Shown piece after piece: positions 1 through 29,780 of a DNA stretch of 29,780 nt. The stretch covers positions 1 to 29,780 of IMG/VR virus record IMGVR_UViG_3300047557_001054; one strand, written 5' to 3'. How positions within the stretch are numbered: position 1 is the stretch's first letter; each line of letters begins with the position of its first letter. The notes below the pieces were generated by a model, which did no database searches, was not told the DNA's origin, and saw only the letters and a program-made list of their open reading frames with translations. Source of the stretch: a virus. The position numbers were made by a program, and so were the translations under genes.

Positions 1-466
1 ATGAGGTGATTGCGTTACGGTTTGTAGCGGTACCTGCGAAGATTACGTTGGTACCAGCGGTTAGAACAGATGCTACTACGCGGTCGATTGAATCGGCTGC
101 GTTGTAAGCGATGATGTCTGCAAGAGCAGCATCTACATCGTTGAATGATGTTAGATTTAGTCTCTTGGTTGTGGTTACGGCTGAGCCGTACTCGTTTAGA
201 GCAACGGAAACCTGTGATGGGTTACCGAGTGCTACAGAAGAAACGTCAGATGTTTCAGTCAGCGTGCTGGTTACAGTGCTGAGGTCTGAATAGATGGAGA
301 ATACAACTGACGATCCTGGCATTGCTTGCTGAACTGGCTTGACATCTGCAATCGCACGCATTACTGGAATGGAGCGAAGTGCCATACGAACGTATTGGTC
401 GTATGCTGTCTGTACGAGGTTCGATACGGTTGTTGCCGATGTCGATGTACCTGTAGGTAATGCCAT
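1..466 (-). CDS. Major capsid protein, N-terminal part (cut by left window edge)
   Basis: An open frame starts at the ATG at 466-464 (MALPTGTSTSATT) and runs off the left edge, giving about 155 residues. A start/RBS region GTAGGTGCTTAA precedes the ATG. The stretch is rich in Ser/Thr/Val, with alternating beta-prone segments (SVVFSIYSDLSTVTSTLTE) followed by an alpha-helical part (DVDAALADIIAYNAADSIDRVV), as in the early part of HK97-fold capsid proteins. It is the gene directly downstream of the scaffold-like gene, the usual place for the capsid gene. Family assignment (N4-gp56-like or another HK97-fold subgroup) is inference from this context and general look. The C-terminal part is outside the window. 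Confidence 0.7.
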   Translation of the reverse strand, partial: MALPTGTSTSATTVSNLVQTAYDQYVRMALRSIPVMRAIADVKPVQQAMPGSSVVFSIYSDLSTVTSTLTETSDVSSVALGNPSQVSVALNEYGSAVTTTKRLNLTSFNDVDAALADIIAYNAADSIDRVVASVLTAGTNVIFAGTATNRNAITS

Positions 467-501
467 TTAAGCACCTACTTTCTTTTTACTAGGATCGGAT
501 A

Positions 502-966
502 TTAGAGTCCAGACTCACGAATAATTGCATCCAGTTCTTCTCTGGTATTAGCGTTCATCAATCGACGCATAACATCATCTGTAGAACTTGGCGTTGCTGC
601 CGAATCTACTGTGTTAGTCATCCTCTGATACTGCTGTGCCTGAGCTGGATCTACATTCGGCTTTGTCTGGTTTTGGCCAGCATCTACACCGAATACATCG
701 GCGTAGTTATTGAGCCAGGTTGATACAGACTCCTCAGTTGGGTCTATATCCTGTGGGATAAATGCAGCAATTTTCTGATTTACCCCGCGACGTTCGAGGG
801 TGTCTTTGATTGCTCGTTCTCTTTGTGCTTTTGAAAGATTTTCAAACTGTGCCTTTAATTCGGCTAGTTCTTTTTCTTTCTGCTTGTTTGCTTTACGCAG
901 TTGTTTGACGAGGTCATTAGATAGATCAGATAGATCGTCTTCATCCTCTAGGTCATAGTTGGACAT
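502..966 (-). CDS. Capsid scaffolding protein
   Basis: The 154-aa protein has a highly acidic N-terminus (residues 4-16, DLEDEDDLSDLSND) and then a Lys/Glu-rich coiled-coil segment (about 18-55, LRKANKQKEKELAELKAQFE). A middle helical region is followed by a Gln/Asn/Pro linker (about 95-120) and a short helical C-terminus (VMRRLMNANTREELDAIIRE). Size, charge pattern and a position immediately upstream of the capsid gene match phage scaffold proteins, which fill the procapsid and are removed before packaging. The ATG at 966 has GGGAGAAGGA just upstream. It is the only gene in the left block preceded by a spacer of more than 100 bases, and that spacer carries two inverted repeats. Confidence 0.75.
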   Translation of the reverse strand: MSNYDLEDEDDLSDLSNDLVKQLRKANKQKEKELAELKAQFENLSKAQRERAIKDTLERRGVNQKIAAFIPQDIDPTEESVSTWLNNYADVFGVDAGQNQTKPNVDPAQAQQYQRMTNTVDSAATPSSTDDVMRRLMNANTREELDAIIRESGL

Positions 967-1083
967 AGGTCCTTCTCCCTTATTTGTTAGTTTACGTAGG
1001 CCTCATATGGTTTGGGGAACTCCATATGGCTCCTACTCCTGGTCTTCCTTCTCTCTAACGGGCCAGTCGTTCCGTTAGTAGGC
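967..1083 (-). promoter_or_regulatory. Leader with two inverted repeats before the scaffold gene
   Basis: This 117-base spacer is unusual in an otherwise overlapping gene array. It holds a perfect 7-bp dyad CATATGG/CCATATG (1004-1010 and 1022-1028). A second, CTAACGG/CCGTTAG (1055-1061 and 1072-1078), has a 10-base spacer. The word GTAGGCCT occurs twice (996-1003 and 1078-1085). No T-tract follows either hairpin on either strand, so these are not standard terminators. A 12-codon frame (ATG at 1025, stop at 989-987) with AGGAG upstream lies across the first dyad. A role as a translation-control or mRNA-processing leader that raises scaffold/capsid output is inference. Confidence 0.4.
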
Positions 1084-2394
1084 CTAAATTGCGCCTGCTC
1101 TATCTCGAGCTAGTGCGCCTTGCGCTACACCAGATGAACCGCTAAATGTTGCGGTCTCAAGCTGTGCTAACTGTCTGCGGCGTTTAGCTGCTTCAGTTGC
1201 TCCGGTAAGTCCAAAGACTTCCTGCTCTGCTGTTGTCTGGTCATACGGTTGTTGTTTGTAAATTGATGCTAGTTGGCTTCCGCGAGGTAGAACCTCTGCA
1301 ACTTTCTGGAATCCTTCACGTGCCTGTTCTCCGGTTACACCGAAGCGCTGAAGTTCTTCTGCTCTGGAAAGTCCAGTTGCAAGACCAGCCATTGTTGCAG
1401 CTCCGCCGATTTCTGCAGCGGTTACTTTACGCTTAATAGTTTCAATAGCCTTATCTGGGTCTAGGAAGTATGCAAGCAAATCTCCATTGCCAACTTCTGG
1501 ATAGAACTGGCGTAGTGATGCAGCTACTTCAGGAGCAGCATTAATCACTCTGCGCTGTGCTGTCTGGATGCGGTCTTCTAACTCAATGTTAGATACATCA
1601 TTAGCAATTAACTTCTCAAATGTTGGCTGAATACCTAGTTCACCTTTTGCATAATAGCTGTCAGGTAGACCATATCTACGCATTACATCTTGGTACTTAT
1701 CCTCAAGTCCGATGTAGGTAGCCTCATCTAGAGCACGTAGTCCCTTTTGGATACGGGCTTCATTAGCAGCAAAGCGCTTCTTATAGGCAGCACTTTCTGT
1801 TCTTAATTTAAGAGTAAACTCTGCAGGTGATAGACCGTCTTTGATGTAACCCTCTACATCGGCTAGTAAGCTCTCTAATCCATACTCAGCAAATTGCTTT
1901 CTTAAAAGATCAAAGGCAGACTGTCCCTGACGACGTTTATCTTCGGCTGCTGCTGTGGCTGCCTGTTGTGCCGCTAGGTTGCTTGCTGCAGTTGAGCCGG
2001 TAGATGCTCCTCCGCCGCCACCGCTAGGTGTAGAACTACCGCTAAACATTGATGAATATGAGGCGGCAAGAGTCTCTCTAGTAGGACGCTGTCTCCACTC
2101 AAAACCACCACCTGGTAGGTTAAAGGCATACCACTCATAACCAGCTCTTAATCCAGTTGCTGGTGGAGTTGAGATACTTCCAGCACTGTTTGGTGTAGTC
2201 ACCATACGACTGGTCATACCAAGGGCTGTATTGGCTGCCTGAGCCTCTTTAAGGGCATTCTGTGCGTCTATTTGTGCTGGACTTAGACCAGTCCTTGGGT
2301 CACGAACATAGTAAGCGTCAACGGCTGGCGTAACTGCAGCTTGCTGTGCTTCTAAAGCACGTAGTCTGCGTAATCTATCTCTCTCATCAACCAT
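1084..2394 (-). CDS. Putative virion structural protein (436 aa)
   Basis: Residues 1-35 are charged and helical (MVDERDRLRRLRALEAQQ). A Gly/Ser-rich linker lies near residues 118-135 (GSSTPSGGGGGASTGS), then an Ala/Gln-rich helix. A long mostly helical region (about 160-345) contains paired motifs such as YGLESLLADVEGYIKDG, LEDKYQDVMRRYGLP and LRQFYPEVGNGDLLAYFLDP. No catalytic motif is seen. The gene lies in the ejection-protein/scaffold stretch, four bases downstream of the 295-aa gene. A virion-associated (internal or tail) role follows from position and size and is not shown by a named domain. The C-terminus is basic and Ala-rich. Confidence 0.6.
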   Translation of the reverse strand: MVDERDRLRRLRALEAQQAAVTPAVDAYYVRDPRTGLSPAQIDAQNALKEAQAANTALGMTSRMVTTPNSAGSISTPPATGLRAGYEWYAFNLPGGGFEWRQRPTRETLAASYSSMFSGSSTPSGGGGGASTGSTAASNLAAQQAATAAAEDKRRQGQSAFDLLRKQFAEYGLESLLADVEGYIKDGLSPAEFTLKLRTESAAYKKRFAANEARIQKGLRALDEATYIGLEDKYQDVMRRYGLPDSYYAKGELGIQPTFEKLIANDVSNIELEDRIQTAQRRVINAAPEVAASLRQFYPEVGNGDLLAYFLDPDKAIETIKRKVTAAEIGGAATMAGLATGLSRAEELQRFGVTGEQAREGFQKVAEVLPRGSQLASIYKQQPYDQTTAEQEVFGLTGATEAAKRRRQLAQLETATFSGSSGVAQGALARDRAGAI

Positions 2395-2398
2395 TTAT

Positions 2399-3286
2399 TT
2401 ACCCCTGGAATCCGAAGTCTTGTAGGATTTTTAATGCAACATTTGAGGTTTCTTCACGGGCATTATCCGTATACTGCCAGCGTGGGTCCTTGCGTACTGC
2501 ACGTTGGAAATCATAAAGAGACATTTCTTTATCGCCTGCATAAGCAGAGCGAAGCAGCGGGTCATCTAGCGAAATAGAATCTGGAGTTAACTCTAGCAGG
2601 TTAGCCATACGAGTACGGTATGGAGCATAGATGTTGGAAAGATCTAAGCCTTGGTCAATCAAAGCTCCTACCTTTTCTGGTAGGCCTAGTTTGGCCTGAG
2701 CGCGAATAAGGCGCTTAAAATCTTCGATATCTTCTCCACGCTGAATGCGCTGTAGCCAGCCATCAACCTGACCAGAGAAGTCTTTATCTAAATCAAATCC
2801 ATTATTACGGGCAATAGTACGCAGTACGGTTAAGGCATTACCTGATGTACCTGCTGCGGTCTTAGCTCCAATGCCACCAATAAGTTCATCAATGATTACA
2901 TCTTCGTCAGTTCCTCGGTCAAAGTAATCTTTAATCTGTTGTTCGGTAATTTGAATACCGCGAGGAGCAAGTACTTGTCGTATCTTTACGCCAAACTCTT
3001 TAAGGCTTTCCTGATATACCTTGCTTTTTTCAGCCTTTAGTATTACGCGATTAAGAGCTTTTTCATTTAGTTGGCCAATCTGAGATATGGCTAACTTATC
3101 TTGAGCCTCGGTTATACGACCTTCTCTGTAGAGGCGGAAGATTTCTTTTAGTTCTACTCCATATACTGGGTCTTCAAGGAGTGCTACTCCGATTCCCAGT
3201 TTTCTAGCAATCTCTGTATTGCTGGGTGGCAACTTTATAGCAGTGGTATCTTCACTGCTGTCAATAACAGAACTTGGTTGTACCAT
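2399..3286 (-). CDS. Putative internal virion/ejection protein (295 aa)
   Basis: The start is placed at the ATG at 3286-3284 (MVQPSSVIDSSED). It overlaps the upstream TAA as TAATG and has AGGAGGG nine bases before it; a longer in-frame start at 3319 lacks this support. The protein is helical and charged. It ends with a compact block containing IYAPYRTRMANLLEL, DDPLLRSAYAG, MSLYDFQRAVRKDPRWQYT and a terminal LQDFGFQG. I know this kind of sequence from the structural modules of actinobacterial phages but cannot name a domain. Coupling to the 290-aa and 1759-aa genes suggests these form one ejection or neck assembly. Confidence 0.6.
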   Translation of the reverse strand: MVQPSSVIDSSEDTTAIKLPPSNTEIARKLGIGVALLEDPVYGVELKEIFRLYREGRITEAQDKLAISQIGQLNEKALNRVILKAEKSKVYQESLKEFGVKIRQVLAPRGIQITEQQIKDYFDRGTDEDVIIDELIGGIGAKTAAGTSGNALTVLRTIARNNGFDLDKDFSGQVDGWLQRIQRGEDIEDFKRLIRAQAKLGLPEKVGALIDQGLDLSNIYAPYRTRMANLLELTPDSISLDDPLLRSAYAGDKEMSLYDFQRAVRKDPRWQYTDNAREETSNVALKILQDFGFQG

Positions 3287-4158
3287 TAGCGTTGCCCTCC
3301 TAATTGCGAGAATAGCCATTGAGTAAAGTCAACCCGTTGCTTACGTTCAACATCTACTGGAGATGCTTCCGTAAGGGTCTGCTCAATAGTTGACGCAATC
3401 TTTTCTTGTGAAAATCCTGGCTTCTGGATTACTTGAACTTCTTTCTTTCCAGTGGCTGGGTTTACTACCTTCTTGGAAGTAGTGAGAGTGCCCTTTTGAT
3501 ATAGCTTATTAATACCGCTAACCAAATCTTGATACCAGTCTTGCTGCTTATCTTCATCATTGATTGTGCGACCAAGGATTTTCTGAGCAGTCTCATCTAC
3601 ATCTGCTTCAATCTTTGCTTTAGGAACATCATAGATCTGGCGGGTGGGTAGGTTTTCTTTTCCACCATCACCAAATATGCCTGCGGCTCCTCGATTTACT
3701 ATGTTGGCATTGACTAAAGCTTCCATAGAAATGCTTGCTGCAGTAGGATCTTGTCTGGCTGATGCAAGTAGGTTCTTGCCTACGCCTTCCATCCAGGTTC
3801 CAAGAGTATTCGGATCTCTGTACTTTGTGCCAGTAGCCTTGAATACATTGGTTAGAATTGTATTATAAGCCTTTGGATTCCTGACAGATAGGTTAGTCAT
3901 AAACTGTGGGAACGTTCCAGGCATAACGTATAGGTCATTGCCGTCTTTATCAGTAAGGCCAAAGCCTACGATAACGCCGCGCTTGCTTGCTCCGGTATCT
4001 ACAGTTGTATCACCAAAGCTTGGTGGAGCGTCGTTTGCTGAAGTATTCTGAGAGTCCTTGGCCATAGCAGCTTTAGCAAGATCGGTGATTTGCTTATCCG
4101 ACAGATTGGGATACTTCTGTCGATACAACTTCTTGTAAGACTCTAGTGATTTAGCCAT
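3286..4158 (-). CDS. Putative virion structural protein (290 aa)
   Basis: The N-terminus is Lys/Tyr-rich (MAKSLESYKKLYRQKYPNLS). A low-complexity segment near residues 35-58 is followed by a mixed alpha/beta region with GVIVGFGLTDKDGNDLYVMPG, and then a Lys-rich beta hairpin (TTSKKVVNPATGKKEVQVI). No enzyme motif is visible. The start ATG at 4158 overlaps the 3' end of the 1759-aa gene by eight bases and has GGAGTAATCAAAA upstream. The stop is TAATG-coupled to the 295-aa gene. It is therefore part of the same translationally linked set of large structural candidates. Exact role unknown. Confidence 0.55.
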   Translation of the reverse strand: MAKSLESYKKLYRQKYPNLSDKQITDLAKAAMAKDSQNTSANDAPPSFGDTTVDTGASKRGVIVGFGLTDKDGNDLYVMPGTFPQFMTNLSVRNPKAYNTILTNVFKATGTKYRDPNTLGTWMEGVGKNLLASARQDPTAASISMEALVNANIVNRGAAGIFGDGGKENLPTRQIYDVPKAKIEADVDETAQKILGRTINDEDKQQDWYQDLVSGINKLYQKGTLTTSKKVVNPATGKKEVQVIQKPGFSQEKIASTIEQTLTEASPVDVERKQRVDFTQWLFSQLGGQR

Positions 4159-7100
4159 TTTTGATTACTCCGAATTTGTCGTTCTCTAGATAGCGGGTAT
4201 AGAAATCAGCAAAGCCTTTGTCGTACATCTTCATTTTCATTATGTACTCATCCCACTGTTCTTTTAGGTCTGCATTGTCTTCTGCATCTATGCTGCCGCT
4301 ACCGTAGTATTCTTTACGGGTTGCCAACTCTTGTGATACATAAGTTCTATTCAGGACATAATCTGTCATAGCCTGCATAGTCTTAGTACTGCCGTACTTC
4401 TTCATAAACTTCTCGTTAGAAACGAGGTCTATAACTCCCTTGACGTAGCGCTTTGTACGGTTTAGGTCAAAGTCACCCATCTCTTTTTCATAACCCCAGG
4501 CTTCATATTTCTTGCCTAGGTTCTCAACAAAGGTATCCCATCTTTCTTTGATACCTAAATCAGCAGCAGCGCTTGAGTTAATACTATTGATTCCATAGCT
4601 TGCTAGCTCAGCATCACGCTCTTCTACACCCTTTTGGTAGGCAGACCAGCCAAGGCTAATCTCTCTATCCTTTAAGATATCCTTGGTAACTCTGGATTCT
4701 GTCCACTTGGTTTCTCCGCCTGGGCGTAAAGTTTTGTCGCGGAAGAAGTTAGCTGCAGCATCTGAATACTTATCTGCGGTTGTTCCAAAGTTAGCAATAA
4801 ATCCAGCTAAGCCTGGAGTCTTGTTCTCATCCATCTTGCCGATAAGTCCAGCAAACTCTTTAGCATTGCGTACTGCATCTGCAGTCTGGAATACACCGGT
4901 TCTGTTACGGGCAGATGGAGCTGTAACAAAGAAACCTTTTTCGCCGTACATAGTCATTATGTACTCGTCGATTTTACCTGGGCCGATCTTTGGATCATTA
5001 ATAGCCCTGCGCCAGTCATCAACTATGAACTGATATTCTGGACGGAATGAGAATGTAAATGGCAAAACCATATTGGCAGCTAGACGTATTTCAAATGTCT
5101 GACGACCAAGTTCTAGAGCATCCTTAAAGGTAGGACGCTTGCCAATCATACCTTCGCTGCGCCACTGATAATCAAGAACCTTCATAGCAGTTCTAACGCT
5201 GTTAGCAAATGCTCCATCATCTAGACCGTTTTGTAAAGCAACAGCCTTTTGTGCAGCAGCAGGAAGTAATAACTTCCAAGGATCTTGAGCAGGTCTGCCG
5301 AATGGCATAATGCTGCTCATAATAGATCTGGCTACAGTTTCACCAGCTACCTTTGTAAGGAAGTCCTGGGCTGATTGAATCGCCTCTGGACGCTCATTAG
5401 CAAAAGCTGATACTGGAATAGTTACTGGAATACCAAAGGCTGGGAACAGCGGGTTCTCACCTTGCAAGAATACGTTAAGGCTGTTCTTTGGAATTGATAT
5501 ATCAAAGCCTTTTGGAATACCAAAGCGACCCTCTACACCCTCTGGGATATTGAAAAGGATATATTGCTGGGTAGATGGGCCTACACCTGGAGGAACTACG
5601 TCTCCATCTTGGTCTACTACTACAGCTACACGATTTGGTAGGTTCCAAATCTGAGCAGCACGAGCAATTCTTGATGGGTCTTGTAGTAATAACTTACCGT
5701 ATACCTTGATTGCGTTATACTGAGCATTAAAGAACGGTATAACAAAGCGTAATGTGTTGGAAAGACCTGTGTTATTGGTGATACGGTACAAGGTTTCCAT
5801 TGTAGTCTTACGAGAAGCAGCGTGAGCTGCACGTTCTAGTTGAATAATCAACTGTGGATCTTGTAGATTCTTACCTAGACCCTCTGCAATATCTGCTTCA
5901 CGCTTTAAGTTTCTTAAGTAAAGCTTCTGGTAGAAAGGCCAAGCCACTAGGTTATCTTCTGGTGTTGAACCGATTACCTTAAATAGATTCTCGATAGCAC
6001 CATTTATGCTGCGCTTGACAGCACCTTTACCATAGCCAAGAGTATTCTCAACTAAATCTCTACCAGCAATAGGAGCAAGGTTAGGATTGCCACGCATAAG
6101 AGCATCGAACTGCATAGGTGTCAGTTCTTCTCTAGCAATTAGGTTACGTACTTGCTGGTCTGGGAAGATACGATTGATACGAGCACGTGCCTCAGCGATA
6201 TGCTCAAGTACTTTACCTGGCTCAATGTCTCCGTCGATATCGCGTATGTAGAACTTTCCATCACTGCGAAGCCAAGAGGCAATAGCCTTGTCGCTTTCAC
6301 CCTGTAAAATACGCATAGCCAACGGGTCATTGCGTAGAATGAAGTTAGCAAATACTGACATCTCATTGTAATACTGTGGGTCAGTAGGTTGAACAACTGT
6401 TCTAGCCTCACTTAAGCGGTTACCCATATTCATAGCACTTGCACCCTTTTGGGCATCAAATGACATATAGGCTTGGTTCTCAGTCATCCAGTTTAGAGAA
6501 CCCATAGATGATACATCTCTACGAGTTAAATCACCGTTAGGACCAGAGAAGGCTCCATTTGCCTGCACCTTAGTGCCTGACCTTGTTGTAAACTCTATTG
6601 GCTTATCACCACTGCGAACAATCTTTAGCTCACTTCTGATGGTATTAAGCTGAGTTGACTGCTCAATCTTCTCAAGAATCTGATTGTCAAGTGCATCAAT
6701 CTGCTGTTGAAAGAAACGGATACGATACATCTGATCTTCAGGAATGATATCGGCAATCTCTTCAAAGTTACCCTTACGAGCCAAGTCATAATCTGTGATA
6801 ACACGGATATCTGGCTGTTGGATTGGTCCCTTACCGCGAACTTTAATCTTGCCATTACTTACAAGCTCATCGTATAGAACTGCAGATGGCAAACCTTTAC
6901 GTGCCTGCTGATCTGGGATAGCACCCTTTGGTAGGCGGCCCTTAGTTCCAGGAATCTTGTAGAAAACTTTACCACTTGGATAGTCTGCATAGACCAAGGT
7001 TGTACCCTTAGGCAGGGTAGGTACTACCTCTTCACGTACATAGCGACCAAATGCTTTGGACTGAAGGTTCTTAAGTTTATTTTGGTCATCACCGAAGAGC

Positions 7101-9430
7101 AATCCGTTTTGCTTTTTACGCTTTGCCATCAACTCAAAGTATGCGTTTCGCTCGCTATCCTTTAGTAAAGGCTTTGTCTTGGAAGTCATAGCGATTTCTA
7201 CATCTGTAGGATCTACCTGCTTGCCAAACTTGCCAGATGCTCCAGCATAGTAAGCCTGCGGAGTTACCTCATCAAGGATTGACTCACGCACTTGAAGCAT
7301 TTGGTTTCTCTGAAATACCAAACGACCTGTGAACTCATTAAGTTGCTTAGGGTTTTGTATCTTAAGAGTATCTTCAAAGTAGTTCTGAGTCTTGGTAAAG
7401 CGAACCGCTGTGTTATTTCTAAAGTTTTTGAAAGCATCATCAGTCTTAGCAAGGCTGTTTAATACTAGACCAGCACGAAGTTGACCATCAATGGTGTTAC
7501 GGATAGGGTAACCAAGACGGGTTAGAACCGAAACCTTAAACAAAGAGTTGGCAAAATCAATCCAGTCAGTAACTTCGCTCTTCATAGCAACGCCTCTGAC
7601 ACCAGGCTCCTTGAAAACCCTGTAGGCATCTAGTACTTTTTCAAAATCTTTGAAGTCCATCATAGGTACGATGTTAGGCATCTCTGATCTCCAGAATGGA
7701 GAGGTGACTAACTTGCCCATTTCATCTACATAGAATCCATTTTGCTGGATTCCAGACATAACACCACGACGAACGTTGCCAAACTGTTGATAAATCTCTC
7801 GGGCTTCTTCTACAGTAAAGCCTTTTTCAAGTGCAATAATATCAGCAATCTCTGCTTCAATGTTTTCTACAGCGGCAAGACGTTCTTTAGCATTGCGAGC
7901 ATTAAGGTAGCTGCGGGCTAAGTCGCTTTTAACCTCAAGATACTCTGCATTACGTAGAGGCTTAACAGAGTTTAGTGCATACTTAATTTCGCTAAAAGAA
8001 TCTGCTACTGGTCCACCGTCAACTCGCACAATACCCCGAGGTAGTTTGCTAAAAGGTAAAGTAACTACGGTTACTGGACGTGTAAATGGGTTCTTTTGGA
8101 ATGTCTCAGTGTAGAAAGAAGCGTTATGATAGGCCTCAGATGCTTTAGCCTTAGCCTTTTCAATAGCCACGCCAATGTTTTTGTTAAATAACTGTACATC
8201 TGCTGCGCTGGTATAGTCATTAATGATGCGATAGTCGCCAATGTTCTCGTTAATAGCCTTGGCTAAGTTCTCATCACGGCGAATAAGGTCATCTAATACC
8301 GCAGTTAGACGGTCATATTCCTCTACTGTTGGTAGATGGTCTTCAATTCTTACGCCTTGTCCCCAAGGGATGTCGTTGTATCTCTTCTCAACTGGGTCAA
8401 GAATGTTACGAGCACGGTCAATCTCATCAGCAATAGATGCTCTAGTCTTTAATAGACGGTTATATGAGTTCTTGTCGCCAGCGGCTGCAGCAATAATATC
8501 GGCTACTTCATCATAAGTCTGCGCTTCGCCAGTTACATCAGCCAAGAATGTACGATTTGTGGTACGACGCACAAAAACATCATCATAGTTCTTGATTGAG
8601 TCGCCTTCGGTCAAGCGCTGGGCAATAACACCCATAGGTGTTTCTCTGCCGATAGCACCGCCTGATTTAAGCCATAAACCGTGTGAATCTAGTTCAGAGC
8701 GTAGACGAACTACATCTTCAGCACTGGTAATAGGGCGATCTAGTCCAAGTATCTTACCGAACTTAAGAGCCTTACCAACTAAAACGCCTGGATCTGTATA
8801 CCAGTTAAGGAGTCCATCACCGAAACCGGTGAACACCTTACCAACAATTTCTTTTTCAAAGGCTACTTTACGGTCATCTGGATCTGCAATGTTAAAACTT
8901 GTCTCAAGAAAACGTGGTAAATCTATACCTTGCTCTTCTAGCGCAGGTGTTACGCCTGTTCTTTCTAGATTAGCACCGATGACGGCAGCATAAGCTTGAA
9001 ATGGAGATACATCTTTGGCTAAATCCCAGGCCTTAATTAGATCATAACCATTACCAGCTACAGCATCTGCATTGGCTAGAACTGCTGTGCTAATTGGACG
9101 GGTAATCTTTGGATAAGCCCATTGATAAAAGTCAGTAGCAGCCTGCAGTACATCATCAACTGCTGTAGCTACGCCGATTGTCTCCATCGGTCTTGCTGCA
9201 ATATCTACTGCAGTGGTAGCTATGTCGGTTGCGGCTTTGTCAACCTTCTTTTCAATCTTCTTTTTTACAGCTACGCCAGTTTTCTTAGCTAGCTCAGGCT
9301 CTTGCACAGCAACACGTGCTTGTGTAACGCCAGCACCTAGGCCTGTTACAGCCTTGATTGGTGTAGCTAAAGCGTTGCCAACGGCATTGCCGATTGCCTT
9401 CTTAAGAGAGTCCCAGTAACTTTCAGCCAT
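4151..9430 (-). CDS. Giant putative internal virion (DNA ejection) protein, 1759 aa
   Basis: This is the largest gene in the window. The N-terminus is Ala/Lys/Val-rich and amphipathic (IGNAVGNALATPIKAVTGLG; AVKKKIEKKVDKAATDIATT). A long helical body follows, with a semi-hydrophobic region (VTDWIDFANSLFKVSVLTRLGYPIRN split over about residues 605-635). Another such region is LRFVIPFFNAQYNAIKVYGKLL (about 1235-1255, quoted in part). A very Lys/Tyr-rich C-terminus follows. In short-tailed phages, proteins of this size are internal core proteins released into the host to conduct DNA (T7 gp16 type). I do not see a transglycosylase ESxxxP-type motif at the N-terminus. Start: ATG at 9430 with AGAGGTAAGTA before it, overlapping the 51-aa gene by eight bases. 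Ejection role is inference from size, composition and position. Confidence 0.65.
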   Translation of the reverse strand: MAESYWDSLKKAIGNAVGNALATPIKAVTGLGAGVTQARVAVQEPELAKKTGVAVKKKIEKKVDKAATDIATTAVDIAARPMETIGVATAVDDVLQAATDFYQWAYPKITRPISTAVLANADAVAGNGYDLIKAWDLAKDVSPFQAYAAVIGANLERTGVTPALEEQGIDLPRFLETSFNIADPDDRKVAFEKEIVGKVFTGFGDGLLNWYTDPGVLVGKALKFGKILGLDRPITSAEDVVRLRSELDSHGLWLKSGGAIGRETPMGVIAQRLTEGDSIKNYDDVFVRRTTNRTFLADVTGEAQTYDEVADIIAAAAGDKNSYNRLLKTRASIADEIDRARNILDPVEKRYNDIPWGQGVRIEDHLPTVEEYDRLTAVLDDLIRRDENLAKAINENIGDYRIINDYTSAADVQLFNKNIGVAIEKAKAKASEAYHNASFYTETFQKNPFTRPVTVVTLPFSKLPRGIVRVDGGPVADSFSEIKYALNSVKPLRNAEYLEVKSDLARSYLNARNAKERLAAVENIEAEIADIIALEKGFTVEEAREIYQQFGNVRRGVMSGIQQNGFYVDEMGKLVTSPFWRSEMPNIVPMMDFKDFEKVLDAYRVFKEPGVRGVAMKSEVTDWIDFANSLFKVSVLTRLGYPIRNTIDGQLRAGLVLNSLAKTDDAFKNFRNNTAVRFTKTQNYFEDTLKIQNPKQLNEFTGRLVFQRNQMLQVRESILDEVTPQAYYAGASGKFGKQVDPTDVEIAMTSKTKPLLKDSERNAYFELMAKRKKQNGLLFGDDQNKLKNLQSKAFGRYVREEVVPTLPKGTTLVYADYPSGKVFYKIPGTKGRLPKGAIPDQQARKGLPSAVLYDELVSNGKIKVRGKGPIQQPDIRVITDYDLARKGNFEEIADIIPEDQMYRIRFFQQQIDALDNQILEKIEQSTQLNTIRSELKIVRSGDKPIEFTTRSGTKVQANGAFSGPNGDLTRRDVSSMGSLNWMTENQAYMSFDAQKGASAMNMGNRLSEARTVVQPTDPQYYNEMSVFANFILRNDPLAMRILQGESDKAIASWLRSDGKFYIRDIDGDIEPGKVLEHIAEARARINRIFPDQQVRNLIAREELTPMQFDALMRGNPNLAPIAGRDLVENTLGYGKGAVKRSINGAIENLFKVIGSTPEDNLVAWPFYQKLYLRNLKREADIAEGLGKNLQDPQLIIQLERAAHAASRKTTMETLYRITNNTGLSNTLRFVIPFFNAQYNAIKVYGKLLLQDPSRIARAAQIWNLPNRVAVVVDQDGDVVPPGVGPSTQQYILFNIPEGVEGRFGIPKGFDISIPKNSLNVFLQGENPLFPAFGIPVTIPVSAFANERPEAIQSAQDFLTKVAGETVARSIMSSIMPFGRPAQDPWKLLLPAAAQKAVALQNGLDDGAFANSVRTAMKVLDYQWRSEGMIGKRPTFKDALELGRQTFEIRLAANMVLPFTFSFRPEYQFIVDDWRRAINDPKIGPGKIDEYIMTMYGEKGFFVTAPSARNRTGVFQTADAVRNAKEFAGLIGKMDENKTPGLAGFIANFGTTADKYSDAAANFFRDKTLRPGGETKWTESRVTKDILKDREISLGWSAYQKGVEERDAELASYGINSINSSAAADLGIKERWDTFVENLGKKYEAWGYEKEMGDFDLNRTKRYVKGVIDLVSNEKFMKKYGSTKTMQAMTDYVLNRTYVSQELATRKEYYGSGSIDAEDNADLKEQWDEYIMKMKMYDKGFADFYTRYLENDKFGVIKNG

Positions 9431-9578
9431 TACTTACCTCTCTTGTCAAGAAACCTATGAAATCATCTCGGTCATCATCTGAATCCCAAGGAACTTGAGA
9501 CAGCGTTAAGATGATCGCTGGTTCATCAAAGCCAAGCGCATCAACAAAAGCTGTAACGTTCTTTACGAATTGGTTCAC
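9423..9578 (-). CDS. Small acidic structural-module protein (51 aa, GTG start)
   Basis: The frame GTG-AAC-CAA starts at 9578 as a GTGA overlap with the stop of the 138-aa gene and ends at a TGA (9425-9423) inside the start of the 1759-aa gene. AGGGA lies five bases upstream of the GTG. The product begins MNQFVKNVTAFVDALGFDEP and ends with an Asp-rich part (WDSDDDRDDFIGFLTREVSNG in part). It fills what would otherwise be a gap in a gapless array, and coupling on both sides makes it credible. Function unknown. Confidence 0.75.
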   Translation of the reverse strand: MNQFVKNVTAFVDALGFDEPAIILTLSQVPWDSDDDRDDFIGFLTREVSNG

Positions 9579-9991
9579 AGATTTCCCTGGATAGATCTAA
9601 CGAATATACGGAAAGATTCTGGTGCATCTGGGTTAGCTGCCATAGCATCTAGGGCTGGCATATACTTAGCAATAATGTCATTGTCTTTTTGACGAATGGA
9701 GTTCATAGCAAGAGCTTCAGGTCCTGGACCTTCACCCATTGCAATACCTGCTGTGATTGGTTCATCTGGGCGCTGTGATGGAGCAAGCAATGGAGTTACT
9801 GGTTCTTGTACAGCATCACGTACTTCAGATGCTGGTATGCCACGAACATCTGGTGTTCTTGCAAGTGGAGCGCCTGATTTGATAGCGGCAGTCTCTACAC
9901 CTTCACCATAAGCGATTGAACCCATATTCATATCAGTTCTCTTGGAGAACTTGCCTGGACCTGATGCGCCAGCGAGTGGTCCTCTAGCCAT
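9575..9991 (-). CDS. Conserved structural-module protein (138 aa)
   Basis: The N-terminus is Gly/Ala/Pro-rich and flexible (MARGPLAGASGPGKFSKRTD, then YGEGVETAAIKSGAPLA). The middle is Pro-rich (VTPLLAPSQRPDEPITAG) and a short helical C-terminus follows (PDAPESFRIFVRSIQGNL). No motif of known function is present. It sits between portal-proximal small genes and the giant ejection-protein gene, overlapping both neighbours by a few bases (ATGG start at 9991 inside the previous gene; GTGA at its stop). The disordered N-terminus is in keeping with a minor virion or assembly factor, which is inference. Confidence 0.6.
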   Translation of the reverse strand: MARGPLAGASGPGKFSKRTDMNMGSIAYGEGVETAAIKSGAPLARTPDVRGIPASEVRDAVQEPVTPLLAPSQRPDEPITAGIAMGEGPGPEALAMNSIRQKDNDIIAKYMPALDAMAANPDAPESFRIFVRSIQGNL

Positions 9992-10205
9992 TATTGTCCT
10001 CCATCTTTTCTAAATCTTGTGTGAATTGTTCCCAAGCCTGATTAACTTGGTTCTTTCTAATTGCGTTGTATGTAGCTAAATCTAAAACTTCTTCTGCAAA
10101 CACGTGTATTGCACTCATTATGTTGTGAAACAAACCTGCAAATAAAACGCCAATATCAGCGAGACGGATAGAACGTGGGATGTAATCTGGTTCTTTGTCG
10201 CTCAC
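9984..10205 (-). CDS. Small hypothetical protein (73 aa, GTG start)
   Basis: The start is GTG at 10205 (MSDKEPDYIPRSIRL) with GAGAGGAT five bases upstream. The central segment (about residues 16-45) is hydrophobic to amphipathic (LADIGVLFAGLFHNIMSAIHV), so a membrane-associated or amphipathic helix is possible. The C-terminus is helical and charged (QAWEQFTQDLEKMEDNNG). It overlaps the next gene by eight bases. Its place between portal and ejection-protein genes suggests a small head-tail or assembly component, but nothing in the sequence names it. Confidence 0.6.
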   Translation of the reverse strand: MSDKEPDYIPRSIRLADIGVLFAGLFHNIMSAIHVFAEEVLDLATYNAIRKNQVNQAWEQFTQDLEKMEDNNG

Positions 10206-10230
10206 GCTCTATCCTCTCGATAAAGTAAAA

Positions 10231-10365
10231 CTACTTAGCTTTCTTTCCTTTACGACCTGCTGGTGCATATCCGAAAGAGACTTTTCCGCCAGACGGCTTA
10301 GAGGTATCCTTCTTGCCTTCAACTGGCTTAGCTGCAACGGCTTTTGCTACTGTTCCTTTTTTCAT
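10231..10365 (-). CDS. Lys-rich small basic protein (44 aa)
   Basis: The ATG at 10365 has a very strong AGGAGG (GGGAGGAGGTAAAA) and the frame ends at TAG 10233-10231. Twelve of 44 residues are Lys, with one Arg, plus Gly/Ala/Pro and few hydrophobics (MKKGTVAKAVAAKPVEGKK; ends GRKGKKAK). It is probably disordered and nucleic-acid- or capsid-binding. The strong RBS suggests high expression. It lies just downstream of the portal gene, and two further Lys-rich microproteins lie just upstream of the portal gene. Confidence 0.7.
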   Translation of the reverse strand: MKKGTVAKAVAAKPVEGKKDTSKPSGGKVSFGYAPAGRKGKKAK

Positions 10366-10384
10366 TTTTACCTCCTCCCTATGC

Positions 10385-12121
10385 TCAACCTGCGATTTGT
10401 GCGAGCAATGTTGCTATATCTGGACGAGCGCCAGCAGCAGGGGCCGCACCAGCCATCATTTCTGGACTTGGCTGCGAGGCAGGGACTGGGGCCATACCTG
10501 CTGCTGGAACTTGTTCACCCATCATTTCTTCTGGGGCCTGTGGTTGCGGCTCTGGGAATATCTCAGAAACTATCGTTTCGAGTTGCTTACCCTTTTGCCG
10601 ACCTTTAATAACTTCAGCAATTCTTGAAACAATGAGAGAAGGATCTTGGCCTTGTGCTGCAAGCGCTGGAATTGCTTGGGCGTACTGAGCAACAGCAACA
10701 CGCAAAGAATCACGAATCTCTTCAACGTCAATACGTTGTTCTTCTTGAGTAACATTTAGCTCCATTGGGATTTCACGACGTACATAATCACGTGATACGA
10801 GCTTATCGCTACGCATCTGTAGTAGAGCAATGATTGCGCGGTTAGGATCCATACCAGACATAATGCCGTAGCGAACATCTACGCCGTATTCACCAGCGAT
10901 TTGCTTGCTTGGTACGTACTTCATTGAAAATGGTGTGCCATCTTCACTGCCGCGAATCTCTTTGGTCATAGAACCGAAGATCTTCTCGTCTACCTCAAAG
11001 CAAAGTGCTACAAGTTCTGTGAATAAACGAGCAAATTGTGCTTGAGCAGAGCGAATCTGGGTATCAAAGCCAGCTTGTAGGGCTTGTACGCCACGTCCTG
11101 TGACTACAGAAGCATCTAGATTACCGCTTCTTACCTCTGGATAGCGTGAACCGAGGCGCAATTCGCGCTCTAATACACCTGATTCAGTAAATACTCCGTT
11201 AGGAAGTTCCAGCGGTACGCGGCGAATTGCTTGAGGATTAGCAGAACGCATAATCGCATCAGGGCCAAGGGCGAGTTCTTGGACATCCTGCGGAATAGCA
11301 ATAGGTGCTTGAATCGATTTCTCTGCTGCTTGAATCTGCAGAACAGCAAATCGAGCACGTGCAAGCTGTACCGCTAGAACATCATCAAATTGACCACGTG
11401 CTTCGCCATCGATAGATGAGCGAACAGCAACGGATGCTAAGCATTTACCAACCGGGTTTGGTATGTTAGCCAAAACTAGGTTGTTACGCTCTGGGATAAA
11501 GATTAAATCTTGGTCTTTGTCGTGGTAGCGAACCAAGGAAAGCAAAGGAGATGACTGCTGATATTGATTGCGACCTAGGATTTCCGAGTAGAACTCTGGG
11601 TATTGAGACGCGAGAGATTCAGCATCGGAGGCAACAATCTGAGTGATTGAGATTGTGCGGCCGAATCTGTCGATTTCTGGGTAAACACCAAACGGATTAA
11701 GTAGACGAATACGCGGATTGTTAGTCTCATAATCCATCTCCACAATCGCAGGAAGCATTCCGTAGGTGTTAAACCAGTCTGCTCCAGAATACATCTGGAT
11801 TTGTAGGTCTGAAGATGCTACATAATAGTTAGCAATACGCGTTCTAACATCTGCAGCTTTACGTGCATTGTCTGAAACCATATTAGTTGCTGAGCATTCA
11901 AAGGCTGGAAGTGGAGCCATAGCCTCAGCTAAGTCACGAGCAGCTACATCAATGAAGTTTGCAACAAGTGGCTTTGGATACTCTTCGGAAAACATTGCAG
12001 GATAGACACGACTAATGTCACCTTGGCGCACAGAAAGGACATCGCGCATACGCTGATCGCGCTTTGCGTATCTGGTCTGAAGGCGTGCAACCTTCGCAAT
12101 GACCTCGTTAGTGCTTAACAT
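10385..12121 (-). CDS. Portal protein
   Basis: The 578-aa product fits the size of phage portal proteins, the dodecameric ring at the capsid vertex through which DNA is packaged and ejected. Features visible: a helical N-terminus (VIAKVARLQTRYAKRDQRM), a beta-rich wing-like region with NPFGVYPEIDRFGRTI, a central helical region with QLARARFAVLQIQAAEKS, the motif VVTGRGVQALQAGFDTQIRS in the stem/clip area, and a Pro/Ala/Met-rich tail (about residues 520-578). It is next to the terminase (two microgenes between), as is usual. The ATG at 12121 has AGGAGACAT upstream. No frameshift seen. Confidence 0.85.
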   Translation of the reverse strand: MLSTNEVIAKVARLQTRYAKRDQRMRDVLSVRQGDISRVYPAMFSEEYPKPLVANFIDVAARDLAEAMAPLPAFECSATNMVSDNARKAADVRTRIANYYVASSDLQIQMYSGADWFNTYGMLPAIVEMDYETNNPRIRLLNPFGVYPEIDRFGRTISITQIVASDAESLASQYPEFYSEILGRNQYQQSSPLLSLVRYHDKDQDLIFIPERNNLVLANIPNPVGKCLASVAVRSSIDGEARGQFDDVLAVQLARARFAVLQIQAAEKSIQAPIAIPQDVQELALGPDAIMRSANPQAIRRVPLELPNGVFTESGVLERELRLGSRYPEVRSGNLDASVVTGRGVQALQAGFDTQIRSAQAQFARLFTELVALCFEVDEKIFGSMTKEIRGSEDGTPFSMKYVPSKQIAGEYGVDVRYGIMSGMDPNRAIIALLQMRSDKLVSRDYVRREIPMELNVTQEEQRIDVEEIRDSLRVAVAQYAQAIPALAAQGQDPSLIVSRIAEVIKGRQKGKQLETIVSEIFPEPQPQAPEEMMGEQVPAAGMAPVPASQPSPEMMAGAAPAAGARPDIATLLAQIAG

Positions 12122-12128
12122 ATGTCTC

Positions 12129-12278
12129 CTACTTACCTTGCCACTTCATACCAGCACCAGGTTGTCCTTGGACAACTACACGTGCTGTGAGGGTGGTTCT
12201 ATTCTTGGGAATGTATTGCTTTGCAATCTTGTCTAGCTTGCGTTGCTCAGCAGATTTTGCTGGCTTTTTTTGCTTCAC
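12129..12278 (-). CDS. Lys-rich small protein (49 aa, GTG start)
   Basis: The GTG start at 12278 forms a GTGA overlap with the TGA of the upstream 50-aa gene; the stop TAG (12131-12129) is seven bases before the portal ATG and carries the portal Shine-Dalgarno. Ten of 49 residues are Lys (MKQKKPAKSAEQRKLDKIAK), followed by a beta-prone segment (TLTARVVVQGQPGAG) and MKWQGK at the end. It is too short for standard gene calls but fixed by coupling on both sides. Function unknown; a capsid/DNA-binding or assembly role is inferred only from charge and position. Confidence 0.7.
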   Translation of the reverse strand: MKQKKPAKSAEQRKLDKIAKQYIPKNRTTLTARVVVQGQPGAGMKWQGK

Positions 12279-12427
12279 TTTGCTTTAGGCTTTACCTTGA
12301 TAACTGGCTTACCCTTTGACTTGCCAGTTTTAATATCTGTATCACCGGGGTATCTCTTGTTCTTGGAAGGTAGGCTCTTGCCCTTGCTGATTGCTGCGTC
12401 TAGCGCGTTCATTTTTTTGCCTGGCAT
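12275..12427 (-). CDS. Lys-rich small protein (50 aa)
   Basis: The ATG at 12427 overlaps the terminase TAA as TAATG, and the TGA at 12277-12275 overlaps the next GTG. Fourteen of 50 residues are Lys (MPGKKMNALDAAISKGKSLP; ends VIKVKPKAK). Only a weak AAAGG lies upstream, so translation probably depends on re-initiation after terminase. It is likely disordered and strongly basic. Together with the 49-aa neighbour and the 44-aa protein after the portal gene, it forms a set of three basic microproteins around the portal gene. Confidence 0.7.
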   Translation of the reverse strand: MPGKKMNALDAAISKGKSLPSKNKRYPGDTDIKTGKSKGKPVIKVKPKAK

Positions 12428-14286
12428 TATATGAATTGCCTTTCTTGTTCGGCCAACAAGCTATCCAAGTTGACGACTACTCGTTTGTTCTTTTCTGCTC
12501 TAGATAAGAACGGGTTGTTTAGGTGATGCTTTTGATAAATACCAGTGTTGAGCCATTCTCTAGCTCTAATCTCACAGAACCAAAGGGCCATTACCATATC
12601 GGTCTTGCCTTTAGTGGTAGGTGACCAGGTAATAAGCTGTTCCATCAAAGCTTTTATGTTCTCAGTTTGATCTGAAGGCAAATGAATTAAGTTATCGCGG
12701 TGATGTTTGCCGTCTTGCTGCTTAGTTCCAAACAAGGTAGACATAGATGCCACACCGAAACCAGAATCCCATTTGTTATTTCCGGTGTGATGTTCTCTTA
12801 GTACAACTCCTTTAGAAGCCAGGAACTGTCTAATTCCTTCGTCTTGGGTAAGGAAGGACTGAAAAGCATTACGTTCGACAATCCATTCGGCTGGAGTGTA
12901 AAGATTAGTCCAATCGAGGATAAGCTGGCGAATTTGCGCCGGTGTAGGACGCGAGATTTTAACAGCGTCAACAATAAACCTTTTATGAGAAATACGATCA
13001 ACTGCATAACAAACTGCTGCTGTGTCTCCGACCATTGCCGGGTCGAGACCACAGACGATACTGAAACCGTTGAGGTCTTTGGGGTGACCAGGATTGCCAG
13101 GTACCAATCGTCCTGCTTTTCGCATTCCATCGATTGAACCTTTCACGCATACCGGGTCAAAGATTGCATCATCGGATACATCCTGCTGTTGATAAACCAA
13201 AGCCCAGGTCTGAGCATCCATAGCTTGGCGCTCATTGTAAAGATGCTTGCCGTGCCAACGGGGATATAATCCCTCTTCGGTTTTATCTGATTCAGTTTGT
13301 CCATCAAATGGCTGATCTGAATAAGGCCAGAGCGTAACCCATTTATCAGGGTCTTCATCAGTTTCAAGTAGGGCTGGCATTGCCAAATATGTCCAAGGGA
13401 CTAAGCCACCAGGATACCTGTCTGGGTTACGCAATTCTTTGTATAGGTCGACGGAAGCAACACGTGTTCCAATAACGACCAATTTGCCCGTCGGGTTAAG
13501 ACGGGATCTAACATCTTGTGTTAACCAGCGAATCTGCTTTTCAAACTCATTAGCGTTCTTTAAGGTTACCGCATCATCTACGATGATCATATCGGCACGT
13601 TTACCGTAAATCTGACCGCCGATACCTACGGCTTCAATGTTTGGGTCTTTTTCGCTAGACTCTCTAAGTTCATCACCAAAGACCACACGGGTGGCTTGCC
13701 AGGATGCAGACTTGGAGTTAAAGCCTACACCTGCTGCGTAAGCGGTCTGCAGCTCTTCATACATCGGGTGGGTAAGGCGCTGCTTAATAGCGTAGAGAAA
13801 GTCAGCGGCTAGCTGCTGAGTCTGGGAAACTATCAGGACTCTAAAGTTAGGGTTGGTGGCTACCTTCCAGGTTACATAGTCAACGGTTATGGTAATTGAC
13901 TTTGCGTGGTTAGGAGGGATATTTAGAAGGATGCGGTTATCAGCGGTACCCTTCTCATACTTCATAGAGGGGTGGTGCCAGCTAGGGTCTCTGCCTTCTA
14001 TGACATCTACCAGGTTCTGCTGGTGACCAAAGGTGTTCTGGTGTAGAAAGCGTTTTCTAAAGGCCGCGAAATCTAAATCGTGTACATCGGCAGAGGCGTA
14101 TGACTTGTCCTTCAGACCTAGCCGTGTTCTATCCATTTTATCGGCAAAGACCTTATCGGTCCTGCGGTAGTACTCGTAGGTCTTCATAGACTTACCAGCG
14201 GATCCTACGGCTTGTTCTACTGTTGCGCCTTCGGCTACAGCCGCGAGTATAACTCGCTTTGCTATCTCTGAGCTTTTCTCAGCCAT
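12427..14286 (-). CDS. terL: Terminase large subunit with N-terminal HTH-like region
   Basis: The start is taken at ATG 14286 (MAEKSSEIAK) because AGGAG lies four bases upstream; an in-frame ATG at 14349 has no RBS. The 619-aa product is a DNA-packaging motor. Residues 1-50 look like a helix-turn-helix (IAKRVILAAVAEGATVEQAV...SMKTYEYYRR), as in small terminase subunits. The ATPase has a Walker A variant PPNHAKS (124-130), Walker B MIIVDDA (233-239) and a coupling motif VIGTR (271-275). The nuclease part has D415 (GLDPA), E471 (VERN) and D563 (KTDMVMA), typical of RNase H-fold TerL nucleases. No separate small-subunit gene is seen in the window. It is the first gene after the divergent control region. 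Confidence 0.92.
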   Translation of the reverse strand: MAEKSSEIAKRVILAAVAEGATVEQAVGSAGKSMKTYEYYRRTDKVFADKMDRTRLGLKDKSYASADVHDLDFAAFRKRFLHQNTFGHQQNLVDVIEGRDPSWHHPSMKYEKGTADNRILLNIPPNHAKSITITVDYVTWKVATNPNFRVLIVSQTQQLAADFLYAIKQRLTHPMYEELQTAYAAGVGFNSKSASWQATRVVFGDELRESSEKDPNIEAVGIGGQIYGKRADMIIVDDAVTLKNANEFEKQIRWLTQDVRSRLNPTGKLVVIGTRVASVDLYKELRNPDRYPGGLVPWTYLAMPALLETDEDPDKWVTLWPYSDQPFDGQTESDKTEEGLYPRWHGKHLYNERQAMDAQTWALVYQQQDVSDDAIFDPVCVKGSIDGMRKAGRLVPGNPGHPKDLNGFSIVCGLDPAMVGDTAAVCYAVDRISHKRFIVDAVKISRPTPAQIRQLILDWTNLYTPAEWIVERNAFQSFLTQDEGIRQFLASKGVVLREHHTGNNKWDSGFGVASMSTLFGTKQQDGKHHRDNLIHLPSDQTENIKALMEQLITWSPTTKGKTDMVMALWFCEIRAREWLNTGIYQKHHLNNPFLSRAEKNKRVVVNLDSLLAEQERQFI

Positions 14287-14323
14287 CAGGCTCCTAAAAT
14301 TTTTGGATAGATTTATCCCCACT

Positions 14324-14343
14324 AAAAGAGGCGGCTTCGCCTC
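14324..14343 (-). terminator. Attenuator-like hairpin upstream of terminase
   Basis: Read on the minus strand, GAGGCG-AAGC-CGCCTC (14343-14328) forms a 6-bp GC-rich stem with a 4-base loop, followed by TTTT (14327-14324). It lies between the candidate late promoter and the terminase start, in the leader, so it could act as a transcription attenuator. The T-tract is short and termination strength is uncertain. Confidence 0.4.
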
Positions 14344-14480
14344 ACTCATCGGGCTTGAGCGCCCGAGCGAGCTACAGCGAAGTGAGGGGTAAGTCTGCTC
14401 TCCGCCCTAGGGGGCGTAGCGCAAGCGTAGCCCATCGGGATATACCCTTCCCCGCTGTATATCCCTCTACTGTATAGTAG
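14341..14480 (-). promoter_or_regulatory. Leader dense in inverted repeats, upstream of terminase
   Basis: In 140 bases I see several perfect dyads. CTCACT/AGTGAG (14341-14346 and 14381-14386) encloses TCGGGC/GCCCGA (14349-14354 and 14361-14366). The word GCGTAGC is repeated directly (about 14415-14430). GGGATATAC/GTATATCCC (14437-14445 and 14457-14465) has a 9-bp stem, and CTACT-GTAT-AGTAG spans 14467-14480. In the expected minus-strand transcript these would be tandem hairpins ahead of the attenuator-like stem. Use as an antitermination (put-like) leader, a packaging site or an operator array is inference. Confidence 0.5.
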
Positions 14481-14487
14481 GCGGGAA

Positions 14488-14516
14488 ATTTTAGGCGTTT
14501 CCCGCATAGTTGTTAA
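14488..14516 (-). promoter_or_regulatory. Candidate late promoter within an 8-bp dyad
   Basis: On the minus strand TTAACA (14516-14511) is followed after exactly 17 bases by TAAAAT (14493-14488). Each hexamer is one base from the sigma-70-type consensus. The dyad GCGGGAAA/TTTCCCGC (14481-14488 and 14498-14505) flanks the -10, a typical place for a repressor or activator site. Expected transcription start is near 14480, giving a leader of about 195 bases to the terminase ATG. Confidence 0.6.
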
Positions 14517-14964
14517 AAAACTTTATAGATGTGACTAACGTCACGAATATAGCGGTATAAAACGGACAGACCGAACAAAAGGATCTCACTTTAGTGCAGA
14601 TTTTTTGTGAGGGTACATCCCATCCCTCCCCCGCGTTTTCAACAACCCGGGGTCGGCCTGCTCTGCTCGGGCAGACACCCACCCCCTGCCCTTTTCTCGT
14701 ATCGAATAGAGGAGAGAGAGGGAGTTGCTACCCGCTCGGCACCCCCTCGCGCCCTGCCCCCTAGCTTTCACAATCGCGCCTGCCGAGATTAATAATGCTT
14801 TTCACCCCTTGCCCTTGTCGATATACCTCACCCGCCGAACCTCTCGCCTCCACCCAATCACCCCGGCAGATTGTTGAAAGTTCAACTAAGTCTCAACCTC
14901 TACTCTAGAGTTTCAAGGGCTAAAGCTCTGACCGGTCAATGACCGCTTTACCTGTTAAATGGGG
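14517..14964. other. Non-coding divergent control region with operator-like palindromes
   Basis: I see no credible gene here: frames are short, Pro/Arg-rich and lack RBS. From about 14615 to 14870 the plus strand is strongly pyrimidine-rich (CCC runs), unlike the surrounding sequence, with related words CACCCCCTGCCCTT (14680) and CACCCCTTGCCCTT (14803). Palindromes: GTGAC-TAAC-GTCAC (14531-14544), GTTGAA-AG-TTCAAC (14873-14886), CTCTAGAG (14903-14910), TGACCGGTCA (14929-14938) with a further TGACCG at 14940-14945. The group just upstream of the plus-strand promoter looks like an operator cluster. An origin or packaging function for the pyrimidine-rich part is possible but unproven. Confidence 0.45.
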
Positions 14965-14992
14965 TAGACACACCTAGGAATTGTGCTACTGT
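14965..14992 (+). promoter_or_regulatory. Candidate early promoter for the plus-strand gene block
   Basis: TAGACA (14965-14970) is separated by 16 bases from TACTGT (14987-14992), fitting a TTGACA/TANNNT pattern. It is the best match upstream of the first plus-strand gene. The palindrome TGACCGGTCA lies about 30 bases upstream, and a dyad GTTAG/CTAAC (15004-15018) would fall in the first bases of the transcript. Expected start is near 14999. Confidence 0.4.
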
Positions 14993-15045
14993 TCAGCTAC
15001 TAGGTTAGAAATGCTAACTTAGACGAACCGAAAAGGGGCAACAAA

Positions 15046-15261
15046 ATGACACGCAAAGACTTTGAACTAATCGCTAAAGCTCTAGCCGATTTCTCTCCTG
15101 CTGACGGCGTTTTTGTAGAGCGCGACCTAATTGCTAGAGATATTGCTGACGCGATAGAAGCTCAGCACCCACGCTTTGACCGCTTCAGATTTCTAGTCGC
15201 GGCAGGTGTTTATCAAGTCAAAGAGGGCACACTCACCGCAGTTCATAAAGACCGCCGCTAG
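15046..15261 (+). CDS. Small hypothetical phage protein (71 aa)
   Basis: ATG at 15046 with AAGGGG eight bases upstream. It begins MTRKDFELIAKALADFSPADG and contains RDIADAIEAQHPRFDRFRFL, then a basic end (AVHKDRR). Short proteins with the pattern IAxxL ... FDRxRF are common in actinobacterial phages, often near the start of early operons; no function is assigned. It is the first gene after the control region and is followed by a 74-base hairpin-rich spacer, so its expression may be uncoupled from the next gene. Confidence 0.75.
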   Translation: MTRKDFELIAKALADFSPADGVFVERDLIARDIADAIEAQHPRFDRFRFLVAAGVYQVKEGTLTAVHKDRR

Positions 15262-15273
15262 AGCTTGCCTATC

Positions 15274-15321
15274 GCTCACCCGAAAGGGTGGGCGGTGGGG
15301 AGGTTCTAGCCCTAGAACCCC
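15274..15321 (+). promoter_or_regulatory. Two consecutive strong hairpins between early genes
   Basis: GCTCACCC-GAAA-GGGTGGGC (15274-15293) is an 8-bp stem (one G-T) closed by a GNRA loop. It is followed by GGTTCTA-GCCC-TAGAACC (15303-based stem, 15302-15319). Neither is followed by a T-tract. Directly after comes CGAAAGGATAAGAAA, the RBS of the 77-aa gene. Likely an RNA-stability, processing or attenuation element. Confidence 0.5.
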
Positions 15322-15335
15322 GAAAGGATAAGAAA

Positions 15336-15569
15336 GTGGAATTACAGCTAAGAAAATCCCTCAATGATGCTTGGGAGACCCATTATGTTTTCGGGTATCC
15401 ATTTGGAATTGAAAAGATTGATAACCGCGATTATGTAGTTTTCAGAGAGTTCGGCTCACGCCGTATCTATCTACGCGAGGAGGGCTTTACCTCCAAGGCT
15501 CAAGCCCTTGATTATCTAACCCCAATCGTAGAAAATTACAGCTCGTCAATCATTGAGGCGGTGCGCTAA
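15336..15569 (+). CDS. Small hypothetical protein (77 aa, GTG start)
   Basis: The GTG at 15336 is chosen because GAAAGGATAAGAAA gives an AAGGA at good spacing; an in-frame GTG at 15288 lies inside a hairpin. The product is mixed alpha/beta with aromatic residues (WETHYVFGYPFGIEKIDN, YVVFREFGSRRIYLREEG) and a helical C-terminus. It ends TAATG into the next gene. Nothing identifies a function. The CCCGAAAGGATAA leader is reused before the 107-aa gene at 16156. Confidence 0.7.
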   Translation: MELQLRKSLNDAWETHYVFGYPFGIEKIDNRDYVVFREFGSRRIYLREEGFTSKAQALDYLTPIVENYSSSIIEAVR

Positions 15570-15769
15570 TGAAAAGATACAGATTGGAGGTGATTACCTC
15601 CGTGCTAGTTATTGAAGCCGAGAACGAGGAGCAGGCCGAAGCTAAGTACGAGGCCTATTGGTCAATGGGGGGCGAGCCTTGCCCCTGCGGTGAGGACTAT
15701 TGCGAGTGCGTGGAATACTCTGAGGAGACCTATCACAACACCACCGAGCTAGAGGAGGAGAACGCCTAA
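15569..15769 (+). CDS. Acidic Cys-containing small protein (66 aa)
   Basis: The ATG overlaps the previous stop as TAATG. Residues 1-30 look like a beta strand and helix of a small alpha/beta fold (YRLEVITSVLVIEAENEEQA). Then CPCGEDYCEC (near residues 38-47) offers four Cys that could bind a metal. The C-terminus is Glu-rich (TTELEEENA). The stop is again TAATG-coupled to the 91-aa gene. Function unknown. Confidence 0.65.
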   Translation: MKRYRLEVITSVLVIEAENEEQAEAKYEAYWSMGGEPCPCGEDYCECVEYSEETYHNTTELEEENA

Positions 15770-16044
15770 TGAACCTACAACAGAGAGAGGCCGAGCTACT
15801 GGCTACAACAGAGGCCGACAGGGACGAAATGAACGAGAACAACCCGATTGTTTTCGCTGAGAGTGGGCCGAACCGCTTTCGCGTTATGACCCTTTTCTTT
15901 CCTGATAATGACGGCGTGACGATACAGGAGGATTTAGAGCTTAACGAGGTGACAGTTTCCTACTTCAACAACGAGGGGCAGGTGGAATTGGGCGAGGGTG
16001 CTCTCTATGACTGGGCTATCAATTACTACACCGACAACTTTTAG
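15769..16044 (+). CDS. Acidic hypothetical protein (91 aa)
   Basis: The ATG at 15769 is TAATG-coupled to the gene before, with GAGGAGGAG close upstream. The N-terminal helix is charged (QQREAELLATTEADRDEMNE). A beta-rich part (FRVMTLFFPDNDGVTIQEDL, VTVSYFNNEGQVEL) and a Tyr/Asp-rich end follow. No known motif. It closes the first coupled set of early genes; the next start is 111 bases away, after a palindrome and a hairpin. Confidence 0.65.
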   Translation: MNLQQREAELLATTEADRDEMNENNPIVFAESGPNRFRVMTLFFPDNDGVTIQEDLELNEVTVSYFNNEGQVELGEGALYDWAINYYTDNF

Positions 16045-16051
16045 AGAGGGA

Positions 16052-16105
16052 AAATCGATCGATTTAGGTGCTTTACTATGGGGGAGAGGGCCTGTATTCT
16101 CTCCC
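16052..16105 (+). promoter_or_regulatory. Perfect 14-bp palindrome and hairpin in an early spacer
   Basis: AAATCGATCGATTT (16052-16065) is a perfect palindrome, followed by a 7-bp stem GGGAGAG/CTCTCCC (16082-16088 and 16099-16105) with a 10-base loop. The palindrome could be a repressor site and the hairpin a weak attenuator (only CTTG follows). This is the only non-coding spacer of about 100 bases within the plus-strand block after the first gene. Confidence 0.45.
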
Positions 16106-16155
16106 TTGTGGTAGCTCACCTAGAGCTGGCAACAACAACCCGAAAGGATAAAGCT

Positions 16156-16479
16156 ATGACAACAAAACAAGAAACCTGCGCTCAGCGCATTGATGAGATG
16201 ATGAAATCAAGGGAGGAGGATATTAACGCTTTAATTTCTAACCCTGAAGCAGATTGGAGTGATGACCCTGCGCTATCTATTGACCGGACAGAGGTAGTTA
16301 GTATCTGCCTAAGTTGGGGAGGCCCTGCCGATTACATTGAAATCACCTTGAAAGACAAAGAGGTGCAGAGAGTGGATTATCGCTTTTCTGACTGGTTCGA
16401 CACCGCGACTGTGCAGGTTCCCGAGGACTCACCTCTCTACCAATACGCGATGTTCCAATTAGATATGTTGGAGGCATAA
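16156..16479 (+). CDS. Conserved phage protein (107 aa)
   Basis: The ATG at 16156 has AAGGA seven bases upstream; an in-frame ATG at 16078 is rejected since it lies in the hairpin and has no RBS. The core SICLSWGGPADYIEITLKDK followed by VDYRFSDWFDTATV and a final helix SPLYQYAMFQLDML matches a family I recognise as frequent in actinobacterial phages (xGGPADxxEIT ... YxxxDWFD). Its function is not known. Acidic overall. TAAATG spacing to the next gene keeps it coupled. Confidence 0.75.
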   Translation: MTTKQETCAQRIDEMMKSREEDINALISNPEADWSDDPALSIDRTEVVSICLSWGGPADYIEITLKDKEVQRVDYRFSDWFDTATVQVPEDSPLYQYAMFQLDMLEA

Positions 16480-16608
16480 ATGTTCGAGGTCTCTACTAAA
16501 TGGCAGGACGGAGCTTTGTCCTCGCTGGTGTATCTCGCCGTGATTGTCGGCGTGTTGTGGATATTAAGCAAGATTGAACTCAAGGATAAGGAGCGAGACA
16601 ATGCCTAG
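16480..16608 (+). CDS. Single-pass membrane microprotein (42 aa)
   Basis: ATG at 16480, directly after the previous TAA, with TTGGAGG five bases upstream. One clear membrane segment (about residues 13-34, LSSLVYLAVIVGVLWILSKI) is followed by a charged tail (ELKDKERDNA). The stop lies eight bases inside the next gene. Topology suggests a membrane anchor or host-envelope modulator; a holin-like role cannot be excluded but one segment and early position make it less likely. Confidence 0.75.
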   Translation: MFEVSTKWQDGALSSLVYLAVIVGVLWILSKIELKDKERDNA

Positions 16609-16765
16609 GTGCGGCTCCTGCGGGTGGCAATTCTCCGAGCGCACCCTTACTAAACACGCTGAAACCCCTTGCGGGGAGGAGAGCGAGAAGGCGGGGAGTA
16701 TGCCCTATGCCCCTGAAGTGGATGACCTTATCCGTCAGATAGAGGAGGATGAGGCTAATGCTTAG
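16601..16765 (+). CDS. C2HC zinc-finger protein (54 aa)
   Basis: ATG at 16601 with AAGGAG seven bases upstream. The pattern C4-x2-C7-x11-H19-x4-C24 (MPRCGSCGWQFSERTLTKHA, then ETPC) matches small C2HC zinc fingers that bind nucleic acid or protein. The remainder is an acidic helix (VDDLIRQIEEDEANA). It overlaps the membrane microprotein before and the Zn-ribbon gene after by eight bases. Likely a host-interaction or regulatory protein, by inference. Confidence 0.75.
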   Translation: MPRCGSCGWQFSERTLTKHAETPCGEESEKAGSMPYAPEVDDLIRQIEEDEANA

Positions 16766-16919
16766 CCCTATTGGGTACATATGGGAGGACGAGATTATCT
16801 GTCCGACCTGCTGGATGGGCGTATTTGGAAGCCCAATATTCAAGCAAGATTTACCCGGTGGAATTACTTGTGATTTATGCGGATCAACTACTAATGAGGA
16901 GGAGCAAGACAATGAATAA
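16758..16919 (+). CDS. Zinc-ribbon microprotein (53 aa)
   Basis: ATG at 16758 with GAGGAGG upstream, stop TAA 16917-16919. Two CxxC pairs, CPTC (residues 15-18) and CDLC (38-41), are separated by 19 residues, typical of a zinc ribbon. The end is acidic (TTNEEEQDNE). It overlaps both neighbours by eight bases, which explains the frame shift from gene to gene here. Confidence 0.75.
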   Translation: MLSPIGYIWEDEIICPTCWMGVFGSPIFKQDLPGGITCDLCGSTTNEEEQDNE

Positions 16920-17085
16920 AGAATACTATCAAGCAAAGGCAGACCTCTGCCGTGATTTATTTATCAAGCAGGTGACAGACGGCGAGACCAAGGAGGCGGG
17001 AGCTAACCTCATCAGGATGGTTCGCGCTTTGACAGAGTTAGAGATGATTAACTACAAGGAGGAGAGAGCTAATGAAACTCGTTAA
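16912..17085 (+). CDS. Small helical protein (57 aa)
   Basis: The ATG at 16912 is preceded by GGAGGAGCAAGACA and overlaps the Zn-ribbon gene. The product is almost fully helical and charged (YYQAKADLCRDLFIKQVTDG, LIRMVRALTELEMINYKEE). No domain is recognised. A longer in-frame reading from 16771 would run across the Zn-ribbon gene without an RBS, so it is not used. Confidence 0.65.
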   Translation: MNKEYYQAKADLCRDLFIKQVTDGETKEAGANLIRMVRALTELEMINYKEERANETR

Positions 17086-17299
17086 TTTCTATGAGGTGAT
17101 GAGTGCTAAAGGTGACATTGAAACAGGCACGGCGAGCGCGACTGAAGCTATTGACTGGTTCAGACGTGGGGTAGACGCATCCATATTCGTTAGCGTATGG
17201 AACGAGGAGGATATTGAGGAGCCGGTGCTAGTCACCGACAAGATCGAGATTACTGACGTGGTATTGGCTACCATACTAAGCGAAAGGGAGAGAGGATGA
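17072..17299 (+). CDS. Small hypothetical protein (75 aa)
   Basis: ATG at 17072 with AAGGAGG upstream, overlapping the previous gene by 14 bases. It begins MKLVNFYEVMSAKGDIETGT, then ASATEAIDWFRRGVDASIFVSVW and a hydrophobic end (ITDVVLATILSERERG). Residue pattern is like a small alpha/beta fold (beta, helix WFRRG, beta SIFVSVW). Function unknown. Confidence 0.7.
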   Translation: MKLVNFYEVMSAKGDIETGTASATEAIDWFRRGVDASIFVSVWNEEDIEEPVLVTDKIEITDVVLATILSERERG

Positions 17300-17376
17300 G
17301 CTTACTTCTAGGTGCGATTGCGCTCACTCTGATAGCATATGCCCTTACCTATCTTGAAGGAGAGAGTGAGTGGTAG
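17296..17376 (+). CDS. 26-aa transmembrane peptide
   Basis: ATG at 17296 overlaps the preceding TGA as ATGA and has AAGGGAG upstream; stop TAG 17374-17376. The sequence MSLLLGAIALTLIAYALTYL plus a short acidic tail (EGESEW) is essentially one membrane helix. The next gene starts at a GTG inside its end. It sits next to the signal-peptide transglycosylase, so a link to envelope passage or lysis is conceivable. Confidence 0.65.
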   Translation: MSLLLGAIALTLIAYALTYLEGESEW

Positions 17377-17654
17377 ATATATCAAGAAGGAAACAGACCG
17401 CTCTTAAACAGGCAGTCAAACAGCGCAATTATAGACGGGTACGAGACCGCGCCTTAAGGCGACTGGCTAACCTCTACCCTGACCAATACCGAGAGTTATT
17501 CGAGGAGGAAAGGGAAAGAGATGAAGCGCAGGACAAAGTTTGGCTTGATATTACTGGCAGGACTAACGCTAGTGTGGGCTTATCAACCGCACACTCAGCA
17601 GGTCAATCTACCCAAAGACCTGACGATAGTATCCAAGAAGGCGAGCTGGAGTGA
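17370..17654 (+). CDS. Basic conserved phage protein (94 aa, GTG start)
   Basis: GTG at 17370 with GAAGGAG seven bases upstream. A strongly basic helical N-terminus (RRKQTALKQAVKQRNYRRVR, then RALRRLANLYPDQYRELFEE) is followed by ERDEAQDKVWLDITGRT, a pattern I know from actinobacterial phage proteins of unknown role. The C-terminal 44 codons (17521-17654) are also read in another frame as the signal peptide of the transglycosylase. Its TGA is GTGA-coupled to the 102-aa gene. May bind nucleic acid. Confidence 0.65.
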   Translation: MVDISRRKQTALKQAVKQRNYRRVRDRALRRLANLYPDQYRELFEEERERDEAQDKVWLDITGRTNASVGLSTAHSAGQSTQRPDDSIQEGELE

Positions 17655-17937
17655 GAAAGGTGAGAACAAGGACACCGCGAAGCAATACGCTTGGGTTGCA
17701 TTTGGTTGGCGGGGCAAAGAGTGGCTCTGCCTCCACGATTTATGGACCCGTGAGAGCAGGTTTGACCACCACGCCAGCAACCAACAAGGAAGCTCAGCTT
17801 TCGGAATTGCTCAGCTCCTTGGAGAAAAGAGTAGAGATCCTCGAGTCCAAATACTTAGAGGTCTGCGATACATTTCAGAGCGTCACGGCTCGCCTTGCCG
17901 CGCTCTCGCTTTCCATAATAAACGAAACCATTATTGA
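17521..17937 (+). CDS. Lytic transglycosylase-like protein with signal peptide, nested out of frame
   Basis: ATG at 17521 follows GGAAAGGGAAAGAG. Residues 1-20 (MKRRTKFGLILLAGLTLVWA) form a signal peptide or anchor. Then come FGWRGKEWLCLHDLWTRES, with the likely catalytic E78, a Gly/Ala/Phe motif SSAFGIAQLL (91-100), GLRYISERHGSPCRA (114-128) and a terminal HNKRNHY. This order (CLxxLWxxES ... AxGIxQ ... GLxYIxxRxGxPC) is that of SLT-type transglycosylases of actinobacteria and their phages, which cut peptidoglycan between MurNAc and GlcNAc. C70 and C126 may form a disulfide. Every codon overlaps either the 94-aa or the 102-aa gene in a different frame. Confidence 0.75.
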   Translation: MKRRTKFGLILLAGLTLVWAYQPHTQQVNLPKDLTIVSKKASWSEKGENKDTAKQYAWVAFGWRGKEWLCLHDLWTRESRFDHHASNQQGSSAFGIAQLLGEKSRDPRVQILRGLRYISERHGSPCRALAFHNKRNHY

Positions 17938-17959
17938 CAAAGAGGAAGATAGCAAGTAA
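17651..17959 (+). CDS. Coiled-coil protein (102 aa, GTG start)
   Basis: GTG at 17651 overlaps the 94-aa gene's TGA (GTGA). The N-terminal half is Gly/Ser/Thr/Arg-rich and probably disordered. The C-terminal half is a convincing heptad-like coiled coil (LSELLSSLEKRVEILESKYL, then FQSVTARLAALSLSI), ending in acidic residues. Codons 1-96 share DNA with the transglycosylase in another frame, but the last seven codons and the good heptad pattern suggest this frame is also real. A shorter version from an internal GTG at about 17750 is possible. It closes the plus-strand block. Confidence 0.55.
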   Translation: MRKVRTRTPRSNTLGLHLVGGAKSGSASTIYGPVRAGLTTTPATNKEAQLSELLSSLEKRVEILESKYLEVCDTFQSVTARLAALSLSIINETIIDKEEDSK

Positions 17960-17969
17960 GCTTTACAGT

Positions 17970-18004
17970 ATTACTGAGAGTTACTTATCCTTTCGCTCAG
18001 TAAT
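17970..18004 (+). other. First of two tandem hairpins at the end of the plus block
   Basis: ATTACTGAG (17970-17978) and CTCAGTAAT (17996-18004) form a perfect 9-bp dyad with a 17-base loop, just after the last plus-strand stop and right before the strong terminator stem. It may help termination or protect the 3' end of the message from exonucleases. Confidence 0.5.
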
Positions 18005-18006
18005 GT

Positions 18007-18045
18007 ATAACCCCGCAGTGCCATACCTGCGGGGTTATTTTATTT
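18007..18045 (+). terminator. Rho-independent terminator of the plus-strand block
   Basis: ATAACCCCGCAG (18007-18018) pairs fully with CTGCGGGGTTAT (18027-18038) across an 8-base loop. It is followed by TTTATTT on the plus strand. The stop of the minus-strand FmdB-like gene (18042-18040) lies in the T-tract. The stem may therefore also end minus-strand transcripts, though there no T-tract follows. Confidence 0.85.
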
Positions 18046-18213
18046 GTCAGTCGTGTAGAAACCACTGCCCTTGAAGTGGGCAGGAGGAGATTGCCATACT
18101 CGATTGAGGGTAGTCGAGCATTGCGGGCAGTCGTATTCTACTTCGACATCGTGGATACTGCGGATAACAAGGAGGGTATTACCGCAGTTAGGACACTCAT
18201 ATTCGTACTTCAT
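18040..18213 (-). CDS. FmdB-like zinc-ribbon protein (57 aa)
   Basis: ATG at 18213 overlaps the upstream TGA (ATGA). The product begins MKYEYECPNCGNTLLVIRSI and has CPNC (residues 7-10) and CPQC (29-32), then WQSPPAHFKGSGFYTTDK. The CxxC pairs and the FKGSGFYxTD end are hallmarks of the FmdB putative regulatory zinc-ribbon family, found in bacteria and phages, with no firm function. It is the last gene of the minus-strand replication block and ends in the shared terminator. Confidence 0.85.
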   Translation of the reverse strand: MKYEYECPNCGNTLLVIRSIHDVEVEYDCPQCSTTLNRVWQSPPAHFKGSGFYTTDK

Positions 18214-18587
18214 AGCGCAAGTCCGTAATCTAGATGCAGAAAACCAACGAGCTTCATAATCTTTCTAGTGTTAGCAAACTCCGTAGTAGCGGGCATTCTA
18301 CGCTCACTCCACGCAGGTTCCGGTACTCTAGTTAAATCAAAAGCCCATACCCCTTGCGGGGTGGAGTTAATATAATAGGGAGTGCGAGTGCCTGCCTGAT
18401 TGATAAGGCGGCGGTACTTCATCTCCTCAATAAGTAAATCAGGGTAGTGTGTATGCCTACACTTCAGCTCTATGTATAGGTTCTTATCATCACTGGTACA
18501 GTCAAAGTGATCAAAGACCCCTTCAGATTTAACAAGGTCAGGGAAGTGACTCTCTTTTAGATAGTCAAATAACTCTTGTTCTCTCAT
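18210..18587 (-). CDS. PD-(D/E)XK nuclease-like protein (125 aa)
   Basis: ATG at 18587 is TAATG-coupled to the sigma-like gene; an in-frame TTG at 18596 is less likely. The segment FDHFDCTSDDKNLYIELKCR holds a D29 ... E40-x-K42 arrangement on predicted beta strands, as in restriction-endonuclease-fold enzymes. The later part has TPYYINSTPQGVWAFDLTR, which resembles the strand region after the active site. Specific role is open: a DNA repair or host-DNA-degrading nuclease is inference. Confidence 0.6.
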   Translation of the reverse strand: MREQELFDYLKESHFPDLVKSEGVFDHFDCTSDDKNLYIELKCRHTHYPDLLIEEMKYRRLINQAGTRTPYYINSTPQGVWAFDLTRVPEPAWSERRMPATTEFANTRKIMKLVGFLHLDYGLAL

Positions 18588-19222
18588 TAGTTCCAAGGAC
18601 TTTCTCCGCCGAGTAAGTTCTGTAACTTACGCAGGGCATTGGTGCATCTGCGATCAGCGGTAGATACCGCACAACCTAGATACTCTGACATCTCTTGCAG
18701 GGTTAAAGACTCGTGGTATCTCTTGATTAGTATGTCTTTGTCTGCCACATCCAGCTTTAGATAGGCCTTCTTAATATCAATTAGGATAGCTAGCAGGTTG
18801 CCGCCTTCTGCTGGAGCTGACTGCTTACGTGGCTGACCATCATTAATCATCTCTTGTGCTTGCTCTAATACTGTCCCGTCAATAACTGAGGAGATAACGT
18901 GAGGTAGTAGCTGTGCTAGCACTAGCGTGTCATAGAAAGACTCATCGCCTACCTGATAGCCGCTTCTCTTAGCCTTCTCTTTGCGAGCGTAACGCTCACA
19001 GTGACGGCGCATCTGCCAGGAGATACGCTTCTCATTGATAGTTCTTTGCAGTGAGTTCTCTTCATTAAGCAAGGTGGCATAGTGTTCAGCTCTAGCCATA
19101 GCCCAGGCATAGCACTCCTGAGTTATGTCATCTCGTTCCACCCATTGGCGGAAGCGGCGGTAGATACTGTTAGCTACCGGCGGGACTAGATCAAAGAACG
19201 CGGGATGTAGTTGGTTGCTCAT
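18587..19222 (-). CDS. Sigma-70-like RNA polymerase factor (211 aa)
   Basis: Residues about 15-60 resemble region 2 (VANSIYRRFRQWVERDDITQ, then ECYAWAMARA, like the D-D-L-x-Q-E motif of sigma factors). The last 55 residues form a region 4-type helix-turn-helix (DKDILIKRYHESLTLQEMSE, YLGCAVSTADRRCTNALRKL). Size is close to ECF sigma factors. Start ATG 19222 has AAGAGAG upstream. It could direct host RNA polymerase to middle or late phage promoters. Divergence from bacterial sigma factors is strong, so DNA-binding regulator without polymerase binding is an alternative. Confidence 0.75.
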   Translation of the reverse strand: MSNQLHPAFFDLVPPVANSIYRRFRQWVERDDITQECYAWAMARAEHYATLLNEENSLQRTINEKRISWQMRRHCERYARKEKAKRSGYQVGDESFYDTLVLAQLLPHVISSVIDGTVLEQAQEMINDGQPRKQSAPAEGGNLLAILIDIKKAYLKLDVADKDILIKRYHESLTLQEMSEYLGCAVSTADRRCTNALRKLQNLLGGESPWN

Positions 19223-19331
19223 TGGCTCTCTTATTCATCTCATCTACGTATCGGGCAGCCTTTAATCGTTTCGCTTCAGCAATTTTCTTTCTTCGTAGTG
19301 CGGCGTTATACCAGTTATGCTTCTTATTCAT
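19191..19331 (-). CDS. Very basic small protein (46 aa)
   Basis: ATG at 19331 lies in the sequence GAGGTAACAATG shared by this group of genes; stop TGA 19193-19191, overlapping the sigma-like gene start by 32 bases. The product is helical and basic (MNKKHNWYNAALRRKKIAEA, KRLKAARYVDEMNKR). No domain is recognised. Overlap at both ends and a good RBS support it. Confidence 0.6.
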   Translation of the reverse strand: MNKKHNWYNAALRRKKIAEAKRLKAARYVDEMNKRANEQPTTSRVL

Positions 19332-19500
19332 TGTTACCTCTAGCAATTTTCTCTAATGCATTAGCAATGCGAGCCAAACTAATTGCTTGGCACTCATCAT
19401 TACTGTGGTATTCCCTACCACCGCACCTATCGCAACCAGAATCAACGCTACTGGATTGCGGAAATGGATTACTTTTTCTATTGTAATTTATTTTCTTCAT
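19324..19500 (-). CDS. Cys-rich small protein with IARGN tail (58 aa)
   Basis: ATG at 19500 overlaps the upstream TGA (ATGA) and has AGGGG six bases before it; stop TAA 19326-19324. A CDRCGG motif (residues 23-28) plus H32 and C37 could bind zinc. The C-terminal helix ARIANALEKIARGNNE ends in the same IARGN as two neighbours. The last codons form the RBS of the next gene. Confidence 0.7.
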   Translation of the reverse strand: MKKINYNRKSNPFPQSSSVDSGCDRCGGREYHSNDECQAISLARIANALEKIARGNNE

Positions 19501-19875
19501 TTATTACCCCTAGCAATAGCGGCTGCTTTATTACAAGTGCAATCGGTAAAGGCGCAAGAGTAAGCAAGTCCACAGTTAGCCTCGATCTCCTTGGCTATCT
19601 GCTCACGCAAATCTTCTCGCAGGTGATATGCAAGAATATCAATTATTTCTGGTGGAACATAAGAGATTATCTTCAGAACCACTTCTTTACATAGAGGACA
19701 TATGATTTCTTTATATCTTTTAGTATAAGATTCATTAGGCCATCCCTTGATATGGTCATAGATAGCATCACAGGTACTGCACTTACCATCGCTGTCACCG
19801 CAGGTATCACAGGTTTCTCCCCAAGAATAGTCAGCATCTTCGTGAGCGCACTCAGTCATTGTTACCTCTAGCAAT
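19328..19875. repeat. Gene-junction repeat: three copies of an RBS/C-terminal module
   Basis: The 20-base word TCATTGTTACCTCTAGCAAT occurs exactly at 19328-19347 and 19856-19875, and a variant (TTATTACCCCTAGCAAT) lies at 19501-19517. Read on the minus strand it encodes the end IARGN of one protein and the Shine-Dalgarno and ATG of the next. In addition a 32-base stretch at 19579-19610 recurs with two mismatches at 19940-19971, encoding REQIAKEIEA in both the 120-aa and the 73-aa protein. Tandem duplication and divergence of small genes is the simplest reading. Confidence 0.8.
19497..19859 (-). CDS. Zinc-binding-like protein (120 aa)
   Basis: The start is ATG 19859 (MTECAHEDADYSW), in the shared AGAGGTAACAATG junction, overlapping the 73-aa gene by eight bases; an in-frame start at 19886 is not supported. 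Cys pairs CDTC, CSTC and CPLC (spread over about residues 17-66) and a later CAFTDCTC suggest two zinc sites. The C-terminal part repeats the REQIAKEIEA and IARGN modules of the upstream gene. Function unknown. Confidence 0.7.
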   Translation of the reverse strand: MTECAHEDADYSWGETCDTCGDSDGKCSTCDAIYDHIKGWPNESYTKRYKEIICPLCKEVVLKIISYVPPEIIDILAYHLREDLREQIAKEIEANCGLAYSCAFTDCTCNKAAAIARGNK

Positions 19876-20073
19876 ATGAGCAGCAATATTTCTTACAGTT
19901 TGAATCGAACCCCACGCACTAGAGTCATCAGGAAGTGCAGCCTCAATCTCTTTGGCTATCTGCTCACGCAATACAGATTCAAGACGATTTATGTAATAAG
20001 TAATCATCTTATCCTCCATATTGTCTGCCCAGTTCTGAAGGATTTCTCTGGTGATTTCCTGCTTGTCAGTCAT
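19852..20073 (-). CDS. Helical protein with REQIAKEIEA/IARGN module (73 aa)
   Basis: ATG at 20073 overlaps the Nmad1-like gene by eight bases. The protein is helical (EITREILQNWADNMEDKMIT, then RLESVLREQIAKEIEA) and ends HIARGNND. Its C-terminal modules recur in the 120-aa and 58-aa genes downstream, with matching DNA. Such short helical modules are frequent at the ends of actinobacterial phage proteins; the role is unknown. Confidence 0.65.
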   Translation of the reverse strand: MTDKQEITREILQNWADNMEDKMITYYINRLESVLREQIAKEIEAALPDDSSAWGSIQTVRNIAAHIARGNND

Positions 20074-20479
20074 TGGGTAACTCAGGCCACTTTTTGTCTA
20101 GCACCATCATCGCAATAGCAGAGTAGTTCAGTAGATCTAGAAAGGAGTCTCTGAGGCTCTCGTTTGAGGGAGAGACGTTACTATCAAGGAGGTTATTGAT
20201 GCGAGCCACCTTGTCCCACATCCGCACTCTAAGTCCGTTGAGTGGGCCACCTGGAGAGTGAGCGATGTTCTTCGGGCCGTAATCGTGATGCTTGCGGATG
20301 AGCAGATTTCCTGCGGTGTCAAGGATTGACCAGACATCTCTGACAAACTCATCATCTATCTTCTTGCGGGCATCGGCTGGCAGGTTATCGTCCCAGCCTT
20401 GTAGTCTATCGAAACTATTGTCATCCCCATATCCATCAATAATCTGGCTGCCTCTTGCAACTCTCTCTTGCTCACTCAC
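20066..20479 (-). CDS. Nmad1/DUF1599-like protein (137 aa, GTG start)
   Basis: GTG at 20479 is GTGA-coupled to the primase TOPRIM gene, with AGGAGGAGC upstream. The conserved region KHHDYGPKNIAHSPGGPLNG (residues about 61-80), followed by RMWDKVARINNLL and SLRDSFLDLLNYSAIAMMVL, matches the helical family once called DUF1599 and now nucleotide-modification-associated domain 1. It is MazG-like, with acidic and His residues for a metal-bound nucleotide. Suggests work on dNTPs or modified nucleotides beside replication genes. Catalysis not shown. Confidence 0.75.
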   Translation of the reverse strand: MSEQERVARGSQIIDGYGDDNSFDRLQGWDDNLPADARKKIDDEFVRDVWSILDTAGNLLIRKHHDYGPKNIAHSPGGPLNGLRVRMWDKVARINNLLDSNVSPSNESLRDSFLDLLNYSAIAMMVLDKKWPELPND

Positions 20480-21120
20480 TTTGCTCCTCCTAGTAGGTTG
20501 TTCAACGCATCAGGTCCTTCTGCCAAATAGAACTCGTTGATATCCATACCTGGTGGTAATTGTACTATTTGCCCGTTTGTTATCTCTCCTGCGACACGCC
20601 GTGCGAACTCAGCTCCAGGATTGGAACCATCTTCTTTCACATCATTATCACCGATGATATAAACCGTATCAAAACCAGTAAATAATCTAGCAAAGTGTGG
20701 CTTCCAAGCAGTTACTCCTGGCACACCTACTGCTGGTATGTTACACATACCTGATAAAACTATTGCATCTAGCTCACCTTCACATATGACTATGTTGGGT
20801 GCATCTAAGGTTGTATCAACTACATTAAATAGATGAGACTTTTGTCCCAGCGGAGAGCCGTACTTTGGTTTGCCATCATCTAATCTTCTAAACTTAAAGC
20901 CAACACAGTAACCTAATACTGTTATGTAAGGTATTGCTAGCCACCCCTCGTGCATCTCGTGGCCCGGATGTGGATCTGTGATAGTGCCCAACATAAACTG
21001 CCTGGCTACCTCCTCAGATATCCCACGTCCTTCTAGGTAAGCTACGGCCTCTGCGCTTAGATTCGCTGCGTACCGTTGCGCCGACTCCAGCAAGGATTTC
21101 ATCTGCTCGCTCGACTGCAT
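20476..21120 (-). CDS. DNA primase, TOPRIM part (214 aa)
   Basis: The catalytic TOPRIM signature is visible: VICEGELDAI (E114) and IIGDND (D158, D160), which bind the metal in DnaG-like primases. An N-terminal helical region with NLSAEAVAYLEGRGIS and the GYCVGFKFRR strand precede it, as in phage primases. The zinc domain is in a separate upstream gene, overlapping this one by 107 bases in another frame. The ATG at 21120 has only a weak AGG upstream, and an in-frame TAG lies just before it, so a fused product would need a shift inside the overlap. Confidence 0.85.
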   Translation of the reverse strand: MQSSEQMKSLLESAQRYAANLSAEAVAYLEGRGISEEVARQFMLGTITDPHPGHEMHEGWLAIPYITVLGYCVGFKFRRLDDGKPKYGSPLGQKSHLFNVVDTTLDAPNIVICEGELDAIVLSGMCNIPAVGVPGVTAWKPHFARLFTGFDTVYIIGDNDVKEDGSNPGAEFARRVAGEITNGQIVQLPPGMDINEFYLAEGPDALNNLLGGAK

Positions 21121-21391
21121 CTTTGAAACCTATCCCTTCCTTCTCCATAATAACATCGACTGCCGACCCACCTTTACCGCAGGTGTGGCAGAAATATAAA
21201 TTACCGTATGTATCTATCACTGCACTCCTGCGTGTATCGTTATGGATACAACAGCGAACCGATACGTTACGTCCCTCTCTTACTTCTCCACCGTAGAACC
21301 TTACTATGTCTGCTATGGAGATTGCACTTGCATCAACGGAACCTTTTCGTTTCGTTTTACGAACCACCCTGGACCAGTCTTGTGCTGACAT
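21014..21391 (-). CDS. DNA primase, CHC2 zinc-binding part (125 aa)
   Basis: A CHC2-type zinc motif is clear: C47-x2-H50 (CCIH), then FCHTCGKGG with C68 and C71, as at the N-terminus of DnaG, which recognises template DNA. It is followed by the helix VDVIMEKEGIGFKDAVERAD typical after this motif. ATG at 21391 has AAGGAG seven bases upstream. The basic C-terminal tail (SKRRGRSLPRRTWDI) is read from DNA that also encodes the start of the TOPRIM gene. Confidence 0.85.
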   Translation of the reverse strand: MSAQDWSRVVRKTKRKGSVDASAISIADIVRFYGGEVREGRNVSVRCCIHNDTRRSAVIDTYGNLYFCHTCGKGGSAVDVIMEKEGIGFKDAVERADEILAGVGATVRSESKRRGRSLPRRTWDI

Positions 21392-21489
21392 CCGCAGTCT
21401 CCTTCACACTTGCCGTGAAATGATTGAGATAACTTAAGCTTATTGTTTTCATTATATACTGCTGCTATCTGGCAGTCGTGACAGATCAC
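21313..21489 (-). CDS. Cys-rich small protein (58 aa, GTG start)
   Basis: GTG at 21489 is GTGA-coupled to the 25-aa gene, with AGGAAG seven bases upstream. CHDC (residues 3-6) and CEGDCGC (28-34) may form one zinc site; FVKRNEKVPLMQVQSP is the end. The last 79 bases are shared with the start of the CHC2 gene in another frame. Support rests on coupling and Cys pattern; the true length could be judged only by comparison. Confidence 0.55.
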   Translation of the reverse strand: MICHDCQIAAVYNENNKLKLSQSFHGKCEGDCGCQHKTGPGWFVKRNEKVPLMQVQSP

Positions 21490-21563
21490 TTTTGTTCTTC
21501 CTTTGGTTCTTGCTTTGGCTCAAGGATTTCTGTTGATGTTATTTCACCTTGTGGTGTTGGCAT
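21486..21563 (-). CDS. 25-aa leader-like peptide
   Basis: ATG at 21563 with a perfect AGGAG five bases upstream; it ends TGA overlapping the next GTG. The product MPTPQGEITSTEILEPKQEP plus KEEQK is Glu/Pro/Lys-rich and disordered. It overlaps the end of the resolvase-like gene by 20 bases. It may act mainly to couple translation of the Cys-rich gene. Confidence 0.5.
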   Translation of the reverse strand: MPTPQGEITSTEILEPKQEPKEEQK

Positions 21564-21915
21564 TACTACTCCTATCTTGTACCCATTGATCTAAGTCTTG
21601 TATTACCCAAGCTTTTTCTACTCCGTGCTGTTTACGTTTTACTATGACGAAGGCTGGTGGTGAAAGAGTAAGCCCACGAGCCTTCGCATAGTTGGCTGCC
21701 TCAGTCTGAGCTTCTGCCCAGAACTGCGGAAGATTAATTGATTTGCGGTTCTTGCACTCCAAAATATAGGTCTGACCTGCGATTATGGTGACGATATCAC
21801 CCTCGTCATTTGCCCCAGCCTTGGCCAATCGCTCAGCGAAATGTCCTAGTTTGCGTAGATATTTCATAACATCTGTCTCAAACTTTGAACCCTTAGCTTT
21901 GTTATAACTAGACAT
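21544..21915 (-). CDS. Holliday-junction-resolvase-like nuclease (123 aa)
   Basis: The start is ATG 21915 (MSSYNKAKGSKFE), one base after the previous TAG, with AAGGA upstream; a longer in-frame start at 21984 would cover the previous gene. Active-site arrangement E13, D40 (GANDEGDI) and E53-x-K55 (YILECKNRK) with a preceding basic helix is that of PD-(D/E)XK archaeal Hjc-type and phage resolvases. Size also fits. It would cut branched DNA made during replication or packaging. A simple endonuclease role is the alternative. Confidence 0.75.
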   Translation of the reverse strand: MSSYNKAKGSKFETDVMKYLRKLGHFAERLAKAGANDEGDIVTIIAGQTYILECKNRKSINLPQFWAEAQTEAANYAKARGLTLSPPAFVIVKRKQHGVEKAWVIQDLDQWVQDRSSNANTTR

Positions 21916-21916
21916 T

Positions 21917-22150
21917 CTATTGTAGTTCCTTTTCAATAGCCTGAATAGTTGAGCAGGGATAAGATGAATGTTCACAACTATCACACATTAGTATATCAAG
22001 ATAGTTTTCACGCTTAACTGGCTTATGCAATTCCATTACTGCACGAAGAGCAAACAAAGAACGAGCAGGAAACCATTCACCAATGGCACCAACAAATGCA
22101 CCTTCGTCTATGTCCTTGTTTATGTATGCAATTAACTCTTCGTGTGTCAT
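21917..22150 (-). CDS. Conserved phage protein with Cys pair (77 aa)
   Basis: ATG at 22150 overlaps the epimerase TGA. The pattern FALRAVMELHKPV followed by ILMCDSC ... YPCSTIQAIEKEL is one I recognise from many actinobacterial phages and their hosts. C-x2-C with a downstream YPC may bind zinc. Function unknown. Confidence 0.75.
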   Translation of the reverse strand: MTHEELIAYINKDIDEGAFVGAIGEWFPARSLFALRAVMELHKPVKRENYLDILMCDSCEHSSYPCSTIQAIEKELQ

Positions 22151-23010
22151 AGTATTCCCTTGACCGCCATCTCTATACCTTGTTCCAAAGTAATCTTTGG
22201 TTGGTAGAAAGATAACATCTTTTCGTTATCAGATACCCGGTGCATACATCCAACAGGCTTATCAGGTCTAGTCTTAATCTCACCTTTGTAACCAACAGCA
22301 TCCATAGATAGTTGTGCTAGCTCTAAGAATGAAGTAGATCTGCCCCAACCAAGATTGACTGGTCCAATAGATGGCGCTTCAAGCGCAGCCATTACAGCAC
22401 CAACAATATCTTTGATATGAATGAAGTCTCTAGTCTGTGTGCCTGGTCCCCATACTTCAAATGGGTCAGCTTTGTCTAGCGCTCGCTTTACATACATCGG
22501 GAATGGATAGTTCAAGTCTTGGTCTGTACCATATCCGCTGAATGGTCTAAAGATATAGACATTATCCACAAAGGATGCAAGGTATTCGCCAATCAACTTG
22601 GATGCACCATATGTCATATCAGGCATAGACAGATGTTCCCAGCAAGACATAGTTTCTTTTAGTTTAACGTGACGCTCGTTAGTCTGTAGTGATACTGGAT
22701 AGGCAGCACTGCTTGAGAAGTACACTACCTTCTTAGGTTTAGTCTTTAAGCACCACTGAAAGAACTCAGAGTCAATAGAAAAGTTATCAGCCACTGCAAG
22801 TGGGCGACCCTCGATGGATTCACGCCCACCTACGATGGCTGCTAGATGGATCACTAGGTCGAACTGTCTATCAACAGACTTAAATAAGTCACGGCAATCA
22901 CCGTTGTCTTTAATATCCATACCATATACAGTCCATCCATCTTTGTTGAGATACTCAGTAAAGTATCTGCCAACAAAACCTTTATCTCCAGTCACCAGTG
23001 CTTTCTTCAT
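22147..23010 (-). CDS. NAD(P)-dependent sugar epimerase/dehydratase (287 aa)
   Basis: Extended short-chain dehydrogenase fold. The NAD-binding VTGDKGFVGRYF (GxxGxxG, residues 7-18), LVIHLAAIVGG (near 53-63), the Ser strand VVYFSSSAAYP, and the catalytic YGASK (Y-x3-K, about 136-140). FRPFSGYGTDQ and TRDFIHIKDIVGA further down are typical of GDP-fucose synthase and UDP-sugar epimerase relatives. It acts on nucleotide-sugars in the cytoplasm. It is ATGA-coupled to the glycosyltransferase gene, so both probably modify one target: virion glycan, host surface or DNA. Confidence 0.88.
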   Translation of the reverse strand: MKKALVTGDKGFVGRYFTEYLNKDGWTVYGMDIKDNGDCRDLFKSVDRQFDLVIHLAAIVGGRESIEGRPLAVADNFSIDSEFFQWCLKTKPKKVVYFSSSAAYPVSLQTNERHVKLKETMSCWEHLSMPDMTYGASKLIGEYLASFVDNVYIFRPFSGYGTDQDLNYPFPMYVKRALDKADPFEVWGPGTQTRDFIHIKDIVGAVMAALEAPSIGPVNLGWGRSTSFLELAQLSMDAVGYKGEIKTRPDKPVGCMHRVSDNEKMLSFYQPKITLEQGIEMAVKGIL

Positions 23011-23675
23011 TGGCTTACTTTCATCATAACTCTAATAGCATCTTCTTTAAGTTGGTGTGTGCAGTATTCTCTGAAGGCTTCAGCATCGTGGTTGCCAATC
23101 TCAGATGAGTTAACCTCCTGATACTGGGCATCTACCTTAGACTTGCCAGCCATATAGTGCATATGTTCTACGATTACATCAGGGTTATAGTCTAGGCAGC
23201 TAAGTACCTGACCAAATAGTTTCCAGAAGTTATCCATATACAGATGGATTAGTCTTGGTGGTGCAAAGAAACCTAACTCTTTAGAGATGTTGGTTGACAT
23301 CATCACCATAGTAGGTAGGTTCTCACCCTGGAATAGGTCGTTACCATATGAGATGCCATAGCCTCTAGTCCTAATAGGTTCATAGAGTTTCTTGTCCCAC
23401 TCAGCAGTTCTGACGAGGTGATCATCTCCCATAAAGGAGATAGTTTCATACTTGTCCTGATACTTCTTGACCAGCAGATTCAAGGTTCCATTCATACGAA
23501 GTCTTGGGTTGACCTCTCTGATCACACCTTCCATCTCTGGGTAGCTATCAGCATCGTCATCATCTAAACCAATCAACAGGTCTGAGATAACGCTGTGTTC
23601 CTTTAGCGCATCAAAGGCAATCTTCGCCTTGTCTGGTCTACCTCTTGCTGGGATAATCACTAGGTTTGTATTCAT
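23007..23675 (-). CDS. Glycosyltransferase-like protein, GT-A fold (222 aa)
   Basis: It opens with NLVIIPARGRPDKAKIAFDA, the nucleotide-sugar strand and helix of GT-A enzymes. An acidic cluster GLDDDDADSYPEM and a second acidic motif SFMGDDHLVRT (near residues 78-88) fit the DxD metal site. A later part (FFAPPRLIHLYMDNFWKLFG) is a probable acceptor region. Start ATG 23675 follows the helicase TAA directly. Probably transfers the sugar made by the next gene's product; acceptor unknown. Confidence 0.75.
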   Translation of the reverse strand: MNTNLVIIPARGRPDKAKIAFDALKEHSVISDLLIGLDDDDADSYPEMEGVIREVNPRLRMNGTLNLLVKKYQDKYETISFMGDDHLVRTAEWDKKLYEPIRTRGYGISYGNDLFQGENLPTMVMMSTNISKELGFFAPPRLIHLYMDNFWKLFGQVLSCLDYNPDVIVEHMHYMAGKSKVDAQYQEVNSSEIGNHDAEAFREYCTHQLKEDAIRVMMKVSQ

Positions 23676-24509
23676 TTAATACCTCACTAAAGGATTGCCG
23701 TGTCTAACCATACGTCCTACCGCATCTGCATTTTCTATACGACAGGTTGCATAGTCTACAAACAAGGATACAAATTCATCGGCATTGGCATACATAGGAC
23801 CGAAGCGATTCTTAACCGGAGCCACACGTAGTGTGCCCTCTGTTGGAGAGTATCCGAGTGTAAGAATTAAGCTCGGCAGTTGCGAAATCTTTCCGTGAAT
23901 TGCTCTTCGCTGTGGCGGTTTGGTGGTATCACCATACTCGCTTTGCTCTGATACGTGGTGCAGTACTAGCACACAGGCCTCAGTCTTTCTGGCCATATCG
24001 TGTAGCTCCATCATTATCTGACGAAGACCTGCCCACTCATTTTCGTGTTCTGCTACTACGTTCATCAGGTTATCTATGACTATCAGCTCCGGTGCTATAC
24101 CGAAGACTTCAACATAAGCCTTAACCTCTAGCTCTATATCATCCAAGCTGGGAGATGAATCAAATACCCACTGGATATGCGACATATTACCTAGGTAACT
24201 ATCGTAGTATTTTGGATTGTTTTGCAGGTTTGTCTCGACACTGACCTGTCCGTGACCTGACAGTGCCGAGGCTACCCTAATCATTACCGTTGCAGTATCT
24301 GTATCTGCAGAGAAGAAAAGTGTTGGAACCTTCGCTCTTATTGCATAGACCAAAGCAAACATAGATTTACCAGCGTTTGGTGCAGCGGCAACCATACACA
24401 CTTGACCTCGCCGGAATTTAATCTGCTTGCTGCTAAGATCTGTCCACACGTCGGGCAACGGAGTTGCCTTAGTTGTGACACTGCTCCAAGCCCGCGAAAG
24501 CTTAAGCAC
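23676..24509 (-). CDS. DnaB/RecA-like replicative helicase ATPase (277 aa, GTG start)
   Basis: GTG at 24509 with GGAGG six bases upstream, overlapping WhiB by eight bases. Walker A AAPNAGKS (42-49), a motif FFSADTDTATVMIRVAS (about 65-81), Walker B ELIVIDNL (141-148) and LVLHHVSE (181-188) are in the order of RecA-fold DnaB helicases. The N-terminal DnaB primase-binding domain is absent, so it is about half the length of bacterial DnaB, as in several phages. With the primase genes downstream it likely forms the replication fork. Confidence 0.85.
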   Translation of the reverse strand: MLKLSRAWSSVTTKATPLPDVWTDLSSKQIKFRRGQVCMVAAAPNAGKSMFALVYAIRAKVPTLFFSADTDTATVMIRVASALSGHGQVSVETNLQNNPKYYDSYLGNMSHIQWVFDSSPSLDDIELEVKAYVEVFGIAPELIVIDNLMNVVAEHENEWAGLRQIMMELHDMARKTEACVLVLHHVSEQSEYGDTTKPPQRRAIHGKISQLPSLILTLGYSPTEGTLRVAPVKNRFGPMYANADEFVSLFVDYATCRIENADAVGRMVRHGNPLVRY

Positions 24510-24768
24510 TGCGTTCCTCCCTCGGTAAAACTATCCCTCGTTTTCTTCTTATCAGCGTTCTTTCATACGCTGTAAGGCCTCCCCAGACACCAAATCTTTC
24601 AAATTTGATGCCCCATTCTGCACACTCAGCTTTATGGATACAGTTGTTACATATACTTCTAGCGTAAACAATGTCTCCGTTGGTTCCGTATCCTTGTTCA
24701 GGAAACCAAGCATCTCCATTTCCTGTTTGTGCACATAGCGGAGCCTCGTAGTTACGTGGCTCTCGCAT
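24502..24768 (-). CDS. WhiB-family Fe-S transcription factor (88 aa)
   Basis: Four Cys as C12 ... C40-x2-C43-x5-C49 bind a [4Fe-4S] cluster in WhiB proteins; the turn GVWGGLT (60-66) and a basic C-terminus (RRKRGIVLPREER) are the other hallmarks. WhiB-like proteins bind the sigma factor region 4 of actinobacterial RNA polymerase; phage versions (TM4 WhiB) inhibit host WhiB2. This is the strongest host marker in the window. ATG at 24768 lies four bases after the previous stop with no clear Shine-Dalgarno, so coupling is likely. Confidence 0.93.
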   Translation of the reverse strand: MREPRNYEAPLCAQTGNGDAWFPEQGYGTNGDIVYARSICNNCIHKAECAEWGIKFERFGVWGGLTAYERTLIRRKRGIVLPREERSA

Positions 24769-24772
24769 CGCG

Positions 24773-25138
24773 TTACTTGACCCAGATTGTTGGGCACTTA
24801 TCTACTGCTCCCTTTGGAGCAGCACACATATAACCCTTCCAAGGTCCTTTAGCGCCTGTTCCTTCTCTGTATGTCATCGCACCGTGACGGCAGCTATGAC
24901 CAGCCGACGGATTGGCTGGAGCAACAGAAGCAGCAGCTACTGGCGCAGCACTACGTATGGGCGCAGGAGCAGCAGAGCTTGTGAAAGATTGGCTAACGCT
25001 TCCAATAAGGGCGGAAAAGTCTTGCGCTGCGGTTAGCAGCGATTCTAGTTCCTCCTTGTTTGCAGCATAAAGATTGATAAGAGTTCCATCTGGTGACTTG
25101 AAGTTCACCTGGAACTTTGTTGATTCTGGTGCAGCCAT
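24773..25138 (-). CDS. Zn-binding C-terminal protein, replication block (121 aa)
   Basis: ATG at 25138 (MAAPESTKFQVNFK), one base after the exonuclease TAA, with GGAGG upstream; a longer in-frame start at 25204 is inside the exonuclease gene. N-terminal domain with FQVNFKSPDGTLINLYAANK and a helix, an Ala/Pro/Ser linker (about residues 52-78), then C-x-H ... C ... C (HSCRHGAMTYREG, KGYMCAAPKG, DKCPTIWVK), a zinc-ribbon tail frequent in actinobacterial phages. Probably binds DNA or partners of the exonuclease. Confidence 0.7.
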   Translation of the reverse strand: MAAPESTKFQVNFKSPDGTLINLYAANKEELESLLTAAQDFSALIGSVSQSFTSSAAPAPIRSAAPVAAASVAPANPSAGHSCRHGAMTYREGTGAKGPWKGYMCAAPKGAVDKCPTIWVK

Positions 25139-25139
25139 T

Positions 25140-26081
25140 TTACTTACCTCCGGTTTTCTTGATGGAAAGCCTTGCGCTTTCCTTCCCTTGTTTAGTCGGC
25201 ACAAAGCCTAGTGCTTTCTCCACTGCTTCTTTGTCGACTGTATTGCTCTGGATAGTAGACCACTTGATCTCATAACCAGTTGAAGTAACCCCAGTAATAC
25301 CTTGTAAGGCTTCCCGTAGAGCTTCCTTCTTGGCTTCTAACGCCTTGATTTCTTCATCTACTTGTGCATAGTGAAGAGCTGTGATACCTGTCTGAGTATC
25401 TTCAATGATTGGTAACTCAGTTTTTATAACTTCTTTTTTTAGACCAACGCATCCCATCTCGCCTGTCGGGTCATAGAACTTGCAATAGAATTTGCAGTAT
25501 GACTCATCGCGTTCCGGTGCTGGTGCTTCAGCAGATTCCTTGATAGCAGCAAGCCAGTTAAGGGCTTCTAGTGCTATCGCTTCATCGTATGGTTCGGAGT
25601 GAACTTTGATATCGCGCTCATCTCCATCTCTTGGTATGGCTACCAGATTGACAGTTTTGACCTTCCCCTTGCCAGACTTTTCAATAAGGTAGCCATAAGT
25701 TTGTACCTGCCAGCGCTGTTGTTGGCTCGGGAAGTAGCTTAGGTTCTTAGCCTTTACTGTCTTCCAGTCAATGACATCTCCTGAGTCCGGTAGGAAAGCA
25801 TCAACGTGAGCCTTCATTCCGTTGTATTCAACGGTAGTCTCTAGCATTATTGAGTTGTTACCAGCAAAAGCATTCTCGATTGCAGAGTGAATAGCTGTGC
25901 CCATTATGGCAGCAAGCTTTAACTCATTGTCGTTAGTCTCGGGCTGGTTGTTGAGTCGATACCAAACCTTACGGCGGCATCCACCCAATTCTGATGGACC
26001 AATCTGTACCTGTGTACTGCGTGGTCTGTTGTTTTCTTTATCGTGTAATGCTTTAACAAGCATCTCTTTAATGTTAGTCAT
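25140..26081 (-). CDS. Fe-S PD-(D/E)XK exonuclease, RecB/Cas4-like (313 aa)
   Basis: GGCRRKVWYRL (C35), GTAIHSAIE (H65), HVDAFLP (D94), VIDWKT (D105-x-K107) and QVQTYGYL (Q127) give the nuclease site order of RecB/Cas4-type enzymes. C35 with C196, C200 and C211 (YCKFYCKFYDPTGEMGC) makes a plausible Fe-S cluster that clamps the fold. A C-terminal coiled coil (about 240-262) follows. It likely resects double-strand ends for recombination-dependent replication. No cas genes or CRISPR array are nearby. ATG at 26081 overlaps the end of the microprotein gene. Confidence 0.85.
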   Translation of the reverse strand: MTNIKEMLVKALHDKENNRPRSTQVQIGPSELGGCRRKVWYRLNNQPETNDNELKLAAIMGTAIHSAIENAFAGNNSIMLETTVEYNGMKAHVDAFLPDSGDVIDWKTVKAKNLSYFPSQQQRWQVQTYGYLIEKSGKGKVKTVNLVAIPRDGDERDIKVHSEPYDEAIALEALNWLAAIKESAEAPAPERDESYCKFYCKFYDPTGEMGCVGLKKEVIKTELPIIEDTQTGITALHYAQVDEEIKALEAKKEALREALQGITGVTSTGYEIKWSTIQSNTVDKEAVEKALGFVPTKQGKESARLSIKKTGGK

Positions 26082-26160
26082 TCTTATGCGCTCCGTGATT
26101 GAAAACTAATATAACAAAGACTAAAAGAAGATAGCCTAATATCCACCACATCAAACCCAT
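26074..26160 (-). CDS. 28-aa transmembrane microprotein
   Basis: The frame from ATG 26160 (MGLMWWILGYLLLVFVILVF) to TAA 26076-26074 is one membrane helix with a short polar tail (NHGAHKND). AGGTGG lies five bases upstream of 26160. A second ATG at 26151 makes TGATG with the upstream stop, so either start would be coupled. Its end overlaps the exonuclease start. Role unknown. Confidence 0.65.
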   Translation of the reverse strand: MGLMWWILGYLLLVFVILVFNHGAHKND

Positions 26161-26339
26161 ATCTGCCACCTGGTAAAAGTAACATTAAAAAACAAGAAGT
26201 TCAACTGAAATATAGATGCTTCGTGAGCACCTGATGGATGATCGTATAGCTTGTAGTAATCAAAACCTAAAGCAAAGTTGTTTATATAGTGTCTATTGAA
26301 ATGAACACTATACCTGCCAAGGTCGTAGTCTGGTTTCAT
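26151..26339 (-). CDS. Small aromatic-rich protein (62 aa)
   Basis: ATG at 26339 is TAATG-coupled to the protease gene, with AAGGAG five bases upstream. It is rich in Tyr, Phe, His and Asn (YSVHFNRHYINNFALGFDYY), and ends LFFNVTFTRWQIWV. No Cys motif or long hydrophobic helix. Probably a small beta protein. Function unknown. Confidence 0.65.
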   Translation of the reverse strand: MKPDYDLGRYSVHFNRHYINNFALGFDYYKLYDHPSGAHEASIFQLNFLFFNVTFTRWQIWV

Positions 26340-26902
26340 TAATACTCCTTATGTTGGATAACCAACTGTATTGGCGGGCAGGTATTAACGTCAAGCATTG
26401 ATGCTATCTGAACAGCTTTCTCGGCGTGTCGAGCTGGATCTAAATTAAGTTGGCGACCAGGAAGACCACTAAGGTAGCCAAGACCAAACTGCCCACCAGA
26501 GCCAAGGCCGTAGATACCTTGGTCGCTTTTGATGAATGATAAGTCCACTGCGATATGAAATAGATGAGCGTTGAACGCCACGAGATAATCAAATCCTGAA
26601 TCTTTATCTTTGCCCGCTTCATAAGGTTCGTATCCATTCTCCTTAAAAGCCGTGACTATGGACGGCAGTACTTTCTTACCCATCCATTGGATGGGGTCTG
26701 CACCTTTATACACAGGTGGCTTCCAGTTATAAGTTAAGATATCACCAGGGCGCGAATCGCCGGTAATACCCAGCAGATACTTCCCAACGGAGATTATCTT
26801 TGGCGTGGATGTACTTACGGTGCGTAAGTTATCCTCGGTGATTTGAGAATCGGCAGCTAATACACAGCGGTCCTCTAATTCAATTCCAATCAGGGTAGTC
26901 AT
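26339..26902 (-). CDS. HslV/proteasome-beta-like Ntn hydrolase (187 aa)
   Basis: It opens MTTLIGIELEDRCVLAADSQ: removal of Met leaves an N-terminal Thr, the nucleophile of HslV and proteasome beta subunits. Counting mature residues, D17 (AADSQ) and K34 (TPKI, usually K33) follow. YGLGSGGQFGLGYL (S134) matches the GSGG turn of HslV, and HAEKAVQIASMLDVNTCPPI matches the helix AREIAxKAL of that family. Length fits an unmodified beta-type subunit. No HslU or other ATPase is nearby, so a host unfoldase or self-standing role is possible. AAGGAG is 15 bases from the ATG, longer than usual. Confidence 0.85.
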   Translation of the reverse strand: MTTLIGIELEDRCVLAADSQITEDNLRTVSTSTPKIISVGKYLLGITGDSRPGDILTYNWKPPVYKGADPIQWMGKKVLPSIVTAFKENGYEPYEAGKDKDSGFDYLVAFNAHLFHIAVDLSFIKSDQGIYGLGSGGQFGLGYLSGLPGRQLNLDPARHAEKAVQIASMLDVNTCPPIQLVIQHKEY

Positions 26903-27059
26903 AGTCAGAAAATTTTACTCCTTATACGGCGTGTCGTCACAGCGACACACCCAGCGGATTATTATAATATGAGCCGAAGGCGAATTACAGACGGCCCCTA
27001 TACGGGGCCGAGGCGGAAGCCGAGAGGCGACTGACCACAGGAAGGAGCCGTGCCGAGCA
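26903..27059. promoter_or_regulatory. Divergent spacer with four hairpins
   Basis: Between the protease gene and the plus-strand Cys-rich gene: GTGTCG/CGACAC (26931-26936 and 26943-26948), GCC-GAA-GGC (26973-26981), CGGCCCC/GGGGCCG (26992-26998 and 27004-27010, 5-base loop) and GGC-GGAA-GCC (about 27012-27021). A palindromic ATTATAAT (26961-26968) gives a TATAAT on both strands, but no good -35 is visible on either side. No T-tract follows the stems. Looks like a bidirectional promoter with a structured leader. Confidence 0.45.
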
Positions 27060-27287
27060 ATGCGGTTACGTCTACCAAGGCTGCGGAAAAATAGCTTACC
27101 ACCAATACAGGCCTCTGACCTTAGAGGTGTTGGTCCGACGCATCAATGCGTCTGCGGTTGCACCGTCTTTTCTACCTATGTCCAGTTTGATAACTACGAG
27201 ATCTGCTGGTATGCCTTAGATGTGCAGTGTGCCAACTGTGGCAACCTACTAAAAGCTCCCTGTCCTATCGACAAACCTGACATCTAA
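27060..27287 (+). CDS. Cys-rich zinc-binding-like protein (75 aa)
   Basis: ATG at 27060 with AGGAG twelve bases upstream. A basic start (MRLRLPRLRKNSLPPI) precedes HQCVCGCTVFSTYVQFDNYE, then ICWYALDVQCANCGNLLKAP and CPIDKPDI. The CxCxC and CxxC groups around a beta hairpin form a zinc-ribbon pattern I know from short phage proteins of actinobacteria. It is the only plus-strand gene between two minus-strand blocks, with its own structured leader, so it may be separately regulated. Function unknown. Confidence 0.7.
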   Translation: MRLRLPRLRKNSLPPIQASDLRGVGPTHQCVCGCTVFSTYVQFDNYEICWYALDVQCANCGNLLKAPCPIDKPDI

Positions 27288-27356
27288 ACCTAACATACCT
27301 ATTCAAACCTCACACCAAAACCTCCCTAATCGCCTCACAGGGCCGTAAAAGGGCAT

Positions 27357-27390
27357 AAAAAAAGAAGGCCCCAGGTTTCCCCAGGGCCTT
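27357..27390 (-). terminator. Strong rho-independent terminator after the lysis cassette
   Basis: On the minus strand AAGGCCCTGGG-GAAA-CCTGGGGCCTT (27390-27365) makes an 11-bp stem, with two G-T pairs, capped by a GNRA tetraloop, then CTTTTTTT (27364-27357). It ends the late transcript that reads tail and lysis genes, and lies after the plus-strand gene's stop, insulating the two. Confidence 0.93.
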
Positions 27391-27407
27391 TGCCTCGCGC
27401 TTTCTAA

Positions 27408-27593
27408 CTACTTCTTTCTGCCGAACTCTTTCGCAGATGGGTCTAACCACTTAAGGACTGGACCAAGGAAGCCTGCAAGAGCCGCTGTTCCTAGTACCTT
27501 AACGTCTGTCTCTCCTGCTAGGTAGAGTGCAATAGCAGCGGAAGCTGCAGCACGGAACCAGGTAAGAGATAGTTGCTTTAGTTGTTCTTTCAT
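27408..27593 (-). CDS. Holin-like membrane protein (61 aa)
   Basis: Two hydrophobic stretches, about residues 10-26 (TWFRAAASAAIALYLAG) and 32-49 (VKVLGTAALAGFLGPVLKW), with a basic C-terminus (DPSAKEFGRKK), fit a small two-helix holin. ATG at 27593 is TAATG-coupled to the peptidase gene. Holins open the membrane at lysis time. The family cannot be named with certainty. Confidence 0.7.
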   Translation of the reverse strand: MKEQLKQLSLTWFRAAASAAIALYLAGETDVKVLGTAALAGFLGPVLKWLDPSAKEFGRKK

Positions 27594-28066
27594 TAGTCCT
27601 CCTTCGGACTTGGCTTTTCTTTCTTCTTAGGATTTCTCCTAAGCTTAGCCCGCAGAGTTACCTTGGGCTTGTCTTCTATCCACCAGAACCAGTCGCCAGT
27701 ATTGCTAGCGCTGTCAGGGCGAATAGAAATATGGAGGTGCTTATTGTGAGGATTGCTACCAGTGTACTTTCGGTTACCCTCTTTACGTCTGGCTCTTGAC
27801 CAGATCTTTCCTTTGAAGATGAGGTACTCAACTCTCTCATCTTTCTTGAAAGTCTCAAAGAAGATATCACAATTCACACCATTCTTCGGGTCGTGAGTCA
27901 AGTCAACAGCAAGGCCGCTGTTGTGATCCGAGTTTGGGCTGGCTTTGATATGAGCCAACGAGGGCAATAATCCGTCTGACGCTTTGTTGCGCTTGGGCCA
28001 CAACGCTGTCGCCTGGCGTAGCACAGCAATAGCAGCAGGTTTCGCACGTCTTACAACAGGTTTCAT
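27593..28066 (-). CDS. M15-type peptidase, endolysin (157 aa)
   Basis: The zinc motif SDHNSGLAVDLTHD (H48, D55) and NPHNKHLHISI (H110 or H112) are those of M15 D-Ala-D-Ala carboxypeptidase/endopeptidase endolysins. KIWSRARRKEGNRKYTG lies between as usual. The Lys/Pro-rich tail (about residues 135-157) may bind the cell wall; no separate binding domain is seen. No signal peptide, so release depends on the holin. Cuts the peptide part of peptidoglycan. Confidence 0.85.
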   Translation of the reverse strand: MKPVVRRAKPAAIAVLRQATALWPKRNKASDGLLPSLAHIKASPNSDHNSGLAVDLTHDPKNGVNCDIFFETFKKDERVEYLIFKGKIWSRARRKEGNRKYTGSNPHNKHLHISIRPDSASNTGDWFWWIEDKPKVTLRAKLRRNPKKKEKPSPKED

Positions 28067-28069
28067 TTG

Positions 28070-28267
28070 TCATCCTCTATCTGCCAATATCTTGTAAATT
28101 TCATCTACTCTTTGTTCAAGTCTGTTGACTGTATCTTTCAGCGATGACCCGCCATTGGGCTTTAACTCATAAAGGAATGAACGGACTAACCATTTAAGTC
28201 CCATAAACAGGGTAGAGGCTATTCCAAGTATGGTGGCAATCAGTATTGCCCAATCAGCAGGGGTCAT
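28070..28267 (-). CDS. Membrane protein with C-terminal coiled coil (65 aa), lysis cassette
   Basis: A single membrane segment (about residues 5-26, DWAILIATILGIASTLFMGL) is followed by a basic-amphipathic turn (KWLVRSFLYELKPNGG) and a coiled coil (SLKDTVNRLEQRVDEIYKIL). This layout is known from small phage membrane proteins next to endolysins, resembling XhlA-type lysis partners. ATG at 28267 has TAGGAG upstream. May work with the 61-aa holin-like protein. Confidence 0.7.
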   Translation of the reverse strand: MTPADWAILIATILGIASTLFMGLKWLVRSFLYELKPNGGSSLKDTVNRLEQRVDEIYKILADRG

Positions 28268-28276
28268 TTATGGCTC

Positions 28277-29780
28277 CTATAAGGATCTAATAGTGACCAT
28301 CAACATTCCGCCGAAGCCAGAAAATCTCTTGTCACTAGGTGTGCGGTTTATAAAGTCCATCTCTTCGATGAGACCAATGTATGTTTCTCCAGTTCTGAAG
28401 TCTTCTACTCTGACTGTATCGCCGGTGTTTTCGATATTCTCAAGGGCAACCATCTTGGCGTAGGCGGCACCTTCGTAGCCCACTTCTACTCCGTCGTGGT
28501 CTGTCTCGTGGTCAAAGCAGAATAATGGATATTGAATCAACCGCTGTCTAGGTACAGCAGGCAAGGCTTTAACTTGATAGCCTGTAAATAGTGGACCAGC
28601 AGAGGTATCTGTGGTTGAACGAGTGAAGGCAAACTTAAATCCAAGGTACTCGTGAGCACCGGTAGGGTATGGAATACCTACTTCGGTTACGGTTGAACCT
28701 TGTAAGAATGAACCGATGTTGTATTCAGTACCGTTTTCAGAGATGGATTGGATAGATAAACCACCATCGGCAGAGTCAAAGCGAGGTAGTAAGAACTTAA
28801 ATACCTTGTTCTCGGTGGTGTTATATCTAATATAGCCGGTCTGGATGTAGCCTTGAAATACTAAACGCCCACCATCATCGGTCTCGACATACACAGCTCC
28901 ACCAGTGGAGCCAACTTTATTGGTGCAGAATGCAATACGGTTAGTTCCGTTGATAAAAGCACAGGCTGTAGTTCTGTGCCCTGTTACCCTGCTACCTGCA
29001 GTCTCTGGATAGTAGTAAGTATCCCAGGCATAAGGAAATACCAAGGTTCCTATCTGGGTAGATAGATCTACACGGGTAGTTCCAGGAGCACCATCTACGT
29101 TAGTTGCTACCCATACGAACTTGTCACGTGGGGCAAAGTCATAGACTGGTTGCTCTGATTCAAATATCAACGGGCCGTAAGCTAATGATCCATCATCAGA
29201 TACTGCAGCTACACGCATACCTTTAGTAGTTCCAATGCACATATAGCCTAGGTAGTAGTAAATCTTGTAGATTAGCTCCCCGCTAGGCATCTCAGCGGCG
29301 GTAATAGCGCTGGTTAATGATGGCATCGCACCCGCTGTAGTAAGTGTGAACTTCTGGATATTAGATTGTCCACCAGAAAAGCCTGCACAGTAGATAGCAG
29401 CACCGCTTGATGTAATGCTGGTGTAGTTAAAGTTATCCACAGGATGGGTATAGACAGCAGATGGTAGAGATGTAGCAGTAGTTGAAATTTCAAATACTTT
29501 GTTATTGATTGTAGCCACAATACGTTCCTTAGTGAATTCCATACAGGCATCGTTTACTACGATGCTGGAATCTTTCCACATCTGAGAGGCTGCAGAACTG
29601 GAGTTAATAGGACGCTTATACATAGCAGTCTTATCCACACCAGCATCTAGGATTTTGGTAATCCAGTAGACGTTAATACCATCATCACACATTGCATAGA
29701 CTGGGTAATCTGAGCCTGAGTTGTAATCTACAAAGTGCTCTAGTTCAGAGGTCCAGGTTCCTGTTGCTGCTGTTGATGGT
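28277..29780 (-). CDS. Tail protein, beta-rich (5' end outside window)
   Basis: The frame is open to the right edge (29780) with no stop, giving at least 500 residues; the Met at 29692 (MCDDGINVYWITKI) is internal. Repeated strand-turn units with aromatic residues (for example IVATINNKVFEIST, MCIGTTKGMRVAAVSDDGSL, KFVWVATNVDGAPGTTRVDL) suggest a beta-propeller, as in tail tubular/nozzle proteins of short-tailed phages. The final domain (GYQVKALPAVPRQRLIQYPL, ending FGGMLMVTIRSL) is different. The role in the tail nozzle or hub is inferred from fold and the adjacent lysis genes. Confidence 0.65.
   Translation of the reverse strand, partial: PSTAATGTWTSELEHFVDYNSGSDYPVYAMCDDGINVYWITKILDAGVDKTAMYKRPINSSSAASQMWKDSSIVVNDACMEFTKERIVATINNKVFEISTTATSLPSAVYTHPVDNFNYTSITSSGAAIYCAGFSGGQSNIQKFTLTTAGAMPSLTSAITAAEMPSGELIYKIYYYLGYMCIGTTKGMRVAAVSDDGSLAYGPLIFESEQPVYDFAPRDKFVWVATNVDGAPGTTRVDLSTQIGTLVFPYAWDTYYYPETAGSRVTGHRTTACAFINGTNRIAFCTNKVGSTGGAVYVETDDGGRLVFQGYIQTGYIRYNTTENKVFKFLLPRFDSADGGLSIQSISENGTEYNIGSFLQGSTVTEVGIPYPTGAHEYLGFKFAFTRSTTDTSAGPLFTGYQVKALPAVPRQRLIQYPLFCFDHETDHDGVEVGYEGAAYAKMVALENIENTGDTVRVEDFRTGETYIGLIEEMDFINRTPSDKRFSGFGGMLMVTIRSL

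Follow-up and report, generated by a model that had tools for sequence, protein, structure and literature searches.

A conserved promoter block and a structured leader heading the late operon in a group of probable freshwater actinophages

Background

The late genes of phage lambda are transcribed from one promoter, pR', which is followed by an untranslated leader of about 190 nt before the late operon; the 6S leader, the terminator tR' and antitermination by Q belong to this system. In the put RNA of phage HK022 and other processive antitermination RNAs, stem-loops near the 5' end of the phage transcript could modify RNA polymerase in cis. In the actinophages WC1, D29 and Kampy, intergenic regions give rise to very abundant noncoding RNAs of unknown function (PMC10986025), the actinobacterial Crp/GlxR consensus is GTG-N6-GNCAC (PMC10033298), and LanE43AprE7 and AprF5 (E7 and F5 below) are cultured phages of Planktophila (PMC10202952).

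The locus described here lies in a virus record of 29,780 bases, IMGVR_UViG_3300047557_001054, which as a whole is called the window. It resembles lambda pR' in that a single probable late promoter is followed by a long untranslated leader before the late operon. Unlike the lambda system, the leader has a conserved, covarying fold, its terminator is not conserved, and no Q-type gene was found among the window proteins examined. It differs from the put RNA in size, sequence and operon, and has no Rfam match. With the RNAs of WC1, D29 and Kampy it has in common that these are noncoding transcripts of actinobacterial phages, but the element in the window is a leader whose fold is defined and conserved. 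E7 and F5 belong to the same lineage, share the sigma factor and carry a hairpin-rich noncoding region before the terminase gene terL, but their leader differs in sequence and lacks the UUACCCCUC core. Searches of the open-access literature turned up no earlier account of a structured terL leader for this phage group.

Results

Two genes of the window are needed to place the element:
12427..14286, minus strand: terminase large subunit (TerL; phrog_38, E 2.6e-62), here the first gene of the late operon
18587-19222, leftward: sigma-like protein (Sigma70_r4); homologues in 18/18 related phage records

The late genes, among them those for TerL and a portal protein, are read leftward from 14286, the position of the terminase ATG, which is preceded by AGGAG at 14295-14291. 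A rightward gene group begins at about 15046; replication genes and the sigma-like gene run leftward, further right. The TerL of the window shares 46% identity with its counterpart in E7 and F5 (OX376640/1) and 43% with the TerL of Streptomyces Beephvirinae phages; on this likeness the window phage is very likely an actinophage that infects freshwater Nanopelagicales or bacteria close to them.

Relatives were collected by a TerL search of viral contigs, and the best 80 loci among the matches listed are 82-94% identical. The element, consisting of promoter block and leader, is present in 77 of these 80 loci, and the other three contigs begin inside it or just downstream. The core motif was found upstream of terL in 57/80 (at most 3 mismatches); in nearly all of the remaining loci the dyad, the UUUAGU-N-GGG end motif or both are present, and the core is shifted by small indels or diverged. 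Both core and dyad are missing from loci L023, L037 and L062, whose contigs extend only 71-187 nt upstream of terL. The viral collection was also scanned with the core pattern, and many of the loci listed again carry the promoter block. In all, at least 102 distinct leaders were collected and 97 distinct promoter regions compared. Among 20 larger records the core pattern occurs once in 16 and is absent in 4, in which the TerL search shows shifted or diverged cores; it is never at a record's end. Matches to promoter-like and terminator-like patterns are by themselves near chance (4 found vs 2.0 and 2.4 expected), and the observation therefore rests on conservation in relatives. Judged by that comparison, the control region of the late operon is real and conserved.

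The promoter block contains the following features:
14531..14544, no strand assigned: palindrome GTGACGTTAGTCAC, a putative CRP/GlxR-type activator site that matches GTG-N6-GNCAC
14480..14505, minus strand: 26-bp dyad GCGGGAAA-N9-TTTCCCGC+C, probably an upstream promoter element or operator
14469..14479, minus strand: probable -10 region TACTATACAGT (TACTAT or TACAGT), adjoining the dyad on its 3' side
14488..14516, minus strand: TTAACA-N17-TAAAAT, proposed as the promoter in an earlier note on this DNA, probably not the working -35/-10

The geometry of the block is fixed. The palindrome, the only perfect match in the window, lies upstream of the dyad with 9-10 or 24-25 bp between them in the 97 promoter regions, where GTGA-N6-TCAC is perfect in 82 and never falls below 7/8. 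The two spacing classes (e.g. L010, L075) differ by about 1.5 helical turns. GTG-N6-GNCAC is thus found upstream of the promoter as in Crp/GlxR-activated actinobacterial promoters (PMC10033298), although here the promoter is a phage late one and the activator is putative. The dyad measures 26 bp in every relative that carries it, its arms CGGGAAA and TTTCC[TC]GCC are nearly invariant across the 97 regions, and it is unique in the window even when 3 mismatches are allowed (1 match vs 0.04 expected). Directly after it come T-A-T-A..AGTA columns that are nearly invariant among relatives, suggesting that the -10 is more likely this TATA-like box than TAAAAT, in which case the transcript would start at about 14467-14462.

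The earlier note had proposed a regulated late promoter followed by a hairpin-packed leader and an attenuator. Its hexamer pair is indeed present (14516-14488, minus strand), inside or overlapping the dyad at 14481-14505, but TTAACA recurs in 7/97 promoter regions and TAAAAT in 1/97; the hexamers are therefore probably accidental, and the pair was rejected as the working promoter. The inverted repeats that it described in the leader are real: 14437-14445/14457-14465 (9 bp), GGGC..GCCC, CGGGC..GCCCG and GAGGCG..CGCCTC, the last followed by TTTT (14343-14328). In relatives, to which it looked for a check, the dyad is conserved and the leader stems covary, both in its favour. The proposal is thus supported in part: for a control region of the late operon, its dyad conserved and its leader structured, but not for the named hexamers or for attenuation.

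Following the inferred start, the leader of about 170 nt contains:
14437..14465, minus strand: hairpin H1, GGGATATAC, 11-nt loop, GTATATCCC; 24 distinct stems in relatives
14412..14433, minus strand: hairpin H2, GGGC-UAC-GC-UUGC-GC-UAC-GCCC; 92.6% of cells paired
14397..14420 (approximate), minus strand: alternative hairpin H3, CUACGCCC-CCUA-GGGCGGAG; 5' arm common to H2
14362..14392, minus strand: core UUACCCCUC with H4 (ACUUCGCUGUAGCUCGC) and UCGGG; core nearly invariant, one copy per phage record
14349..14366, minus strand: predicted hairpin H5, UCGGGC-GCUCAA-GCCCGA; in most clades, changed or lost elsewhere
14328..14343, minus strand: H6, GAGGCGAAGCCGCCTC, a terminator-like stem, optional
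14306..14327, minus strand: leader end UUUUAGUGGGGAUAAAUCUAUC; UUUAGU-N-GGG..CUAUC in nearly all relatives

Compensatory changes are seen in the 5' hairpin H1, in H2 and in the core hairpin H4. H1 begins 12-17 nt after the dyad, and because its stems were chosen by pairing, the informative figure is the drop from full pairing to 46% when arms are swapped between phages. H2 takes the form GGGC-UAC-GN-NNNN-N'C-UAC-GCCC, in which the closing pair N-N' is C-G, G-C or U-A and is paired in all cases, and is CUCGC..GCGAG in other clades; its covariation is 0.390 vs 0.123 +/- 0.037 in shuffles, with slid controls at 0.092 or less. In H4, 4/5 pairs change on both sides, and covariation is 0.326 vs 0.132 +/- 0.024 shuffled, with slid controls at 0.151 or less. 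Shuffles do not remove relatedness, whereas slid controls keep it and score far lower; by arm-swap for H1 and by these comparisons for H2 and H4, the compensatory changes exceed the controls. H3 is predicted in several clades, with pair changes noted by eye from CUAC/GUAG to CUGC/GCAG. A long-range helix UUACCCC/GGGGAUAA (UUACCCC/GGGG(A)UAA) appears in the predictions for many clades; since its two strands are almost constant, covariation gives it no support.

Thermodynamic folding gives a more uneven picture. The 196-nt leader of the window folds at -78.8 kcal/mol (z -2.88; beaten by 2/200 dinucleotide shuffles), while some clades fold no better than shuffled sequence (L027, z -0.06; L054, +0.38). 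The antisense strand folds nearly as well as the sense strand (mean z -1.97 vs -2.35), the bias of G-U over A-C is weak as an indicator of the RNA strand, and the exceptions at the outer pair of H4 are A-C, not G-U. Unsupervised mutual information across the 102 leaders yielded single pairs only and was dominated by relatedness and misalignment. The consensus fold of a plain MAFFT alignment had only 7 pairs (-0.44 kcal/mol) because the stems change too fast, and the analysis was therefore made clade by clade and helix by helix. No gathering-level Rfam match was obtained for the window or 11 loci, and an E-value search of 7 loci returned only an unrelated match (E 0.99).

The leader ends about 9-196 nt before the first late ORF, which is terL itself or an ORF of 92-168 aa with terL 337-646 nt away. 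Three phages have a tRNA-Arg (ACG) gene in the interval from leader to terL (L026:537-612, L062:97-170, L064:477-550). Because an ORF or a tRNA-Arg can separate the two, a translation switch specific to terL is unlikely. Apart from this, the TerL start is apparently AUU (18 loci) or AUA (2 loci) in 20/80 best-listed TerL loci, examples being L010, L011, L012, L014, L016, L044 and L059. Those printed have AGGAG about 7 nt upstream and a conserved N-terminus, with no in-frame ATG just upstream and often a stop a few codons before. Such starts are rare start codons like that of infC.

Cultured E7 was considered as a carrier of the same leader and rejected, since the core is absent upstream of its terL. 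The E7/F5 clade as a whole has no core motif there and carries another conserved hairpin-rich leader, and the leader described here is therefore not essential in all relatives. The E7-clade leader (L201, L213, L221, L251, L254 and others; 330 nt upstream of terL) reads GTTCGG...CCAACRGGTTATC; the arms of its hairpins are apparently compensating, and in a dyad around TATAATATATAA the arms vary while the centre stays.

In two Streptomyces phages, WRightOn and FlowerPower, TATAAT/TATACT is the counterpart of the TATA-like box in the window. By hand count, a GTGAC palindrome has its centre 49.5 bp upstream of that hexamer, or at about -61.5 if initiation occurs 7 nt after it, and a leader of about 230 nt lies between hexamer and terL. 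This like layout suggests an old activator-dependent late promoter. WRightOn has two CRP-like palindromes upstream of its terL promoter (L198:293-308, 348-362) and FlowerPower at least one (L199:329-342), the nearer palindrome having the same spacing to the -10 as in WRightOn.

Identity of the phage sigma factor is 55-88% within the leader-carrying clade, falls to 32-35% for the E7 clade and is 24% for WRightOn. The factor may act at the late promoter but would not on its own account for the leader described here. The earlier note had named the sigma-like protein as a possible regulator; the gene is kept in 18/18 records, yet these include phages with other leaders, and it therefore does not single out this one.

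Discussion

The reading that we consider likely is a functional, cis-acting leader RNA coupled to an activator-type late promoter. We infer the identity of the activator, the sigma factor, the start site and the action of the RNA as follows. A CRP/GlxR-type activator, probably the host's, would bind the palindrome at 14531-14544, and transcription would be initiated at about 14467-14462 by RNA polymerase, which may use the phage sigma factor, from a promoter that joins the CGGGAAA/TTTCCCGC dyad to the TATA-like box immediately 3' of it. Over its first 170 nt or so, the transcript would fold into H1, H2 or H3, the core hairpin H4, H5 and an optional H6. The leader would act in cis on the late transcript and not via a terminator attenuator; most likely it would bind RNA polymerase, Nus-type factors or another protein, and the bound leader would keep elongation productive or protect the long mRNA.

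An attenuator or Q-type antitermination, in which H6 and its T-run would end transcription except where another fold or a phage protein intervened, is in our estimate highly improbable. The window does have H6 with TTTT, and overlapping helices in several clades (CCUCACU with AGUGGGG; H2 vs H3) could switch; the window's own CCTCAC/GTGAGG alternative helix is not general among clades. However, a stem of at least 6 bp with at least 4 GC pairs occupies the H6 position in 50/102 leaders; 17 have a weak stem there and 35 none, and the T-run is 3-5 T long. The conserved hairpin and U-run at the leader end that mark an intrinsic-terminator attenuator were not found, and because H6 is missing in 35/102, attenuation by it cannot be the shared function; the attenuator that the earlier note placed before the terminase falls on this count. 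Antitermination of internal terminators was also rejected, the late operon having no terminator excess (14 found vs 11.4 expected, both strands), and no antiterminator was found among 20 window proteins scanned against PHROGs.

The same optional hairpin, terminator-like in about half of the leaders, can be taken to favour a trans-acting product, an abundant phage noncoding RNA or packaging RNA made from a strong late promoter, whose read-through would supply the late operon. The element is compact, single-copy and near the terminase, and WC1, D29 and Kampy express very abundant intergenic noncoding RNAs (PMC10986025). We nevertheless judge this unlikely, as no 3' terminator is conserved, the first ribosome-binding site follows closely on the conserved end, and the cultured sister clade is without the leader RNA. 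The TerL of the window, moreover, we take to be an ordinary large terminase that needs no pRNA. That the element works as DNA, a cos/pac packaging site or replication origin beside the terminase whose dyads are protein sites, seems to us quite improbable. Its position adjoining terL, the weak strand bias of the hairpins and a physical left end at most about 660 nt from terL in Streptomyces relatives would fit such a site, but stem letters change freely with pairing kept, unlike protein sites, and H2 and H4 have internal loops. The earlier note's cos/pac alternative is also weakened because contigs of about 40 kb continue across the element, which occupies many different positions in them (20 records, element interior); the E7 and F5 records begin at different places relative to terL.

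Conclusion

Members of Ca. Nanopelagicales are among the most abundant lake bacteria, and we know of no account of how their phages switch on late genes. The element was found in every examined relative with enough upstream sequence. Its leader RNA probably helps control the late genes, and it matches no Rfam family. A more far-reaching view, that an undescribed class of freshwater-actinophage RNA heads every late transcript and acts through nothing but its fold to reprogram host RNA polymerase or the late mRNA, and that sister clades replaced the leader by unrelated structured ones at the same locus, is tentative, and we hold it to be possible but doubtful. The leader and promoter block form a concrete, testable element and a marker for this phage group, and the leader is a candidate RNA regulator of late transcription in actinophages.

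Follow-up and report, generated by a model that had tools for sequence, protein, structure and literature searches.

An SLT-like transglycosylase gene of uncultured phages carries a conserved and probably translated coiled-coil gene in its +1 frame

The SLT-like transglycosylase gene (SLT) of a tailed phage is overlapped in its +1 frame by an open reading frame, f1, that is very probably a selected and translated gene, a claim that excludes the role of its product. The window, that is, the whole stretch of 29,780 bases analyzed here, is IMG/VR record IMGVR_UViG_3300047557_001054, in which the tailed-phage genes are those of the terminase large subunit, portal, primase, DnaB-like helicase, RusA, exonuclease, and sigma factor. 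Judged by comparison of 132 distinct sequences with SLT identities as low as approximately 40%, both frames are open and constrained.

The 3′ end of a plus-strand block in the window consists, in order, of a 26-aa single-transmembrane (TM) peptide, f2, the SLT/f1 pair, and a terminator-like hairpin (Table 1). The ORF of the TM peptide overlaps both flanking genes by a few bases, and comparable hydrophobic peptides occupy the same location in many relatives. The 3 open reading frames that the first-pass annotation had placed at 17370–17654, 17521–17937, and 17651–17959 are all present in the frames assigned to them, as are the GTGA overlap that joins f2 and f1 at 17651 and the enzyme motifs CLHDLWTRES, SAFGIAQ, and GSPCRA. 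Together, f2, SLT, and f1 use 3 different plus-strand frames sharing 17370–17959. The description of SLT as wholly nested across 2 genes is accurate insofar as its 417 nt lie entirely inside the union of f2 and f1, and is overstated in that only the SLT/f1 overlap is strongly selected. The f2/SLT overlap is ordinary and variable: the N-terminal, nonoverlapping part of f2 is conserved across 64 loci, with codon position 3 accounting for 67–88% of the changes (at 80–95% nucleotide identity), and the stop position of f2 differs among relatives, so that the length of its overlap with SLT differs too. The SLT/f1 overlap (17660–17937, 278 nt) is, from the same comparisons, the sole conserved and selected long overlap here. 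The observation of a nested gene holds, and is stronger than first claimed.

Table 1. Features of the 3′ end of the plus-strand block of the window, and f1 genes of relatives that extend past the SLT stop.
Feature	Position	Strand	Remarks
26-aa single-TM peptide, candidate small holin	17296..17376	+	Directly upstream of f2; holin role putative
f2, 94 aa, GTG start	17370..17654	+	N-terminal part conserved; C-terminal tail variable, overlaps SLT
SLT-like transglycosylase (predicted), 138 aa, ATG start	17521..17937	+	PHROG matches, tblastn, motifs, N-terminal hydrophobic/signal helix
f1, probable overprinted coiled-coil gene, 99 aa	17660..17959	+	Read in the +1 frame of SLT; GTG at 17651 is an alternative start (102 aa)
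Terminator-like hairpin	18007..18038	+	3′ of f1; 12-pair stem, then T-rich tail
Tail-extended f1	L031:1251-1637, L040:5059-5442, L043:5062-5442, also L046		Zinc-ribbon-like CxxC-x11-CxxC tail, under purifying selection

The SLT protein is predicted to be an exported SLT-like transglycosylase. It matches the PHROG profiles phrog_12661 (transglycosylase, 3.9e-15) and phrog_15428 (5.7e-21), and tblastn aligned it with actinophage endolysins and transglycosylases at 36–51%. The catalytic-type glutamate E78 (of the LWTRES motif), the GIAQ motif, C70, and C126 are invariant, and the AF2 model has an N-terminal hydrophobic helix (residues 3–20) followed by a helical domain. Because Pfam gave no match and the top hit of the PDB fold search, MltC, was not significant (E 2.2), the family assignment is based on the PHROG profiles, the tblastn matches, and the motifs. 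A search of genome contigs yielded one distant SLT and nothing more. The best SLT matches, together with a WhiB-like gene in the related sequence ct2KA10, point to actinobacterial rather than classical Gram-negative hosts.

Relatives, all of them sequences from metagenome contigs, were collected by scanning IMG/VR with the SLT protein (80 tblastn-confirmed loci), with the f1 protein (80 tblastn-confirmed loci kept of at least 509), and with the SLT of ct2KA10 (53 loci). The SLT-found loci have an open f1 frame except for L078, L079, and L081, whose SLTs are of a different context, and no locus fetched by the f1 protein carried f1 without SLT. Stops in either frame of homologous phages, which the first-pass annotation regarded as evidence against overprinting, are rare inside the clade: SLT is open in 80/80 of the f1-found loci, and 130 of the 132 distinct SLT sequences have an intact f1 frame, the 2 damaged copies being those of L120 (stop at codon 6) and L016 (shortened C-terminus). 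By contrast, the f1 frame is broken in all 53 loci of the ct2KA10 set. Among distinct sequences, the f1 frame contains 0.015 stops per sequence in the 132 f1-bearing SLTs versus 3.8 in the 51 f1-less SLTs, 49 of which carry stops and 2 of which do not. Within the SLT core there are 0.10 stops per 100 codons in the +1 frame and 8.9 in the +2 frame; 9 control sets of neighboring genes in these phages have 4.3–9.7 in the +1 frame.

The codons of SLT are constrained where f1 overlaps them. At SLT identities of 0.7, 0.6, and 0.5, fourfold-site identity is 0.75, 0.63, and 0.63 in the f1 clade versus 0.48, 0.43, and 0.38 in the f1-less relatives; among neighboring genes, only a short primase gene (21014–21391), itself partly overlapping, comes near SLT. 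Three codons are frozen in the f1 clade, namely A97 (GCT in 132/132), G101 (GGA in 129/129), and L100 (CTT in 128/130), whereas the same codons are mixed in the f1-less clade. L74 is encoded by TTA, CTA, or CTT only, which places Tyr or Phe in f1. Purifying selection in a single frame, the other outcome that the first-pass annotation had set against its proposal, is not the case inside the clade, where SLT and f1 are both constrained. An OLGenie-like per-frame dN/dS analysis of the overlap also seemed supportive; control genes were likewise biased toward values <1 in the +1 frame, and the analysis was not counted. The stop-density controls, the codon freezing, and the f1-less clade were used in its place.

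In 3 relatives (L031, L040, and L043), f1 runs on beyond the end of SLT for about 30 codons, into the CxxC-x11-CxxC tail. In this region the other 2 frames carry stops and the f1 frame alone is open, with pairwise pN/pS values of 0.09, 0.10, and 0.22 among these lineages; in the loci examined, the tail was not found as a separate ORF. Because the tail lies past the SLT stop under low pN/pS, the f1 frame is almost certainly translated. A start codon (ATG, GTG, or TTG) is present at one of 2 homologous positions, 9 nt apart, in 70/70 sequences listed. The window has GTG at both (17651 and 17660), and its closest relatives mostly have the 17660 position alone. The sequence upstream is purine-rich and different for the 2 positions. 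These sequence features indicate that f1 has its own translation start.

The f1 protein is predicted to be disordered up to residue 39 and then to form one confident helix (residues 40–98) with hydrophobic columns at residues 47, 51, 54, 58, 61, 68, 72, and 79 in a 3-4 heptad pattern, and thus the coiled coil noticed in the first-pass annotation is borne out as a prediction. Searches of Pfam, PHROGs, PDB sequences, and BFVD folds gave nothing usable for f1, and neither tblastn of f1 nor blastn of the 15–18.6 kb region of the window found a match in GenBank phages. In the mechanism that we propose, translation of f1 would begin at a start codon of its own within the SLT mRNA, re-initiation by ribosomes that have just finished f2 at 17654 may help f1 initiation, and the f2, SLT, and f1 proteins would be made together from one mRNA. 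Since f1 is without a signal or TM segment, its product would most likely be a coiled-coil oligomer that remains cytoplasmic.

For the role of this product, close to an even chance falls to a real protein unrelated to lysis, that is, an assembly, host-takeover, or counter-defence adaptor for which SLT is merely the carrier. A disordered arm followed by a helix suits many adaptors, and some lineages have added the zinc-ribbon-like tail; the obligate linkage of f1 to SLT and its position next to a single-TM peptide and an enzyme argue against such a function. The order of genes at the operon end (mini-TM peptide, f2, SLT/f1, and terminator) alone leads us to suggest, tentatively, that f1 may serve the lysis cassette as a coiled-coil accessory or a timing factor. 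A more far-reaching proposal, that f1 represents a new coiled-coil family that originated de novo within the catalytic-core sequence of a lytic enzyme, has spread to hundreds of contigs of uncultured phages, and has a product that binds or times SLT or its export, we consider unlikely. If f1 does bind or time SLT, it would be a built-in, co-produced lysis regulator.

Synonymous suppression taken alone would fit a protein and an RNA or DNA element within SLT (a structure or a regulatory site, with no second protein) equally well. Such an element is nevertheless very improbable in view of the following: (i) the RNA structure of the overlap is not unusual (z −0.82); (ii) the constraint runs across the whole ORF in step with the reading frame; (iii) Tyr/Phe and Arg/Lys exchanges in the f1 protein escape the constraint on SLT codons, and synonymous changes in SLT favor conservative f1 replacements (+0.14 BLOSUM, CI 0.03–0.26), whereas 6 of 7 control genes showed the opposite direction and the short f2 set was undecided; and (iv) the f1 frame goes on as coding sequence past SLT.

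The selected-gene reading must also be weighed against f1 as a by-product, with the +1 frame held open through the SLT amino-acid sequence and codon preference. A recoding simulation of 12 sequences, given the SLT protein and the codon usage of the window, put the probability of an open f1 frame at 0.002–0.08 per sequence. For the window by itself, the probability is 0.08 under its codon usage and 0.30 under shuffling of its own codons, values that leave room for a by-product. Set against the open frame of 130 of the 132 clade sequences, the stops in 49 of 51 f1-less relatives of presumably the same fold, the 4–10 stops per 100 codons of the neighbors, the frozen SLT codons, and the coding tail outside SLT, this account is scarcely credible.

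The layout of the selected gene resembles that of the two-component spanins of phage lambda, in which the Rz1 gene lies within Rz and is read in its +1 frame (PMC6139136). Both pairs consist of a short +1-frame gene inside an envelope-related (lysis-type) phage gene, and a coiled coil is involved in both. However, the outer gene is an enzyme and not an i-spanin in the case of SLT/f1, and it is the nested f1 that carries the coiled coil. With a lipobox in 0/48 f1 sequences, no TM or signal segment (19-residue hydropathy median 0.66 and maximum 1.33), and hosts that appear actinobacterial from the SLT matches and the ct2KA10 WhiB-like gene, f1 is extremely unlikely to be a membrane-active lysis protein, of spanin type or otherwise, nested in the manner of Rz1.

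The f1-less SLTs are widespread, and f1 was found on SLT only. On the SLT tree, whose root is uncertain and whose deep forks are weak, the f1 label requires 2 changes versus a shuffled mean of 19.5. This pattern fits one gain plus one loss, and a single gain would also be compatible because the deep forks are weak. Since SLT is common without f1 and f1 never occurs without SLT in these sets, we infer that f1 was overprinted on the older SLT gene. The overprinting that the first-pass annotation had proposed is supported as to the openness and constraint of both frames, and SLT is probably the older gene of the two.

The SLT-type enzymes of the Streptomyces phages Endor1, phiCAM, and Daubenski have a homologous catalytic domain with the LWTRES, GIAQ, and PxxA motifs; they differ in having no conserved f1: the corresponding frame of the Camvirus set is GC-rich and has an unrelated sequence, and that of Daubenski is interrupted by stops. 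The phage sequence ct2KA10 (L082) and its 53 IMG/VR relatives encode a related SLT with an N-terminal hydrophobic segment. As in the window, FmdB-like, sigma-factor-like, and primase-like genes lie downstream of SLT in ct2KA10, but a WhiB-like gene, not f2, precedes it.

Overprinted genes are known in viruses and bacteria in general (PMC8227390), and olg1 and olg2 of Pseudomonas phage Fc02 are examples (PMC9936078). Like these, f1 would be a new protein encoded in a second frame of a gene that already existed; unlike them, it is conserved in 132 distinct sequences and has an f1-less clade as a natural control. Overprinting itself is therefore known, and what is new is a gene of the length of f1 maintained across the catalytic-core region of a lytic enzyme gene of phages, together with an f1-less control clade. 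In the open-licence literature, we found no description of any gene lying within a phage transglycosylase gene. The f1-bearing and f1-less SLT clades constitute a natural experiment on the birth of a protein inside active-site-coding sequence and its cost to the older enzyme. Although the f1 family is matchless in the libraries searched, at least 509 IMG/VR stretches encode a relative, and f1 is a concrete target for proteomics. To our knowledge, tailed phages offer few long same-strand overlaps with support as good as this. Annotation pipelines tend to suppress long same-strand overlaps.

Two minus-strand loci of the window also showed unusual substitution patterns. In a phrog_1485-like gene (20066–20479), third codon positions account for an unusually small share of the changes (0.52); the gene was considered as the site of a second nested gene and rejected, its +1 frame having 2–12 stops in relatives and thus no conserved gene. 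The primase is encoded as 2 genes (20476–21391) that overlap by about 107 nt, and the upstream one has raised fourfold-site identity.

Follow-up and report, generated by a model that had tools for sequence, protein, structure and literature searches.

A predicted BPH-like threonine protease gene with two fixed positions in a large lineage of actinophages

Introduction

What a phage does with a proteasome-like protease subunit when no gene for an unfoldase accompanies it is the question raised by the locus described here. Phage proteasome homologues without an ATPase are already known (PMC8665760, PMC7823757; PHROG 1040). In its available text, PMC8665760 named PPH and AAH, reported no co-occurring AAA+ partner and no actinobacteria-specific phage with AAH, and described phage proteasome homologues as offering limited functional clues, no partner and an uninformative gene context; the available part of PMC7823757 describes a Salmonella jumbo phage with two HslV genes and no HslU.

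The window, that is, the whole stretch of DNA that was analyzed (29,780 bases), is the entire virus record IMGVR_UViG_3300047557_001054 of IMG/VR and is probably incomplete, since relatives reach 40-43 kb. On its minus strand, a 187-aa ORF with an ATG start encodes a protein with the N-terminus MTTLIG (Table 1). The first-pass annotation, made from the sequence alone, had taken this protein for a phage-encoded HslV/proteasome-like Ntn hydrolase without an ATPase partner.

Table 1. Features of the window around the protease gene and the portal gene.
Feature	Position	Strand	Remarks
Proteasome-like (HslV/BPH-type) threonine protease subunit	26339..26902	-	187 aa, MTT start; predicted active site T2, D18, K35, G48, S135, D171, T174
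62-aa ORF	26151..26339	-	one-base overlap with the protease stop; next gene in 80/80 window-type loci (best 80 of at least 595)
Hydrophobic 28-aa ORF	26074..26160	-	no matching ORF in 7 loci checked
Cas4/PD-(D/E)XK-type exonuclease	25140..26081	-	next large gene of the protease operon
Divergent 75-aa gene	27060..27287	+	zinc-ribbon-like by its cysteines; neighbour in 77/80 window-type loci, contig ends first in 3 (best 80 of at least 595)
-10-like hexamer TAAAAT	26912..26917	-	9 nt 5' of the start codon; putative leaderless-type promoter
Inverted repeat GTGTCG...CGACAC, then GCCG	26927..26948	.	just upstream of the -10; in 56/57 unique upstream regions
Portal gene	10385..12121	-	E7/F5-type protease homologue sits directly behind portal
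73-aa ORF	9984..10205	-	next after portal in 78/80 window-type loci, contig end in 2; takes the place of the protease

Results

Relatives of the window and probable host

Two cultured phages, OX376640 and OX376641 (Caudovirales sp. ct2KA10), are named LanE43-AprE7 and LanE43-AprF5 (E7 and F5 below) and, according to the text available from PMC10202952, were isolated on Ca. Planktophila LanE-43. That text mentions genes for host-protein degradation, and its main part does not contain the words protease, HslV or proteasome. The identity between F5 and the window was 46% for TerL, 50% for the portal, 43% for the DnaB-like ATPase and 54% for a tail protein, among others, and the gene order was broadly similar. 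The WhiB gene present in the window and its G+C content of 45.6% make an actinobacterial host likely; the habitat is probably freshwater. The virion region of the window also encodes a 1759-aa protein (4151-9430; phrog_10618) in a place that is common to the giant proteins of Streptomyces phage Stella (Beephvirinae) and F5, and its sequence is strongly variable between near relatives.

A scan of IMG/VR detected at least 595 stretches that encode relatives of the window protease (window-type), the scan with the F5 protein detected 199 (F5-type or E7/F5-type), and the DSL-LC01-type scan detected 3. The loci analyzed were the best 80 of the at least 595 and the best 80 of the 199. The homologue set used below comprised 164 sequences, namely 81 window-type (window included), 80 F5-type and 3 DSL-LC01-type.

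Homology and predicted fold

The window protein matched PHROG 1040, "peptidase HslV family", over residues 1-186 (E 8.7e-20). Its Pfam Proteasome score was 20.1 bits, just below the cut-off of 22.4, and 37 of 39 alignment members matched this family at E <= 0.01 (best 2.8e-9). The profile of these 39 relatives matched HslV (1.1e-9) and BPH (2.4e-9 over residues 2-183) in the PDB. Together with the AlphaFold2 model, these matches show that the ORF is more than a chance reading frame, and they bear out its first reading as a proteasome-like Ntn hydrolase. HslV proper was ruled out, because the protein scored 27.6 bits with the curated HslV models, far under both cut-offs (137 for NF003964 and 157.75 for TIGR03692).

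The AlphaFold2 model of the window protein had a pLDDT of 86.2 and a pTM of 0.84. The first-pass annotation had proposed a superposition on HslV and had named a non-catalytic family as the result that would speak against it. Instead, the top rows were BPH, HslV and 20S beta chains, and all 1000 compared chains reached Z >= 8. BPH (5ovt) was best, with Z 20.3, an rmsd of 2.6 and 173 aligned residues, and HslV and 20S beta chains gave Z values of about 18-19 (HslV about 19); differences in Z of less than 1 are ties, and BPH was ahead of the best HslV row by about 1. Residue 2 of the model superposed on residue 1 of the BPH, HslV and 20S beta chains. Helices 51-59 and 70-88 were both present, the secondary structure ended with strand 179-184, and the compact group I core had H1-H4 and no S12/H5, a trait of AAH that other group I members share. 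The F5-type model (IMG/VR copy L110, pLDDT 90.8) had the same predicted fold, with archaeal 20S beta (Z 19.1), BPH (19.0) and HslV (18.8) tied. In a viral structure library, 41 predicted viral structures matched at E <= 0.001, several of which were named phage proteasome or HslV-type. As modeled, the window protein has the Ntn fold of the proteasome beta-subunit core, of the Thr1 type.

Active site and selection

The MTT start, D17, K34 and GSGG turn on which the early reading had relied were all present; T1, D17 and K34 are counted from Thr2 and are T2, D18 and K35 in protein numbering, with the turn at G134-G137. T2, T3, D18, K35 and G48 were invariant in the 164 homologues. Position 135 was Ser in 129 and Thr in 35 of them, position 171 was Asp in 121 and Asn in 43, and position 174 was Thr in 160 and Ser in 4. 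The active-site set corresponds to proteasome Thr1, Asp17, Lys33, Gly47, Ser129, Asp166 and Ser169, as given in the available text of PMC4792962, with S135, D171 and T174 equated with the last three through spacing and motif rather than superposition.

The codon read as start directly preceded Thr-Thr in 164/164 homologues, which would leave a free N-terminal Thr after Met removal, by analogy with the family. This codon was ATG or GTG except in L019. That sequence (L019:10001), the sole window-type homologue without ATG or GTG before Thr-Thr, has an ATT codon, a longer leader and an SD-like stretch. Farther homologues drift at this site: the G028 protein, described below, has Thr-Ala (Thr2 kept, Thr3 changed to Ala), many proteobacterial phages have Thr-Cys, and Ser stands for Thr2 in pT24 and in two MAG proteins.

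The median dN/dS was 0.126 in window-type (866 pairs) and 0.148 in F5-type sequences (750 pairs). Since the full active-site set is kept under purifying selection, a decoy is unlikely. The earlier argument that active-site conservation means function and not a decoy thus gained the backing of the residues kept in 164/164 homologues and a dN/dS of about 0.13.

Two fixed gene positions

The window-type gene lies between the divergent 75-aa gene and the 62-aa ORF, at the head of an exonuclease-WhiB-DnaB operon. In 74 of 80 E7/F5-type loci (best 80 of 199) the protease gene comes immediately after the portal gene; the other 6 are cut by the contig edge. The order in F5 is TerL, two small ORFs, portal, protease, small ORFs, giant protein, two further ORFs, scaffold and capsid. 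The window-type protease does not occupy this prohead-protease slot beside the portal, where the 73-aa ORF is found in 78/80 loci. The two types of protein were 31% identical.

Each of 12 window-type contigs searched, which had been picked for having the protease, carried one copy. Among 16 contigs sampled from 80 that were fetched by their portal, 8 carried the protease (5/5 at >= 36 kb and 3/11 of the shorter ones). The protease looks like a core gene of the window-type phage group, the long portal-fetched contigs numbering five.

Two trees were made, both without any BPH row. The first had 44 rows and several long branches, and the second left out Ae2L372D_211, Ec_HslV, Chromatiales_L193, Gamma_L194, Hum25, Tunturi5 and Pumpern. 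In the second tree the window-type, F5-type and DSL-LC01-type proteins were joined with 100/99 support. The support for window-type and F5-type as sisters was 88/78.6, and pairing either of them with the DSL-LC01 type was not rejected (p-AU 0.39 and 0.38). With this support modest and the alternatives unrejected, the data fit both a single gene that changed place and two separate acquisitions. The G028 protein (contig L325:378-944) is intermediate, with 40% identity to the window protein and 39% to a DSL-LC01-type protein. Its gene adjoins, on the upstream side, the same divergent gene as the window-type, which suggests that the window-type position is old.

A single-sequence scan of cellular genome contigs gave 28 pattern matches and no relative. 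The scan with alignment A1 gave 2 relatives among 43 matches, one in a Chromatiales MAG and the other in a gammaproteobacterial MAG; the two proteins start Met-Ser and are far from the window lineage. No near cellular source of the protease was found by this pattern-limited search. In the broad viral scan with A1, the best 80 were only near window-type relatives, with no further types.

Homologues in other phages

The cultured actinophages Hum25 and Pitbull (Arthrobacter) and Pumpernickel (Microbacterium) have homologues annotated "protease". In 16 annotated phage contexts outside the lineage (a 17th, phiTY18, has no annotation and was left out), the protease was mostly among early- or middle-type genes. 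With flanks of about 2.5-8 kb, a nucleotide-metabolism gene (thymidylate synthase, ribonucleotide reductase, dihydrofolate reductase, thymidylate kinase or dCMP deaminase) was near the homologue in 10 of the 16, and a portal or capsid gene adjoined it in none. A terminase gene is about 5 kb from the homologue in DSL-LC01.

In Vibrio phages henriette 12B8 (L106:3630-5528) and V6Aob (L109:3283-4528), a peptide deformylase gene precedes the HslV-family gene by two or three genes. This could be chance or a functional link, since a deformylase would act before Met is removed and Thr1 exposed. Aeromonas phage 2L372D has two adjacent genes, gp210 and gp211 (L108:3399-4852), both annotated as peptidase HslV family; the products, of 183 and 294 aa, are very unlike and possibly form a two-subunit arrangement.

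Promoter and operon

The protease gene is the first of a leftward run to the exonuclease, WhiB and DnaB-like genes. The annotated place at the head of the replication operon before a 62-aa protein was therefore right, while the membrane microprotein proposed with it exists as an ORF in the window and is absent at the 7 other loci checked. Two more distant genomes, G018 and G026, carry the protease beside the exonuclease, and tblastn did not find the 62-aa ORF in them; as an obligatory partner in general this ORF was rejected, although a diverged copy could escape the search.

Of the 57 unique window-type upstream regions, 56 have a TANNNT hexamer whose last base lies 4-10 nt ahead of the start codon (mean 7.1 and maximum 18 in shuffles), and 2 have an SD-like motif. 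The start codons of these 57 were ATG in 34, GTG in 22 and ATT in one. In the F5-type upstream regions, SD-like motifs were found in 38 of 59 and the hexamer in 10 of 59 against 4.8 expected, a small excess. Leaderless transcripts are common in actinobacteria and show such a hexamer close to the start. The leaders of G028 and G026 carry the SD-like AAGGAG, so that the leaderless start looks, by sequence, to be derived within the window-type. If translation starts leaderless at Met-Thr-Thr, the N-terminus on which a threonine protease depends would be fixed. The inverted repeat upstream of the -10, which occurs once in the window, is a possible operator or activator site.

Elsewhere in the replication operon, a gene that is nucleotide-sugar epimerase-like by sequence and a 222-aa gene (22147-23675) form a variable cassette, present in the window, G001, G003 and G009 and unmatched in G005, G006, G008, F5 and E7. 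The head of the F5 replication operon (L099:31880-32657) has ORFs of 61 and 202 aa that match neither the protease nor the 62-aa ORF nor the exonuclease; together they may encode a divergent nuclease.

Pore loop and search for an unfoldase

In the alignment, the pore loop of the window protein was about 13 residues longer than that of E. coli K-12 HslV. The basic pore residues R86, R89 and K90 of HslV, named in the available text of PMC5777263, align to K77, P80 and S81, so two of the three are lost. Loop 89-105 had a net charge of -1 to -5 and was negative in 164/164 homologues. As far as the available text of PMC5777263 describes it, BPH has a long acidic pore loop and no HslU partner, forms 14-subunit double rings, reacts with epoxomicin and is inert on standard substrates. 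A pore that has lost R89 and K90 and carries a long acidic loop, like that of BPH, makes an HslU partner unlikely, and the earlier suggestion that host HslU might serve as unfoldase lost ground accordingly.

The window alone would be a weak basis for the absence of an unfoldase gene, and 14 further related records were added to the search. AAA_2 was found in 0 of these 15 phage records (the window, 12 window-type contigs, F5 and E7), and AAA in 2, both times inside the DnaB-like ATPase gene of F5 or E7. The window itself had no AAA_2 or AAA match and no HslU, in an HslU search in which 5 of 14 controls pass the cut-off. The completeness of the IMG/VR virus contigs is uncertain, and F5 and E7 are isolate genomes. 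Within this scope the search agreed with the first-pass annotation that no ATPase partner gene accompanies the protease. Mpa, which had also been named as a possible unfoldase, docks on an alpha ring, and a role for it is thus unlikely.

Discussion

Proposed role and alternatives

We propose that the gene encodes an active BPH-like threonine protease without a dedicated unfoldase, which acts early in infection by window-type phages, and we think this proposal has roughly even prospects of being right. Host methionine aminopeptidase would remove Met1 and expose Thr2 as the nucleophile, as in the family, and the subunits would most likely assemble into a homo-oligomeric double ring. Such a ring would work without a dedicated AAA+ unfoldase, like BPH, and presumably without ATP; the long acidic pore loop in place of the short HslV loop would give entry to flexible or already unfolded chains only. 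In window-type phages the protease, with its own promoter and probably on a leaderless mRNA, would be the first product of the replication operon and would act in the replication phase on host or phage proteins. This reading draws on the fold, the conserved active site, purifying selection, the promoter pattern, the pore loop and the absence of a phage AAA+ unfoldase, and we also counted for it the gene in all five portal-fetched contigs of at least 36 kb and the outside contexts, with nucleotide-metabolism genes in 10/16 and adjoining portal or capsid genes in 0/16. We counted against it the E7/F5-type gene behind the portal, which suggests a late role, the BPH lead of only about 1 in Z with a tie for the F5-type model, and Asn in place of D171 in 43/164. 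As BPH is inert on standard substrates in the part of PMC5777263 available, likeness to BPH is no proof of proteolysis in the cell.

The portal-side gene makes virion maturation the natural rival. The protease would trim or remove scaffold, portal-core or ejection proteins during head assembly; the E7/F5-type enzyme would be produced along with the portal, and the window-type gene would have moved to another operon with its role kept. The portal directly upstream in 74/80 E7/F5-type loci speaks for this, as do the absence of a protease family among 9 late proteins of G001 in a PHROGs scan and the retention of the gene in both lineages. However, the window-type gene has its own promoter in the replication operon, and the capsid N-termini align from their first residue while scaffold is encoded by a gene of its own, so that no cleavable delta domain is evident. 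Stella, which has related TerL and portal, is without an annotated protease in the stretch shown, and no homologue in the 16 contexts outside the lineage adjoins a portal or capsid gene. Virion-protein maturation, one of the earlier suggestions, thus gained weight from the E7/F5-type position and lost it from the window-type gene outside the structural block; we hold it to be possible but somewhat unlikely. A broader version would make the proteasome-fold enzyme the head-maturation protease of the whole actinophage lineage, so that the E7/F5-type would digest scaffold or core in the procapsid and the early leaderless copy of the window-type would keep this role or add a new one. This version we consider unlikely.

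Recruitment of a host unfoldase (ClpX, ClpC or the proteasomal ATPase), with folded host proteins as the substrates, would fit the fact that most relatives of the fold work with an AAA+ ring, while the phage itself has none. Against such docking stands the pore, which keeps a basic residue at only one of the three HslV positions and, like that of the ATPase-independent BPH, has a long acidic loop. HslV is unmarked for Actinobacteria in Table 1 of PMC8665760, so that host HslU is probably absent, and the available text of that paper reports no co-occurring AAA+ partners for the new homologues. Borrowing is in our judgment distinctly improbable. Still more doubtful is that the protein degrades nothing and instead acts like connectase, as a ligase or processing enzyme for one substrate, or else as a decoy that is built into host proteasomes or obstructs them. 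Connectase is a family member turned specific ligase (PMC8665760, available text), and the relatives differ strongly in sequence, down to the 31% identity between the two types; however, the model is without the connectase-type S3/S4 helical insertion, and a decoy is at odds with the complete active site and the purifying selection. The early BPH-like protease is the best supported reading.

Significance and comparison with known systems

The observation is real, ordinary in kind and interesting in placement, and it can be tested in cultured phages; its function is what we infer. Because E7 and F5 can be propagated on a Ca. Planktophila strain in culture, and phages of Arthrobacter globiformis and Microbacterium carry farther homologues, a role without an unfoldase is directly testable. 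The lineage gives phage proteasome homologues a gene context, with a portal-locked and a replication-operon-locked form, both with an intact active site. Three points are new: a large actinophage lineage with the protease, including the cultured Planktophila phages E7 and F5; the two fixed positions, one opening the replication operon after a leaderless-type promoter and one immediately after the portal, the usual prohead-protease slot; and, as read from the sequences, a long acidic pore loop with two of three HslV basic pore residues lost, as in BPH. In searches of the open-access PMC literature we found no description of a proteasome-fold gene behind a phage portal or in the window lineage, and the word protease is absent from the main text of PMC6802176 and PMC10611076, as far as these texts are available.

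The known prohead proteases of tailed phages have folds other than that of the proteasome. They share with the E7/F5-type gene the slot behind the portal, whereas the window-type gene is located elsewhere. PHROG 1040 matches the window protein over its full length but is a sequence cluster that is not tied to a function. AAH and PPH, as described in the available text of PMC8665760, are likewise group I proteasome homologues carried by phages, with no known partner. PPH has a length of about 140 aa and lacks helix H2, whereas the window protein has 187 aa and H2 in the model, which rules out its identity with PPH. AAH is set apart by description: it had no actinobacteria-specific phage, whereas WhiB occurs in the window lineage, and relatives within it were isolated on an actinobacterium. 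If the window protein is AAH, it fills this gap named by PMC8665760.

With HslV (ClpQ), the phage protein shares the Thr1-Asp17-Lys33 active site, the GSGG turn and the compact subunit, but it differs in scores far under the HslV cut-offs, a loop about 13 residues longer, the loss of R89 and K90 and the lack of HslU. BPH (PDB 5ovs/5ovt; PMC5777263, available text) is the best fold match and a full-length profile match, and it likewise has no propeptide, a long acidic pore loop and no HslU partner. The differences are an identity of about 18-24%, the phage origin of the gene described here and, in the profile alignment, a phage loop about 3 residues shorter. In all likelihood, the phage protein works like BPH.
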